Positions 1 to 43,336 of a stretch of 43,336 nt of DNA are shown here, one piece after another. Source of the DNA: Hymenobacter sp. (GTDB lineage Bacteria; Bacteroidota; Bacteroidia; Cytophagales; Hymenobacteraceae). The notes under the pieces are model-generated. The model saw only the letters and a list, made by a program, of their open reading frames with translations, made no database searches and was not told the origin of the DNA. How positions within the stretch are numbered: position 1 is the first letter of the stretch; each line of letters starts with the position of its first letter. Both the position numbers and the translations under genes were made by a program. The stretch spans positions 1 through 43,336 of the forward strand of contig JAQBNT010000062.1 of NCBI GenBank assembly GCA_028288445.1. Reading direction: 5' to 3'.

Positions 1-1
1 G

Positions 2-1936
2 GGGTGGCACCCGTCCGGAGAGCCTGAACCGGGTCACCTCTTTGTCGAGAAACGGCTTCTTGCCTTGCATCTTCTCTCTACGAGCCGCGAACCTTCGCAG
101 AACAGGACTTCTGCAACAGCCACGACCAAAAACAAAAACCAGGATGTGCTAGACTGGCTGCGTAAGCACTTGATAGGCGTTATCGAGATAAAAAACGAGG
201 ACGGCAAAGACACTGAAACCGTGTGGAATCAGCAGCTAAAGGCGTACCTGCGCGAAAGCGAGCGGGACTTTTGCCTCGGTGGCCTCTACGACAAAGACCG
301 CCTATGGCTGTTTCGCAAGCATCTAGGCAAGTACGTGCGCTTCTCTGACGAGTACAACACAAAAGGCCAGGACAGCGGCACCAAAGACCTGAGCCTGCAC
401 CTGCCCGACCCCTACCTCAACCTGCTGCCCTTTGAAAAGCTGCTGACCTGGGACCGACCCGCCAACATAGACCGCTCCCGGCGCACCATTCAGGACCTAG
501 ACGTGATTTCGGGCCTGCAATCGGCTCAGGTCAACACCTCCATGTCGGCCATTCTGCGCACGATGGACGAAAAGGGCCTTGTGAATCAGAAAGGCTACGA
601 AATCTTAGTGCAGATTCTGGCCCTGAAAATCTTTGACGAGAAGCGCAATGAGAAAACGCCCGGCCGCTTCCTAGACTTTTACCTCACCGACATCGAGCGC
701 CAGTACGAAAGTCTCTTGGACAAGCGCATTACGCCCCTGCTCAATCGCTTGGCCGGCCTGCGCCATGACGCCAGCAGCGAGTACACCCGCATTCTGGCCG
801 ACAACCCGCTTAATCCCAAAAACGCCAGCCACGTGGCCGTGCTGGTGGAAGTGGTGCGCCAGTTTCAGGATTTTTCGTTTGTGCGCTCCTATAAAACAGA
901 CCTCTACCAACTCGTTTTTCACCGCTTCGCTACGCAGTTTGCCAAAGACGCCAATGCCCAGTTTGTGACGCCACTGCCGCTGATTGATTTCCTGGTGCGC
1001 GTCGTGAACCCGCGCAACGGCGAAACCGTGATTGACCCCACCGTGGGCATCGCCGACTTCCTATCGGTGTCTTACGTCAACTCCAACAGCAAGCTGGATG
1101 ATGGCAACATCTTCGGCTTCGACATCGACGAGCAAATGGTGATGCTGGCCACGCTTAACATGCTGCTCAACGGCGACGGCAATGCCACCCTCGAAGCTCG
1201 CCCCGGCCAGGGCTCGATACTGACCAAGTTCGACCACACTGGCCAACTGCTCGACCTGCTGCCCGCCCACAACCGGAATGGGGAGTGGGATGAGCGCCCA
1301 GATGATAAGCGCCTCAAAAAATTCGACGTGGTGCTCACCAACCCTCCCTTTGGCGAAGACCGGGCCTGGCGCCCCACTGCCGCCGAATTGCCGTTGGCTG
1401 AATGCTATGAGCTGTGGAACGTGGCCCGCACCGGCGACAAGATTGATAAGGGCGTGATTTTCCTCGAAAACGCTGTGCGCATCCTCAAGCCCGGCGGCCG
1501 GCTCGGCATCGTGCTCTCCAACTCTATTGCCAGCATCGACCGCTGGGAGCAGGCCCGCAAGTGGCTGCTGACTCAGGTGCGCTTGGTGGCTATTTTCGAC
1601 CTGCCGGCCAATGTGTTTGCCGAAACTGGCGTGAATACCACCGTCATCGTGGCCTATAAGCCGCACACGGCCGAGGACTTGGCCCAGCTCAAGGCAAACA
1701 AATACCGAATTTTTATGCGCGACATCAAGCGTGTGGGGTACGAGGTACGCACCAGTAAGCGCGTGAAAACTTTCGTCAAACAATACAGCACCGACCCGCA
1801 TACATTGGCTGTGGTGGTTGATGCACAAGGTAACCCGATGCTGGACGAAGAATTTTCGCAAACCGTCGAAGCGTTCCAAACTTGGTGTTTGGGTCAGGAA
1901 GAAGCTCTCCAGACAGGTTTTATCAAAGTAAAATAG
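2..1936 (+). CDS. N6-adenine DNA methylase with nuclease-like N-terminus (restriction-modification), 5'-partial
   Basis: Methylates adenine in a target site chosen by the specificity subunit encoded next. Numbering from a TTG at 65, the SAM-binding motif DPTVGIADF starts near residue 324 and the adenine-methylase motif NPPF at residue 426. The frame stays open from base 2 to this TTG, with no ATG, so the true start probably lies left of the window. Near the N-terminus, D27 and E41-I-K43 (in GVIEIKNEDG) resemble a PD-(D/E)xK nuclease core of the HsdR-N type. A nuclease-methylase polypeptide paired with an S subunit is the BcgI-like arrangement; an ordinary HsdM with a separate HsdR upstream is the alternative. 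The methylase call is firm; the nuclease reading is inference. Confidence 0.87.
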   Translation, partial: GWHPSGEPEPGHLFVEKRLLALHLLSTSREPSQNRTSATATTKNKNQDVLDWLRKHLIGVIEIKNEDGKDTETVWNQQLKAYLRESERDFCLGGLYDKDRLWLFRKHLGKYVRFSDEYNTKGQDSGTKDLSLHLPDPYLNLLPFEKLLTWDRPANIDRSRRTIQDLDVISGLQSAQVNTSMSAILRTMDEKGLVNQKGYEILVQILALKIFDEKRNEKTPGRFLDFYLTDIERQYESLLDKRITPLLNRLAGLRHDASSEYTRILADNPLNPKNASHVAVLVEVVRQFQDFSFVRSYKTDLYQLVFHRFATQFAKDANAQFVTPLPLIDFLVRVVNPRNGETVIDPTVGIADFLSVSYVNSNSKLDDGNIFGFDIDEQMVMLATLNMLLNGDGNATLEARPGQGSILTKFDHTGQLLDLLPAHNRNGEWDERPDDKRLKKFDVVLTNPPFGEDRAWRPTAAELPLAECYELWNVARTGDKIDKGVIFLENAVRILKPGGRLGIVLSNSIASIDRWEQARKWLLTQVRLVAIFDLPANVFAETGVNTTVIVAYKPHTAEDLAQLKANKYRIFMRDIKRVGYEVRTSKRVKTFVKQYSTDPHTLAVVVDAQGNPMLDEEFSQTVEAFQTWCLGQEEALQTGFIKVK

Positions 1937-1945
1937 CCGCCTTCT

Positions 1946-3430
1946 ATGCGTTACACCACCGTCCCTACCGAAGTTACCTGGGAAGAATTAGTCGATAATC
2001 AACATTCGCTGGCTCCATCAAAATATCCCTACTTTGTCCCCAACCCGACTACTCGCTACCTCCCCCTTGACCAAGCCGGAAAATTCGTAAATGACCGAGT
2101 AGATTTAAGCAGACTGGACTTCTATCATTATGTTGAAATTGGTGATTTGAATCCGAACTCTGGTGCGGTTGAATCGGCTATTTACCAGGGCGGCGAAGTT
2201 CCAGCTGAATCACCGCAAGGCATTCAGCCAGGGGATATTTTGATTTCCACGGTGCGAACCTACCGCCGGGGCATTGGTATGGTAACCGAGCGAATGGCCG
2301 ACCAAGTTTGTTCGCCTGCTATTCTGATTGTACGGGCAGCCGCTCCCGACCTGACGATGGAATACTTGTTCGCGTTTTTACGAAGCGACTTGTTTATTGA
2401 GCAGGTATTGGCTTTTGAAACCAGAGGCGTTTACCCCCGGCTAGACGACAATGCTACCCGTAACATCCTAGTCCCACTACCCAAGCAAGATGACGTACTG
2501 GAATACGTGGGCTTGTTGGTCAGGGCCGCTACTGCTAAAGAGGACGAAATCCGTAGCCGACACCGGCAGATTCTTGACGGTATCAGACATGAGCTAGCCG
2601 ATAATCAAAAGCCTAATACGTTCGCTTACAATGAGCCTACAGTTGAGGAAGTATTACGAATTGGCCGCTTCGATACAGGTTTGTACACCCAAGTTTTCAA
2701 GCAACACAATTTTTCGGTCCTCAACTACCGGCACGGACATAAAAGCCTGCCCGACCTGGGCTTTCAGGCCGCACGGGGCACAAGCTTGGAAATAAAAGCC
2801 CTCGGCACTCGCATGGACAGTGACGTGCCACTCCCCGGTTATTACCAATTATTGATACCCGCTAACATCTCCGACTATGGCACCGAAGACCGCAGTGCCT
2901 ATATCGGCACTCCCACCAAACTGAAAACCATTCGGCGGGGCGACATCATCTTTGGTGGCGAAGGCTTTGGGAAGGGGCGCTGCCTAGTGGTGTGTGAGGA
3001 CGTGGACAACATTGCCACCAATTACCACGGCATCCGCATTTACAAGCCCGAGGCTAGCCTGACAGAAAGCATTTTCATTCGGTGCTTCCTCAGCTACTGG
3101 CGCTCGTTGGGAATGATTGATTACATCGGAGTAGGCGGGTCGGGCGGGCACTGCGCCCCTTCATACTTCTACCTCATAGAAACCCCCCTCTTCCCCGAAG
3201 CCGTTCAGGAAGCCATTGCGGCCCTTTACCACACGCCCGGCGTGGCCTACGCCACCCCGGCGGCCCTCAACCTAGTCTCCTTTGCCGCAGCCGATGCCGC
3301 TTTCACGGCAGCGGCCGGAATCGTGGAGTTAGACCTTGCCGCCAAGCGCCTGCGGGCGCGGCTTGATGCGGTGCTGGACGCCATTGCGCGGGACGTACCT
3401 GTGGCAGTCGGCTTCGATTTTCTGGGGTGA
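1946..3430 (+). CDS. hsdS: restriction-modification specificity (S) subunit
   Basis: DNA-recognition subunit that would direct the methylase encoded 10 bp upstream; the spacing implies one operon. The 494-residue protein shows the usual two-lobed plan. The first target-recognition domain ends in RNILVPLPKQDDVLEYV, followed by a helical spacer rich in charged residues (about 190-220). The second lobe contains GDIIFGGEGFGKGRCLV and ends in a similar helical conserved region. The length is slightly above the usual 400-450. S subunits diverge fast, so the recognition sequence cannot be predicted. The gene is followed at once by a strong inverted repeat. Confidence 0.85.
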   Translation: MRYTTVPTEVTWEELVDNQHSLAPSKYPYFVPNPTTRYLPLDQAGKFVNDRVDLSRLDFYHYVEIGDLNPNSGAVESAIYQGGEVPAESPQGIQPGDILISTVRTYRRGIGMVTERMADQVCSPAILIVRAAAPDLTMEYLFAFLRSDLFIEQVLAFETRGVYPRLDDNATRNILVPLPKQDDVLEYVGLLVRAATAKEDEIRSRHRQILDGIRHELADNQKPNTFAYNEPTVEEVLRIGRFDTGLYTQVFKQHNFSVLNYRHGHKSLPDLGFQAARGTSLEIKALGTRMDSDVPLPGYYQLLIPANISDYGTEDRSAYIGTPTKLKTIRRGDIIFGGEGFGKGRCLVVCEDVDNIATNYHGIRIYKPEASLTESIFIRCFLSYWRSLGMIDYIGVGGSGGHCAPSYFYLIETPLFPEAVQEAIAALYHTPGVAYATPAALNLVSFAAADAAFTAAAGIVELDLAAKRLRARLDAVLDAIARDVPVAVGFDFLG

Positions 3431-3438
3431 GCAGCCAG

Positions 3439-3497
3439 GCCGTACAGCAGGTAGGCTATTTGTTGAGAAGTCAATAATACCCTACCTGCTGTACGGC
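3439..3497. terminator. 17-bp perfect inverted repeat between convergent genes
   Basis: Arms at 3439-3455 and 3481-3497 are perfect reverse complements separated by 25 bases. The element fills the gap between the S subunit and the convergent TonB receptor, so it is probably a bidirectional terminator. The loop is long and there is no clear U-tract, so a dispersed palindrome is possible. Confidence 0.6.
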
Positions 3498-3505
3498 GCA
3501 ACGGC

Positions 3506-5740
3506 TCAATCCGGCCGCACATTCAAGTCCACTTTCGTCTTATTAATGGAGATGAACACGCCCACGAACAGCATCCTCGGTGCGGGCGGCAGCACCGCCG
3601 CGCTGCGGAACTGCCCGCCGGCATCGGCCGCGCCGGCGAAGGTGTAGCCGTAGATGTTCTGACGGTTGAGCACGTTGCTGGCCGAGACGTAGACGATGGT
3701 GAACTGCTTAAACAGGTGCGTGAGGTAGCTCACGTTCAGGCTCAGGTCCTGGTAGGCGGGCAGGGTGGCCTGGTTGTAGCCGGGCTGGTTGGGGTCGTAG
3801 TAGCGGCGGCCGCTGCCGTAGCTGTAGGTGAAGCCGAACTGGGTGTGCATGCGGGCCACGTAGTACTTGCCCACCACGCTCAGGTTGTGCCGGGCGGCAA
3901 AGGTGGGAATGGCGGCCACGGGGTCGGCCCGGTACTGGCGGCGGGTGTCGAGGAAGCCGTAGCTCACCCAGTAATCGGCCATTTTGAAGGTGCTGCGGTC
4001 CCGGAACAGCACGTCGAGGCCCCGGGCGTAGCCACTGCCGGCGTTCTGGTAGCCGGCCGGGTTGAAGATGTTGGCGCGGTCGTAGGTCACGAGCTGGCGG
4101 TAGTTTTTCTGGTACAGCTCGGCGCGCAGGGTGCGGTCGTTCACGGTGCGCTCGTACAGCAGGCTGTAGTGCTCGGCCCGCTCGAAGTTGAGGGCGTGGC
4201 TGACGCGGAGCAGGTCGGTGGTGGGCGTTTGGTAGAAGTAGCCCCAGGCGGCCGAAAGCTGGCTGTGCTCACCGGTTTTGTAGGCCAGGCCCAGGCGCGG
4301 CGCGGCGTTGAACTGCTGCAGCAGCGCCGAATACTCGGCCCGCGCCCCCACGCGGGCGGCCAGGCGGTGGCTCAGCACCAGCTCACTTTCCGCGAAGCCC
4401 GCGCCGCGCTGCTCGTCCACGGCCAGGGCCAGCGTAGGGGCTTCGGCCGAAACCTGGTACTGCTGGCGGTAGCGCTGGGCGTAGCCTTCGAGGCCCATTT
4501 TGAGGTTGAACCAGGTGCTGGCCGAGTCGTTGGTGAGCACCAGCCGGGCCACGGCCGACTGGTCGAGGTCGCGCACCGATTGCACGTCGGGCCGAATCAG
4601 GTTGTCGTCCACGGTCAGGGCCAGGCCGGTGTTCAGGCTCCAGCCGTGCCGCAGCGGGGCCCGGTAGGTGGCGTTGAGGTAGGCATTGTCGTTGCCGAGC
4701 GTGACGGGGTGGCCGTTGGTGGCGTAGGCGGGGCTGGGGTCGGGCTGGCGCAGGGCCAGGCGCTGGCGGCTGTAGGTGCTGTATATTTTCAGCATTCCGG
4801 CCTCCCCTACCTTGTGGGCCACTTTCAGCGAGCCGCCCAGGGCCAGCGGGGCCTTGTCCCAGCCCAGGTTCTGGGGCACGAGGTTGTAGTAGGGCGCGAG
4901 GTTGGTGTAGTCGGCGCTCACGGCCACCGAGGTGCGGTCCCAGCGCCGGGTGCGGCCCAGGCTGCCGCCCACCGACATCACCCACACGCTCGACTGCGTC
5001 TCAGGAGCCAAATCCGTCGAGTTCTGCACCACCACGGCGCTCAGGGCCTGCCCGTACTCGGCCGAGTAGCCGCCCGTGCTAAACACCAGCCCTTTGAATA
5101 GGAAGGGCGAAAATCGGCCCCGCGCCGCCACATTCGGCACCGCGCCGGCGTAGGGCGTCTGCACCGGCAGGCCGTCGACGTAGTATTTGGTTTCCGAAGC
5201 CGCCCCGCCGCGCACGAACAGCTTGCCGTCCTCCCCCACCCGCGTGGTGCCGGGCAGGGCGTTGAGGGCCCCGGCCACGTCGCCGAGCGCGCCGGCCGTG
5301 GTCACGATGTCGAGGGGCTTGAGCAGGGTGCCGCGCTTGGTATCGCTGGCTTCGAAAGCCCCGGCCGTCACCACCACGTCGCCGAGGGCGGCGGGGTTCA
5401 GTTTCAGCCGGATGTTGGGCAGCGAAATCGGGCCTTCGCCCAGCTTCACCAGCAGCTCCTGCGGCACGTAGCCGATGAAGCTCACCACGAGCACAGCCGA
5501 CCCGGCGGCGCGGTCGGTGCGGAAATCGAAGCGGCCGAGCGAGTCGGTGCTGGCCCCGTCGAAGGTGGTTTTCAGGAACACGTTCACCCCCGGCAGGGGC
5601 TGGCCGGCGGCATCGCGCACGGTGCCGCGCAGGCGGGTTGGGGCGGTGCTGGGTTGGTGGGTGGGGGGAGTGGCGGATTGGGCCAGGGCGGCGGGGGCGG
5701 CGCTCAGCAGCAGGAGCAGCGGGAGTAGCGAGTGTTTCAT
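3506..5740 (-). CDS. TonB-dependent outer-membrane receptor
   Basis: Outer-membrane gated porin for an unidentified substrate. The 744-residue protein begins with a Sec signal peptide (hydrophobic run after MKHS, cleavage near AALAQ, residue 21). A carboxypeptidase-regulatory-like domain follows at about 36-115 (LRGTVRDAAGQPLPGVNVFL). The plug domain is at about 120-235 and includes LFVRGG and YYVDGLPVQTPY. The remainder is beta-barrel with alternating aromatic strands. No SusD-like lipoprotein, TonB or transport operon lies nearby, so it is an orphan receptor rather than a polysaccharide-utilisation locus. It converges with the S subunit across an inverted repeat and diverges from the PAS gene. 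Confidence 0.9.
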   Translation of the reverse strand: MKHSLLPLLLLLSAAPAALAQSATPPTHQPSTAPTRLRGTVRDAAGQPLPGVNVFLKTTFDGASTDSLGRFDFRTDRAAGSAVLVVSFIGYVPQELLVKLGEGPISLPNIRLKLNPAALGDVVVTAGAFEASDTKRGTLLKPLDIVTTAGALGDVAGALNALPGTTRVGEDGKLFVRGGAASETKYYVDGLPVQTPYAGAVPNVAARGRFSPFLFKGLVFSTGGYSAEYGQALSAVVVQNSTDLAPETQSSVWVMSVGGSLGRTRRWDRTSVAVSADYTNLAPYYNLVPQNLGWDKAPLALGGSLKVAHKVGEAGMLKIYSTYSRQRLALRQPDPSPAYATNGHPVTLGNDNAYLNATYRAPLRHGWSLNTGLALTVDDNLIRPDVQSVRDLDQSAVARLVLTNDSASTWFNLKMGLEGYAQRYRQQYQVSAEAPTLALAVDEQRGAGFAESELVLSHRLAARVGARAEYSALLQQFNAAPRLGLAYKTGEHSQLSAAWGYFYQTPTTDLLRVSHALNFERAEHYSLLYERTVNDRTLRAELYQKNYRQLVTYDRANIFNPAGYQNAGSGYARGLDVLFRDRSTFKMADYWVSYGFLDTRRQYRADPVAAIPTFAARHNLSVVGKYYVARMHTQFGFTYSYGSGRRYYDPNQPGYNQATLPAYQDLSLNVSYLTHLFKQFTIVYVSASNVLNRQNIYGYTFAGAADAGGQFRSAAVLPPAPRMLFVGVFISINKTKVDLNVRPD

Positions 5741-6074
5741 GGCGGTGGGCGGTTTGATGGCTCAAAGGTGCCCGCAGACCTCCCCCGCGTTCAACTTCCC
5801 GTTGCCGAACCGTCGGATGGCGTGGATGAACCGTCGAGCCGGGCGATGGATTGACCGAGAATTTCTGACAATCCAGCCTCAAAAATTGGATAATTCCAAC
5901 CGTATCGACCCGCAGTTCGTATCCTTAATAGAAGCTCCTCAGTTGGCACCAATTGCCCAGGGCTTTAAGCGGCGCTTGCCCCTGACTAACGGCCTAAACC
6001 GCCCTTCCCCGCCTTCACGCCATCCTCACCCCTGCCGGCCGACGTTTGCGGCCCCTATCCATTTAGCACGCTTT
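5741..6074. other. 334-bp divergent intergenic region
   Basis: Lies between the divergent TonB receptor and the first triple-PAS gene and should hold both promoters. No clean TAnnTTTG box was found. The one distinctive short element is a palindrome at 5886-5899 (TTGGA-TAAT-TCCAA), in a locally AT-rich stretch, which could be an operator. The upstream in-frame extension of the PAS frame through this region has no domain similarity and is not taken as coding. Confidence 0.4.
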
Positions 6075-7385
6075 ATGGCTGATACCTCTCTGCCCATCGA
6101 TTACCAGGCCCTGTTCCAGGCCCTCCCCGGCTCCTACCTGCTGCTGGCCCCCGATGGCACCGTGCTCGATAACTCCGACCAGCACGTGGGCGTGTCGCTC
6201 CGCACCCGGGAGCAGGCCGTGGGCCGCAATATTTTCGACGCCTACCCTTCGGCTCCCGAAAGCCAGCGCGACCTGGCCGCCTCGCACGAGCAGGTGCGCC
6301 GCACGTTGCGCCCCGACATTATGCCCCTGCTGCGCTACGACCTGGAACGTCCCGCCGAGCAAGGCGGCGGCATCGAGGAGCGGTACTGGCAAGTCACCCA
6401 CTTTCCCCTGCTCGATGCCCGGGGCCAGCTGCAGTACATCCTGCAAATGCCGCAGGATGTGACCGCCGCCCACCGCGCCAACCGCGCCGCCGCCGAAGCC
6501 CAGCAGGCCCTCGACGAATCGCAGCAGCGCACTGCGTTTATTCTCGAAAGCCTGCCCGTGCTGGTCTGGACCAACCGCCCCGACGGCACCCCCGACTACT
6601 TCAACAACCGCTGGCTGGAGTTCACGGGCAAAACCCAGCAGGAGATGCAGGCCATCGACTGGACCGAAATCACCCACCCCGACGACCGGCCCGGCCTGCT
6701 GGCGGGCTGGGCCACGGCCCTGGCTGACGGTGCCCCCTTCCAGTACGAATACCGCCTGCGCCGCCACGACGGCCAATACCGCTGGCTGCTCATCCGCAAC
6801 TCGCCCCGGCGCGACGCCGCCGGCCACATCACCATGTGGGTAGGCGCGGCCAACGACATCCACGAGCAGCGCCAGATGGTGCAGGAGCTGCTGCACGCCA
6901 ACGAGCACCAGGCCGCCCTCTCCGAGCAGGCCTACCAGCAGTACCAGAAGGCCGAAAGTCAGCGCGAAACCTACGAAAACCTGTTTGCCCAGGCTCCGGC
7001 CCTCATCTGCATCCTGCGCGGGCCGGCGCACCAATACGAGTTCGTGAACCCGCGCTACCAGCAGCTGTTCCCGCACCGCCAACTGGTGGGCCTCCCCGTG
7101 GCCGACGCCCTGCCCGAACTCAAAGACCAGGGCATTATTCCGCTCCTGGATAACGTGTACCAGACCGGCGAAACCTTCGAAGCGCACGAGTTGCCCCTGC
7201 AGCTCGTGCGCGACGCCAGCGGCGAGCTGCGCACCGATTACTTCAACTTCACCTACCAGCAGTTCCGCGAAAACGGCCAGCCCGCCGGCATCATGGTCTT
7301 TGCCTACGAGGTTTCTGACCTCGTGCGTGCCCGCCAGGTGCTGGAAAAGCTCCGCGATGCCGGCCCCGATGCCCCATTGGCCTGA
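6075..7385 (+). CDS. triple-PAS sensory protein without output domain (copy 1)
   Basis: Predicted cytosolic sensor of 436 residues, with no signal peptide or membrane segment. Three PAS domains lie at about 8-130, 153-262 and 302-425. The second is the PAS_3 type, with HPDD, YRLRRHDGQYRWLL and the exit GAANDIHEQRQ. A helical coiled linker (about 262-300, rich in Q/E/A) joins PAS2 to PAS3. In related Hymenobacter sensors such PAS strings lead into HisKA/HATPase; here the protein ends about 10 residues after PAS3 with no kinase, cyclase or HTH. The ATG at 6075 matches the start of the paralogue at 7975. It is followed 101 bp later by the CZB-like gene, and both are duplicated immediately downstream. 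It probably signals by protein-protein contact. Confidence 0.85.
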   Translation: MADTSLPIDYQALFQALPGSYLLLAPDGTVLDNSDQHVGVSLRTREQAVGRNIFDAYPSAPESQRDLAASHEQVRRTLRPDIMPLLRYDLERPAEQGGGIEERYWQVTHFPLLDARGQLQYILQMPQDVTAAHRANRAAAEAQQALDESQQRTAFILESLPVLVWTNRPDGTPDYFNNRWLEFTGKTQQEMQAIDWTEITHPDDRPGLLAGWATALADGAPFQYEYRLRRHDGQYRWLLIRNSPRRDAAGHITMWVGAANDIHEQRQMVQELLHANEHQAALSEQAYQQYQKAESQRETYENLFAQAPALICILRGPAHQYEFVNPRYQQLFPHRQLVGLPVADALPELKDQGIIPLLDNVYQTGETFEAHELPLQLVRDASGELRTDYFNFTYQQFRENGQPAGIMVFAYEVSDLVRARQVLEKLRDAGPDAPLA

Positions 7386-7486
7386 TTTGTGGTAGGCCGC
7401 CCGCAACCATTGTAGCGGTTGGCGGCTCCTCATTCGCCACTCCCCGGCCCTGTGGCCACCCTTCTATTCGTTCTATACCCTCCTAT

Positions 7487-7846
7487 ATGCCTCTTACTTC
7501 GTTCGACTTTCAGCAGGCCCGCGTGAAGCAGGTGCTCTTTAAGTCGCGGCTGCGCTCCGTGCTCTACGGCGTGCGAGAGGCCGAAGCCAGCCTCTTTTCG
7601 CCCCAGGAAAACCCGCTGGGCCAGTGGCTGCAAACGGTGCTCCAGCCCCAGCACGGCACCCACCCCGAGGTGCGCGAGCTCGACCGCACCGTGCAGCAGA
7701 TGCTGCGCACCGGCCAGGACCTGGCCACCCGCTACCAGCGCGGCCACATCGAGGAAGCCCGCACCGGCCTCGACCAAATCAACTCCTTTGCCGACCGCAT
7801 CGAAAACCTGCTCCTTTCGCTGGAACGCGGCCTGGCCGTGGCCTAA
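7487..7846 (+). CDS. CZB-like small protein lacking zinc ligands (copy 1)
   Basis: Soluble all-helical protein of 119 residues. Its layout matches the chemoreceptor zinc-binding (CZB) domain: an FK-x-RLR-x3-YG helix, then LGQWL, then LDRT...GQDLA, then a C-terminal helix with LDQIN. The four residues that bind zinc in CZB domains are all replaced: Q15 for the first His, N42 for the Cys before LGxW, and V69 and L73 for the two remaining His. If the alignment holds, this is a CZB fold turned into a zinc-independent partner or sensor. It follows the triple-PAS gene in both copies of the module, so the two products probably act together. The CZB relation rests on motif comparison by eye. Confidence 0.75.
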   Translation: MPLTSFDFQQARVKQVLFKSRLRSVLYGVREAEASLFSPQENPLGQWLQTVLQPQHGTHPEVRELDRTVQQMLRTGQDLATRYQRGHIEEARTGLDQINSFADRIENLLLSLERGLAVA

Positions 7847-7856
7847 ACTCGCCTAC

Positions 7857-7887
7857 CGGCCGGCTTTGCGCAATGCGGAGCCGGCCG
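7857..7887. terminator. hairpin terminator between the two PAS/CZB-like modules
   Basis: A 9-bp GC-rich stem (7857-7865 with 7879-7887) with a 13-base loop starts 10 bp after the stop of the first CZB-like gene and is followed by TACTTTT. It suggests the two copies of the module are separate transcription units. Confidence 0.6.
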
Positions 7888-7974
7888 TACTTTTAAGGCC
7901 CCCAAGGCCCCGGTGCCGGGCTGCCGGCCCTTTCTGCTTGTATTGTATTGCGTTTCGTTTCCCCGTTTGACAAC

Positions 7975-9300
7975 ATGACTGCTTTCGTTGCCACCCCCGA
8001 TTATCAGCGCCTGTTTCGCTCCCTGCCCGAAAACCTGCTGCTGATGATGCCCGATGCCACCATCGTCGACAACACCGACGGCCACGTGGAAGCATCCCTC
8101 AAGCCCCGGGCCGAGGTGGTGGGCAAAACGCTGTTCGAAGCCTTCCCGTCGGTAGACCAGAACGAGGGCGACGTCATTTTCCAGTCGCACGAGCATGTGC
8201 GCCAGCACCACGCGCCGCACACCATGCCCCTCATTCGCTACGACCTGGCCGTGCCGGCCGAGCAGGGCGGCGGCTTCGAGGAAATGTACTGGCAGGCCAC
8301 CCACTACCCCATCCTGAACGAGCAGGGCGAGCTGGAGTACATCCTGCAACGCACCCAGAACGTGACCGAGGCGCACCGCGCCGCCCTGCGCGCCGCCCAG
8401 GTGCAGCGCGACCTCGACGAAGCCCAGGACCGCACCCGCTTCATCCTCGAAAACCTGCCCGTCCTCATCTGGACGGCCACCGCCGACGGCCACCGCGACT
8501 ACTTCAACTCCCGCTGGCTCAGCTTCACCGGCAAGCCATTGGAAGAGCAAACCGGCCTGCAATGGGCCGACAGCCTGCACGAGGAAGACCGCGCCCGCGT
8601 GCTCGAATCCTGGAAGCACTCCACCGAAACCGGCGACATGTACCAGGTGGAATACCGCCTGCGCCGCCACGACGGCCAGTACCGCTGGATTCTGGTGCGC
8701 GCCGTGCCCCGCCGCGCCGCCGACGGCCACATCACCATGTGGGTGGGCGGGGCCACCGACATCCACGAGCAGCGCCAGATGGTGCAGGAGCTCCTCACCG
8801 CCAACGAGCACCAGGCCACCCTCTCCGAGCAGGCCTACCAGATGTACCAGAAGGCCGAAGGCCAGCGCGAAACCTACGAAAGCCTGTTCACGCAGGCCCC
8901 GGCCATGATTTGCATTCTGCGCGGGGCCGAGCACCGCTACGAATTCGTGAACCCGGCCTACCAGCAGCTCTTCCCGCACCGCCAGCTGGTGGGCCGCACC
9001 GTGCCCGAAACCGTGCCCGAAGTCAAAGACCAGGGCATCATCGACATCTTGGATAAGGTGTACCGCACCGGCGAAACCTTCTACGGCAACGAGCTGCTGA
9101 TGCAGTTGGAGCGCGATGCCAGCGGCACGCTGAAAGACACGTATTTGAACTTCATCTACCAGCAGTTCCGCGAAAACGGCCAGCCGGCCGGCATCATGGT
9201 CTTCGCTTTTGAAGTAACCGACCTGGTGAAGGCCCGCAAAGCCCTGGAACAGGTGCGCGACGCCGCCGCCGATGCCCTCGGCACTGTCACAGCCGGCTAA
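7975..9300 (+). CDS. triple-PAS sensory protein without output domain (copy 2)
   Basis: Close paralogue of the protein at 6075-7385, with the same order of three PAS domains (about 8-130, 155-265, 305-430) in 441 residues and again no kinase, GGDEF or DNA-binding domain. Long stretches are near-identical, especially the PAS2 core YRLRRHDGQYRW, the linker EQRQMVQELL and the PAS3 segment QFRENGQPAGIMVFA. PAS1 is the most divergent part, for example MMPDATIVDNTDGHVEAS against LAPDGTVLDNSDQHVGVS, consistent with the copies sensing different inputs. The ATG at 7975 aligns with the copy-1 start; an upstream TTG at 7948 is less likely. The second CZB-like gene follows 51 bp later. Confidence 0.85.
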   Translation: MTAFVATPDYQRLFRSLPENLLLMMPDATIVDNTDGHVEASLKPRAEVVGKTLFEAFPSVDQNEGDVIFQSHEHVRQHHAPHTMPLIRYDLAVPAEQGGGFEEMYWQATHYPILNEQGELEYILQRTQNVTEAHRAALRAAQVQRDLDEAQDRTRFILENLPVLIWTATADGHRDYFNSRWLSFTGKPLEEQTGLQWADSLHEEDRARVLESWKHSTETGDMYQVEYRLRRHDGQYRWILVRAVPRRAADGHITMWVGGATDIHEQRQMVQELLTANEHQATLSEQAYQMYQKAEGQRETYESLFTQAPAMICILRGAEHRYEFVNPAYQQLFPHRQLVGRTVPETVPEVKDQGIIDILDKVYRTGETFYGNELLMQLERDASGTLKDTYLNFIYQQFRENGQPAGIMVFAFEVTDLVKARKALEQVRDAAADALGTVTAG

Positions 9301-9308
9301 AACCGGCG

Positions 9309-9316
9309 TATCTTTG
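9309..9316 (+). promoter_or_regulatory. -7 box upstream of CZB-like copy 2
   Basis: TATCTTTG fits the Bacteroidota -7 consensus TAnnTTTG and lies 35 bp before the second CZB-like ATG. The small gene may therefore be expressed independently as well as with its PAS partner. No good -33 TTG is visible at the expected distance. Confidence 0.5.
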
Positions 9317-9351
9317 CGGTCAGTTCTGCTCGACTTTTTTAAGCCCCCAGC

Positions 9352-9702
9352 ATGCCACTCTCTTCTTTCGACTTTCAGCAAGCCCGCGTGAAGCAGGTGC
9401 TGTTTAAGTCGCGGCTGCGCTCGGTGCTCTACGGCGTGCGCGAAGCCGAGCCAGCCCTGTTTTCCCTCACCGAGAACCCGCTGGGCCAGTGGATTCAAAC
9501 CGTGCTCAAGCCCCAGGCTGGCGGCCAGCCCGCCGTGCGCGAGCTGGAGCACGTCCTCCAACGCATGCTCAGCACCGGCCAGGATTTGGCCACCCGCTAC
9601 CAGCGCGGCCACCTCGAAGAAGCCCGCGCCGGCCTCGACCAGGTCAACGCCTTCTCCGACCAGATTGAAACCCTGCTCACCAGCCTGGAACGCGCCGCGT
9701 AG
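9352..9702 (+). CDS. CZB-like small protein lacking zinc ligands (copy 2)
   Basis: Paralogue of the protein at 7487-7846, 116 residues; the first 33 residues differ at only one position. The CZB-type framework (FKSRLRSVLYG, NPLGQW, TGQDLATRYQRGH, GLDQVN) is kept, and the same four zinc-ligand positions are again non-ligands (Q15, N42, L69, L73). Loss of ligands in both copies, with the rest strongly conserved, argues for selection on a non-zinc function rather than decay. The differences cluster in the loop around residues 34-70. The gene ends 20 bp before a strong palindromic terminator shared with tatD. Confidence 0.75.
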   Translation: MPLSSFDFQQARVKQVLFKSRLRSVLYGVREAEPALFSLTENPLGQWIQTVLKPQAGGQPAVRELEHVLQRMLSTGQDLATRYQRGHLEEARAGLDQVNAFSDQIETLLTSLERAA

Positions 9703-9722
9703 CGGTGGTTTCAGAACAGTAA

Positions 9723-9768
9723 AAAAGGGCCGTCATGCTGAGCGCAGTCGAAGCATGACGGCCCTTTT
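9723..9768. terminator. bidirectional terminator / REP-like palindrome
   Basis: Perfect 17-bp arms (9723-9739 and 9752-9768) with a 12-base loop; A-run on one side and T-run on the other. It sits between the convergent second CZB-like gene and tatD. The core (TCATGCTGAGC, then GTCGAAGCATGA) resembles a palindrome dispersed in Hymenobacter genomes, so it may be a repeat family member serving as terminator. Confidence 0.8.
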
Positions 9769-9795
9769 GCTTTGGCTTCCTCTCCTAAATACTTA

Positions 9796-10563
9796 TTACA
9801 AGTTAAACAGCGCCGCCGCGTTGCGCGTGGTGGCTTCGGCCACCTCCGCTTCGGGCAGGCCCAGCAATGAGGCCACGCGACGCAGCACCAGCGGCAGATA
9901 GGCCGGCTCGTTGCGCTTGCCCCGGTGTGGCACGGGTGCGAGGTACGGGCAGTCGGTTTCGAGCAGCAAATGCTCCAGGCCGATGCCGGGCAGCACCTTG
10001 TCAGCCCCGCCGTTCTTGAACGTGGCCACGCCACCAATGCCCAGCTTAAACCCCAGCTCGATGACCTGCTCCGCCTCCTCGGGCGTGCCGGAGAAGCAGT
10101 GGAACACGCCGCGCAGCGTGCCGTCCTGCGCGGCTTCCACCAGCGCCACGGTTTCGGCGAAGGCCTCGCGGGTGTGCAGCACGATGGGCAGGCTATGCTT
10201 TTTGGCCAAGTCGAGTTGAATTTTCAGGGCCTGCTGCTGCTCGGCCAGCAGGGTTTTGTCCCAGTGCAAATCGAGGCCGGCTTCGCCCACGGCGGCAAAG
10301 GGCCGCCGACCCAGCCACGTTTCCACCTCGTACAGCTGCTGCTCAAAATTGCGCGTGACCGAGCACGGGTGCAGGCCCATCATAGCGAAGCAGGTTTCCG
10401 GGGCTTCGGCCTCCAGCTCCAGCATGGCGTCGATGGTGCTGTGGTCGACGTTGGGCATGACGATGGTGCGCACGCCGGCTTCCTGAGCGCGGCGCAGGGC
10501 CTCAAGGCGGTCGGGCCGGAACTGTTCGGAGTAGAGGTGAGCGTGCGAATCGGTGATGTGCAT
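9796..10563 (-). CDS. tatD: TatD family metal-dependent deoxyribonuclease/hydrolase
   Basis: Cytosolic TIM-barrel hydrolase of the TatD/YcfH type, 255 residues, the usual family length. Metal-binding motifs are visible: HAH at residues 7-9 (TDSHAHLY), the glutamate in VGEAGLDLHWDK, the histidine in LPIVLHTREAF, HCFSG, and the C-terminal aspartate in LLETDCPYL. The start MHITDSHAHL at 10563 is chosen because the family begins directly with this strand; the upstream in-frame extension is only proline/arginine-rich. Proposed roles are 3'-5' DNA exonuclease activity and DNA repair; the exact substrate is not shown here. It is divergent from blaI. Confidence 0.92.
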   Translation of the reverse strand: MHITDSHAHLYSEQFRPDRLEALRRAQEAGVRTIVMPNVDHSTIDAMLELEAEAPETCFAMMGLHPCSVTRNFEQQLYEVETWLGRRPFAAVGEAGLDLHWDKTLLAEQQQALKIQLDLAKKHSLPIVLHTREAFAETVALVEAAQDGTLRGVFHCFSGTPEEAEQVIELGFKLGIGGVATFKNGGADKVLPGIGLEHLLLETDCPYLAPVPHRGKRNEPAYLPLVLRRVASLLGLPEAEVAEATTRNAAALFNL

Positions 10564-10646
10564 AGGGGGCAAAGGTCGGGCGCAGGCGCGGGCCGGCAAC
10601 TATTTTCTGAATCAAAAAGTCGCCATTAGGCTCAAAATTGGCTTTC

Positions 10647-10702
10647 AACGGATAAATCAGTTTCAAAACTTATTATTCAGTTTTGAAACTGATTTATCCG
10701 TT
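10647..10702. promoter_or_regulatory. double operator of the BlaI-type repressor (24-bp inverted repeat)
   Basis: Perfect 24-bp arms at 10647-10670 and 10679-10702, separated by 8 AT-rich bases. Each arm contains its own small dyad of the form AGTTT-NN-AAACT, at 10659-10670 and 10679-10690. The two dyad centres are 20 bp apart, about two helical turns, so two dimers could bind the same DNA face. The right half covers the likely -33 element of blaI, which fits autorepression. Confidence 0.75.
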
Positions 10703-10711
10703 ATACATTTA
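10683..10711 (+). promoter_or_regulatory. blaI promoter (-33 TTG, -7 TACATTTA)
   Basis: TTG at 10683-10685 and TACATTTA at 10704-10711, spaced 18 bp, resemble the Bacteroidota promoter TTG-N19-TAnnTTTG with one mismatch. The -33 lies inside the right operator dyad. The blaI ATG begins only 4 bp after the -7 box, so the transcript would be leaderless or nearly so. Confidence 0.55.
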
Positions 10712-10715
10712 AGGC

Positions 10716-11105
10716 ATGGAAGAATTGACCAAAACCGAGGAGCGCATCATGCAGGCGCTGTGGAAGCTGAAGAAGGCTTTCATCAAGGACGTTATCGACC
10801 ATTTGCCCGACGACCCGAAGCCGCCCTACAATACTATTTCGTCGGTGGTGCGCACTCTGGAGCGCAAGGGCTATGTGGGTTTCAAGGCCTATGGCAAGAC
10901 GTATGAGTACTTCCCGCTCATCAGCAAAATGGAGTACCGGGCGGCCAGCCTCAAGCGGATGCTGGCGCAGTATTTCGATAATTCGCCCACGGCGCTGGTG
11001 TCCTTCATGGTGGAGGAAACCCTGAGCCAACGCGAAAAGCAGCAGCTGCTCGACCTGCTCCACGATTCGGAAAACGGCCCTAAACCCGATGGCGATGCTC
11101 GCTAA
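10716..11105 (+). CDS. blaI: BlaI/MecI/CopY family transcriptional repressor
   Basis: Winged-helix repressor of 129 residues. The N-terminal DNA-binding part (about 3-75) includes LTKTEERIMQALWKLKKAFIKDVID and the recognition region PYNTISSVVRTLERKGYVGF; a C-terminal dimerisation helix covers about 80-125. In this family a membrane M56/BlaR1 protease relieves repression by cleavage. The gene overlaps the start of an M56-like gene by 17 bp, but that partner is broken, so the repressor may be locked on or answer to another protease. The operator upstream predicts autoregulation. Confidence 0.9.
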   Translation: MEELTKTEERIMQALWKLKKAFIKDVIDHLPDDPKPPYNTISSVVRTLERKGYVGFKAYGKTYEYFPLISKMEYRAASLKRMLAQYFDNSPTALVSFMVEETLSQREKQQLLDLLHDSENGPKPDGDAR

Positions 11106-11689
11106 CCTCTTGCTATACTTGGCCGAGGCCAGCTTCTGTCTGGCAATATTCGCCCTCACCTACTTCGCCTGGAACCGGGCCTACCTGCTGGGCGCACTGG
11201 CTGCAAGCATGGCGCTTCCGCTGCTAGCCTTCCCAAGGCTGGCGGCCTGGCTGGCCAACCCAGCCGCCGCGCCGGCTGCGGCCCGGCTTCCACTCCGCCT
11301 CAACTGGCAGTTGAACACACCGCTGGCCTACGCGGCGGCAATGCCTACGGCCAGCGGGCCAGATTGGCTGGCGCGGCTGTTAATCGGGGTCCAACTATCT
11401 ACGCATTAGGCGCGCTCTACAAGCTGCTGGCGGCTGTGCGCAACGTGCGGGCGCTGCGACGGCTGGCGCGGCAAAATCCGCAAACTGATTCGGGCACCTT
11501 CGCCATTGTGCATCTGCACGAAGCCAATGTGCCGGCGTTTCCCTTCGGGCCAAGCTGATGGAAACGCAACGCCTGCGGGCCCAGTTCGACCCGAATAAAG
11601 TGGGCATCAACCCCGCGCCCGAAATGCGCCCCAGCCAGCCCACCGACTTAGTGAATATCGCGCGGGTGGTGGTTGAGAAAGCCAAATAA
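11089..11689 (+). pseudogene. M56/BlaR1-like membrane protease remnant
   Basis: Three reading frames in succession carry pieces of one protein. Frame 1 (11089 to about 11390) encodes two N-terminal membrane helices (LLLYLAEASFCLAIFALTYF). Another frame (about 11364-11558) continues with the helix and basic loop typical of M56 proteins (YALGALYKLLAAVRNVRALRRL, ending VPAFPFG). A third frame (about 11540-11689) encodes the tail ending in NIARVVVEKAK. The HExxH zinc-protease core expected between the second and third pieces is missing altogether, so there are a frameshift and an internal deletion. It is the expected antirepressor partner of blaI, which it overlaps. Confidence 0.75.
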
Positions 11690-11810
11690 TAGCTTCACCA
11701 ATCGACTGCCTTTCCCCCGGCTTGCCGGCTTCCCCAAAGCAGACGGACCGGAGGAATTCGCTTAATGGCTGTTCGAACCCGTTTTCCGGCCAACCCAATA
11801 GTGTAGGAAC

Positions 11811-11866
11811 GCATGCTTGCGTCTCGTCGTTGAACGGACCCGCCTAACGGCGAGACGCAAATATGC
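11811..11866. repeat. imperfect palindromic intergenic repeat
   Basis: Arms at 11817-11831 and 11846-11860 pair over 15 bp with one mismatch, and flanking GCAT/ATGC bases extend the stem outward. It lies in the 204-bp gap between the M56 remnant and the convergent GT2 gene. It could act as a terminator but lacks a U-tract; it looks like a dispersed palindromic element. Confidence 0.55.
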
Positions 11867-11893
11867 TTCTCTACATCGTTCTTAAACTGGTGG

Positions 11894-13012
11894 CTACTCA
11901 TAGCTCCTCCCCTTCCACACCACCTTGCCGCCGCCTAGCTGGAACACCAGAATAGCTGCCGTCAGGCCCAGCGTGTACACCTCGAATAGCGGCAGCAGCC
12001 ACCAACGTAGCCGCAGCCCGGCCCGGCGGTGCGCCGCCGCCGCCAGCGCGCCCTGCACCAGCACTTTAGCACCCCACAAGCCAAGCGCCACGGCCGGCCC
12101 GGCCAACACCGACACGCCCGCCAGTGCTGGCCAAAAACCGCTAAAAATCAGCAACTCCAGCCGCAGGCGCAGCGGCAGCCCGGATACCCCGCGCAGCCAG
12201 CGCTTGCGCTGCCGCAGCAGCGCTGCCCAGGTGGGCATGGGCAGCGAATCGGCCCGGATATCGTCCTGGAATACCTGCCGGAAGCCAAAGCCCGCCGCCA
12301 GCACGGCCTGAAACAGGGCAAAATCCTCGGTCACGGAGAAGGGCAGTGCTTCGTAGCCGCCCGTGGCCTCGTAGGCGGCGCGGGTCACGAGCATGTTGTT
12401 GCCCATGGCCGTCACGGGGCGGCCCAAGTCGCTCACCACCTGCACCATGCTCAATGAGAACAGCCAGTCGATGCCCTGTAATTGGGCGAACAGGCGCGGC
12501 CCGCGCACGGCCGTGATGCCCGTGACCGTACCCACACCCGGCGCGGCGTGAGCCAGCAGGCCGGCTATCCAGGTTTTGGGCAGGCTAATGTCAGCATCCG
12601 TAATGAAGAAGAAATCGGTGGTGGCCAGTCGGGTGAGGTGAGCCAGCGCATTGGCCTTGCCCCGCGCCTGGCCCAGGTTTTCGGTGATGGGGATTAGCTG
12701 AAACTTCCCCGCGAAGCCCTGCATGGCGGCGGCAGCCACGGCGGCGGTGCGGTCGGTGCTGCCATCATCGCCGACGAGGATTTCCAGCAATTCGGCCGGG
12801 TAGATCAAGGCCCGCAGGCTGGCCAGGCAGCGCGGCAGGGCCGCTTCTTCGTCGCGGGCTGCTATTAGGATACTGACTCGGGGCAGCGGCGCGGGCAGGC
12901 TTTCGGCCGCTTTGGTCCCGCGACGGCTGGCGAAACGCCACGCCGTGAATGCCATACCCAACAGCCACAGCTCCAGGCAAATCAACAGAAATTTCAGCAG
13001 CAGCCCACTCAC
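11894..13012 (-). CDS. family 2 glycosyltransferase, membrane-bound
   Basis: Transfers sugars from nucleotide-sugar donors at the cytosolic face of the inner membrane, probably for the polysaccharide made by this locus. One N-terminal membrane helix (about 3-26) precedes a GT-A catalytic domain. Visible motifs are GDD at 81-83, DAD at 139-141, TED at 228-230 and QRKRW at 268-272, the pattern of processive GT2 enzymes. C-terminal membrane helices follow at about 285-365. The GTG start at 13012 overlaps the upstream deacetylase stop as GTGA, implying translational coupling; the longer upstream frame is antisense-like to that gene. Its substrate is unknown. Confidence 0.88.
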   Translation of the reverse strand: MSGLLLKFLLICLELWLLGMAFTAWRFASRRGTKAAESLPAPLPRVSILIAARDEEAALPRCLASLRALIYPAELLEILVGDDGSTDRTAAVAAAAMQGFAGKFQLIPITENLGQARGKANALAHLTRLATTDFFFITDADISLPKTWIAGLLAHAAPGVGTVTGITAVRGPRLFAQLQGIDWLFSLSMVQVVSDLGRPVTAMGNNMLVTRAAYEATGGYEALPFSVTEDFALFQAVLAAGFGFRQVFQDDIRADSLPMPTWAALLRQRKRWLRGVSGLPLRLRLELLIFSGFWPALAGVSVLAGPAVALGLWGAKVLVQGALAAAAHRRAGLRLRWWLLPLFEVYTLGLTAAILVFQLGGGKVVWKGRSYE

Positions 13013-13689
13013 AGCGTGGCGAATTGAAAGCCCTGACCGGCCAGGTGGGCCAGCACGCGGGGCAGCACGAAGCGCAGCCGGGCGCTGGCCTTGCGGCTGT
13101 CGTGAAACACCACCACATCGCCGGCCCGAATGGCTTCCAGGGCAAACCGCAGGCAGGTTTCCGGACTCAGGCCGGGGTCGTAGTCCCGCGTGAGCACCGA
13201 CCACATGATGACGCGAAAATCACGACGCAACGCGGGCAGCAGCGGCCAAGTGAGTCGACCGTACGGCGGGCGGAAAAGCGCCGGGGCCGTGTGTCCGGCC
13301 TCGTTCAATAATTTATCGATTTCAACCTGGCAGGCGGTTGCATCCGCCAGGTAAGCGGGCCGGGCGGTGGCCCAGGCACTGCGGTGCTGGTGGGTATGGT
13401 TGCCGAGGCGGTGGCCGGCGGCCAGGGCGGCGCGGGCAATTTCGGGGTAGCGCACCAGGTTTTCGCCCACGCAGAAGAAGGTGGCTTTGGCGTTGAATAA
13501 CGCCAGCTGCTCCAGCACCCAGGGCGTTTCTTCGGGAATGGGGCCGTCATCAAAAGTCAGGTAAACGACAGGCGCGCCGGCGGGTGTGGCGGCCGGACCG
13601 GTCCACTCGCAGCCGGGCAGCAGGGCGTGCAGCAGCCGGGGCGGGCGCGTGAGCACGGCCGCTTCGAGCCAGGCAGACACCCCGGCCAT
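13009..13689 (-). CDS. NodB-type polysaccharide deacetylase
   Basis: Carbohydrate esterase of the NodB homology class, likely to remove N- or O-acetyl groups from the polysaccharide or from peptidoglycan. Of 226 residues, TFDDGP lies at 45-50 (catalytic base and metal Asp), HTHQH at 98-102 (metal histidines), then RPPYG and, towards the C-terminus, VVFHD. The ATG at 13689 shares one base with the upstream stop (TGATG), so it is coupled to the preceding gene. It has no signal peptide, only a modestly hydrophobic N-terminus, which leaves its location open. Confidence 0.9.
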   Translation of the reverse strand: MAGVSAWLEAAVLTRPPRLLHALLPGCEWTGPAATPAGAPVVYLTFDDGPIPEETPWVLEQLALFNAKATFFCVGENLVRYPEIARAALAAGHRLGNHTHQHRSAWATARPAYLADATACQVEIDKLLNEAGHTAPALFRPPYGRLTWPLLPALRRDFRVIMWSVLTRDYDPGLSPETCLRFALEAIRAGDVVVFHDSRKASARLRFVLPRVLAHLAGQGFQFATL

Positions 13690-14234
13690 CAGGAGCGGAC
13701 GATGCGCATAACGGGCACGCTGGAATCGGGCAGCGGGCCGAGCACGGCGGCCAGGGCTTCGAGGAAGGCATCGGCGGTGTTGGGCCGGCCGCCGGCGGGG
13801 CCGCGGCACAAGTGGCGGTGCACATCGCCGGCCCACTCGCCCACCACGGTGGGCGTGCCGGCGGGGCCGCTCAGGCCCAGCGTGGCTTCGAGGGTGAAGT
13901 AGCGGGGGCGCGTTTCTTCGGCTTCGGTTTCGGCGGGCTCGTCGTCTTCCTCATACACGAGGGCCGAAAAATGGGCCTCCATGGTGGCCTGGGGCGCGGG
14001 CAGGTGGAACAGGGCCGTGACGCGGCCGGCTACTTCGTGCCAGCTCAGGCGCAGGCCCTTGGGCGGCACGCGGTCGACGGGGGCTACGTGTTCGGCCGCT
14101 TTGTCCCACACGTAATGCAGCAGTTCCTTGGCCAGATACGGGTCGCTGAGCTCGCGGCGCACCGATGAGGGACGACGCCACGCCAATTGCGGCAGCAGAA
14201 CGTGGGCGAAATTGTAGGGGTGCAAACGGGCCAT
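13689..14234 (-). CDS. conserved hypothetical protein in polysaccharide operon
   Basis: I do not recognise a family. It is a 181-residue soluble protein with no signal peptide or membrane helix, starting MARLHPYNFAHVLLPQ. It has a central acidic patch (EEDDEPAETEAEE, about 105-118) and a C-terminal part with GEWAGDVHRHLCRGP. An ATG 12 bp upstream (14246) is an equally possible start. It shares a TGATG junction with the deacetylase gene and lies 61 bp downstream of the GT4 gene, so it is probably cotranscribed with them. Whether it acts in glycan assembly is unknown. Confidence 0.6.
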   Translation of the reverse strand: MARLHPYNFAHVLLPQLAWRRPSSVRRELSDPYLAKELLHYVWDKAAEHVAPVDRVPPKGLRLSWHEVAGRVTALFHLPAPQATMEAHFSALVYEEDDEPAETEAEETRPRYFTLEATLGLSGPAGTPTVVGEWAGDVHRHLCRGPAGGRPNTADAFLEALAAVLGPLPDSSVPVMRIVRS

Positions 14235-14295
14235 AACTAGGTGCAAAAGTACGGTCTTGCGGCGCTTCTTGCGGCACCTTTCGCCGCGCTAAATG

Positions 14296-15441
14296 CTACT
14301 GCTTGCTGATGGCCTTTTCTATCGCCTGCCACAGCACTTCGGCACTTTGCGCCCACGAAAACCGGCTTAGGTTCTCGTGGCCCTGGCCGACCAGCTGCTG
14401 GCGCAGGGCGGCATCGGTCCACAAACGGGCCAGGCCGGCGGCAATATCGGCCACATCGCGCGGGTCGACCAGCAGCGCGCCACCCTCCCCCGCCACCTCC
14501 GGCATGGAGCTGACGCCCGACGTGAGCACCGGGCAGCCGCTGGCCTGCGCCTCCACAATCGGGATTCCAAAGCCCTCGAAATAAGGCACGTAGACGGTGG
14601 TTCGGGCTGCTGCATAAAGGCCGGCCAGCTCGGCATCGGCCACGCGGCCGGTGAAATGCACGGCGTTTTGGTGGCGCATCTGCTGGTAGGCGGCGAGGAT
14701 GGGCCCGGCTTTCCAGGCCTTGCGGCCCACAATAAGCAGCTGCGCATCGGCCGTCGCCGCGCCGCCAGTGACTTTAAACTGGTCGAAGGCCCGGAGCAGG
14801 TTGCCCAGGTTTTTGCGCGGCTGCAAGGCCCCGACGAACAGAAAATACGGCTGCCCGTGGCTGAATTTCCGGCGAATTTCCCGCTGGCTCTGCTCAGATT
14901 GGGGCTGAAATAAATCGGCGGGCGCGTTGTAGGCCACGCTGATTTTTTCGGGTGCGGTGCCGTAGGTCTGCACGATGTCGGCCTTCGTGGCTTCCGACAC
15001 TGCTACCAGCTGCGCCGAGGCGCGGGCGAAACGCGGCGAGAAAAAATGGTAGTATTTGCGTTGCAGCAGGCCCACATCGAGCGGAAAATGCTCGAAGGCC
15101 AGGTCGTGGATGACCGTGACGCGGGGCACGCGCGTGTTCAGCGTCGTGAAGCCATCGGGGCTGAGGAAAGCGGCCGGCCGGTGCCGGGCCAGCCACGCCG
15201 CTACCGCGCCTTCAAACCACGCCACGAACAGGAACGGGTGCCGTGCCGGCGGCTGCAATACGTGCGGTACCACGTTGGGACCGAACAGGTAACGGGAATC
15301 GTAGGCGCGGTCGAACAGGAAGTGAAACGTTACTTCCGGGTGCTGGCCCACGAGGCGTACCAGCGTTTCATAAGTGAAGCGGCCGATGCCTTCGAGGTGG
15401 TCGCCGGGCAGCAGGAAACGGGTGTTTACGGCGATGTGCAT
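14296..15441 (-). CDS. family 4 glycosyltransferase (GT-B fold)
   Basis: Retaining glycosyltransferase of 381 residues with two Rossmann-like lobes. The N-terminal acceptor lobe begins MHIAVNTRFLLPGDHLEGIG with the glycine-rich loop. The C-terminal lobe starts near YFLFVGALQPRKNLGNLLRAF and carries the E-x7-E motif in EGFGIPIVEAQASG. The closing segment FSWAQSAEVLWQAIE is typical of the family. The start at 15441 is chosen because family members begin at this strand; ten upstream residues are dropped. It lies between the Wzx flippase and the hypothetical/deacetylase genes, which points to repeat-unit assembly. Confidence 0.9.
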   Translation of the reverse strand: MHIAVNTRFLLPGDHLEGIGRFTYETLVRLVGQHPEVTFHFLFDRAYDSRYLFGPNVVPHVLQPPARHPFLFVAWFEGAVAAWLARHRPAAFLSPDGFTTLNTRVPRVTVIHDLAFEHFPLDVGLLQRKYYHFFSPRFARASAQLVAVSEATKADIVQTYGTAPEKISVAYNAPADLFQPQSEQSQREIRRKFSHGQPYFLFVGALQPRKNLGNLLRAFDQFKVTGGAATADAQLLIVGRKAWKAGPILAAYQQMRHQNAVHFTGRVADAELAGLYAAARTTVYVPYFEGFGIPIVEAQASGCPVLTSGVSSMPEVAGEGGALLVDPRDVADIAAGLARLWTDAALRQQLVGQGHENLSRFSWAQSAEVLWQAIEKAISKQ

Positions 15442-15506
15442 TAGGAAATTATGGTCGTGGCGGAATGTCATACCAAGTGATATGAACGTGACGGCCCTTT
15501 TGTCAA

Positions 15507-16961
15507 TTACTTCCCTTTACGAGGAATAAGCTGGTTGATTTCGCTGCGGCGCACCAGGCCGGTGCCCAGCACAATCAGCCCAAACACTAGGGCCATGACG
15601 CCGGCTTCCAGCCACCAACTCAGGTACAGGCCGTATTGCAGGCCCGCCCAGGCTCCGCACAGCAGCCCAAAGGCCAGCAGCAGCCGGGCCAGCAGGCGGC
15701 CGGGCACGCCCACGCCGGTGCGCCGCGCCACCAGAACTAAGTAGCCCACCGACACGGCGGCGGCGCAAACCAAGGTATCAACCGAGGCCGCGACGGCCCC
15801 AAATTTGGGCAGGAACACCAGGTTCAGGCCGATATTCAAGGCAATGCTGAGGGCCACCAGCCAGCTCACAGCCCGCTCGTGGGTGGTGCTGGTGAGCAGG
15901 GTGCTGTAAATAGCGAAGAAGCCGTGGACCAGCACGTTGACAAATAATATCTTTAAACAGAGCGTCATGCGGGCCACTTCGGCCGGGCTGCTGTGCTTGA
16001 ACTGCCAGAACACGACTTCACCCCGGAAAAAGATGAACGCCACCACGAACAGCAGCGGCAGCGTAACGATGCGCTGCCCGAAGCGCAGCAGCTCGCGCTG
16101 CGCGCCGGCATCCTTCGGCACGCTGGCGAATTTGGCAAAAAACAGCGGCAGCACCGTCCAGGCGTACATCATCACGGCATCGACCCAGCGGTAGGCCCCG
16201 GCGTAATAGCCGGCCTCGGTGGGCGAGGCTAGGCGTTCGAGCATCACCATGTCGATGCGCTCGTTCACGCCATAAAGGAGCGTCATGAGGGCGAAGGGCA
16301 GGCTGGCGCGCAGGGCGGTGCGGGCCACGGGGCCTTTCCAGCGGTACTTCACCCGGCCGAAAAACCGCGTCATCAGCCCGTACAGGATTACCGTGGTGAA
16401 GGCGGCCGCGCCCAGGCGTGCGCCTACGTAGCGCGGCAGCGTGAGGCCCACCGGAATGAGCACCAGCACGGCCCCGAGCAGCAGGAATTTTTCGACCACC
16501 GAAAGCACGGCGTCGGTGTTGAATTTTTGGTGGGCCTGGAGCGTGCCGCGCAAAAACTGCCCGTACTGGGCCAGCAACAGGGCCGCGCCCACGGCCGCCA
16601 GCAGGCCCAGCTCGGGGCCGCGGTAGCCCAGCCCCCAGCCCACCACCAGCATGGCGGCCAGGGCCACGAAGTTGAGCGCGCCGCGCAGGGGCAGCAGCGT
16701 GGGAAAGGTTTCGGCCATAAAGCTCGGCTCGGCCGCTACGCGCTGTACCGCGTAGGGAGTCAGGCCCAAATCGGAGAGCGCGGCCACCACCAGCGTGAGG
16801 GCCGAGAGCGCCGTGATGAGGCCAAACGTGGCGTGCCCGAGCCGGTCCTGCACCAGGTTTTCGACCACCACCCAGCCGGGTTTCACCAGCAGGTTGAGCA
16901 GGACGACGAAGCTGATATTGCCGAAAAACCGTTTGATGCTGAGGAGAGAGCTAGATTGCAA
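15507..16961 (-). CDS. wzx: polysaccharide flippase (Wzx-like, MOP superfamily)
   Basis: Integral inner-membrane protein of 484 residues with about 12-14 hydrophobic helices, matching polysaccharide/oligosaccharide flippases of the MOP superfamily that move lipid-linked repeat units to the periplasm. Characteristic features are the N-terminal SSLLSIKRFFGNISFV helix, the central NERIDMVMLERLASPTEAGYYAGAYR region and paired C-terminal helices. The start is a TTG at 16961 preceded by a good -7 box on the minus strand; no nearby ATG exists. It is divergent from wzz and probably first in the minus-strand arm. Confidence 0.88.
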   Translation of the reverse strand: MQSSSLLSIKRFFGNISFVVLLNLLVKPGWVVVENLVQDRLGHATFGLITALSALTLVVAALSDLGLTPYAVQRVAAEPSFMAETFPTLLPLRGALNFVALAAMLVVGWGLGYRGPELGLLAAVGAALLLAQYGQFLRGTLQAHQKFNTDAVLSVVEKFLLLGAVLVLIPVGLTLPRYVGARLGAAAFTTVILYGLMTRFFGRVKYRWKGPVARTALRASLPFALMTLLYGVNERIDMVMLERLASPTEAGYYAGAYRWVDAVMMYAWTVLPLFFAKFASVPKDAGAQRELLRFGQRIVTLPLLFVVAFIFFRGEVVFWQFKHSSPAEVARMTLCLKILFVNVLVHGFFAIYSTLLTSTTHERAVSWLVALSIALNIGLNLVFLPKFGAVAASVDTLVCAAAVSVGYLVLVARRTGVGVPGRLLARLLLAFGLLCGAWAGLQYGLYLSWWLEAGVMALVFGLIVLGTGLVRRSEINQLIPRKGK

Positions 16962-16992
16962 AAATGCGCCCCGGGGCGGGGCGCTTAGCCCG

Positions 16993-17000
16993 CAAAGCTA
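16993..17000 (-). promoter_or_regulatory. -7 box for wzx arm
   Basis: Read on the minus strand this is TAGCTTTG, a full match to TAnnTTTG, 32 bp upstream of the wzx TTG start. It is paired divergently with the wzz box 53 bp away. Confidence 0.6.
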
Positions 17001-17052
17001 CGCACCGCGCCGGGGCAGCCGTGCTATTAGGTGTGAAGGGGTATTTTCCGGT

Positions 17053-17060
17053 TATCTTTG
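17053..17060 (+). promoter_or_regulatory. -7 box for wzz-wzy arm
   Basis: TATCTTTG, a full match to TAnnTTTG, 67 bp upstream of the wzz ATG. No strong -33 TTG is seen. With the opposing box at 16993-17000 it makes a compact divergent promoter for the two arms of the polysaccharide locus. Confidence 0.6.
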
Positions 17061-17126
17061 CCGGCCGCTTTGTTGCTCCCTGCCCAACTAATTTTTGCAG
17101 GCGGAGCCAACGGTTTTCCTTTCTTT

Positions 17127-18194
17127 ATGTCTGCACCTTCTTTCTCGCTGGTGGGCCTGGGTCCCATTATCAACCGCTGGAAATATTTCGTAGCTGGCGC
17201 CGTGGCGCTGGCAGCCGTTGTGAGCATCGTGGTGGCCCTGCTGCTGCCCAACCTGTACCGCTCCACGGCCATCTTCATCCCCACCAACCCGCAAACCACT
17301 GACCCTGACCGCCTGGTGGACGGCGGCAAGCTGGAGCTCAGCGGCCGGGCCGAAGATTTGGACCGTGCCATTACCATCGGCGAGTCGCAGCCGGTGGCCG
17401 AACTGGTCATCAAAAAATTCAAGCTGCACCGGCACTACAAGGCCGGCACGCCCGGCGACGATGCGGCCGACAACTCGGCGCTGAGCGAGTTTACCAGCAA
17501 CCTCGACATCGTGCACAACGAGCGCGACGCCATCGAGCTCAACTTCGTCGATAAGGATAAAAACCTGGCCGCCCGCATCGCCAACACCTTGGTACAGGTC
17601 ATCGACTCGGTTAACCAGCAGCTGACGCTGGAAAACCGCCGGCAGGTGCTTGGGCTATACCGCCAGCGCTACCAGTACCTGAGCACCAGCTACGAGCGCA
17701 GCCGCCGCGAGCTGGTGGGGGCCCGCCACCGCTACGGCATCTTCGGCCTCGAAATGCAGGGCCGCTACATGGTGAAGCAACTAATTGAAACCGAAGCCGC
17801 CCTGCGCAAGGCCGAAGCCAGTGGCGGCGACGTGGCCGGCCTCAAGCGGGTGCTGCGCGGCCTGACCCGTGCCGACGGCGGCAACCTCATCAACCTGGAA
17901 AGCTACGTGGCGGGCACCGATTCGCTGGCCATGTTCACGACCCGCGTGGCCGACTTGCAGGGCCGCCTCATCGGGGCCCGTTCGGCTTACGAAACGGCGG
18001 AATTGAGCATCAAGGGCCGGATTTCGAGCGTGTACCTGGTGCAGAAGGCCTACCCGGCCACCAAGAAATTCAAGCCCGTGCGCTCGCTCATCGTGCTGGG
18101 TTCCATGCTGCTCACCTTCGCGCTGTCGGTGGTGTTCATCGCGCTGCTGGAACTGTACCGCTACAACCGGCCCGGGGCCGTGCGCCCGGCGTGA
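17127..18194 (+). CDS. wzz: Wzz-type chain-length determinant
   Basis: Inner-membrane protein with a large periplasmic domain that sets polymer length. In 355 residues there is an N-terminal helix (about 18-38, WKYFVAGAVALAAVVSIVVALLL), a periplasmic region with coiled-coil segments (about 150-300), and a C-terminal helix (about 325-345) after PVRSLIVLGS. No cytosolic tyrosine-kinase domain is present, so this is a Wzz-like and not a Wzc-like co-polymerase. The ATG at 17127 fits; a GTG-start frame upstream to 17058 would overlap the promoter. Its stop overlaps the next gene as GTGA. Confidence 0.88.
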   Translation: MSAPSFSLVGLGPIINRWKYFVAGAVALAAVVSIVVALLLPNLYRSTAIFIPTNPQTTDPDRLVDGGKLELSGRAEDLDRAITIGESQPVAELVIKKFKLHRHYKAGTPGDDAADNSALSEFTSNLDIVHNERDAIELNFVDKDKNLAARIANTLVQVIDSVNQQLTLENRRQVLGLYRQRYQYLSTSYERSRRELVGARHRYGIFGLEMQGRYMVKQLIETEAALRKAEASGGDVAGLKRVLRGLTRADGGNLINLESYVAGTDSLAMFTTRVADLQGRLIGARSAYETAELSIKGRISSVYLVQKAYPATKKFKPVRSLIVLGSMLLTFALSVVFIALLELYRYNRPGAVRPA

Positions 18195-19735
18195 ACCCGT
18201 CCGTGAACGAGCGGCTGGGCCAGCTCTGGCGGTCTTTCGATACGCCCCAGCTCCTCTTTATGGGGTTTGTGGGGCTGCTGCTGGCCGGTGGCGCGGCGGC
18301 GGCCCTGGCCCAGCTGCCAGCGCTGTTCCTGCCGGCGCTGCTGGCCATCGGCGTGCTGGTGGCCCTCGTCGAATGGCGCTGGCTCTACTACCTGCTGTTT
18401 TTCGTGCTGCCTTTTTCGCAGGAAATCGGCCTGTTTGGCGGGCTGAGCATGGACGTGCCCTCCGAGCCGCTGATGCTGGTGCTCACGGCCTGTGTACTGG
18501 GGGCTATGATGCTGGGCGTGGGCCACATCCCACGCCGCGAGCTGGTAAATCCGTTGCTGGTAATCCTGGGGCTGATGCTGCTGTGGACGGCCGTCGACCT
18601 TATGTTTTCGGTTGCTGCGCTAAAGTCCTTTAAGTATTTGCTGGCCAAGGTGTGGTACATCGTGCCCTTCCTGCTGGGCACGCTGCTGATTGTGCGGCGG
18701 CCGAATGACACCTGGCGCTTTGCGGCCGTGTACGTAGCCGGGGCCGCCCTGAGCGTGCTGTACGTGGCCAGCCGCCACGCCACCAAGGGCTTCAGCTTCG
18801 CCGAAATCAACTGGGCGCTGCACCCGTTTTTTCGCAACCACGTTATTTATGCGGCCATGCTGGCGCTGCTGGTGCCGTTTGCTTGGTTTGCCATTCAGGC
18901 CACGAGCCGGAGCGGCGTGCGGCTGGCGTGGCGTGTGGGGCTGGGCATCGTGCTGTTCGGCCTGCTCACGTCTTATACCCGGGCTTCCATCCTGTCGCTA
19001 CCCATCGCGGGGCTGTTTTACCTCGCGATGCGCCTGCGCCTCACGAAGCTGGTGCTGCTGGCCGTGGCCGTGGCCGTGACGCTGGGCGTGACCTACGTGG
19101 TGACCGGTGACCGGTACATGGAATTCGCGCCCAACTACGAGCGCACGGTGTTCAACGGTCAGAACTTCGAGAAGCACCTCGAAGCCACCTACAAATTGCA
19201 GGATGTGTCGGGCATGGAGCGGGTGTACCGCTGGGTGGCAGCCGCCCGCATGATTGGCGACAAGCCCATCACCGGCAGCGGCGCGGCCACCTTCTACCCC
19301 GAATACAAGCGCTACACGGTGAAGAGCTTCCGCACCTACGTGAGCGACAACCCCGAAAAATCCACGACTCACAACTACTTCCTGCTCCAGCTGGCCGAGC
19401 AGGGAATTCCGGGCTTTCTGCTGTTCGTCATATTAATAGCCACGTCGCTGCTATTCGCCGAAAACCTCTACCACCGCTCCCGCGCGCACCCAGAGGTGCG
19501 CCGCGTAGTGCTGGCCGCTTCGATGTCGCTGGTGGTCATCATCTTTCATCTCACGCTGAATGAGTTGATTGAAGTGGATAAGATTGGGCCGATATTCTTC
19601 ATCTGCCTGGCCCTGCTGGTGCGGGCGCAGTCCTGGCTGGAGGTGGGTGCGGAGAATCAATCAGCTGTCATTGCGAGTGAAGCGGAGCGAAACGCGGCAG
19701 TCCTTCCTGTCGAAGCGCAAAGCCTTGAGATGTGA
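18191..19735 (+). CDS. O-antigen ligase / Wzy polymerase family membrane protein
   Basis: Polytopic membrane protein of 514 residues (about 11-12 helices) of the Wzy_C/O-antigen ligase superfamily. A large periplasmic loop (about 305-400) contains ERVYRWVAAARMIGDKPITGSG, then THNYFLLQLAEQGIPG, the conserved H-N-x-(Y/F) and GxxG signatures. It may polymerise or ligate the polysaccharide handled by Wzx and Wzz. The GTG start overlaps the wzz stop by 4 bp. The last roughly 24 residues after WLEVGAEN are encoded by a REP-like palindromic repeat, so the original C-terminus was probably shorter. Confidence 0.88.
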   Translation: MNPSVNERLGQLWRSFDTPQLLFMGFVGLLLAGGAAAALAQLPALFLPALLAIGVLVALVEWRWLYYLLFFVLPFSQEIGLFGGLSMDVPSEPLMLVLTACVLGAMMLGVGHIPRRELVNPLLVILGLMLLWTAVDLMFSVAALKSFKYLLAKVWYIVPFLLGTLLIVRRPNDTWRFAAVYVAGAALSVLYVASRHATKGFSFAEINWALHPFFRNHVIYAAMLALLVPFAWFAIQATSRSGVRLAWRVGLGIVLFGLLTSYTRASILSLPIAGLFYLAMRLRLTKLVLLAVAVAVTLGVTYVVTGDRYMEFAPNYERTVFNGQNFEKHLEATYKLQDVSGMERVYRWVAAARMIGDKPITGSGAATFYPEYKRYTVKSFRTYVSDNPEKSTTHNYFLLQLAEQGIPGFLLFVILIATSLLFAENLYHRSRAHPEVRRVVLAASMSLVVIIFHLTLNELIEVDKIGPIFFICLALLVRAQSWLEVGAENQSAVIASEAERNAAVLPVEAQSLEM

Positions 19736-19874
19736 TAAAGCCTGACTTGATTGCAGGAAAGCCCCAACTCTGGATTAGAGTTGGGGCTTTTCACATTATT
19801 AGGTGTCTGGCATTTACAGGACGGATTAGCTACGCTGACCTTCGGTTGCCACAGCCTGCGGCCTCGCAATGACA
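19666..19874. repeat. composite REP-like repeat pair in inverted orientation
   Basis: TGTCATTGCGAG at 19666-19677 and its exact reverse complement at 19863-19874 bound a 209-bp segment. Inside each end lie further partly matching bases (for example CAGTCC...CCTGT on the left and ACAGGACGG on the right). The left element lies inside the 3' end of the ligase gene and a terminator hairpin lies between the two. Such ends are typical of dispersed palindromic repeats; mobility is not shown. Confidence 0.6.
19758..19790. terminator. intrinsic terminator after the wzz-wzy operon
   Basis: A perfect 14-bp stem (19758-19771 with 19777-19790), a 5-base loop and flanking A and T runs. It serves the ligase gene and probably also the convergent phosphatase gene. 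Confidence 0.85.
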
Positions 19875-19917
19875 ATCGATATCGCGTCACGCCCCACTCT
19901 CAATGACAGGCAGCGCT

Positions 19918-21222
19918 CTACTTGAACCGACAGCTAAGAATCGTTACGTCATCGGCAAACTGCGCGTTGTGGGCGCTGAAGGCGTTGATGCTGCGCAACA
20001 ATTCCTGGTGCAGCTTGGGCAGCGGCAGGTAGCGGCTGCGGTGCAGCACGGCCAGCACGCCCTCTTCCCCAAACTCATTATTGTCGGCGTCGAATACTTC
20101 GGTAAGGCCGTCGGTGTAGAGTAGCAGCAGCGACTGACGCGGAATTGCGATTTCGCCCACCCGCAGCAGCGGCAATTCTTCCATGATGCCGAGCATCACG
20201 GTGCCGTCTTTCAGCGTGGTCACGGTGCCGTTATCGGTTATCAGCAGCGGGTCGTTGTGGCCGGCGTTCACGTATTGCAGGCGGCGCGTGCGGCGGTCAT
20301 AGATGCCCAGAAAGGCCGTGATGAACTTCTCGCCGCCCGAGTTGCGGAACAGCAAGTGGTTGAGCTCGGGCACGATGGTGGCCAGCGGCACGCCCTGGCG
20401 CAGCAGCGTGCGCAATCCGGCCTGGAAGTTCGACATGAGCAACGAAGCCGGCACGCCCTTGCCGCTCACGTCGGCCACGCACAGCAGCAGGCGGTCGTTG
20501 TCGATGTCGACCACGTCGTAGTAGTCGCCCCCGATTTCGGTGTGCGGCACGTAGCTGCGCTCGATGGCGAGGTCAGCATCGTTGGGCAGCTTGCGGGGGA
20601 AGAGCATGGCCTGCACTTCCTGGGCAATTTCGATTTCCTTACGCACGGCGGCATCGGCCACGCGCTGGGCCTGGAGGCGGCGGTTTTCCACGGCCCCCAT
20701 CAGCGTGTTGGCCAGCGAGGTGAGGAAGGGAATGAGCTGCTGGCGGTCGAAATCGGAGCGCACGCCGCCCACGAAAACGTAGGCCACCACCTGGCGCTGG
20801 CGCAGAATAGGCAGCACCAGCTCGTATTTGTCCCAGGCCGACCCAAGCACCAAGTCTTCCACGGCTTGCGGCTCTTTCACTTCGCCATCGAGTAAGGCGG
20901 GCGAAAGGGTAAGTTTTTCGACCGTGGCCAGGTCGGTGCCCAGCGCGAGGCGGGCGCGAAAATGGTTGTCCTCGCGGGCAAACAGCACCAGCTGCACCAC
21001 GTTGCGCTGGCCCTGCAGGGTGAGGCGCAGCATGTGGTACAGCTCATCCACGGAGTGGTCGCGGGCCGTCATGTCGTGGGCCACGCCCAGCACCGTATCC
21101 AGCTCGAACTGCTTGAGCTGCAGCTGCCGACGGAGCTGCTTGAGTTGCTCATCGCGCGCGGCGAGCTGGGCGGCGGAATCAGCCAGTGGTTCGGTGGGAG
21201 AATTGGGAGCGACAGCAGGCAT
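19918..21222 (-). CDS. SpoIIE/RsbU-type PP2C serine phosphatase with GAF-like sensor region
   Basis: Regulatory phosphatase of 434 residues, probably acting on an anti-anti-sigma (STAS) partner not encoded here. An N-terminal coiled-coil (about 18-45, rich in L/Q/E/R) precedes a GAF-like region (about 45-185). A signalling helix (KEIEIAQEVQAMLFPRKLP) leads into the PP2C_SIG domain (about 225-434). Metal-binding and catalytic motifs are GGDYYDV, VADVSGKGVPASLLM, NAGHNDPLL, YTDGLTE and ADDVTIL, all intact, so it should be active. It is a single gene with its own -7 box overlapping the permease stop. Confidence 0.9.
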   Translation of the reverse strand: MPAVAPNSPTEPLADSAAQLAARDEQLKQLRRQLQLKQFELDTVLGVAHDMTARDHSVDELYHMLRLTLQGQRNVVQLVLFAREDNHFRARLALGTDLATVEKLTLSPALLDGEVKEPQAVEDLVLGSAWDKYELVLPILRQRQVVAYVFVGGVRSDFDRQQLIPFLTSLANTLMGAVENRRLQAQRVADAAVRKEIEIAQEVQAMLFPRKLPNDADLAIERSYVPHTEIGGDYYDVVDIDNDRLLLCVADVSGKGVPASLLMSNFQAGLRTLLRQGVPLATIVPELNHLLFRNSGGEKFITAFLGIYDRRTRRLQYVNAGHNDPLLITDNGTVTTLKDGTVMLGIMEELPLLRVGEIAIPRQSLLLLYTDGLTEVFDADNNEFGEEGVLAVLHRSRYLPLPKLHQELLRSINAFSAHNAQFADDVTILSCRFK

Positions 21223-21265
21223 GCAGCAAGGTAAGCAATACGCCGGAAACCCAGGCGCGGGACCA

Positions 21266-21273
21266 CAAACTTA
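21266..21273 (-). promoter_or_regulatory. -7 box for the PP2C phosphatase gene
   Basis: On the minus strand this reads TAAGTTTG, matching TAnnTTTG, 43 bp upstream of the phosphatase ATG and overlapping the stop codon of the upstream permease gene. The phosphatase may thus be transcribed independently of the permease. Confidence 0.5.
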
Positions 21274-22467
21274 CACCGCTACGGGCGTTTTGGGGTCATA
21301 AGCATCGCGCAAGCCGTTGCCGAGCAGGTTGAAGCTGAGCACGAGCAGCGAAATGGCCGCCCCGGGCAGCAGCGTGAGCCACAAGCCCGCCTCGGTGCCG
21401 AGCAAATCGTAGCCTTCCTTCACCATGAGGCCCCAGCTGGGCGCGGGCGGCTGCACGCCCAAGCCCAGGAAACTCAGGCCCGCTTCAAGCAGAATAGCTG
21501 AGGCAAAATTACTGGTAGCCAGTACGATGAGCGGCCCGCGCATATTGGGCAGCAGGTGCCGCGCAATGAGGCGCGACGTGGGCAGGCCCAGTACCCGCCC
21601 GGCCTCCACGAAGGTGGCCGAGCGCAGGCTCAGCATCTGGCCGCGCACCACCCGGGCCACGTCCACCCACATGGTCAGGCCCACGGCCACGAAGCTGACC
21701 CACACGCCCTTGCTGTCCAGCGCCAGCGAAATGGCAATGACCAGCATGATGCCCGGAATGCTCCACACCACGGTCATCACGCCCAGCAAAACGGAATCGA
21801 CCCAGCCGCCAAAATAGCCGGCCACCGCGCCCACGGCCATGCCCAACACCACCGAAATCAGCACCGCTACCAAGCCAATACCCAGCGAAATGCGCGTGCC
21901 CAGCAGCAGCCGGCTCAGCTCGTCGCGCCCGGCTTTATCGGTGCCCAGCGCGTAGGTGCGGGTGATGAGGTGGCTGGCTTTGACTTCGCGCTGCAAGTCG
22001 GCCGGGGAGCCGGGGTGTCCCACCACGGTAGCCAGCGCCAGTCGGCGCCGTCGGCCCGCTTCGGCCGAGTGCTGACCCAGGGGTTTCAGGATGATGGAGT
22101 CGCCGGAAAACTGGTAGCCGCCGATGGGCGTTTCCTGCACTTCGGGCTCGCGGCCGCGCAGCCAGGTGCTGAAGATGTTAGCCGGGGCCAGGCCGGTGCG
22201 GGCCGAATCGGGCAGCGGCTGGCGCAGCAGCAGCACGCGCAGGCCGGGCCGCTCCTTCTGAATCTGCACGAAGCCGTGGTTGGCGTTGGGCGAGTTGTCG
22301 GGCAGCACCCAGTAGCCCAGCAGGGCCACCAGCGTGCAGAGGGCAATAAAGGCCAGCCCGGCCACGGCGGGGCGGTTTTGCCACAGGCGCTGGCGCACGT
22401 AGTAGCCGGGCGGCCGGGCGGCGGCCGCAGTGGTGGCGGGAGGCACTGCCTTAACTGCCGTCGCCAC
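21271..22467 (-). CDS. DppC/OppC-type ABC transporter permease
   Basis: Inner-membrane permease of the dipeptide/oligopeptide/nickel type, 398 residues. It has an N-terminal helix (about 32-52), a long periplasmic insertion (about 55-165) longer than in enteric DppC, then five helices. The transport signature is ALGTDKAGRDELSRLLLGTRISLGIGL, and EAA-loop residues occur near EAGRVLGLPTSRLIARHLLPN. No partner permease, ATPase or binding protein is nearby, so its complex must be encoded elsewhere. The GTG start lies 2 bp after the stop of the small upstream gene, implying coupling. Confidence 0.88.
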   Translation of the reverse strand: MATAVKAVPPATTAAAARPPGYYVRQRLWQNRPAVAGLAFIALCTLVALLGYWVLPDNSPNANHGFVQIQKERPGLRVLLLRQPLPDSARTGLAPANIFSTWLRGREPEVQETPIGGYQFSGDSIILKPLGQHSAEAGRRRRLALATVVGHPGSPADLQREVKASHLITRTYALGTDKAGRDELSRLLLGTRISLGIGLVAVLISVVLGMAVGAVAGYFGGWVDSVLLGVMTVVWSIPGIMLVIAISLALDSKGVWVSFVAVGLTMWVDVARVVRGQMLSLRSATFVEAGRVLGLPTSRLIARHLLPNMRGPLIVLATSNFASAILLEAGLSFLGLGVQPPAPSWGLMVKEGYDLLGTEAGLWLTLLPGAAISLLVLSFNLLGNGLRDAYDPKTPVAV

Positions 22468-22469
22468 CG

Positions 22470-22727
22470 CTAGCGGGTGTTGTGTTGCAGCAGGCCTTCC
22501 TTCGAGGCCAGGTAGGCCGCGTCGCGGGCAATGGCGCCGAAGGAGGTGGTTTCGTAGGCCAGCTCGGTATCAGGGTCGGGCCAGTAGCTGCGGATGAGGC
22601 CCTGCTCCAGCAAAGTGCGGAGCTGGTCTTCGAGCTCGGCGGCGGGCAGGCCGGTTTTCTGGAGCAGCGTGCGGAACGGGGTGACGAAGTACAGTTCGTC
22701 GAGCAGGTCGAATTCGGGGTCAGTCAC
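22470..22727 (-). CDS. small conserved protein coupled to the permease gene
   Basis: Acidic protein of 85 residues starting at a GTG (TDPEFDLLDELYFVTPF). The pattern of helices (FRTLLQKTGLPAAELEDQLRTLLEQGLIRSYW) resembles a winged-helix-like fold, but I do not recognise a named family. It ends 2 bp before the DppC-like permease, and a -7 box lies about 30 bp upstream of the start. Its constant pairing with a permease would suggest a regulatory or assembly role, which cannot be shown here. A longer frame to 22916 runs over the opposite promoter and is rejected. Confidence 0.65.
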   Translation of the reverse strand: MTDPEFDLLDELYFVTPFRTLLQKTGLPAAELEDQLRTLLEQGLIRSYWPDPDTELAYETTSFGAIARDAAYLASKEGLLQHNTR

Positions 22728-22755
22728 GGGGAGAAACGGCGGGCTGGGATTTGGG

Positions 22756-22763
22756 CAAATGTA
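22756..22763 (-). promoter_or_regulatory. -7 box for the small gene-permease pair
   Basis: On the minus strand it reads TACATTTG, a match to TAnnTTTG, 29 bp upstream of the GTG start at 22727. It is divergent from the promoter at 22778-22807. Confidence 0.5.
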
Positions 22764-22777
22764 AGTCCGGCGGGGGC

Positions 22778-22807
22778 TTGCGGCCGGGCGGCCCGCCGGT
22801 ATCTTTA
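22778..22807 (+). promoter_or_regulatory. promoter for the SRPBCC membrane protein
   Basis: TTG at 22778-22780, then 19 bases, then TATCTTTA at 22800-22807: the Bacteroidota -33/-7 arrangement with one mismatch in the -7 box. It is 76 bp before the ATG at 22884. Confidence 0.5.
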
Positions 22808-22883
22808 TTATAACCAACGGCGCAAACGGTGCCGGGTTAATATTCCGGCTCCGGTCCTCCCCTTCTGCTTCACCCCTCCTACC

Positions 22884-23822
22884 ATGCGCAAGCTCCTCGC
22901 CGACCGCAGCTTCCAACTCGCCATCGGGCTCACCCTGCTGTTTTTCGGCACGGGCATCGTCTTTCTGCTGCTTGGGCTCGCCAGCTACGGCTGGATGCTA
23001 TTCATCCTGCTGCCCATTGTGTTGGGCATTTCGATTGGGGCCATGCCGAACAAGAAATACACCTTGCAGGGGGCCTTGCTGGCCGCGGCGCTGGTGCTGC
23101 TGGGCTTGTTCATTCCGGGGCTGTCGGGGCTGCTGTGCATTGTGATGACGCTGCCGATAATCGTGCCCCTGATTTTTCTGGGCTACGTGATTTCGCACCT
23201 CGCGAGGCGCTACCGTCAGCTCAGCGCCTCCAACCGGGTGCCCGTGCTGCTGGCTCCGCTCCTGCTGTTTGTGGTGGGCGCGCCGGCTGAGAAATATGCC
23301 ACCCAGGACCAGCAGGCCGTCACTACCGTCAGCACCGAGCGCGTGTACCCCTACTCACCCGAGCAGGTGTACGATGCCATCAAATCGGTCGATACGCTGG
23401 ATGCGCCGAAGCCTTTTCTAATGAATTTCGACTTGCCCATTCCCATCAAGTGCGTGCTGGAAAAAGAGGCCGTGGGCGGCCTGCGCACCTGCTATTTCAA
23501 GGGCGGCCGGCTCAGCAACGCGGACTTTGGCGGTGGCACCATTGTAGAAAGAATCACCGCGCTGGAACGGGGCAAGCTCCTGAAAATGGACGTGGTATCC
23601 TACAACCTGGTAGGCCGCAAATGGCTGGGCTTCAAAGAAGCTACCTACGTATTTGAAAAAGTCGGCGCAGACAGCTGTAAAATAACGCGCCTGACGACAT
23701 ACACGTCCGTCCTGCAGCCGCGCCAGTATTGGGAGCCGCTGGAGAAGCTGGGCATCCGGCAGGAGCACGACTATGTGTTTGACAATCTGGCCAAGGACCT
23801 GCGGGCCAGATACGGCCGTTAG
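22884..23822 (+). CDS. membrane-anchored SRPBCC (START-like) domain protein
   Basis: A 312-residue protein in two parts. The first part (about 1-140) has four or five hydrophobic helices, including FQLAIGLTLLFFGTGIVFLLLG and a pair at about 60-100. The second (about 155-312) looks like an SRPBCC/polyketide-cyclase-like domain, beginning STERVYPYSPEQVYDAIKSVDT and ending in the long helix EPLEKLGIRQEHDYVFDNLAKDL. Such domains bind hydrophobic ligands. The ligand is unknown, and the side on which the domain sits depends on helix number. The ATG at 22884 is the first start after the promoter. It converges with the cytochrome gene. Confidence 0.75.
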   Translation: MRKLLADRSFQLAIGLTLLFFGTGIVFLLLGLASYGWMLFILLPIVLGISIGAMPNKKYTLQGALLAAALVLLGLFIPGLSGLLCIVMTLPIIVPLIFLGYVISHLARRYRQLSASNRVPVLLAPLLLFVVGAPAEKYATQDQQAVTTVSTERVYPYSPEQVYDAIKSVDTLDAPKPFLMNFDLPIPIKCVLEKEAVGGLRTCYFKGGRLSNADFGGGTIVERITALERGKLLKMDVVSYNLVGRKWLGFKEATYVFEKVGADSCKITRLTTYTSVLQPRQYWEPLEKLGIRQEHDYVFDNLAKDLRARYGR

Positions 23823-23867
23823 CCTCCTCCTATCAGCGGGGGTTCTCCCGGCTGAGTAATGTTGGAG

Positions 23868-24413
23868 CTACTGCTTTGATACCATAGCCACTGCCGGAAC
23901 TGCTGATTCCTGCACATTGATATAGGCGATAATTGAGGCAATCTCCTTATCCGACAGGCTGAAAGAAGGCATTTGCTGCTTAGTGAACTTGTTGAACAGC
24001 GCCACCGCGTACTCATCGCCGCTGGCCACCACTTTACTGGAATTCTTCACCCACGGCAAAATCCAGGAGATGGGCCGCCGCCTGGTGATGCCAGCGAGGG
24101 CGGGGCCTACAATTATCTCGTTCACGGCGTGGCACTGGGCGCAGTTGCCTTTGAACAGCGCATCCCCGGCAGCAATGATTTTCGCCTCAGCCGGTGGCAA
24201 ATCAGAAAGCCGAAGCTCCACATCTGCTCTCGGCTGGTCTACGACGCCGCAGCTGAAGCTCAGAGAATCACCTGCCGCTTCGCTTGTCGCGGCAAAAGAC
24301 TTTTCAGCCGCGAAGCCCACCAGCCCGGCGGCGCTCAACAGGGTGAAACCAATGAGCACGACTATCAACAGCATGCCGACTGAAAGGGCAAAACCAACCG
24401 AATTGAACCGCAT
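23868..24413 (-). CDS. membrane-anchored class I cytochrome c
   Basis: Single-haem c-type cytochrome of 181 residues, anchored by an N-terminal helix (about 8-35). The haem-binding motif CAQCH is at 91-95 and the likely axial Met is M148 (KQQMPSFSLSDKEI); IASIIAYINVQES is the typical closing helix. The layout (GDALFKGNCAQCHAVNEIIVGPAL) is that of electron-transfer cytochromes of aerobic respiratory chains. It is monocistronic, with a -7 box 34 bp upstream. Its redox partners are not in this window. Confidence 0.88.
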   Translation of the reverse strand: MRFNSVGFALSVGMLLIVVLIGFTLLSAAGLVGFAAEKSFAATSEAAGDSLSFSCGVVDQPRADVELRLSDLPPAEAKIIAAGDALFKGNCAQCHAVNEIIVGPALAGITRRRPISWILPWVKNSSKVVASGDEYAVALFNKFTKQQMPSFSLSDKEIASIIAYINVQESAVPAVAMVSKQ

Positions 24414-24446
24414 AACACGTTGGGCTTAGGTGGAATATATGTGCGG

Positions 24447-24454
24447 CAAATTTA
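24447..24454 (-). promoter_or_regulatory. -7 box for the cytochrome c gene
   Basis: Reads TAAATTTG on the minus strand (TAnnTTTG), 34 bp upstream of the cytochrome start. The -33 region has no clear TTG at normal spacing. Confidence 0.45.
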
Positions 24455-24515
24455 CCTTCCAAGCCTGCGAGATAGTATTTTTCGGCCTTGATTTTCAGGT
24501 CCCACACCGCCCGCC

Positions 24516-26003
24516 CTACCGCACGGCCCGCCCTTTCCACTCATACCCGCCGCGCCAGCCGGCCGCCCCCACCGCCAGCGCATACGGCGCGTACAGCAGC
24601 TGCAGCGGCAGCAGCCCCCACAGCCACTTGCGCCGCCCGAAAAACCGCAGCACCGGGCTCAGCAGCCACGCGTCGCCGCCCAGCTTGAGTAGCCACGCTG
24701 CCAGCACCCAGGGCCAGAGGCCGGGCCATTGCAGCAACGCCACAGCCCCGGCGGCCAGGGCCACATTAGCCCCCAGCACCAGCAGGGCCAGGTTGCGCGA
24801 GGCCGCGCTTTGGTAGTGCCGCCACTTGCTGGCCCAGCGCACCCGCTGCCGTAGCAGCGCCCGCAGCGACTCCGGCGCGGCCGTGTGGGCAATGGCGGCC
24901 GCATCGGTCAGGAAATGGGCCGTGCCGGGAAAGGCCGCGTGAATTTTATGGAGCAGAAACTCGTCGTCGCCGCTGGCGAGGTGGGCGTTGTCGGCAAAGC
25001 CGCCCACGGCCTCGAATGCGGCGCGGCGGTAGGCCAGGTTGGCCCCGTTGCACATGGTGGGCTGCCGGCGGGCCAGGCAGGCAGCGCCCACGCCCACCAG
25101 CCCGGCAAACTCCAGCCCCATGAGGGTCATGAACAGTGAATCCGGCCCCGTGAGCAGCACCGGGCCGCTGATGAAGTTGGCCTGCGGCTGCCGGTGCAGC
25201 AGGGCCGCGTAGGCTGCCAGCCAGCCGGGGCCCAGGCGGCAGTCGGCATCGGTGCATACCAGCCAGGGGGCGCGGGCGGCATGCAGCGCCGTGAGCAGGG
25301 CGGCTTTTTTGCCGGTTTGGGTGGCGGGCAGTTTGATGAGGCGCAGCGTGAACCCGGCTCCCTGAGTGGCGGCCGCTACCAGCGCGGCCGTGGCATCGGT
25401 GGAGTGGTCGTCGGCGATGAGAACTTCGAAGCAACCGGCCGGCAGGGTTTGGGCGGCGAGGTCGCGCAGGAGCTGGGGCAGGTTTTCGGCTTCGTTGCGG
25501 GCGGCAATCAGGATGGAGAAGGTTAGTGACCTGCTGCCGGCTGCAACTAATGCTAGCTCCTGTCCCAGCGTTTGCGGCTCGCAAATAGATTGCTCGCCAC
25601 TACTGTACAGAACATCGGCACTACTGTTCAGATTAGCGATACTAGTGTACAGAGTATCGCCATTACTGTTCAAAATCTCATTATTACTATTCGGGATTTG
25701 GTTGCTATTGTACAGAAGCTCTCTACTATTGTTCCGAATTTCGCTATTACTGTTTGGAACTTCGCTACTATTGTTTGTGAGTTCAGTACTACTATACAGG
25801 ACCGCACTACTATTGTACACAACCCTACTACTACTGTACAGAACATTGCTACTACTGTTCGGATTATCGGCCTTACTGTTCACATCAGTGCTGCTAATTG
25901 CTTGTTGCTCGTTGTTTAGCCCGAGTCCACCGCGCAGCCACCCCATCAGCGCCGCGTACAGCGCCGGCAGCACCAGCAAACCAATTCCAACCGCGGCCAT
26001 CAT
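24516..26003 (-). CDS. family 2 glycosyltransferase with a 14-unit heptapeptide insertion
   Basis: Membrane glycosyltransferase of 495 residues. It has an N-terminal helix (about 3-24), a 98-residue tandem repeat (38-135), a GT-A domain from LTFSILIAARNEAENLPQ, and C-terminal helices. Catalytic motifs are ADDHSTD, CTDADCR, GDDEF and the Q-RVRW pattern in RQRVRWASKW. The repeat has consensus x-(D/E/N)-(V/I/L)-x-(Y/N)-(S/N)-(S/N), is rich in Asn, Ser and Tyr, and is encoded by low-GC 21-bp units unlike the rest of the gene. The ATG at 26003 overlaps the upstream stop as ATGA, so the genes are coupled. It is distinct from the GT2 at 11894-13012. Confidence 0.88.
   Translation of the reverse strand: MMAAVGIGLLVLPALYAALMGWLRGGLGLNNEQQAISSTDVNSKADNPNSSSNVLYSSSRVVYNSSAVLYSSTELTNNSSEVPNSNSEIRNNSRELLYNSNQIPNSNNEILNSNGDTLYTSIANLNSSADVLYSSGEQSICEPQTLGQELALVAAGSRSLTFSILIAARNEAENLPQLLRDLAAQTLPAGCFEVLIADDHSTDATAALVAAATQGAGFTLRLIKLPATQTGKKAALLTALHAARAPWLVCTDADCRLGPGWLAAYAALLHRQPQANFISGPVLLTGPDSLFMTLMGLEFAGLVGVGAACLARRQPTMCNGANLAYRRAAFEAVGGFADNAHLASGDDEFLLHKIHAAFPGTAHFLTDAAAIAHTAAPESLRALLRQRVRWASKWRHYQSAASRNLALLVLGANVALAAGAVALLQWPGLWPWVLAAWLLKLGGDAWLLSPVLRFFGRRKWLWGLLPLQLLYAPYALAVGAAGWRGGYEWKGRAVR
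25599..25892 (-). repeat. 14 x 21-bp tandem repeat inside the GT2 gene
   Basis: Fourteen adjacent 21-bp units without any insertion or deletion. On the plus strand each begins near (A/G)CTA(C/T)TGT and has a more variable right half, for example the units at 25599 and 25851. G+C is far below the flanks. In the gene's frame each unit encodes one heptad such as ADVLYSS or NEILNSN. Two plus-strand frames are also open across the array. Confidence 0.9.
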
Positions 26004-27283
26004 TTCCCGGCGCGCTTCTCGCGCAGCACCCTCAGGCCGGGCACCAGCAGCAGGCCGGCCGCGCTGGGCAGGGCAATATTGATAACCCACAAACTCAGAC
26101 TAGCCGACAGCACCGGCAGCGCCGGCTGCCCCAGCAGCCCAAACAAATGCGTGGCCGACAGCTCCCGCACGCCCACATCCGCCAAGGCATTGAGCGAGGG
26201 CACCAATGACTTCAAAAAGAACGTGCCCGCCACCGCGGCCAGCCCCGGCCCCAGCGGCCCGCCCACGCCATACGCCGCCAGCAGCAGCATAAACTGCGCG
26301 CAAAACACCGCGTAGCGCAGCCCCGAAATAGCCAGCACCGCGTGCAGCGCCGTGGCCGGATACGTAGGCATAATGGCCAGCGCCGGCCGAAACCGCCGCA
26401 ACGGCCGCCACACGCCCAGCGCCGCCAGCAGCAGCCGCGACCGGTACAGCGGCACCAGCACCAGCCCGCTCAGCAGCAGCGCCGAGGCCGCCACGCCCAG
26501 CCCGGCCGCCGGGTAGCCCTTCAGGTAAAAGGTCAGCAGGAAATACAGCAGGCCCGCCGCGCCCGCCAGCACCGTGGCCACCAGCTGGCAGTAGCGCCCC
26601 AGAAAAACCGCCCCCAGCGCACTCACGCGGCGGCTTTTGAGCTCGATGATGCGGCCGGCGTAGTCGCCCACCCGGTTGGGGGTGGCAAAGCCCAGCGTGA
26701 GGCCCACCAGCACCGCCCGGAAGCTGCGCCCGAACGTGACCGGCTCCAGGTGCCGGGCCAGGCGGTACCACTTCCAGGCCTCCAGGCCCCAGTTGGCGGG
26801 CACCAGGGCCAGGGCCAGCAGCACCGGCCCGTGCCCCGCCCCGCTGAGCGAGGTACTGAGCAAATGCCGCCACGCCGCCGCCGTATCGGGCGCGGCAAAA
26901 ATGGAATTATACAGCAGCCCCAACGTGAGCAGCGTGACGCCAATTTTGCCCCAGAATACAATGCGTTTCCACTGCCGGGCGCGGCGGTTTTCCGGCTCGT
27001 CCGGGCCATTGCCCCGGCCCGCGCGCGCCGTGGTTGCAGCGGCCGCCGCCGAAGAATCGGCCGGGTCGGGCGCTTCGCCCTGCCTGGGGGCGTAACTTTG
27101 TAAGAGATGCCCGCTCCCCTTCGCCCCCGCCCCGCTCCCGCCCCGGATTTGCTGCCCAAAATCATCATGGGCGTCGACCCCGGCACCCAGATTATGGGCT
27201 ACGCCCTGATTGAGGTGCGCGGCCAGCGCGTGGACGTGCTGTGCTACGACGTTATCAATATGAAGGCCCTGGGCTCGAATCAC
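26000..27283 (-). CDS. lysylphosphatidylglycerol synthase TM-region-like (UPF0104) membrane protein
   Basis: Polytopic inner-membrane protein related to the flippase/synthase TM region (UPF0104, AglD-like). Its conserved part begins at about RQWKRIVFWGKIGVTLLTLGLLY (near 26970). It includes GFATPNRVGDYAGRIIELK, a family hallmark, and LNALADVGVREL. About seven helices follow. The start is unclear: in this frame the only ATG, GTG or TTG upstream of the first helix is the ATG at 27283, deep inside ruvC on the other strand; a TTG at 26923 would cut into the first helix. The listed start is therefore an outer bound. It overlaps the GT2 gene by 4 bp, suggesting a joint role in envelope glycolipid synthesis. 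Confidence 0.75.
   Translation of the reverse strand: MIRAQGLHIDNVVAQHVHALAAHLNQGVAHNLGAGVDAHDDFGQQIRGGSGAGAKGSGHLLQSYAPRQGEAPDPADSSAAAAATTARAGRGNGPDEPENRRARQWKRIVFWGKIGVTLLTLGLLYNSIFAAPDTAAAWRHLLSTSLSGAGHGPVLLALALVPANWGLEAWKWYRLARHLEPVTFGRSFRAVLVGLTLGFATPNRVGDYAGRIIELKSRRVSALGAVFLGRYCQLVATVLAGAAGLLYFLLTFYLKGYPAAGLGVAASALLLSGLVLVPLYRSRLLLAALGVWRPLRRFRPALAIMPTYPATALHAVLAISGLRYAVFCAQFMLLLAAYGVGGPLGPGLAAVAGTFFLKSLVPSLNALADVGVRELSATHLFGLLGQPALPVLSASLSLWVINIALPSAAGLLLVPGLRVLREKRAGK
27093..27100 (+). promoter_or_regulatory. -7 box of ruvC
   Basis: TAACTTTG matches TAnnTTTG and ends only 6 bp before the ruvC ATG, so transcription would begin at or next to the start codon. Confidence 0.5.
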
Positions 27284-27745
27284 GCCGTAAAGCTAAAGCG
27301 GATTTTCGACCGCATGCTGGAGCTCATCGACGAGTACCTGCCCGACGAGCTGGCCATCGAGGCACCGTTTTTCGGCGTCAACGTGCAGAGCATGCTCAAG
27401 CTGGGCCGGGCGCAGGGCGTGGCCATCGCCGCCGCCCTCTCCCGCCAGATTCCCTACGTCGAGTACGCGCCCACCAAGGTGAAGCAGTCCGTCACGGGCT
27501 CCGGCAATTCCACCAAGGAGCAGGTGGCCCACATGCTGCGCCAGACGCTCACGCTGCCCCCCATCGCCGAAGCCAGCACCTTCCTGGACGCCACCGATGC
27601 CCTGGCCGTGGCCCTGTGCCACCACTACCAGAAGGGCAACAACATCACCGTGAGCGGCGGCAAAAGCTGGGGCAAGTTCCTGGCCGATAACCCCGAGCGC
27701 CTGGGAGCCAGCACGGGCAAGAAAAAAGCGCCAGCGAAATCGTAG
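27107..27745 (+). CDS. ruvC: Holliday junction resolvase RuvC
   Basis: Crossover junction endodeoxyribonuclease acting with RuvAB in recombinational repair. Catalytic acidic residues are visible: D24 in IIMGVDPGT, the Glu in LAIEAPFF, and the paired Asp residues in LDATDALAVALCHH. The 212 residues exceed the usual 160-190, owing to a proline/arginine-rich N-terminal extension (1-18) and a basic C-terminal tail (GASTGKKKAPAKS). An internal start just before GVDPGT is possible but would remove the first strand. RuvA and RuvB are not adjacent. Confidence 0.95.
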   Translation: MPAPLRPRPAPAPDLLPKIIMGVDPGTQIMGYALIEVRGQRVDVLCYDVINMKALGSNHAVKLKRIFDRMLELIDEYLPDELAIEAPFFGVNVQSMLKLGRAQGVAIAAALSRQIPYVEYAPTKVKQSVTGSGNSTKEQVAHMLRQTLTLPPIAEASTFLDATDALAVALCHHYQKGNNITVSGGKSWGKFLADNPERLGASTGKKKAPAKS

Positions 27746-27850
27746 TTGCGGAAGTTTTTTAAATACAACGTTTGCCAGAGGTATGACTTTTGACTGCTAA
27801 CCTCTTAGCTGCCCTAATTCCGTATTTCAGCACTTTTTGGCAAGTTGATG

Positions 27851-28474
27851 TTACGCATTAGCTTTTTTTATTCTGTCTACAATTTGTCGTCCGAGGTATT
27901 TTCTAATGTTTGGAAACCTCCATCTGTAGTATTCATTCCAATAGCTTATCATTCTACTTTCTGTCTGTTGCCAATACTTTGGATTTTCGCTCATTATTTT
28001 TATATAGCTAGCAATTGATTCATCGTTTATATGCTTGTCAAGCACTTCCAATATTTCAAAGACATATTCACCCAGCAACTGTAATTTAAAAGGTGTTACC
28101 CAATCCTGGTTTTTGTTAATAAGCTTTTCCAGTCTCCTCTGCCGCAAATAACCATCGTGGTGTCGCAGATATATGCAGTTCAAAATTGTCTTTTGAAGCT
28201 CACTTAATTTATTCTCACTTTCCGCATCTGGTTCGTTGAAATAGAGCCTATAAGGGAAAATTAACAGTTCATTGCCTAATTCTACTGTTAGAGCAAATGG
28301 GTGGATTAGGTTGTCAACTTTATGAATTTGCCCGTCTGCCAGTCTCACGTTATTAATATTAAACGGCAAAATATTTAACACCGCTTCAACATCGTCTTTC
28401 AATGCATTAGGGAAAGCGTTGAGCAGCCTGCCTCTATACTCCGAATAGTATTCACTTCTAAACCAGTTTATCAT
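27851..28474 (-). CDS. AT-rich orphan protein of unknown function
   Basis: I do not recognise the family. It is a 207-residue soluble protein, MINWFRSEYYSEYRGRLL to RIKKANA, with no signal peptide or membrane helix. It is rich in Asn, Ile, Tyr and Lys and appears mostly helical, with an aromatic cluster near the C-terminus (YWNEYYRWRFPNIRKYLG). Base composition is about one third G+C by eye, against over 60% in the neighbours, and codons are correspondingly AT-rich. This marks it as recently acquired, perhaps an accessory or defence-type cargo gene, but no integrase, repeat or partner gene is visible beside it. Confidence 0.7.
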   Translation of the reverse strand: MINWFRSEYYSEYRGRLLNAFPNALKDDVEAVLNILPFNINNVRLADGQIHKVDNLIHPFALTVELGNELLIFPYRLYFNEPDAESENKLSELQKTILNCIYLRHHDGYLRQRRLEKLINKNQDWVTPFKLQLLGEYVFEILEVLDKHINDESIASYIKIMSENPKYWQQTESRMISYWNEYYRWRFPNIRKYLGRQIVDRIKKANA

Positions 28475-28566
28475 TACCTAAGCCTACTTTAGTTAAACGA
28501 ATTTGGCTATAACTCACATCGTTTTTTCACAACGCTACCTCAAATGGCACCTGAAAACGATTGATT

Positions 28567-29370
28567 TCAACTGTTTTCCCCCACCAGCAGCTCCCCCGCC
28601 GCATACGTCACCGCGTAGCCGCTGATATCCACTCTATCCCCGCGCAGGCGACACCAGAGGTCGCCGCCGCGCGGGGAAATCTGGCGGGCACGCAGCTCGG
28701 TTTTGCCCAGCTTTTCGGCCCAGAAGGGAATGAGGATGCTGTGGGCCGAGCCGGTGACGGGGTCTTCGGGCACGCCCACGCGGGGCGCGAAAAACCGCGA
28801 CACGAAATCAACGCCGTCGGAGCCGGGCGCGGTGGCGATGACGCCCACGTACTCCAGGGCCGCGATGCGGGCGAAGTTGGGGGCGAGGGCGCGCACTTCG
28901 GCTTCGGAGCTGAAGACGGCCAGCAGGTCGCGGGCGGCCAGCACCCGGAGCGGCGTGGCCCCGAGGGCATCGGTGAGGCCCGTGGGGTGGCCGGCCAGCT
29001 CCTGCGGCGGGCGCGAGGGGAAATCGAGGGTGAGGCGGCCGTCGGTGGCGCGGGTCACGCGCAGCGGGCCGCTCTGGCTGTGGAAGGTGACCTGCGGGCC
29101 CTCGAAGCCGAGGTGCGTGAACAGGACGTGGGCCGAAGCCAGCGTGGCATGGCCGCACAGGTCGATTTCGACGGCTGGGGTGAACCAGCGCAGGTCGAAC
29201 TCGGCCGGGGTGCCGGGGCGGGGCACAAAAAAAGCGGTTTCGGCCAGGTGGTTTTCGGCCGCGATTTGCTGCATGAGGGCGGCGGGCAGCGGGGCTTCGA
29301 GGGGGCACACGCCGGCGGGGTTGCCGGCGAAGGGCGTTTGGGCGAAGGCGTCGACGTGGAAGTAGCGCAT
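28567..29370 (-). CDS. PhzF family isomerase/epimerase-like protein
   Basis: Member of the PhzF superfamily (diaminopimelate-epimerase fold), 267 residues, the usual length. Typical motifs are VDAFAQTPFAGNPAGV at the N-terminus, ENHLAETAFF with the conserved catalytic-type Glu, DLCGHATLASAHVLF, and PEDPVTGSAHSIL near the C-terminus. The specific substrate is unknown; most non-phenazine PhzF members lack assigned reactions. No other phenazine genes are nearby. It is a single gene divergent from the ECF sigma factor. Confidence 0.9.
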   Translation of the reverse strand: MRYFHVDAFAQTPFAGNPAGVCPLEAPLPAALMQQIAAENHLAETAFFVPRPGTPAEFDLRWFTPAVEIDLCGHATLASAHVLFTHLGFEGPQVTFHSQSGPLRVTRATDGRLTLDFPSRPPQELAGHPTGLTDALGATPLRVLAARDLLAVFSSEAEVRALAPNFARIAALEYVGVIATAPGSDGVDFVSRFFAPRVGVPEDPVTGSAHSILIPFWAEKLGKTELRARQISPRGGDLWCRLRGDRVDISGYAVTYAAGELLVGENS

Positions 29371-29586
29371 GGTGGGTTCGGGCGGGTTGGATGGATGGGC
29401 GGGCGCGGGTTTCTTTTGGCAAGAATACGGCGCGGGGCGTGTTGGCGAATGGCCGGGCTATTTTTTGGCGGCGGGCGACTTAATTTAAAATTATTTTACA
29501 GGCCACGCAACCCAGGCCGGCGCGGGCCGGTCAGGGGGGTATAAGGCGGGCCGGTACCGCTTGCCTTCACTCCTACTTTCCACTGC

Positions 29587-30159
29587 ATGCCGCCACCCAA
29601 TACCCTGGTTGATGAGGCGCTGCTGGCCGCGTGCCGGCGGGGCGAATCGGCGGCGCAGTACCAGCTCTACCAGAAACTCTCCTATGCCCTGATGGGCGTA
29701 TGCCTGCGCTACTGCCCCAACCGGGCCGAAGCCGAAGACGCGCTGCAAAACACCTTCGTCAAAATCTTCACCCGTCTTGACCAGTTCCGGGGGCAGGGGC
29801 CGTTCGAGGCTTGGGCGCGGCGCATTGCCGTCACCACCTCGCTGCACGCCCTGGAGCAGCACCGCCTGCGCCACCCCGGCCCGGCCGGCGACACCCTGGA
29901 TGAGCTGGCCGGCGACCTGCCCACCGCCGAGCCCTCGGCCCTGGACCAGCTGGCCGCCGACGACCTGCTGGCCCTGCTGGCCACCCTGCCGCCCGGCTAC
30001 CGCACGGTGCTCAACCTCTACGCCGTGGAGGGCTACTCGCACCAGGAAATCGGCGCGCTGCTGGGCATCGCCGAAGGCACTTCCAAATCGCAGCTGGCGC
30101 GGGCCCGTCGGCTGCTCGAAACCCGCCTGACGGCCCACCATCACCCCCAATTGCCATGA
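29587..30159 (+). CDS. ECF-type RNA polymerase sigma factor
   Basis: Sigma-70 factor of the extracytoplasmic-function class, 190 residues. Region 2 is at about 20-85 (YSYALMGVCLRYCPNRAEAEDALQNTFVKIF fragments, then LDQFRGQGPFEAWARRIA). Region 4 is at about 128-178, including LPPGYRTVLNLYAVEGYSHQEIGALLGIAEGTSKSQLARAR in short blocks. The linker (105-125) is acidic and alanine-rich. The stop overlaps the next gene's ATG by 4 bp, so the factor is probably produced in step with its membrane partner, which looks like its anti-sigma regulator. Confidence 0.92.
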   Translation: MPPPNTLVDEALLAACRRGESAAQYQLYQKLSYALMGVCLRYCPNRAEAEDALQNTFVKIFTRLDQFRGQGPFEAWARRIAVTTSLHALEQHRLRHPGPAGDTLDELAGDLPTAEPSALDQLAADDLLALLATLPPGYRTVLNLYAVEGYSHQEIGALLGIAEGTSKSQLARARRLLETRLTAHHHPQLP

Positions 30160-32051
30160 CCCACCGCAACCCCGACGACTTGTACGATGCCCTGCGCGAC
30201 CGCCTGGCCGACTACGGCCAGGAGCCGCCGGCGCAGCTGTGGGCGGGCATCCGGGCCCAGTTGCCGCCGCCGGTGGCCCCGCCACAGCTGCGGAAGCGCC
30301 GGCGGCGGGTGCCGGTAGCGTGGCTGTTGTTGGTCATGCTGACCGTGGCGGCCGTGGGCGCGGGCTGGCACTGGTGGGGCACGAAGCCGTCGAATACCAC
30401 GATTTCGAGCGTAGACCAAACGGCTGCCAGCAATTCACCTTCGAACGCTGCGCATTCACCTTCGAACGCTGCCCGGACCAGCTCTACTCATACGCCAAAC
30501 GCTGCCGCTGCCGGCAGCACCCCTCTGCCAGCAGCGGGCATGAGGCCGTCGCCAGCCACTCAAACTTCTTCAGCTACCGCACCACGCCAGGCTACCGATG
30601 CGGCTACCGGACTGTCTGGCAGTACGGTGGAAACCCTGGCAGATTCAAAAGGCTCGGCTGTAGCGCAAGGCTCGGAAACGGCAGCAGCGCAGGCATCAGC
30701 AGCTACTTTGGCTCCAGTTGCGGGGGCGGGTTCGGGTTCGATAAGGTCGGTTGCTGCTACTTCGGCAGCTCGTGCTAATTCCCCTTCAGGCCGGCCGGGC
30801 CGGAACGTAGCCGCACCAGCTACTAAAGAGGTGGCCGCGAACGGTGGCCGTGGGAAGAATTCTTCAACCCCAGCCGCTCGTGGGCAAGTGCAGGGACTGG
30901 GCAAACAGGCTGTTTCCGTAGCGGGTACTGCCAGCCATTTGCCCAAAACGACTGAACCGGCAATGGTTCAGCCCGGCGCGGGGCGGCCGGGCCGCAATGC
31001 TTCAACGGCAGTCATCAGCCAGTCATCGCACGCATTGAATGCTTCGGAAACGCGTCTGGGCCGGCACCGCCACCAGTCCGAAGCGGCACTGGCAACAGTG
31101 GCAGAGCCCGCCGTCCGTCGGCCGCGGACGTTAGCTTCCACGCCGCCAATGGTGGACCCGCCAACCATTCAACCAGCCCCCGCAACGGCCGCCGCCAGCC
31201 TTACCCCAGCTACAGAAAACCGCCTCAGCCAACGCCCGGCTCAGCCCCTGCTGCCGGCCCGGTTGGTGGCCGTGCAGCTCGGAGCGGGGCCGGGGCAGCC
31301 GGCGCCGCAGCCGGTGACAATTGCGCCCAGCCCGCTCCCGCTGCCCTTCGTGTCGCGCTGGGCGGTGCAGGTAGTGGCCGGCCCGGCCCTCACCTACCGG
31401 ACCCTGAATACGGCGGGCACAGGCATGTCACCCTCCCCGCCTTTGCTGCCTGCCAATAGCACGACCAGTCCGGTAGCCACGCTGGAACGGCCGGCCCTGG
31501 GCAGCGCGGCACAGGTAGCGGTGCGGCGCACCCTGGGCGGGCACTGGAGCCTGAGCGCGGGCCTCGGCTACGCCGAATACGCCAGTGCCCTAGCCCTGCA
31601 ACAGGTGCATGCCGCCACCGGCCGGCTGGTTCCCAACACCCCGGACTCCGCCTCCACCACCGGTATTCATCGGCGCGATACCTACCGGTTTGTGACGGTG
31701 CCGGTGCGGGTGGGCTACGGCTGGACGCTCTCGGGGCGCTGGCGCGTGGGCCTGCTGGCCGGGGCCGAGGCCGCCGTATACGTGGGCGGCAGCAGCACCG
31801 AGGGCAGCCCCTGCGCCTGCCAAAGCCAGACCTGGAGCTTCGCCGCTAGCCCTTACCGCCGCGTGAGCGTGGGGGCCAGCCTGGGGGCCGAGGCCCGCTA
31901 TCGCCTGGGCGAGGGGGGGCGCTGGGAGCTACTGGCTCAGCCCACGGCCACCTACCTGCTCACGCCCCTGGCCACGGCCAATACCGCCTACTACCAGCGC
32001 CACTTGTTTGGGGGCGCGGCGCTGCTGGGGGTAGCTTTCAACTTGCCCTAA
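30156..32051 (+). CDS. anti-sigma-like inner-membrane protein fused to a C-terminal beta-barrel domain
   Basis: The 631-residue protein has a short cytosolic head (1-50, DDLYDALRDRLADYGQEPP, then basic RKRRRR), one membrane helix (53-71), and a roughly 330-residue linker of Ala, Ser, Thr, Pro and Gly. The C-terminus (about 400-631) has alternating strands like outer-membrane barrels (WAVQVVAGPALTYR, GHWSLSAGLGYAEY, FVTVPVRVGYGW). The head and helix fit an anti-sigma role for the coupled sigma factor; the linker is long enough to cross the periplasm. The linker carries an 18-bp direct duplication at about 30433-30470 encoding NAAHSPSNAA-like repeats. Function is inferred. Confidence 0.8.
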   Translation: MTHRNPDDLYDALRDRLADYGQEPPAQLWAGIRAQLPPPVAPPQLRKRRRRVPVAWLLLVMLTVAAVGAGWHWWGTKPSNTTISSVDQTAASNSPSNAAHSPSNAARTSSTHTPNAAAAGSTPLPAAGMRPSPATQTSSATAPRQATDAATGLSGSTVETLADSKGSAVAQGSETAAAQASAATLAPVAGAGSGSIRSVAATSAARANSPSGRPGRNVAAPATKEVAANGGRGKNSSTPAARGQVQGLGKQAVSVAGTASHLPKTTEPAMVQPGAGRPGRNASTAVISQSSHALNASETRLGRHRHQSEAALATVAEPAVRRPRTLASTPPMVDPPTIQPAPATAAASLTPATENRLSQRPAQPLLPARLVAVQLGAGPGQPAPQPVTIAPSPLPLPFVSRWAVQVVAGPALTYRTLNTAGTGMSPSPPLLPANSTTSPVATLERPALGSAAQVAVRRTLGGHWSLSAGLGYAEYASALALQQVHAATGRLVPNTPDSASTTGIHRRDTYRFVTVPVRVGYGWTLSGRWRVGLLAGAEAAVYVGGSSTEGSPCACQSQTWSFAASPYRRVSVGASLGAEARYRLGEGGRWELLAQPTATYLLTPLATANTAYYQRHLFGGAALLGVAFNLP

Positions 32052-32142
32052 CGCCTCGGCGTGAGGCTTCCGGCTGGCTGGCCAGCGGCTGGAATCCCGC
32101 GCCCGACGGGGATTTTTCACTCATTTTTCCTTCCTGATTTTT

Positions 32143-33144
32143 ATGAAGCATTTCGTATGTGTCTGCCTGGGCGTGGCCCTGCTGGCCGCTTGCCGCAAAG
32201 ACGATGTGGTGGTGTGTGACCCGGCTGTTGCGCCGGCCACGTTCGCCGATTTGCGGGCCGCCGCGCCCGCCATTCAAACCTTCGCCTTCGACCTGAACAA
32301 GGCCCAGAGTTTCCGCACCAAGGGCGGGGCCACGCTGGCCTTCAACGCCAATGTCTACCTGCTGCCCAACCGCCAGTTGGCCACGGGCCAGGCTCAGCTG
32401 CGGGTGCGCGAGATTTATTCGGTGCCCGACATGGTACTGGCCAACCTGCCCACCACGGCGGCCTCGTCGCGCCAGATGCTGATATCCGGCGGCGAGTTCG
32501 ACATTCAGGTGTGGCAGGGCAGCACCCGCCTGCGTATGTACCCGGGATGGTCGAGCGGCGGGGCGGGACGGCAGGTGCTCACGCTCACCTCGCCCGTGCC
32601 CCCGGCTGGCCTCGATACCACGCCCATGATGCTCTGGAACCAACCCACCGCAGCCCCCAATGTGGCCGGCACCATTTCGGACTCTTCGGCCTGGCAGCTG
32701 CAAACTGACTCGACCGGCCGGGCCACTCCGGTAACAATTACCACAACCAGCCAGTCCACCGCCAGCTACTACAACGCCTCCCTCCCGCTCGACTCGCTCA
32801 GCCGCTGGAACATCGACCAGTTATGGCACGCCTACTCGGCCAACGGCGCGGGGCAAATCGGGGTGGTGGTGCCCTTCACCAGCACCACCACCGGCACGCG
32901 CGTGTATTTCCGCCCGGTGGGCTACAACGGGCTGGCCCGCAGCTACGCCTCCAGCGCCGCGCCCACCAGCTGGAGCAGCTACCTGCCCTACGGGGCCGAT
33001 GTCATCGCCATCGTACTACAGGAGCGCGACGGCCTGCTCTACTTCGGCACCCAGCGCCTGACTACCGCCGCCGGAGTTGTGGTCACGCCCACCCTCGAAG
33101 CCCTCAGCGCCGCCGAAATCGTGCAGCGCATCCGGCAATTGTAA
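32143..33144 (+). CDS. hypothetical lipoprotein
   Basis: Secreted lipoprotein of 333 residues. It has a signal peptide with lipobox LLAAC and a modified Cys at 17, followed by RKDD. The body is beta-rich with many Ser/Thr (TFAFDLNKAQSFRTKGGATLAF to EIVQRIRQL) and no motif I recognise. It lies 91 bp after the sigma/anti-sigma-barrel pair in the same orientation and may belong to that regulon or operon, perhaps as a surface component. A strong terminator follows. Confidence 0.75.
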   Translation: MKHFVCVCLGVALLAACRKDDVVVCDPAVAPATFADLRAAAPAIQTFAFDLNKAQSFRTKGGATLAFNANVYLLPNRQLATGQAQLRVREIYSVPDMVLANLPTTAASSRQMLISGGEFDIQVWQGSTRLRMYPGWSSGGAGRQVLTLTSPVPPAGLDTTPMMLWNQPTAAPNVAGTISDSSAWQLQTDSTGRATPVTITTTSQSTASYYNASLPLDSLSRWNIDQLWHAYSANGAGQIGVVVPFTSTTTGTRVYFRPVGYNGLARSYASSAAPTSWSSYLPYGADVIAIVLQERDGLLYFGTQRLTTAAGVVVTPTLEALSAAEIVQRIRQL

Positions 33145-33170
33145 CCGCTATTTTCCTTCATTTCCCACAG

Positions 33171-33204
33171 AAAAGGCCAGTCTGAAGCTTCGGACTGGCC
33201 TTTT
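33171..33204. terminator. terminator between lipoprotein gene and hutI
   Basis: Nearly perfect 34-bp palindrome (33171-33187 with 33188-33204, one mismatch) with A-run and T-run edges and GAAGCTTC at the tip. It suits both convergent genes. Confidence 0.85.
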
Positions 33205-33224
33205 TGCTTTTGAACAACTTCCGC

Positions 33225-34490
33225 CTACTGCCCGCCGATTATCACCTCGCGCACCGGGTTTTCGCCCAGCCAGTAGGGAATTTCGGCCACGCTGCCCACG
33301 TTCAGCACCAGCACGTCGGCGCGTTTGCCGGGGGCCAGGCTGCCGCAGTCGTGCTGCTGGTTGATGGCCCAGGCGGCGTTGAGGGTGGCGGCGGCCACGG
33401 CCTCTTTGGGCGTGAAACCCATTTTGAGGCAGGCCACCGACAGGGCCAGCCAGAGGTTTTTGCTGGGGCACGAGCCGGGGTTGAAATCGGTGCTCAGGGC
33501 CACGGGCAGGCCGTTTTCGATGAACGCGCGGCCGGGCGCGTACTTCTCTTGTCTTAGAAAAAGCGGCACCAGCGGCAGCAGCACGGCCACGGTTTGCCCC
33601 TGGGTTTGCTGCGCGATGCGGGCGGCGGCGGCCGGCGTGAGGTAGTCGCAATGGTCAACGCTGACGGCCCCCAGCGCGGCGGCCATTTCGCAGCCGCCGA
33701 GGTCGTGCAGCTGCTCGGCGTGGATTTTCAGGCCGAAGCCCATGTGGTGGGCCTGCTCCAGGTAATACTGCGAAACATCGAGCGGAAAGGCTCCCTGCTC
33801 GCAGAAAATATCCACGAACGCCGCCTCCCCTTTCAAATCCGACAGCACCTCGCGCAAAATGAAATCGACGTAGGCCCGCGGCCCGGCTTCCTTGAACTCG
33901 GGCGGCACCACGTGCGCCCCCAAAAAGGTAGGCACCACCCGCACCGGCTGCTGCCGGCCCGCCTCACGGGCCACGCGCACCAGCCGCAGCTCGGTGTCGC
34001 GGTCGAGGCCGTAGCCGCTTTTGGCCTCCACGGTGGTCACGCCGTAGCGCCGGAACCCGTCGAGATGGTGCAGGGCGTTGGCCAGTAATTCGGCCTCCGG
34101 GGCGGCGCGGGTGGCGCGCACGGTGCTCAGAATACCGCCGCCGCTGGCCAGAATGTCGAGGTAGCTTTCGCCGCGCAGCTTGCGCTCGAACTCGTGGGCG
34201 CGGTTGCCGCCGAACACCAGGTGGGTGTGGCACTCCACCAGGCCGGGCATCGCCACGCAGCCGGTGGCATCCACGAGGCGGGTGTGGGGGCCGATGTGCG
34301 AGAGGTCCAGCTCGTCCATCGGGCCCACGGCCACGATTTTATCCTCCACGCAGGCCACGTAGCCGCGCTCGATTATCGTCCAGGCGCTCAGGTTGGGGCC
34401 GGCCAGGGGCCGGTCGGTAGGGCCGCCGGCCAATGTGAGCACCTGCGCGGCGTGCTGAATCAGGAGGGTGTAGGGAGCGGGGTGTGGCAT
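33225..34490 (-). CDS. hutI: imidazolonepropionase
   Basis: Amidohydrolase of histidine degradation that converts imidazolone-5-propionate to N-formimino-glutamate. The 421-residue protein shows the family signature MPGLVECHTHLVFGGNRAHEFERKLRG (in two parts), EAKSGYGLD, the metal histidine in KIHAEQLHDLGG, VDHCDYL and STDFNPGSCPS with the catalytic Asp. The length is typical. The start MPHPAPYTLLIQHA is chosen over an upstream MLPHPPAF alternative (34517). No hutH, hutU or hutG is adjacent, so the pathway would be scattered. Confidence 0.93.
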   Translation of the reverse strand: MPHPAPYTLLIQHAAQVLTLAGGPTDRPLAGPNLSAWTIIERGYVACVEDKIVAVGPMDELDLSHIGPHTRLVDATGCVAMPGLVECHTHLVFGGNRAHEFERKLRGESYLDILASGGGILSTVRATRAAPEAELLANALHHLDGFRRYGVTTVEAKSGYGLDRDTELRLVRVAREAGRQQPVRVVPTFLGAHVVPPEFKEAGPRAYVDFILREVLSDLKGEAAFVDIFCEQGAFPLDVSQYYLEQAHHMGFGLKIHAEQLHDLGGCEMAAALGAVSVDHCDYLTPAAAARIAQQTQGQTVAVLLPLVPLFLRQEKYAPGRAFIENGLPVALSTDFNPGSCPSKNLWLALSVACLKMGFTPKEAVAAATLNAAWAINQQHDCGSLAPGKRADVLVLNVGSVAEIPYWLGENPVREVIIGGQ

Positions 34491-34574
34491 GGGGAATGCG
34501 GGTGGGTGGGGCAGCAAATTACGGCCCCGGCGGGCAGCATTGCGTAGGTACCGGCGTTACTTCTGCTTTCTCCA

Positions 34575-35093
34575 ATGTCCGATTTCCTCCCCGTCCCGCT
34601 CATTCTCACCCTCGCGCTTGATGCCGCCGCGCAGGCTTATTTCGATGACCTGCGCCGCCAGCACTTCCCGCCCAAAATCAATTATCTCGCGGCCCATCTC
34701 ACGCTGTTTCATCACCTGCCCGGCACGGAGCTGGCCGCCGTGCAGGCGCAATTAAAGGATGTGGCCGCCGGCCAGCCCCGGCTGCCCTTGTCGGTCACGG
34801 GCCTGCGCTCGCTGGGCCGGGGCGTGGCCTTCACCCTCGAAAACGACGAGCTGCGCGCCCTGCACCGCCGCCTGCAAACCGCCTTTGCCCCGCACCTCAC
34901 CCCCCAGGACCAGCAGAAGCTTCAGCCCCACGTCACCATCCAAAACAAGGTGGTCCCCGCCGAAGCCCGCCAGCTCCTGGCCGAGCTGCAGGCCGGTTTC
35001 ACCCCGTTTGAAGCCGTGGGCACGGGCCTGCACCTGTGGGCCTACCGGGGCGGGCCGTGGGAAAGCCTGGCCGAGTTTCCGTTCCGGCCGTAG
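34575..35093 (+). CDS. 2H phosphoesterase (2'-5' RNA ligase family)
   Basis: Protein of 172 residues with the two H-x-T motifs of the 2H superfamily: HLTLFHHL near residue 41 and HVTIQNKV near 120. These act on 2'-5' or cyclic phosphodiester bonds in RNA or nucleotides; the specific substrate is unknown. Between them lies VTGLRSLGRGVAFTLEN, typical of the fold. It starts 84 bp from hutI, divergently, and ends 12 bp before the convergent BLUF gene. Confidence 0.87.
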   Translation: MSDFLPVPLILTLALDAAAQAYFDDLRRQHFPPKINYLAAHLTLFHHLPGTELAAVQAQLKDVAAGQPRLPLSVTGLRSLGRGVAFTLENDELRALHRRLQTAFAPHLTPQDQQKLQPHVTIQNKVVPAEARQLLAELQAGFTPFEAVGTGLHLWAYRGGPWESLAEFPFRP

Positions 35094-35105
35094 CTGGCCG
35101 GGCCG

Positions 35106-35558
35106 CTACGACCAGGGCAGTTGGCGGGCCACCACCAACTCCCCGCGCACGAATTCCTGGAGCGCCTCGGCTACAGCTACCGCAACGTCGTGGGCATTGG
35201 AGCGCAACGCGGCCAGGTGCTCAGGGCCAAGGCGGGCCTGGAGGCCGGCCAGCGCCGGGGCCGATACCTGGCCAAAGCCCAAGCTCCAGTGGGGAAACAG
35301 GCGCTGCGTGCTGGCCGCGCCGAACAACCGGACCACCTCGGTGTGCCGTGGGTCGTGCCGGATGTACTCATACAGGGCCTCTACCGGTTCCCGCGCCCCT
35401 TCCAGCACCTGCAAGAACCGGCCTTCGGCGTAAAACAACGCGCCGGTAATGCCTTGGCTATAATTATTGATGCGGGCCTGCTCCACCATCCTCGCCAATT
35501 CCTCATCACCCGGCAAACGGGTGGCAATGCTGCGGTAGATTAGCTGGTAGAAGGCCAT
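35106..35558 (-). CDS. BLUF-domain blue-light photoreceptor
   Basis: Flavin-binding blue-light sensor of 150 residues. The BLUF domain (about 1-98) shows the photoactive pattern: Tyr in YQLIYRS, Asn in ARINNYSQGITGALFY, Gln in FLQVLEG, RH in IRHDPRH, and FPHWSLGF near 90-97. The semi-conserved Met after Trp is Leu here. A C-terminal helical extension (about 100-150) has no known output domain, so signalling should be through a protein partner. It is monocistronic and is separated from the membrane glycosyltransferase gene by 198 bp that I find without features. Confidence 0.9.
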   Translation of the reverse strand: MAFYQLIYRSIATRLPGDEELARMVEQARINNYSQGITGALFYAEGRFLQVLEGAREPVEALYEYIRHDPRHTEVVRLFGAASTQRLFPHWSLGFGQVSAPALAGLQARLGPEHLAALRSNAHDVAVAVAEALQEFVRGELVVARQLPWS

Positions 35559-35756
35559 GGCTCAGCGGGAAAAGGACGGTAATAAAAGCAGGCGATGCCT
35601 CAGCGAGCCGGCCGCAAAACCATAGCCGGGCAACTACGCAGCCGGCCCCGGCAGCCCACTAATATTTCGCCAAAAATCGGGTTATCCATTCATTTCTATT
35701 ACAAATCAATAGCCCGCTGGTTTCGGGCCGAGCCTGGGCGCGTTGTTTCGCGGCCA

Positions 35757-37322
35757 TCAGGGGCGGGCAGCGGGTCCCTCCCATTCGGCCAGGGCGGCGC
35801 GCCACTCGTCGTTTACCCGGGCCGTGAGGGCGGGCGTGGGGCCCAGGCCGAGGAAAATGCGGGTGCCGCGCTCGCGGGCGTAGGGGTCGGCCACGGCCCC
35901 AACTTCGCGGTAGCTGGCAAACTGCGCAGCCAGTTCGGGGTGCGCCTCGTCGTCGATGATGAGCACGGCTTGCCGGTCGGTGCGCGGCACAAACCAGTAG
36001 AGGAAGCTGCCGTTGAAGCTCTGGGCGGGCGGCATGGCCCGGCGGGCGTTGTAGTAGTTGAGGGCGCTGGCCTGCCCGTAGTTGGCGCACTTAATGAGGG
36101 TGTGGGCGCGCAGCGCGGCGGGCAGGCGTTGGTAGGCGGCCCAGGTTTTATCGGCCATTTCGCGCCAGCCGCGCATGTCGGCGTAGTCCTGGGGCAGGGC
36201 GTGGTTCTGGCCATCTTCCCAGCGGTAGAGGCCCAGGGCGGCGTAGCGGGGCCGCAGGGCCGCCATTGCCGCCGGCGACCGCAGCGGGTAGATGAACGGC
36301 ATCATCCACAGCAGCAGCAGCAGCGGCAGGCTCAGCAGCGCCACCTGCACCACCGGCCGCCAGGCCAACGCCCCCGGCTGGTTCGGCTGGTTAACAACCC
36401 TGAACCGCTGCTCCCACCACCACGCCCCGGAGCTAAACAGCACCGGATAATAGCCCAGCGTGTAGTAGTCTTTGCCGTGCAGCAGTGCCTGCAAGCCGAT
36501 GCCAAACACCACCACCAGCCCCACCACCCGGTAGGGCCGCAGGGCGCGGCTCAGCAGCAGCGCCAGCAGGCCCGGCACCCACACCCATACCGCCCCAATG
36601 CACATGAGTAGCTGCATTTTCCAGAAACCGGTGGCGTCGACGTGCACCAGCTGGGTGTCGTGCAGCAGCTGCATGTGGTGCAGGAAGGGGATGCCGTGCC
36701 GGATTTGCCAGGCCAGGTTGGGCAGCCACAGCAGCAGCGCCAGCCCCGCCGCGCCCCAGAAGTGCCGCTGCCCCAGCAGGCGCCGCCAGGGCGTGAGCAG
36801 CAGCGCCCCGCCCAGCGCGGCAATAAAAAACAGCGTGGTGTACTTGTTCAGCAGGCCCAACCCCAGCCCCAGGCCCAGCCAATACAGAAACCGGGGCCGC
36901 TCCGTCTGCACGTACCGCGCCAGCGCGTACAGGCAAAACACGAAGCCGAACACCTCAAACGAGTTGGGCTGAAACAGCAGGTTGAGCCGCGCGAAGGCCG
37001 TGCCCAGGTAGCAGGTGCCCGCCAGCGCCGTGGCAAACCAGCCCCCGCCCAGCCGCTGCGCTAGCCGCATCACGAGGTAGAGCGTGGCCGCGCCCCACAG
37101 AAACGGCCAGAACTTCACCCAGAAAAAGCCGCCGCCCAGCGCCAGGCTCACCCAGCCCTGCGCGGCCATCAGCGGGGGCACTTCGAGGTAGCCCCAGGCC
37201 AGGTGCTGGCCCTGGTTGAGGTACAGGTATTCGTCGCGGTGGAGGTCGTACTGCGGGCTGGTGAGGAAATAGCCGGAGACGAATTTGAGCAGGGCGAAGG
37301 CGAGCGGCAGGCGGCGGTTCAT
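35757..37322 (-). CDS. GT39/ArnT-like membrane glycosyltransferase
   Basis: Integral membrane protein of 521 residues with about 10-12 helices, followed by a periplasmic C-terminal region (about 375-521). The first periplasmic loop has YDLHRDEYLYLNQGQHLAWGY, the D/E-containing motif of the PMT/ArnT family that uses polyprenyl-linked sugars. The later RNLLFQPNSFEVFGF-like and HGKDYYTLGYYP segments match bacterial members. The ATG at 37322 is chosen over a TTG at 37331. The acceptor, lipid or protein, cannot be told. It is divergent from the zinc-ribbon gene. Confidence 0.87.
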   Translation of the reverse strand: MNRRLPLAFALLKFVSGYFLTSPQYDLHRDEYLYLNQGQHLAWGYLEVPPLMAAQGWVSLALGGGFFWVKFWPFLWGAATLYLVMRLAQRLGGGWFATALAGTCYLGTAFARLNLLFQPNSFEVFGFVFCLYALARYVQTERPRFLYWLGLGLGLGLLNKYTTLFFIAALGGALLLTPWRRLLGQRHFWGAAGLALLLWLPNLAWQIRHGIPFLHHMQLLHDTQLVHVDATGFWKMQLLMCIGAVWVWVPGLLALLLSRALRPYRVVGLVVVFGIGLQALLHGKDYYTLGYYPVLFSSGAWWWEQRFRVVNQPNQPGALAWRPVVQVALLSLPLLLLLWMMPFIYPLRSPAAMAALRPRYAALGLYRWEDGQNHALPQDYADMRGWREMADKTWAAYQRLPAALRAHTLIKCANYGQASALNYYNARRAMPPAQSFNGSFLYWFVPRTDRQAVLIIDDEAHPELAAQFASYREVGAVADPYARERGTRIFLGLGPTPALTARVNDEWRAALAEWEGPAARP

Positions 37323-37458
37323 GCCCGGCAAGGTAGCGCCAACGGTCTATTCCACCCCCGAAAAATTAGTATTGGCCGCGCATTCTGCTTTGGAAATCAT
37401 TGCCTTATTTTGTGGCTTCACCTTTCCCGAGCGTTATCGCCCCAACCGTTTACCCCGC

Positions 37459-38079
37459 ATGATTGTCTACGGCTTCAAAGGTGCGCACCTGCGCACCGCT
37501 CCCCTGCCCGCCGGCACCAGCTGCCCGGCCTGCGCCACCCCCGATGCGATGAAAGCCAGCGTGTACAGCCGCTACGCCCACGTCTACTGGATTCCGTTCT
37601 TTCCGTTCAGCAAATCGGCGGTGGCCCAGTGCGACCACTGCCAGCAGGGCTGGGAGGAGAAAACCCTGCCCGCCGAGCTGCGCCCCGCCGTGCGCGCCCT
37701 CAAGAAAAGCACCCGCTTTCCGCTCTGGAACTGGGCCGGCGTGGGCGTATTGGTGCTGGGCCTGGCCGGGGCCTCCGTGGCCGGCCGCTACCACGAGCGC
37801 GACCGGGTGGCCTGGCTGGCCGCCCCGCACGCCGGCGACATCTACACCATTCACTCGATGGGCGACAGCACCAAGTATTCGCTGTTGAAGGTAATGAGCG
37901 CCAAAGGCAATACCGTGGAGGTGGCGGCCAACGAGTACGAAATCGACGACCGGTCGCCCATCAGCGAGCTCAACTCGCCCGAGAAATACACCAAAACGAC
38001 CGAGTCGCTCACCGTGCTCGACCTGCAAATCATGCACAACAAAGGCCAGCTTACCGACGTGGACCGGCTGGAAAAGTAG
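37459..38079 (+). CDS. zinc-ribbon membrane protein
   Basis: The 206-residue protein begins with a cytosolic zinc-ribbon-like part holding two CxxC pairs (CPAC near 22 and CDHC near 58) and a hydrophobic aromatic stretch between them (YAHVYWIPFFPFSKS). A single membrane helix lies at about 94-112 (WAGVGVLVLGLAGASVAG). The C-terminal half looks like an extracytoplasmic domain (GDIYTIHSMGDSTKYSLLKVM). The ATG at 37459 starts right before the ribbon. No known function; similar small zinc-ribbon membrane proteins are common in Bacteroidota. Confidence 0.8.
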   Translation: MIVYGFKGAHLRTAPLPAGTSCPACATPDAMKASVYSRYAHVYWIPFFPFSKSAVAQCDHCQQGWEEKTLPAELRPAVRALKKSTRFPLWNWAGVGVLVLGLAGASVAGRYHERDRVAWLAAPHAGDIYTIHSMGDSTKYSLLKVMSAKGNTVEVAANEYEIDDRSPISELNSPEKYTKTTESLTVLDLQIMHNKGQLTDVDRLEK

Positions 38080-38089
38080 CGGCCCGACT

Positions 38090-38335
38090 TTAGAGGTTGG
38101 CGGGCAGCTGCACGCGGGCGAGGTATTCGCCCAGGCCGGCGGGCTTCTGGAAGACGTGGATGAAGAGGATGGACTCTTCGCCCCGGCTGCGCCAGGTTTC
38201 GGCGTAAAAGCCCTCTACGGCGTAGAGCGTGAGCTCGAAGCTGTCTTCCTGGCGCTCGGCCAGGCGGGTGCCGTGCCGGGCGAGGTGCTCGGTCTGGCAG
38301 CGCTGGTGCAGGGCTTTGAAGGCGGTGATGGTCAT
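38090..38335 (-). CDS. small hypothetical protein
   Basis: Soluble protein of 81 residues (MTITAFKALHQRCQTEH to LARVQLPANL). I do not recognise a family. The alternating pattern (SFELTLYAVEGFYAETWR, then ILFIHVFQKP) suggests a small beta-alpha fold. It converges with the zinc-ribbon gene (10-bp gap) and diverges from the YfcC-like transporter. Codon use matches the region, which supports coding. Confidence 0.6.
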   Translation of the reverse strand: MTITAFKALHQRCQTEHLARHGTRLAERQEDSFELTLYAVEGFYAETWRSRGEESILFIHVFQKPAGLGEYLARVQLPANL

Positions 38336-38379
38336 GGCAGGCGAAACGGCGGTTTTGCAAAGTTCGTGCGCGGCCGGCC

Positions 38380-38387
38380 TAAGTTCG
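38380..38387 (+). promoter_or_regulatory. possible -7 box of the YfcC-like gene
   Basis: TAAGTTCG differs from TAnnTTTG at one base and ends 4 bp before the ATG at 38392, again a possible leaderless start. A TTG lies 22 bp upstream of the box. Confidence 0.35.
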
Positions 38388-38391
38388 CACC

Positions 38392-39747
38392 ATGAATCGT
38401 TTTCGTTTTCCGCACCCGTTGGTGCTCATTGTTGGTTTTATCATCCTGGCGGCCCTGCTGAGCTACGTGCTGCCGGCCGGCGAATTCACCCGCCACCTCG
38501 ATGCCGTGACCGGGCGGCAGGTGGTGGTGGCCGGCTCCTACCACGCCGTGCCCGCCACCCCGGTGGGCCCGCTGGAAGTGCTGGTGGACGTGCCCAAGGG
38601 ACTGGCCGATGCGGCCGCCGTGGTGTTCCTGATTTTCCTGGCCGGCGGGGCCTTCACGGTGGTGGACCAGACCGGGGCGCTGCGCTTTGGGGTGGACTGG
38701 CTGCTGCGCCGCGCCCACGGCCGCGAGGTGCTCGTGATTCCGCTGGTGGGCACCTTGTTCGCCACGATGGGGGCTTTGGAGAACATGGGCGAGGAGATAA
38801 TTCCGCTGGTGCCGGTGCTGCTGGTGCTGATGCGGCGGCTGGGCTACCCCACCCTCACGGCGGTGGCGGCCAGCGTGGGGGCGGCTTTTGTGGGGGCGGC
38901 ATTCAGCCCGATAAACCCGTTTCAGGTGGGCATTGCGCAGAAGCTGGCACAGCTGCCGCTGCTCTCGGGCGGGGCGTTTCGGATGGGCTTTTTGCTGGTG
39001 GCGGTGGGGCTGTGGCTGTGGGCCACCACGCGCCACGCCGTGCGCCACCGCATGGCCCCGGACCTCAGCCTCGATGCCAACGAAGTGGCCGCCGACCCGG
39101 CCGCCCGCAGCGGCCGCCCGGGCCTGGTGCTGCTGCTGATGCTGGGCGCGTTCGGCGTGTTTGCCTACGGGGTGGTGCAGCTGCACTGGGAGTTCGAGCA
39201 GATGTCGGCCCTGTTTCTGGGGCTGGGCGTGGTGGCGGGGCTGGTGGGCGGGCGCGGGCTCACGGGCACGGCCGAGGGCTTCATTGCGGGGTTTCGGGAC
39301 ATTGCGTTTTCGGCCCTGTTGATTGGGTTTGCGCGGGCCATTTTCGTGGTGCTGGAGCAGGGGCACATCGTGGACACCATTGTGCACGGGCTGGCCGCGC
39401 CGCTGGGGCACCTGCCCGTGGCGCTGGCCGCGCTGGGCATGATGGGCGTGCAAACCCTGCTGCACGTGCCGGTGCCGAGCGGCAGCGGGCAGGCCACGCT
39501 CACGATGCCGCTGCTGGTGCCGCTGTCCGACATTCTGGGGCTGTCGCGGCAGGTGACGGTGCTGGCGTTTCAGTACGGGGCGGGGCTGTGCGAGCTCATC
39601 ACGCCCACCAACGGCACGCTGATGGCCATGCTGGCGGCCACGGGCGTGCGGTTTGAGCAGTGGATTCGGTTTGCCGCGCCGCTGTGGGCGGCGCTGTTTG
39701 CGCTGGGGGCCGTGGCAGTGGTGGTGGGCATCGCAGTGGGGGTGTGA
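38392..39747 (+). CDS. YfcC family transporter (DcuC/basic amino acid superfamily)
   Basis: Inner-membrane transporter of 451 residues with about 11-12 helices. Family motifs include the early VLPAGEFTR after the first helix, LENMGEEIIPLVPVLLVLMRRLG, FSPINPFQVGIAQKLAQLP with NPF in a re-entrant loop, and near the end PVPSGSGQATLTMPL and ELITPTNGTLMAMLA. Two related halves are visible, as in C4-dicarboxylate and arginine/ornithine transporters. The substrate cannot be assigned from sequence. The gene is followed directly by a 21-bp tandem array. Confidence 0.88.
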   Translation: MNRFRFPHPLVLIVGFIILAALLSYVLPAGEFTRHLDAVTGRQVVVAGSYHAVPATPVGPLEVLVDVPKGLADAAAVVFLIFLAGGAFTVVDQTGALRFGVDWLLRRAHGREVLVIPLVGTLFATMGALENMGEEIIPLVPVLLVLMRRLGYPTLTAVAASVGAAFVGAAFSPINPFQVGIAQKLAQLPLLSGGAFRMGFLLVAVGLWLWATTRHAVRHRMAPDLSLDANEVAADPAARSGRPGLVLLLMLGAFGVFAYGVVQLHWEFEQMSALFLGLGVVAGLVGGRGLTGTAEGFIAGFRDIAFSALLIGFARAIFVVLEQGHIVDTIVHGLAAPLGHLPVALAALGMMGVQTLLHVPVPSGSGQATLTMPLLVPLSDILGLSRQVTVLAFQYGAGLCELITPTNGTLMAMLAATGVRFEQWIRFAAPLWAALFALGAVAVVVGIAVGV

Positions 39748-39753
39748 GAAGGG

Positions 39754-39963
39754 ACTAATCAGGGCTCGGGAGCAACTAATTGGGTCTTGCCCTAAACTAA
39801 ATCCTACTCGGGGCCGACGAAATCCTACTTCGGGTAGGCTAATCGATGCTTTCTCTTGACTAAATCCTACTCGGGTCGAACGAAATCCTAATTGGTACAG
39901 ACTAAATCCTAGTCGGTCACGACGAAATCCTACTTGGCAACAACGAATGGATGTCCTAGCATG
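39754..39963. repeat. 10 x 21-bp intergenic tandem array
   Basis: Ten consecutive units begin exactly every 21 bp at 39754, 39775, 39796, 39817, 39838, 39859, 39880, 39901, 39922 and 39943. Core is AC(T/G)AAATCCTA(C/A/G)T, with a variable right part. From 39796 on, ACT- and ACG-type units mostly alternate; the outer and the fifth units are degenerate. The array starts 6 bp after the transporter stop. Read on the minus strand the conserved units give heptads of the type x-x-x-(V/L)-G-F-(S/R), but no ORF with a start covers them. Confidence 0.88.
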
Positions 39964-39993
39964 AGGTAGGGGGCGGGGCTTGCCCTACCTCAT
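39961..39993. terminator. hairpin between array and convergent gene
   Basis: An 11-bp perfect stem (39961-39971 with 39983-39993) and an 11-base GC-rich loop, 19 bp from the stop of the minus-strand gene. It may terminate either convergent gene; no long U-tract. Confidence 0.6.
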
Positions 39994-40011
39994 ACGCCTT
40001 CCTTCACACAC

Positions 40012-40422
40012 CTAATCGGCCCGCAGCTCGCTGGCCTGAAAAACCTTCGGGAGCTTGCGCTTGCGCTCCACAATCTGGTAGGTGGCGGTGTCGGTGGCTT
40101 CGTCCCAGAACACGTCGGAGATGAGGCCGAAGTGGCGGTACTGGCCGGGCTGGGGCGTGGTTTCTTCCACCGAATCGCCGAAGCTGAAGGTGGGCTTGTG
40201 GTAGATTTCCTTGAACAGCTCGGGGCGCACGAGGAACTGCTGCTCGTCGTAGCGGATGGTTATCCACTCGCCGTCGTCGTCTTCGGAAATCTTTTCGAAG
40301 AGCTTGCCCACGGGCTCCAGCAGCTCGAAGGCGCGGCGGTTGGCGGGGTGAATGTAGCGGAAGCCGTAGGCGGGCGACCAGCCGTAGAGGCCAAAAATGA
40401 CGGGTTTGGGACGGGTTTTCAA
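40012..40422 (-). CDS. hypothetical protein
   Basis: I recognise no family. The likely protein (136 residues from a TTG at 40422) starts LKTRPKPVIFGLYGWSPAYGFRYIHPANRRAFELLEP. It contains beta-strand-rich segments, an acidic patch (SEDDDGEWITIRYD) and a basic end (ERKRKLPKVFQASELRAD). The same frame stays open upstream to 40542, but those about 40 residues come from a palindromic repeat and are probably not native. An internal TTG at 40449 is another option. It converges with the transporter across the 21-bp array. Confidence 0.6.
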   Translation of the reverse strand: MKTRPKPVIFGLYGWSPAYGFRYIHPANRRAFELLEPVGKLFEKISEDDDGEWITIRYDEQQFLVRPELFKEIYHKPTFSFGDSVEETTPQPGQYRHFGLISDVFWDEATDTATYQIVERKRKLPKVFQASELRAD

Positions 40423-40490
40423 GCAGCAGAATTCAGAATCGGAAAACAAAGCAACAACGCGGGCGGGCAAAAAGCTTCCATCGGATGGCG

Positions 40491-40584
40491 TGTAGCGCGA
40501 TGTAGCGCGAACGTTTAGTTCGCGTCCCCGCGCCGTTAGCATTGTTCGGATGTCGTGCGGGGACGCGAACTAAACGTTCGCGCT
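40491..40584. repeat. 28-bp inverted repeat with duplicated 10-mer (dispersed palindrome)
   Basis: Arms at 40504-40531 and 40557-40584 are perfect reverse complements around a 25-base centre. The left arm is preceded by a direct 10-bp duplication (40491-40500 and 40501-40510, TGTAGCGCGA). Each arm contains a smaller dyad GCGAAC-N5-GTTCGC. The right arm includes the last codons and stop of the membrane-protein gene at 40570. Confidence 0.85.
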
Positions 40585-41259
40585 GCTTCCGCTCGTGGCC
40601 TCGTGGTAGTGGGCCAGCAGGCGGTCGCGGTGGGCGGGGCCGTCGTGCAGGTCGGCGAAGGAGATGCGGTGGGTCTGGCCGTCGTGGCGGTGCACCAGCA
40701 CGTCGGCGGGGCCGGCGGGCTCGGCGGTGGCCAGGTCGGCCCAGCGCAGCTCGTGGGCGCGGCCCAGGCGGGTGGTGCGGGCGGCAAAGCCGTCGGGGTG
40801 CAGGTGCAGGAAGCGGCGGCCGGCCATTTGGCGGGTGCGGAAGGCCAACACGACGTAGACCACGGCCAGGGCCGCGTAAATCCAGGGCAGGGTGTGCAGC
40901 CGGTGCACGCCCCGGGCCAGGTCGGCGGCGTGGTGGCGGTGCCAGATGTGGTAGCTTTCGAGGGCCAGAATGCCGGCGGCGGCCAGCTCCAGCCACGCCA
41001 CCCGCTCCTGGTGAAAGGGGTTGTGGCGCAGGTGCAGCAGCTCGCGCACCATGAGCCCGAGGTAGGCCGCGCCCACGGCAAACTCCAGCGCCACCAGGGG
41101 CGTGAAGGCTTCGGCCCCCGTGAGCACGGGCAGCACGGCGGAGAGCAGCACCAGGGCCGGGCCAATGTGGCTCAGGCTTTTGGCGCGCTGCTGCCAGGCG
41201 TGGCGGCGGTGGTAGAGGGTGGTGCGGCCCTCGGCGGCGGTGGGTGCGGCGGTGTCCAT
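40570..41259 (-). CDS. membrane protein with cytosolic C-terminal domain, unknown function
   Basis: A 229-residue protein with four likely membrane helices (about 32-50, 53-72, 88-103, 128-145), separated by a His-rich segment (ESYHIWHRHHAADLARGVHRLH). The C-terminal part (about 150-225) has strands reminiscent of bacterial PH-like domains (RRFLHLHPDGFAARTTRLGR, ELRWADLATAE), but the match is weak. The last residues (GSSANV) are encoded within the palindromic repeat, so the native C-terminus may have been changed. It is divergent from the branching-enzyme-like gene. Confidence 0.65.
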   Translation of the reverse strand: MDTAAPTAAEGRTTLYHRRHAWQQRAKSLSHIGPALVLLSAVLPVLTGAEAFTPLVALEFAVGAAYLGLMVRELLHLRHNPFHQERVAWLELAAAGILALESYHIWHRHHAADLARGVHRLHTLPWIYAALAVVYVVLAFRTRQMAGRRFLHLHPDGFAARTTRLGRAHELRWADLATAEPAGPADVLVHRHDGQTHRISFADLHDGPAHRDRLLAHYHEATSGSSANV

Positions 41260-41452
41260 ACCCGCAAAGTCGGCAAAATATTCTTCAGGTTGGAATATAG
41301 TCCCGGCTTAATTTAGCTGAGCGCCAACGGGCTCCTGCGGCCGGGCGGCGTTCAAGTGGCCAAAAGCGCGACAGTTACGTATGCCAGCGGTACCTGCCGC
41401 CCCGTACCCGCCGCATTTTCGGCTGCCCGGGCGGTGGGCAGTCTTTTTTTCG

Positions 41453-43336
41453 ATGTCCAACGCTTCCGCCCCCAAACCCGCTTCCCGCGCTAAAACTGCC
41501 CCGAAAGCTCCTTCCAAACCAGCCCCGGCCAACACGCCGAAAGCCGATTTCGGCCCCAACCTCCAGCCCGGCATGGGCGCGGTGCTCCACGCGGCCGGCA
41601 CCACGTTTCGGGTGTGGGCCCCCCACGCCGATGCGGTGTCCGTTATCGGCACTTTTAATGACTGGCAGGGCGACAAAAATCCGCTTCAGCACGAAGCCGA
41701 CGGCTACTGGGCCGCCGATGTGGCCGGAGCCAAGGTGGGCGATGAATACAAATTCCACATCACCAACGGCAAGCAAACCTTCGACCGCAACGACCCCTAC
41801 GCCCGCCAGGTCACGAACTCGGCCGGCTCGTCGGTGGTGCACGACCCCAACTTTGACTGGGGCGACGACCATTTCCAGATGCCCGCCTGGAATGAGCTGG
41901 TGATTTATGAGCTGCACGTAGGCACCTTCAACGCGCCCGATGCCGAGAACGTGGGCACGTTTCTGAGCGTGGCCGAAAAGCTGCCGTACCTGCGCGATTT
42001 GGGCATTAACTGCATTGAATTGCTGCCGGCTACGGAGTTTCCGGGCAGCCGCTCGTGGGGCTACAACCCGGCCAACCCGTTTGCGCTCGAAAGCGACTAC
42101 GGCGGGCCGGTGGCCTTCAAGGAACTGGTGAAGCAGGCCCACGCGCACGGCATCGCGGTGGTGCTGGACGTGGTGTACAACCACTTCGGCCCCGGCGACC
42201 TCGACCTCTGGCAGTTTGACGGCTGGCACGAGAACGACGGCGGCGGCATCTACTTCTACAACGACTGGCGCGCCAAAACGCCCTGGGGCGACAACCGCCC
42301 CGACTACGGCCGGCCGGAGGTGCGCCAGTACATCCGCGACAATGCCCTGATGTGGCTGAACGAGTACCGCTGCGACGGCCTGCGGGCGGACGCCATTTCC
42401 TTTATCCGCAACGTGAACGGCGAGGAAAACCCCGACGAGGACCTGCCCGACGGCTGGAGCCTGATGCGCTGGATTAACGAGGAAATCGACCAGACGATGC
42501 CCTGGAAAATCACCATCGCCGAGGACCTGCGCGGCAATGCGGCCATCACCGAAACCACTCCCAACGGCGGCCAGGGCTTCGATACGCAGTGGGACGGCTC
42601 GTTTGTGTACCCCATCCGCGACGCGCTGACGGCGCAGGAAGACGCCGACCGCGACATGCATGCCGTGGCTCAGGCCCTGACGCAGCTCTATAACGACAAC
42701 GCCTTCCGGCGCGTCATCTACACCGAAAGCCACGACGAGGTGGCCAACGGCAAAAGCCGCGTGCCCGAGGAAATCATGCCCGGCGCGGCCGACCACTGGT
42801 ACGCCAAGAAGCGCTCCAGCCTGGGCGCGGCGCTGGTGATGACGGCCCCCGGCATCCCCATGCTGTTTCAGGGCCAGGAGTTTCTGGCCGATGGGTCGTT
42901 TGTTGACACCGAACCCATTCGCTGGGAGCGCGTGGAAGAGCGCGGCGGCCTGGTGCACCTCTACCGCGACCTCATTGGCCTGCGCCGCAACCTGCACGGC
43001 AACACGCGCGGCCTGGGCGGGCAGCACACCAAAGTGTCCCACGTCAACAACGACGCCAAGCTGGTGGCCTTTGCCCGCCAGGCCGGCGAGGGCGGCCCCG
43101 GCGATACCACCGTGGTGCTGGCCAACTTCGCCAACCAGGCGCACGAGGCTTATACCATCGGCCTGCCCGGCCCCGGCCACTGGCAGGTGCGCTTCAACAG
43201 CGACTGGCAGGGCTACGACGGCGATTTTGGCGACATGGACGGCTTCGGCATGGACGCCGAGGAAGGCGAATACGACTGCTTCGGCTGGCACGGCAGCATT
43301 GGCATTGCGGCCTACGCCGTGCTCATCCTCTCGCAG
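41453..43336 (+). CDS. GH13 alpha-glucan branching enzyme-like protein, 3'-partial
   Basis: Alpha-amylase-superfamily enzyme that probably remodels alpha-1,4 glucans. The window holds 628 codons and ends before the stop. After a basic Pro/Ala/Lys-rich tail (1-35), an N-terminal CBM48-like module (about 45-135) shows TTFRVWAPHADAVSVIGTFNDW. The catalytic barrel follows, with VVLDVVYNHFGP, nucleophile D313 in GLRADAIS, acid/base E357 in TIAEDLRG and D428 in ESHDEVANG. A beta-sandwich begins near 520. It resembles GlgB and TreZ-like enzymes; the exact reaction is open. The ATG at 41453 is chosen as the first start after the 190-bp gap, where a weak dyad ATATTC/GAATAT lies at 41278-41298. Confidence 0.85.
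   Translation, partial: MSNASAPKPASRAKTAPKAPSKPAPANTPKADFGPNLQPGMGAVLHAAGTTFRVWAPHADAVSVIGTFNDWQGDKNPLQHEADGYWAADVAGAKVGDEYKFHITNGKQTFDRNDPYARQVTNSAGSSVVHDPNFDWGDDHFQMPAWNELVIYELHVGTFNAPDAENVGTFLSVAEKLPYLRDLGINCIELLPATEFPGSRSWGYNPANPFALESDYGGPVAFKELVKQAHAHGIAVVLDVVYNHFGPGDLDLWQFDGWHENDGGGIYFYNDWRAKTPWGDNRPDYGRPEVRQYIRDNALMWLNEYRCDGLRADAISFIRNVNGEENPDEDLPDGWSLMRWINEEIDQTMPWKITIAEDLRGNAAITETTPNGGQGFDTQWDGSFVYPIRDALTAQEDADRDMHAVAQALTQLYNDNAFRRVIYTESHDEVANGKSRVPEEIMPGAADHWYAKKRSSLGAALVMTAPGIPMLFQGQEFLADGSFVDTEPIRWERVEERGGLVHLYRDLIGLRRNLHGNTRGLGGQHTKVSHVNNDAKLVAFARQAGEGGPGDTTVVLANFANQAHEAYTIGLPGPGHWQVRFNSDWQGYDGDFGDMDGFGMDAEEGEYDCFGWHGSIGIAAYAVLILSQ

Follow-up and report, generated by a model that had tools for sequence, protein, structure and literature searches.

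Two consecutive genes for proteins built of PAS domains, each followed by a small gene, raise the question of how a sensory string that carries no output domain of its own passes on its signal. The window (the whole analysed stretch of 43,336 nucleotides) is a single contig of a 311-contig Hymenobacter genome. On its forward strand, PAS-A (positions 6075 to 7385; 436 aa, with PAS domains at about residues 8-135, 151-268 and 299-420) is followed by small-A (7487 to 7846; 119 aa), and the second triple-PAS protein, PAS-B (7975 to 9300; 441 aa), by small-B (9352 to 9702; 116 aa). The copies align in register, with a spacing of 1903 nt for the PAS blocks and 1865 nt for the small genes, and share four long aligned blocks of 74-86% identity. 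Based on the open reading frames and this alignment, the head-to-tail duplicated module of PAS and small gene described for positions 6075 to 9702 in the initial annotation is borne out. The terminator placed there between the copies corresponds to a terminator-like hairpin on the forward strand (7857 to 7887) with 14 pairs and a weak T tract, the longest of 14 such sites in the window (6.4 expected). Between PAS-B and small-B, TATCTTTG (9309 to 9316, forward strand) fits TAnnTTTG, which we take to be the Bacteroidota -7 box, making it a possible promoter for small-B alone. Motifs of this type number 9 in the window against 8.9 expected by chance, and are found in 10 of 124 PAS-to-small gaps of relatives against 1.6 in shuffled gaps. 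A role in anti-phage defence was rejected, as PADLOC has no match for any of the four proteins at E 0.001.

PAS models are the only ones above the Pfam cut-off in PAS-A and PAS-B. No kinase domain is found in either by Pfam, and the HisKA and HATPase domains are absent after the PAS string. The AlphaFold model of PAS-A (pLDDT 88.0) contains three PAS folds joined by long helices at residues 130-159 and 262-305, the placement of the domains relative to each other being unreliable because of the pTM of 0.48. Its last helix covers residues 414-428 of 436, after which the protein ends. The earlier view of both as PAS proteins without an output domain is confirmed. A PDB sequence search with PAS-A returns mostly single PAS domains (the best being Rv1364c, 6e-18), and these matches do not indicate a ligand. 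A sequencing frameshift before a kinase domain is excluded as an explanation, because 131 of 186 CZB-like domains have a PAS ORF free of kinase motifs ahead of them, with remnants of at least 70 aa counted as PAS ORFs in this tally.

By profile comparison, the small protein is a CZB homologue, as its first description as CZB-like had suggested. Aligned with hhalign to 13 zinc CZBs that keep all four ligands, one of which (L234) is above the Pfam CZB cut-off, it scores 99.94% (E 2.9e-37). It also matches a zinc CZB encoded in its own genome at E 1.6e-12 with 34% identity (tblastn 4.7e-15), and this paralogue in turn matches Pfam CZB at 6.4e-6, just below the curated cut-off. Relatives fused to other domains fall on both sides of that cut-off of 29.4 bits, L234 (34.8) and L238 (35.8) passing it and L235 (27.1) staying below. 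Small-A and small-B have no match to Pfam CZB (PF13682) at E 1 and do not reach the gathering score; among 13 members from the window and Hymenobacter, one matches at E 0.14. A four-helix bundle is predicted by AlphaFold (pLDDT 93.9, pTM 0.87). The model resembles the CZB domain of DgcZ (3t9o_B; Z 11.4, rmsd 2.6, 114 residues aligned) and the middle domain of DosC (PDB 4zvc and 4zvd; Z 13.2, rmsd 2.5, 115 aligned). These matches are not decisive, because many other helical bundles reach Z 10-13, and a bundle fold alone is weak evidence of family membership. Foldseek gives no match below E 0.001, and searching PDB sequences with a profile of the small protein turns up no credible relative. Pfam places no catalytic family above cut-off, and neither Pfam nor the AlphaFold model shows a chemoreceptor signalling domain.

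A four-helix bundle of about 117 aa might also be a histidine phosphotransfer (HPt) protein, and in loci L095, L106 and L110 the small gene indeed comes after a kinase and regulator pair. This reading is rejected: the search for a conserved His in 131 PAS-linked proteins found none, with 0.21 the highest His fraction in any column, and together with the clear CZB homology this makes an HPt function scarcely credible.

The pairing of the two genes extends well beyond this genome. The locus has its named relatives in Hymenobacter species, in one Hymenobacteraceae MAG and in one Solirubrum. With presence cut-offs of E 1e-30 for the small protein and E 1e-130 for a standalone triple-PAS gene, 105 of 120 genomes of the genus have both genes, 14 have neither and one has the small gene only, which is the kind of co-occurrence that a search across Bacteroidota genomes had been proposed to test. 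At E 0.001, the small-A search matches 119 of the 120 genomes, the distant zinc paralogue included. The genome with the small gene only (G098) is 81% complete in about 720 contigs, and a contig end truncates its locus (L022) to 2,367 bases. G048, counted as lacking the pair, has a TonB/TatD locus (L298) where a C-terminal fragment of the small gene, 72 aa long, is kept and a PAS gene is missing. In G117, where the cassette is absent, the best PAS match (E 4e-105) is a 1,181-aa kinase and not a standalone gene. On a prfB DNA tree of 30 genomes, comprising all 14 that lack the pair and 16 chosen pair-bearing ones, with one gene standing for the species tree, the state of the pair changes six times, at least five of them forced by starred branches. 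This amounts to about six joint losses of both genes.

In 100 of the 105 genomes with both genes, a small gene on the same strand follows the end of a triple-PAS match by no more than 400 bp (places compared by hand); in G078 the two are separated by a second, shorter PAS ORF. The genes are unlinked in G071, G087, G091 and G108. There, the triple-PAS gene still adjoins a TonB-receptor-like gene and no small gene follows it in the stretches read, the contig of G108 ending about 500 bases on; by coordinates, the small genes of these genomes are L110, L095, L106 and L116. Where a PAS ORF precedes the small gene on the same strand (124 pairs), the CZB domain begins a median of 48 bp after the PAS stop. 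Small genes lying usually away from PAS genes were sought as a refutation, and the result favours the pair, with a PAS ORF directly upstream in 73 of the 78 named loci. These 73 include L095 and L110 with a shorter 2-PAS gene, L079 with its PAS in two frames and L076, which is cut by a contig end. The others are L074, L106, L119 and L143, all without an upstream PAS, and L116, whose small gene is at a contig edge; L074, L119 and L143 share accession prefixes with the pair-bearing loci L142, L129 and L122. Two PAS genes precede one small gene in L114 and L115, and G084 has a stray small gene (L336) as well as linked pairs. The four genomes with unlinked genes, and the small genes without PAS at L074, L106, L119, L143 and L336, were counted against reading the two genes as a cassette, as was L067, where an intact small-B stands with a PAS-B remnant.

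In the five other genera sampled in the family, the pair is present in 16 of 20 chosen loci, with at least one in each of g2 to g6. The pair of PAS gene and small gene is therefore real and family-wide. In the order outside the family, at least 25 genomes match, and at the level of the phylum at least 15 of 395, four of these from the window's genus; in both searches, scoring covered a portion of the first-look candidates, hence misses are possible. One stretch from each of 20 of the order's genomes was examined. None of the 20 contains a separate PAS-small pair: in 13 the CZB domain is fused to PAS and kinase, in one to PAS but not to a kinase, and in the remaining six the CZB has no such upstream neighbour.

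The four zinc-ligand columns (three His and one Cys) were read from an alignment of 186 distinct CZB-like domains, taken from the window and loci L045-L143, L174-L193 and L234-L293, with identical domains counted once in the first context met and kinases called by motif. All four ligands are absent from small-A and small-B. Among the 131 domains with a kinase-less PAS ORF just upstream, the Cys is kept in none, and 110 have no ligand, 11 have one and 10 have two. Outside this PAS-linked context, 48 of 55 relatives keep all four: 20 of 20 with a kinase gene just downstream, 12 of 13 fused to PAS and kinase, the single one fused to PAS alone, and 15 of 20 with neither neighbour. The fused exception (L247) is a matched stretch without the first helix. 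Four of the five neighbourless exceptions are stray zinc-less Hymenobacter members and the fifth (L175) keeps two ligands, while the one domain at a contig edge has none. In a 109-row tree, zinc and zinc-less forms are split by a branch with support 89. With the zinc-less forms all on one side of it, the loss of the ligands looks like a single event that has been maintained since. Because the zinc-less forms are confined to a single clade, the link of zinc loss to PAS pairing counts as one evolutionary event, not as 131.

As the zinc site was lost, the first helix was kept. Helix 1 (residues 7-28) reaches a per-column pairwise identity of 0.94 among 103 PAS-linked Hymenobacter proteins and of 0.83 among the 28 PAS-linked ones of other genera. 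Three sets of zinc CZBs, with 18, 12 and 15 members, are lower at 0.71, 0.67 and 0.61, respectively. Segments outside helix 1 have identities of 0.26-0.63 and no comparably consistent gap between the groups. In DgcZ, the interface of the CZB homodimer measures 1,950 square angstroms, of which residues 1-30 supply 384 (PMC8262984). Because the zinc site is lost while helix 1 is under extreme constraint, the small protein, a CZB bundle, most likely serves as a docking or dimerisation partner and no longer as a zinc or redox sensor; helix 1 would be its contact surface.

The history of the two copies can be read from nine tandem loci, in which PAS-A and PAS-B each form one group with 100/100 support, so a single old duplication has been maintained. 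The tree of small-A and small-B (119 columns) gives no resolution. The tandem arrangement is seen in 8 of the 78 named loci, and L067 shows it with PAS-B reduced to 84 aa and small-B intact. On the 3' side of the module, 23 of the 78 loci have a TatD gene no more than 1 kb away; 8 of them are tandem (L067 counted) and 15 are not. In a 24th locus, L114, the distance is 5 kb. Since TatD follows tandem and single modules alike, the duplication most likely happened in place. In the same nine loci, PAS1 is 0.58 identical between copies A and B and 0.87/0.82 between orthologues, with corresponding values of 0.57 and 0.74/0.75 for PAS2 and of 0.72 and 0.71/0.79 for PAS3. This supports the idea that the copies diverged mainly in PAS1, with PAS2 close behind. 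In PAS3 and the linker before it, the difference between copies is hardly above that between species, which is compatible with shared downstream contacts or with gene conversion.

These data also bear on whether the module is a neutral remnant of a decayed CZB-PAS-kinase, to which the missing kinase and zinc site and the 84-aa remnant of PAS-B in L067 would correspond. However, dN/dS is 0.06-0.42 in twelve orthologue comparisons (four genes against three relatives, using the last 1,284 nt of the PAS genes), and comparing the two window copies with each other gives 0.57 for the PAS genes and 0.34 for the small genes. Family-wide conservation and a nearly invariant helix 1 argue in the same direction, and on the joint retention in 105 of 120 genomes and the dN/dS values this explanation was rejected as very improbable.

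Across the order, CZB domains are associated with histidine kinases in three ways. In other Cytophagales families (L234-L245), the CZB is N-terminal in CZB-PASn-HisKA-HATPase fusions, whose output is the kinase. In the window's own genome, the zinc CZB gene is directly followed by a gene for a CHASE3-HAMP-HisKA-HATPase protein and then by a receiver gene; the 20 CZB domains with a kinase gene just downstream comprise 18 from the window's genus and 2 from genus g5. Unlinked zinc-less small genes are preceded by a kinase and a response-regulator gene in the three readable of the four genomes. The row in L110 reads CheB-CheR-PAS, PAS-HisKA_3 kinase, LuxR-type regulator, 2-PAS gene and zinc-less small gene, the CheB-CheR-PAS gene having been Pfam-scanned in this locus only; L095 has the last four genes of that row, and L106 has kinase, regulator and small gene. 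These three kinds of CZB-kinase association, together with the triple-PAS kinases of some Hymenobacter described below, point to a kinase as the probable target of the cassette. No kinase gene stands next to the window cassette, and none was seen next to most others. An obligatory partnership with the own-genome zinc CZB-kinase is disfavoured, because G006, G017 and G033 carry the cassette and two profile searches found no zinc paralogue in them.

The same evidence speaks to the initial proposal that output was moved to the small protein, which would then act as the output module of the PAS string, for example towards a diguanylate cyclase or a chemoreceptor. The small gene does follow the PAS gene on its 3' side, in the position expected of an output domain, and in other bacteria both chemoreceptors and cyclases are under the control of CZB domains (PMC8262984). 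The CheB-CheR-PAS gene upstream of the small-gene cluster in L110 fits as well, and because of it the small protein may have a chemosensory link. Against such a module, the zinc ligands are lost, fused relatives carry the CZB at the N-terminal input side of PAS-kinases with the kinase as output, the protein has no catalytic family and no conserved His (column maximum 0.21 in the 131 proteins), and next to the 20 loci chosen from the other genera no GGDEF motif was flagged. The proposal is therefore not supported, and an output role for the small protein is improbable and probably the wrong way round.

A further possibility is that the triple-PAS protein acts as a decoy with a dominant-negative effect, forming mixed oligomers with related PAS-kinases and lowering their activity, the small protein stabilising it. 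Candidates for such oligomers exist: Hymenobacter kinases (L294-L297) have a collinear triple PAS 43-45% identical to the window PAS proteins (45-48% in the search across the genus), and a kinase of the own genome is 33% identical over residues 4-426. Yet the kinases do not track the cassette, G117 having such a kinase and no cassette, and the 33% match is the only collinear kinase match listed in the window genome. We regard a decoy as rather unlikely. No CZB was seen in the L294-L297 kinases, the closest to the triple PAS, so they lend no support to a split of one fusion protein.

The explanation to which we give about an even chance is a two-protein, kinase-less sensor cassette that has lost zinc sensing and acts in trans, most likely on a separately encoded histidine kinase, the two copies providing two input specificities. 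The PAS string would be the sensory input. By physical interaction, the PAS and small proteins would jointly set the activity of the kinase, a task that in other Cytophagales would fall to a single chain, the CZB-PAS-kinase fusion. The tandem duplication would have produced two cassettes with a similar C-terminal PAS domain and linker and a differing PAS1 (and PAS2), so that PAS1 would sense different inputs that feed into a shared kind of downstream contact. A broader version is tentative and, in our estimate, less likely than not: throughout the family, such modules would be detachable sensor cassettes in which histidine kinases receive the signals of interchangeable PAS inputs in trans, through a zinc-stripped CZB adaptor, with PAS1-diverged duplicates adding inputs without new kinases. 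If this adaptor reading is true, these duplicates would be a modular route to new inputs. CZB domains are known as zinc and redox sensors of chemoreceptors and cyclases, and the version found here is without the known zinc ligands. As one tree group standing mostly beside an output-less PAS protein, the zinc-less CZBs offer a test case for how such PAS proteins act in trans. Together with the CZB-PAS-kinase fusions of related families, they suggest that CZB bundles also take part in two-component signalling.

Compared with known systems, parts of this arrangement are familiar. Among the best structural matches to the small protein is the middle domain of DosC (Pfam DosC_2nd, 'CZB-like'), which we take to be a zinc-free CZB-like domain. 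DosC is a larger E. coli protein with globin and cyclase domains; its middle domain is one part of that chain, whereas the small protein stands alone beside a PAS protein. Short LOV proteins have, to our knowledge, the LOV element only and no dedicated partner gene. They are likewise described as PAS-type sensors without an obvious signal transduction domain (PMC4416707). A PAS-only protein with a separately encoded partner is found in Campylobacter jejuni, where CetB and CetC (Aer1/Aer2) work with CetA, a chemoreceptor (Tlp9) (PMC9665402). In Hymenobacter, the partner is assigned by gene neighbourhood and co-occurrence only; it is a zinc-less CZB bundle of 116-119 aa, and the PAS protein has three PAS domains. 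The CZB survey reports a Cys conserved at approximately 100% and a CZB-only group making up 27.1% of 10,140 sequences; histidine kinases and proteins with a PAS partner gene do not figure among its seven named subgroups (PMC8262984). With the CZB domains of DgcZ and TlpD/McpA and with that CZB-only subgroup, the small protein shares a homologous bundle and a conserved helix 1, and with the latter also the standalone form, but the window copies differ from the surveyed CZBs in being without the four zinc ligands and paired with a separate PAS gene. Searches of open-licence papers, judged by titles and the beginnings of abstracts, listed none that treats a gene pair of this type, CZBs without zinc as partners, or kinases carrying a CZB. 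The CZB-PASn-histidine kinases of other Cytophagales (L234-L245) combine the same two domain families in one chain, but keep the zinc ligands, the N-terminal CZB and the kinase. Taken together, we rate the layout as a new variant built of known signalling parts.

A kinase gene lies 3' of the CZB gene for 20 CZB domains from Hymenobacter and another Hymenobacteraceae genus (g5), and the four zinc ligands (three His, one Cys) are kept in all 20. The window's own assembly carries such an arrangement on contig C184, where a zinc-type CZB gene is followed by a gene for a CHASE3-HAMP kinase and one for a receiver protein (locus L045, positions 1474-3986). A further standalone CZB-like group was found in other Bacteroidota, in family f29 (loci L200, L201, L202 and L211). 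Judged by eye, the zinc Cys position in this group appears to be Ser, while the His residues look to be kept.

In L110 (3035-10357) and L095 (6232-10357), kinase, LuxR-type regulator and two-PAS genes share a row that ends with the small gene itself, which encodes the CZB homologue without zinc ligands. In these two genomes the triple-PAS gene is separate, standing alone next to a TonB-receptor-like gene (L331 and L332). In L114, L115 and L335, one small gene follows two kinase-less PAS genes in succession. Within the window's own genome, contig C147 holds an orphan gene (L039, 3751-5247) whose 498-aa product is a PAS string, and no kinase or CZB-like gene was found among its neighbours in the ORF list of that locus.

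Large PAS-kinases in L294-L297 resemble the window's PAS proteins in their first three PAS domains (43-45%); by eye, the genes beside those in L295-L297 resemble one for a lipoprotein and one for a transporter. Other Cytophagales families have multi-PAS histidine kinases with a CZB domain fused at the N terminus (L234-L245 and L247), an architecture absent from the seven subgroups named in the available part of a survey of CZB domain proteins (PMC8262984).
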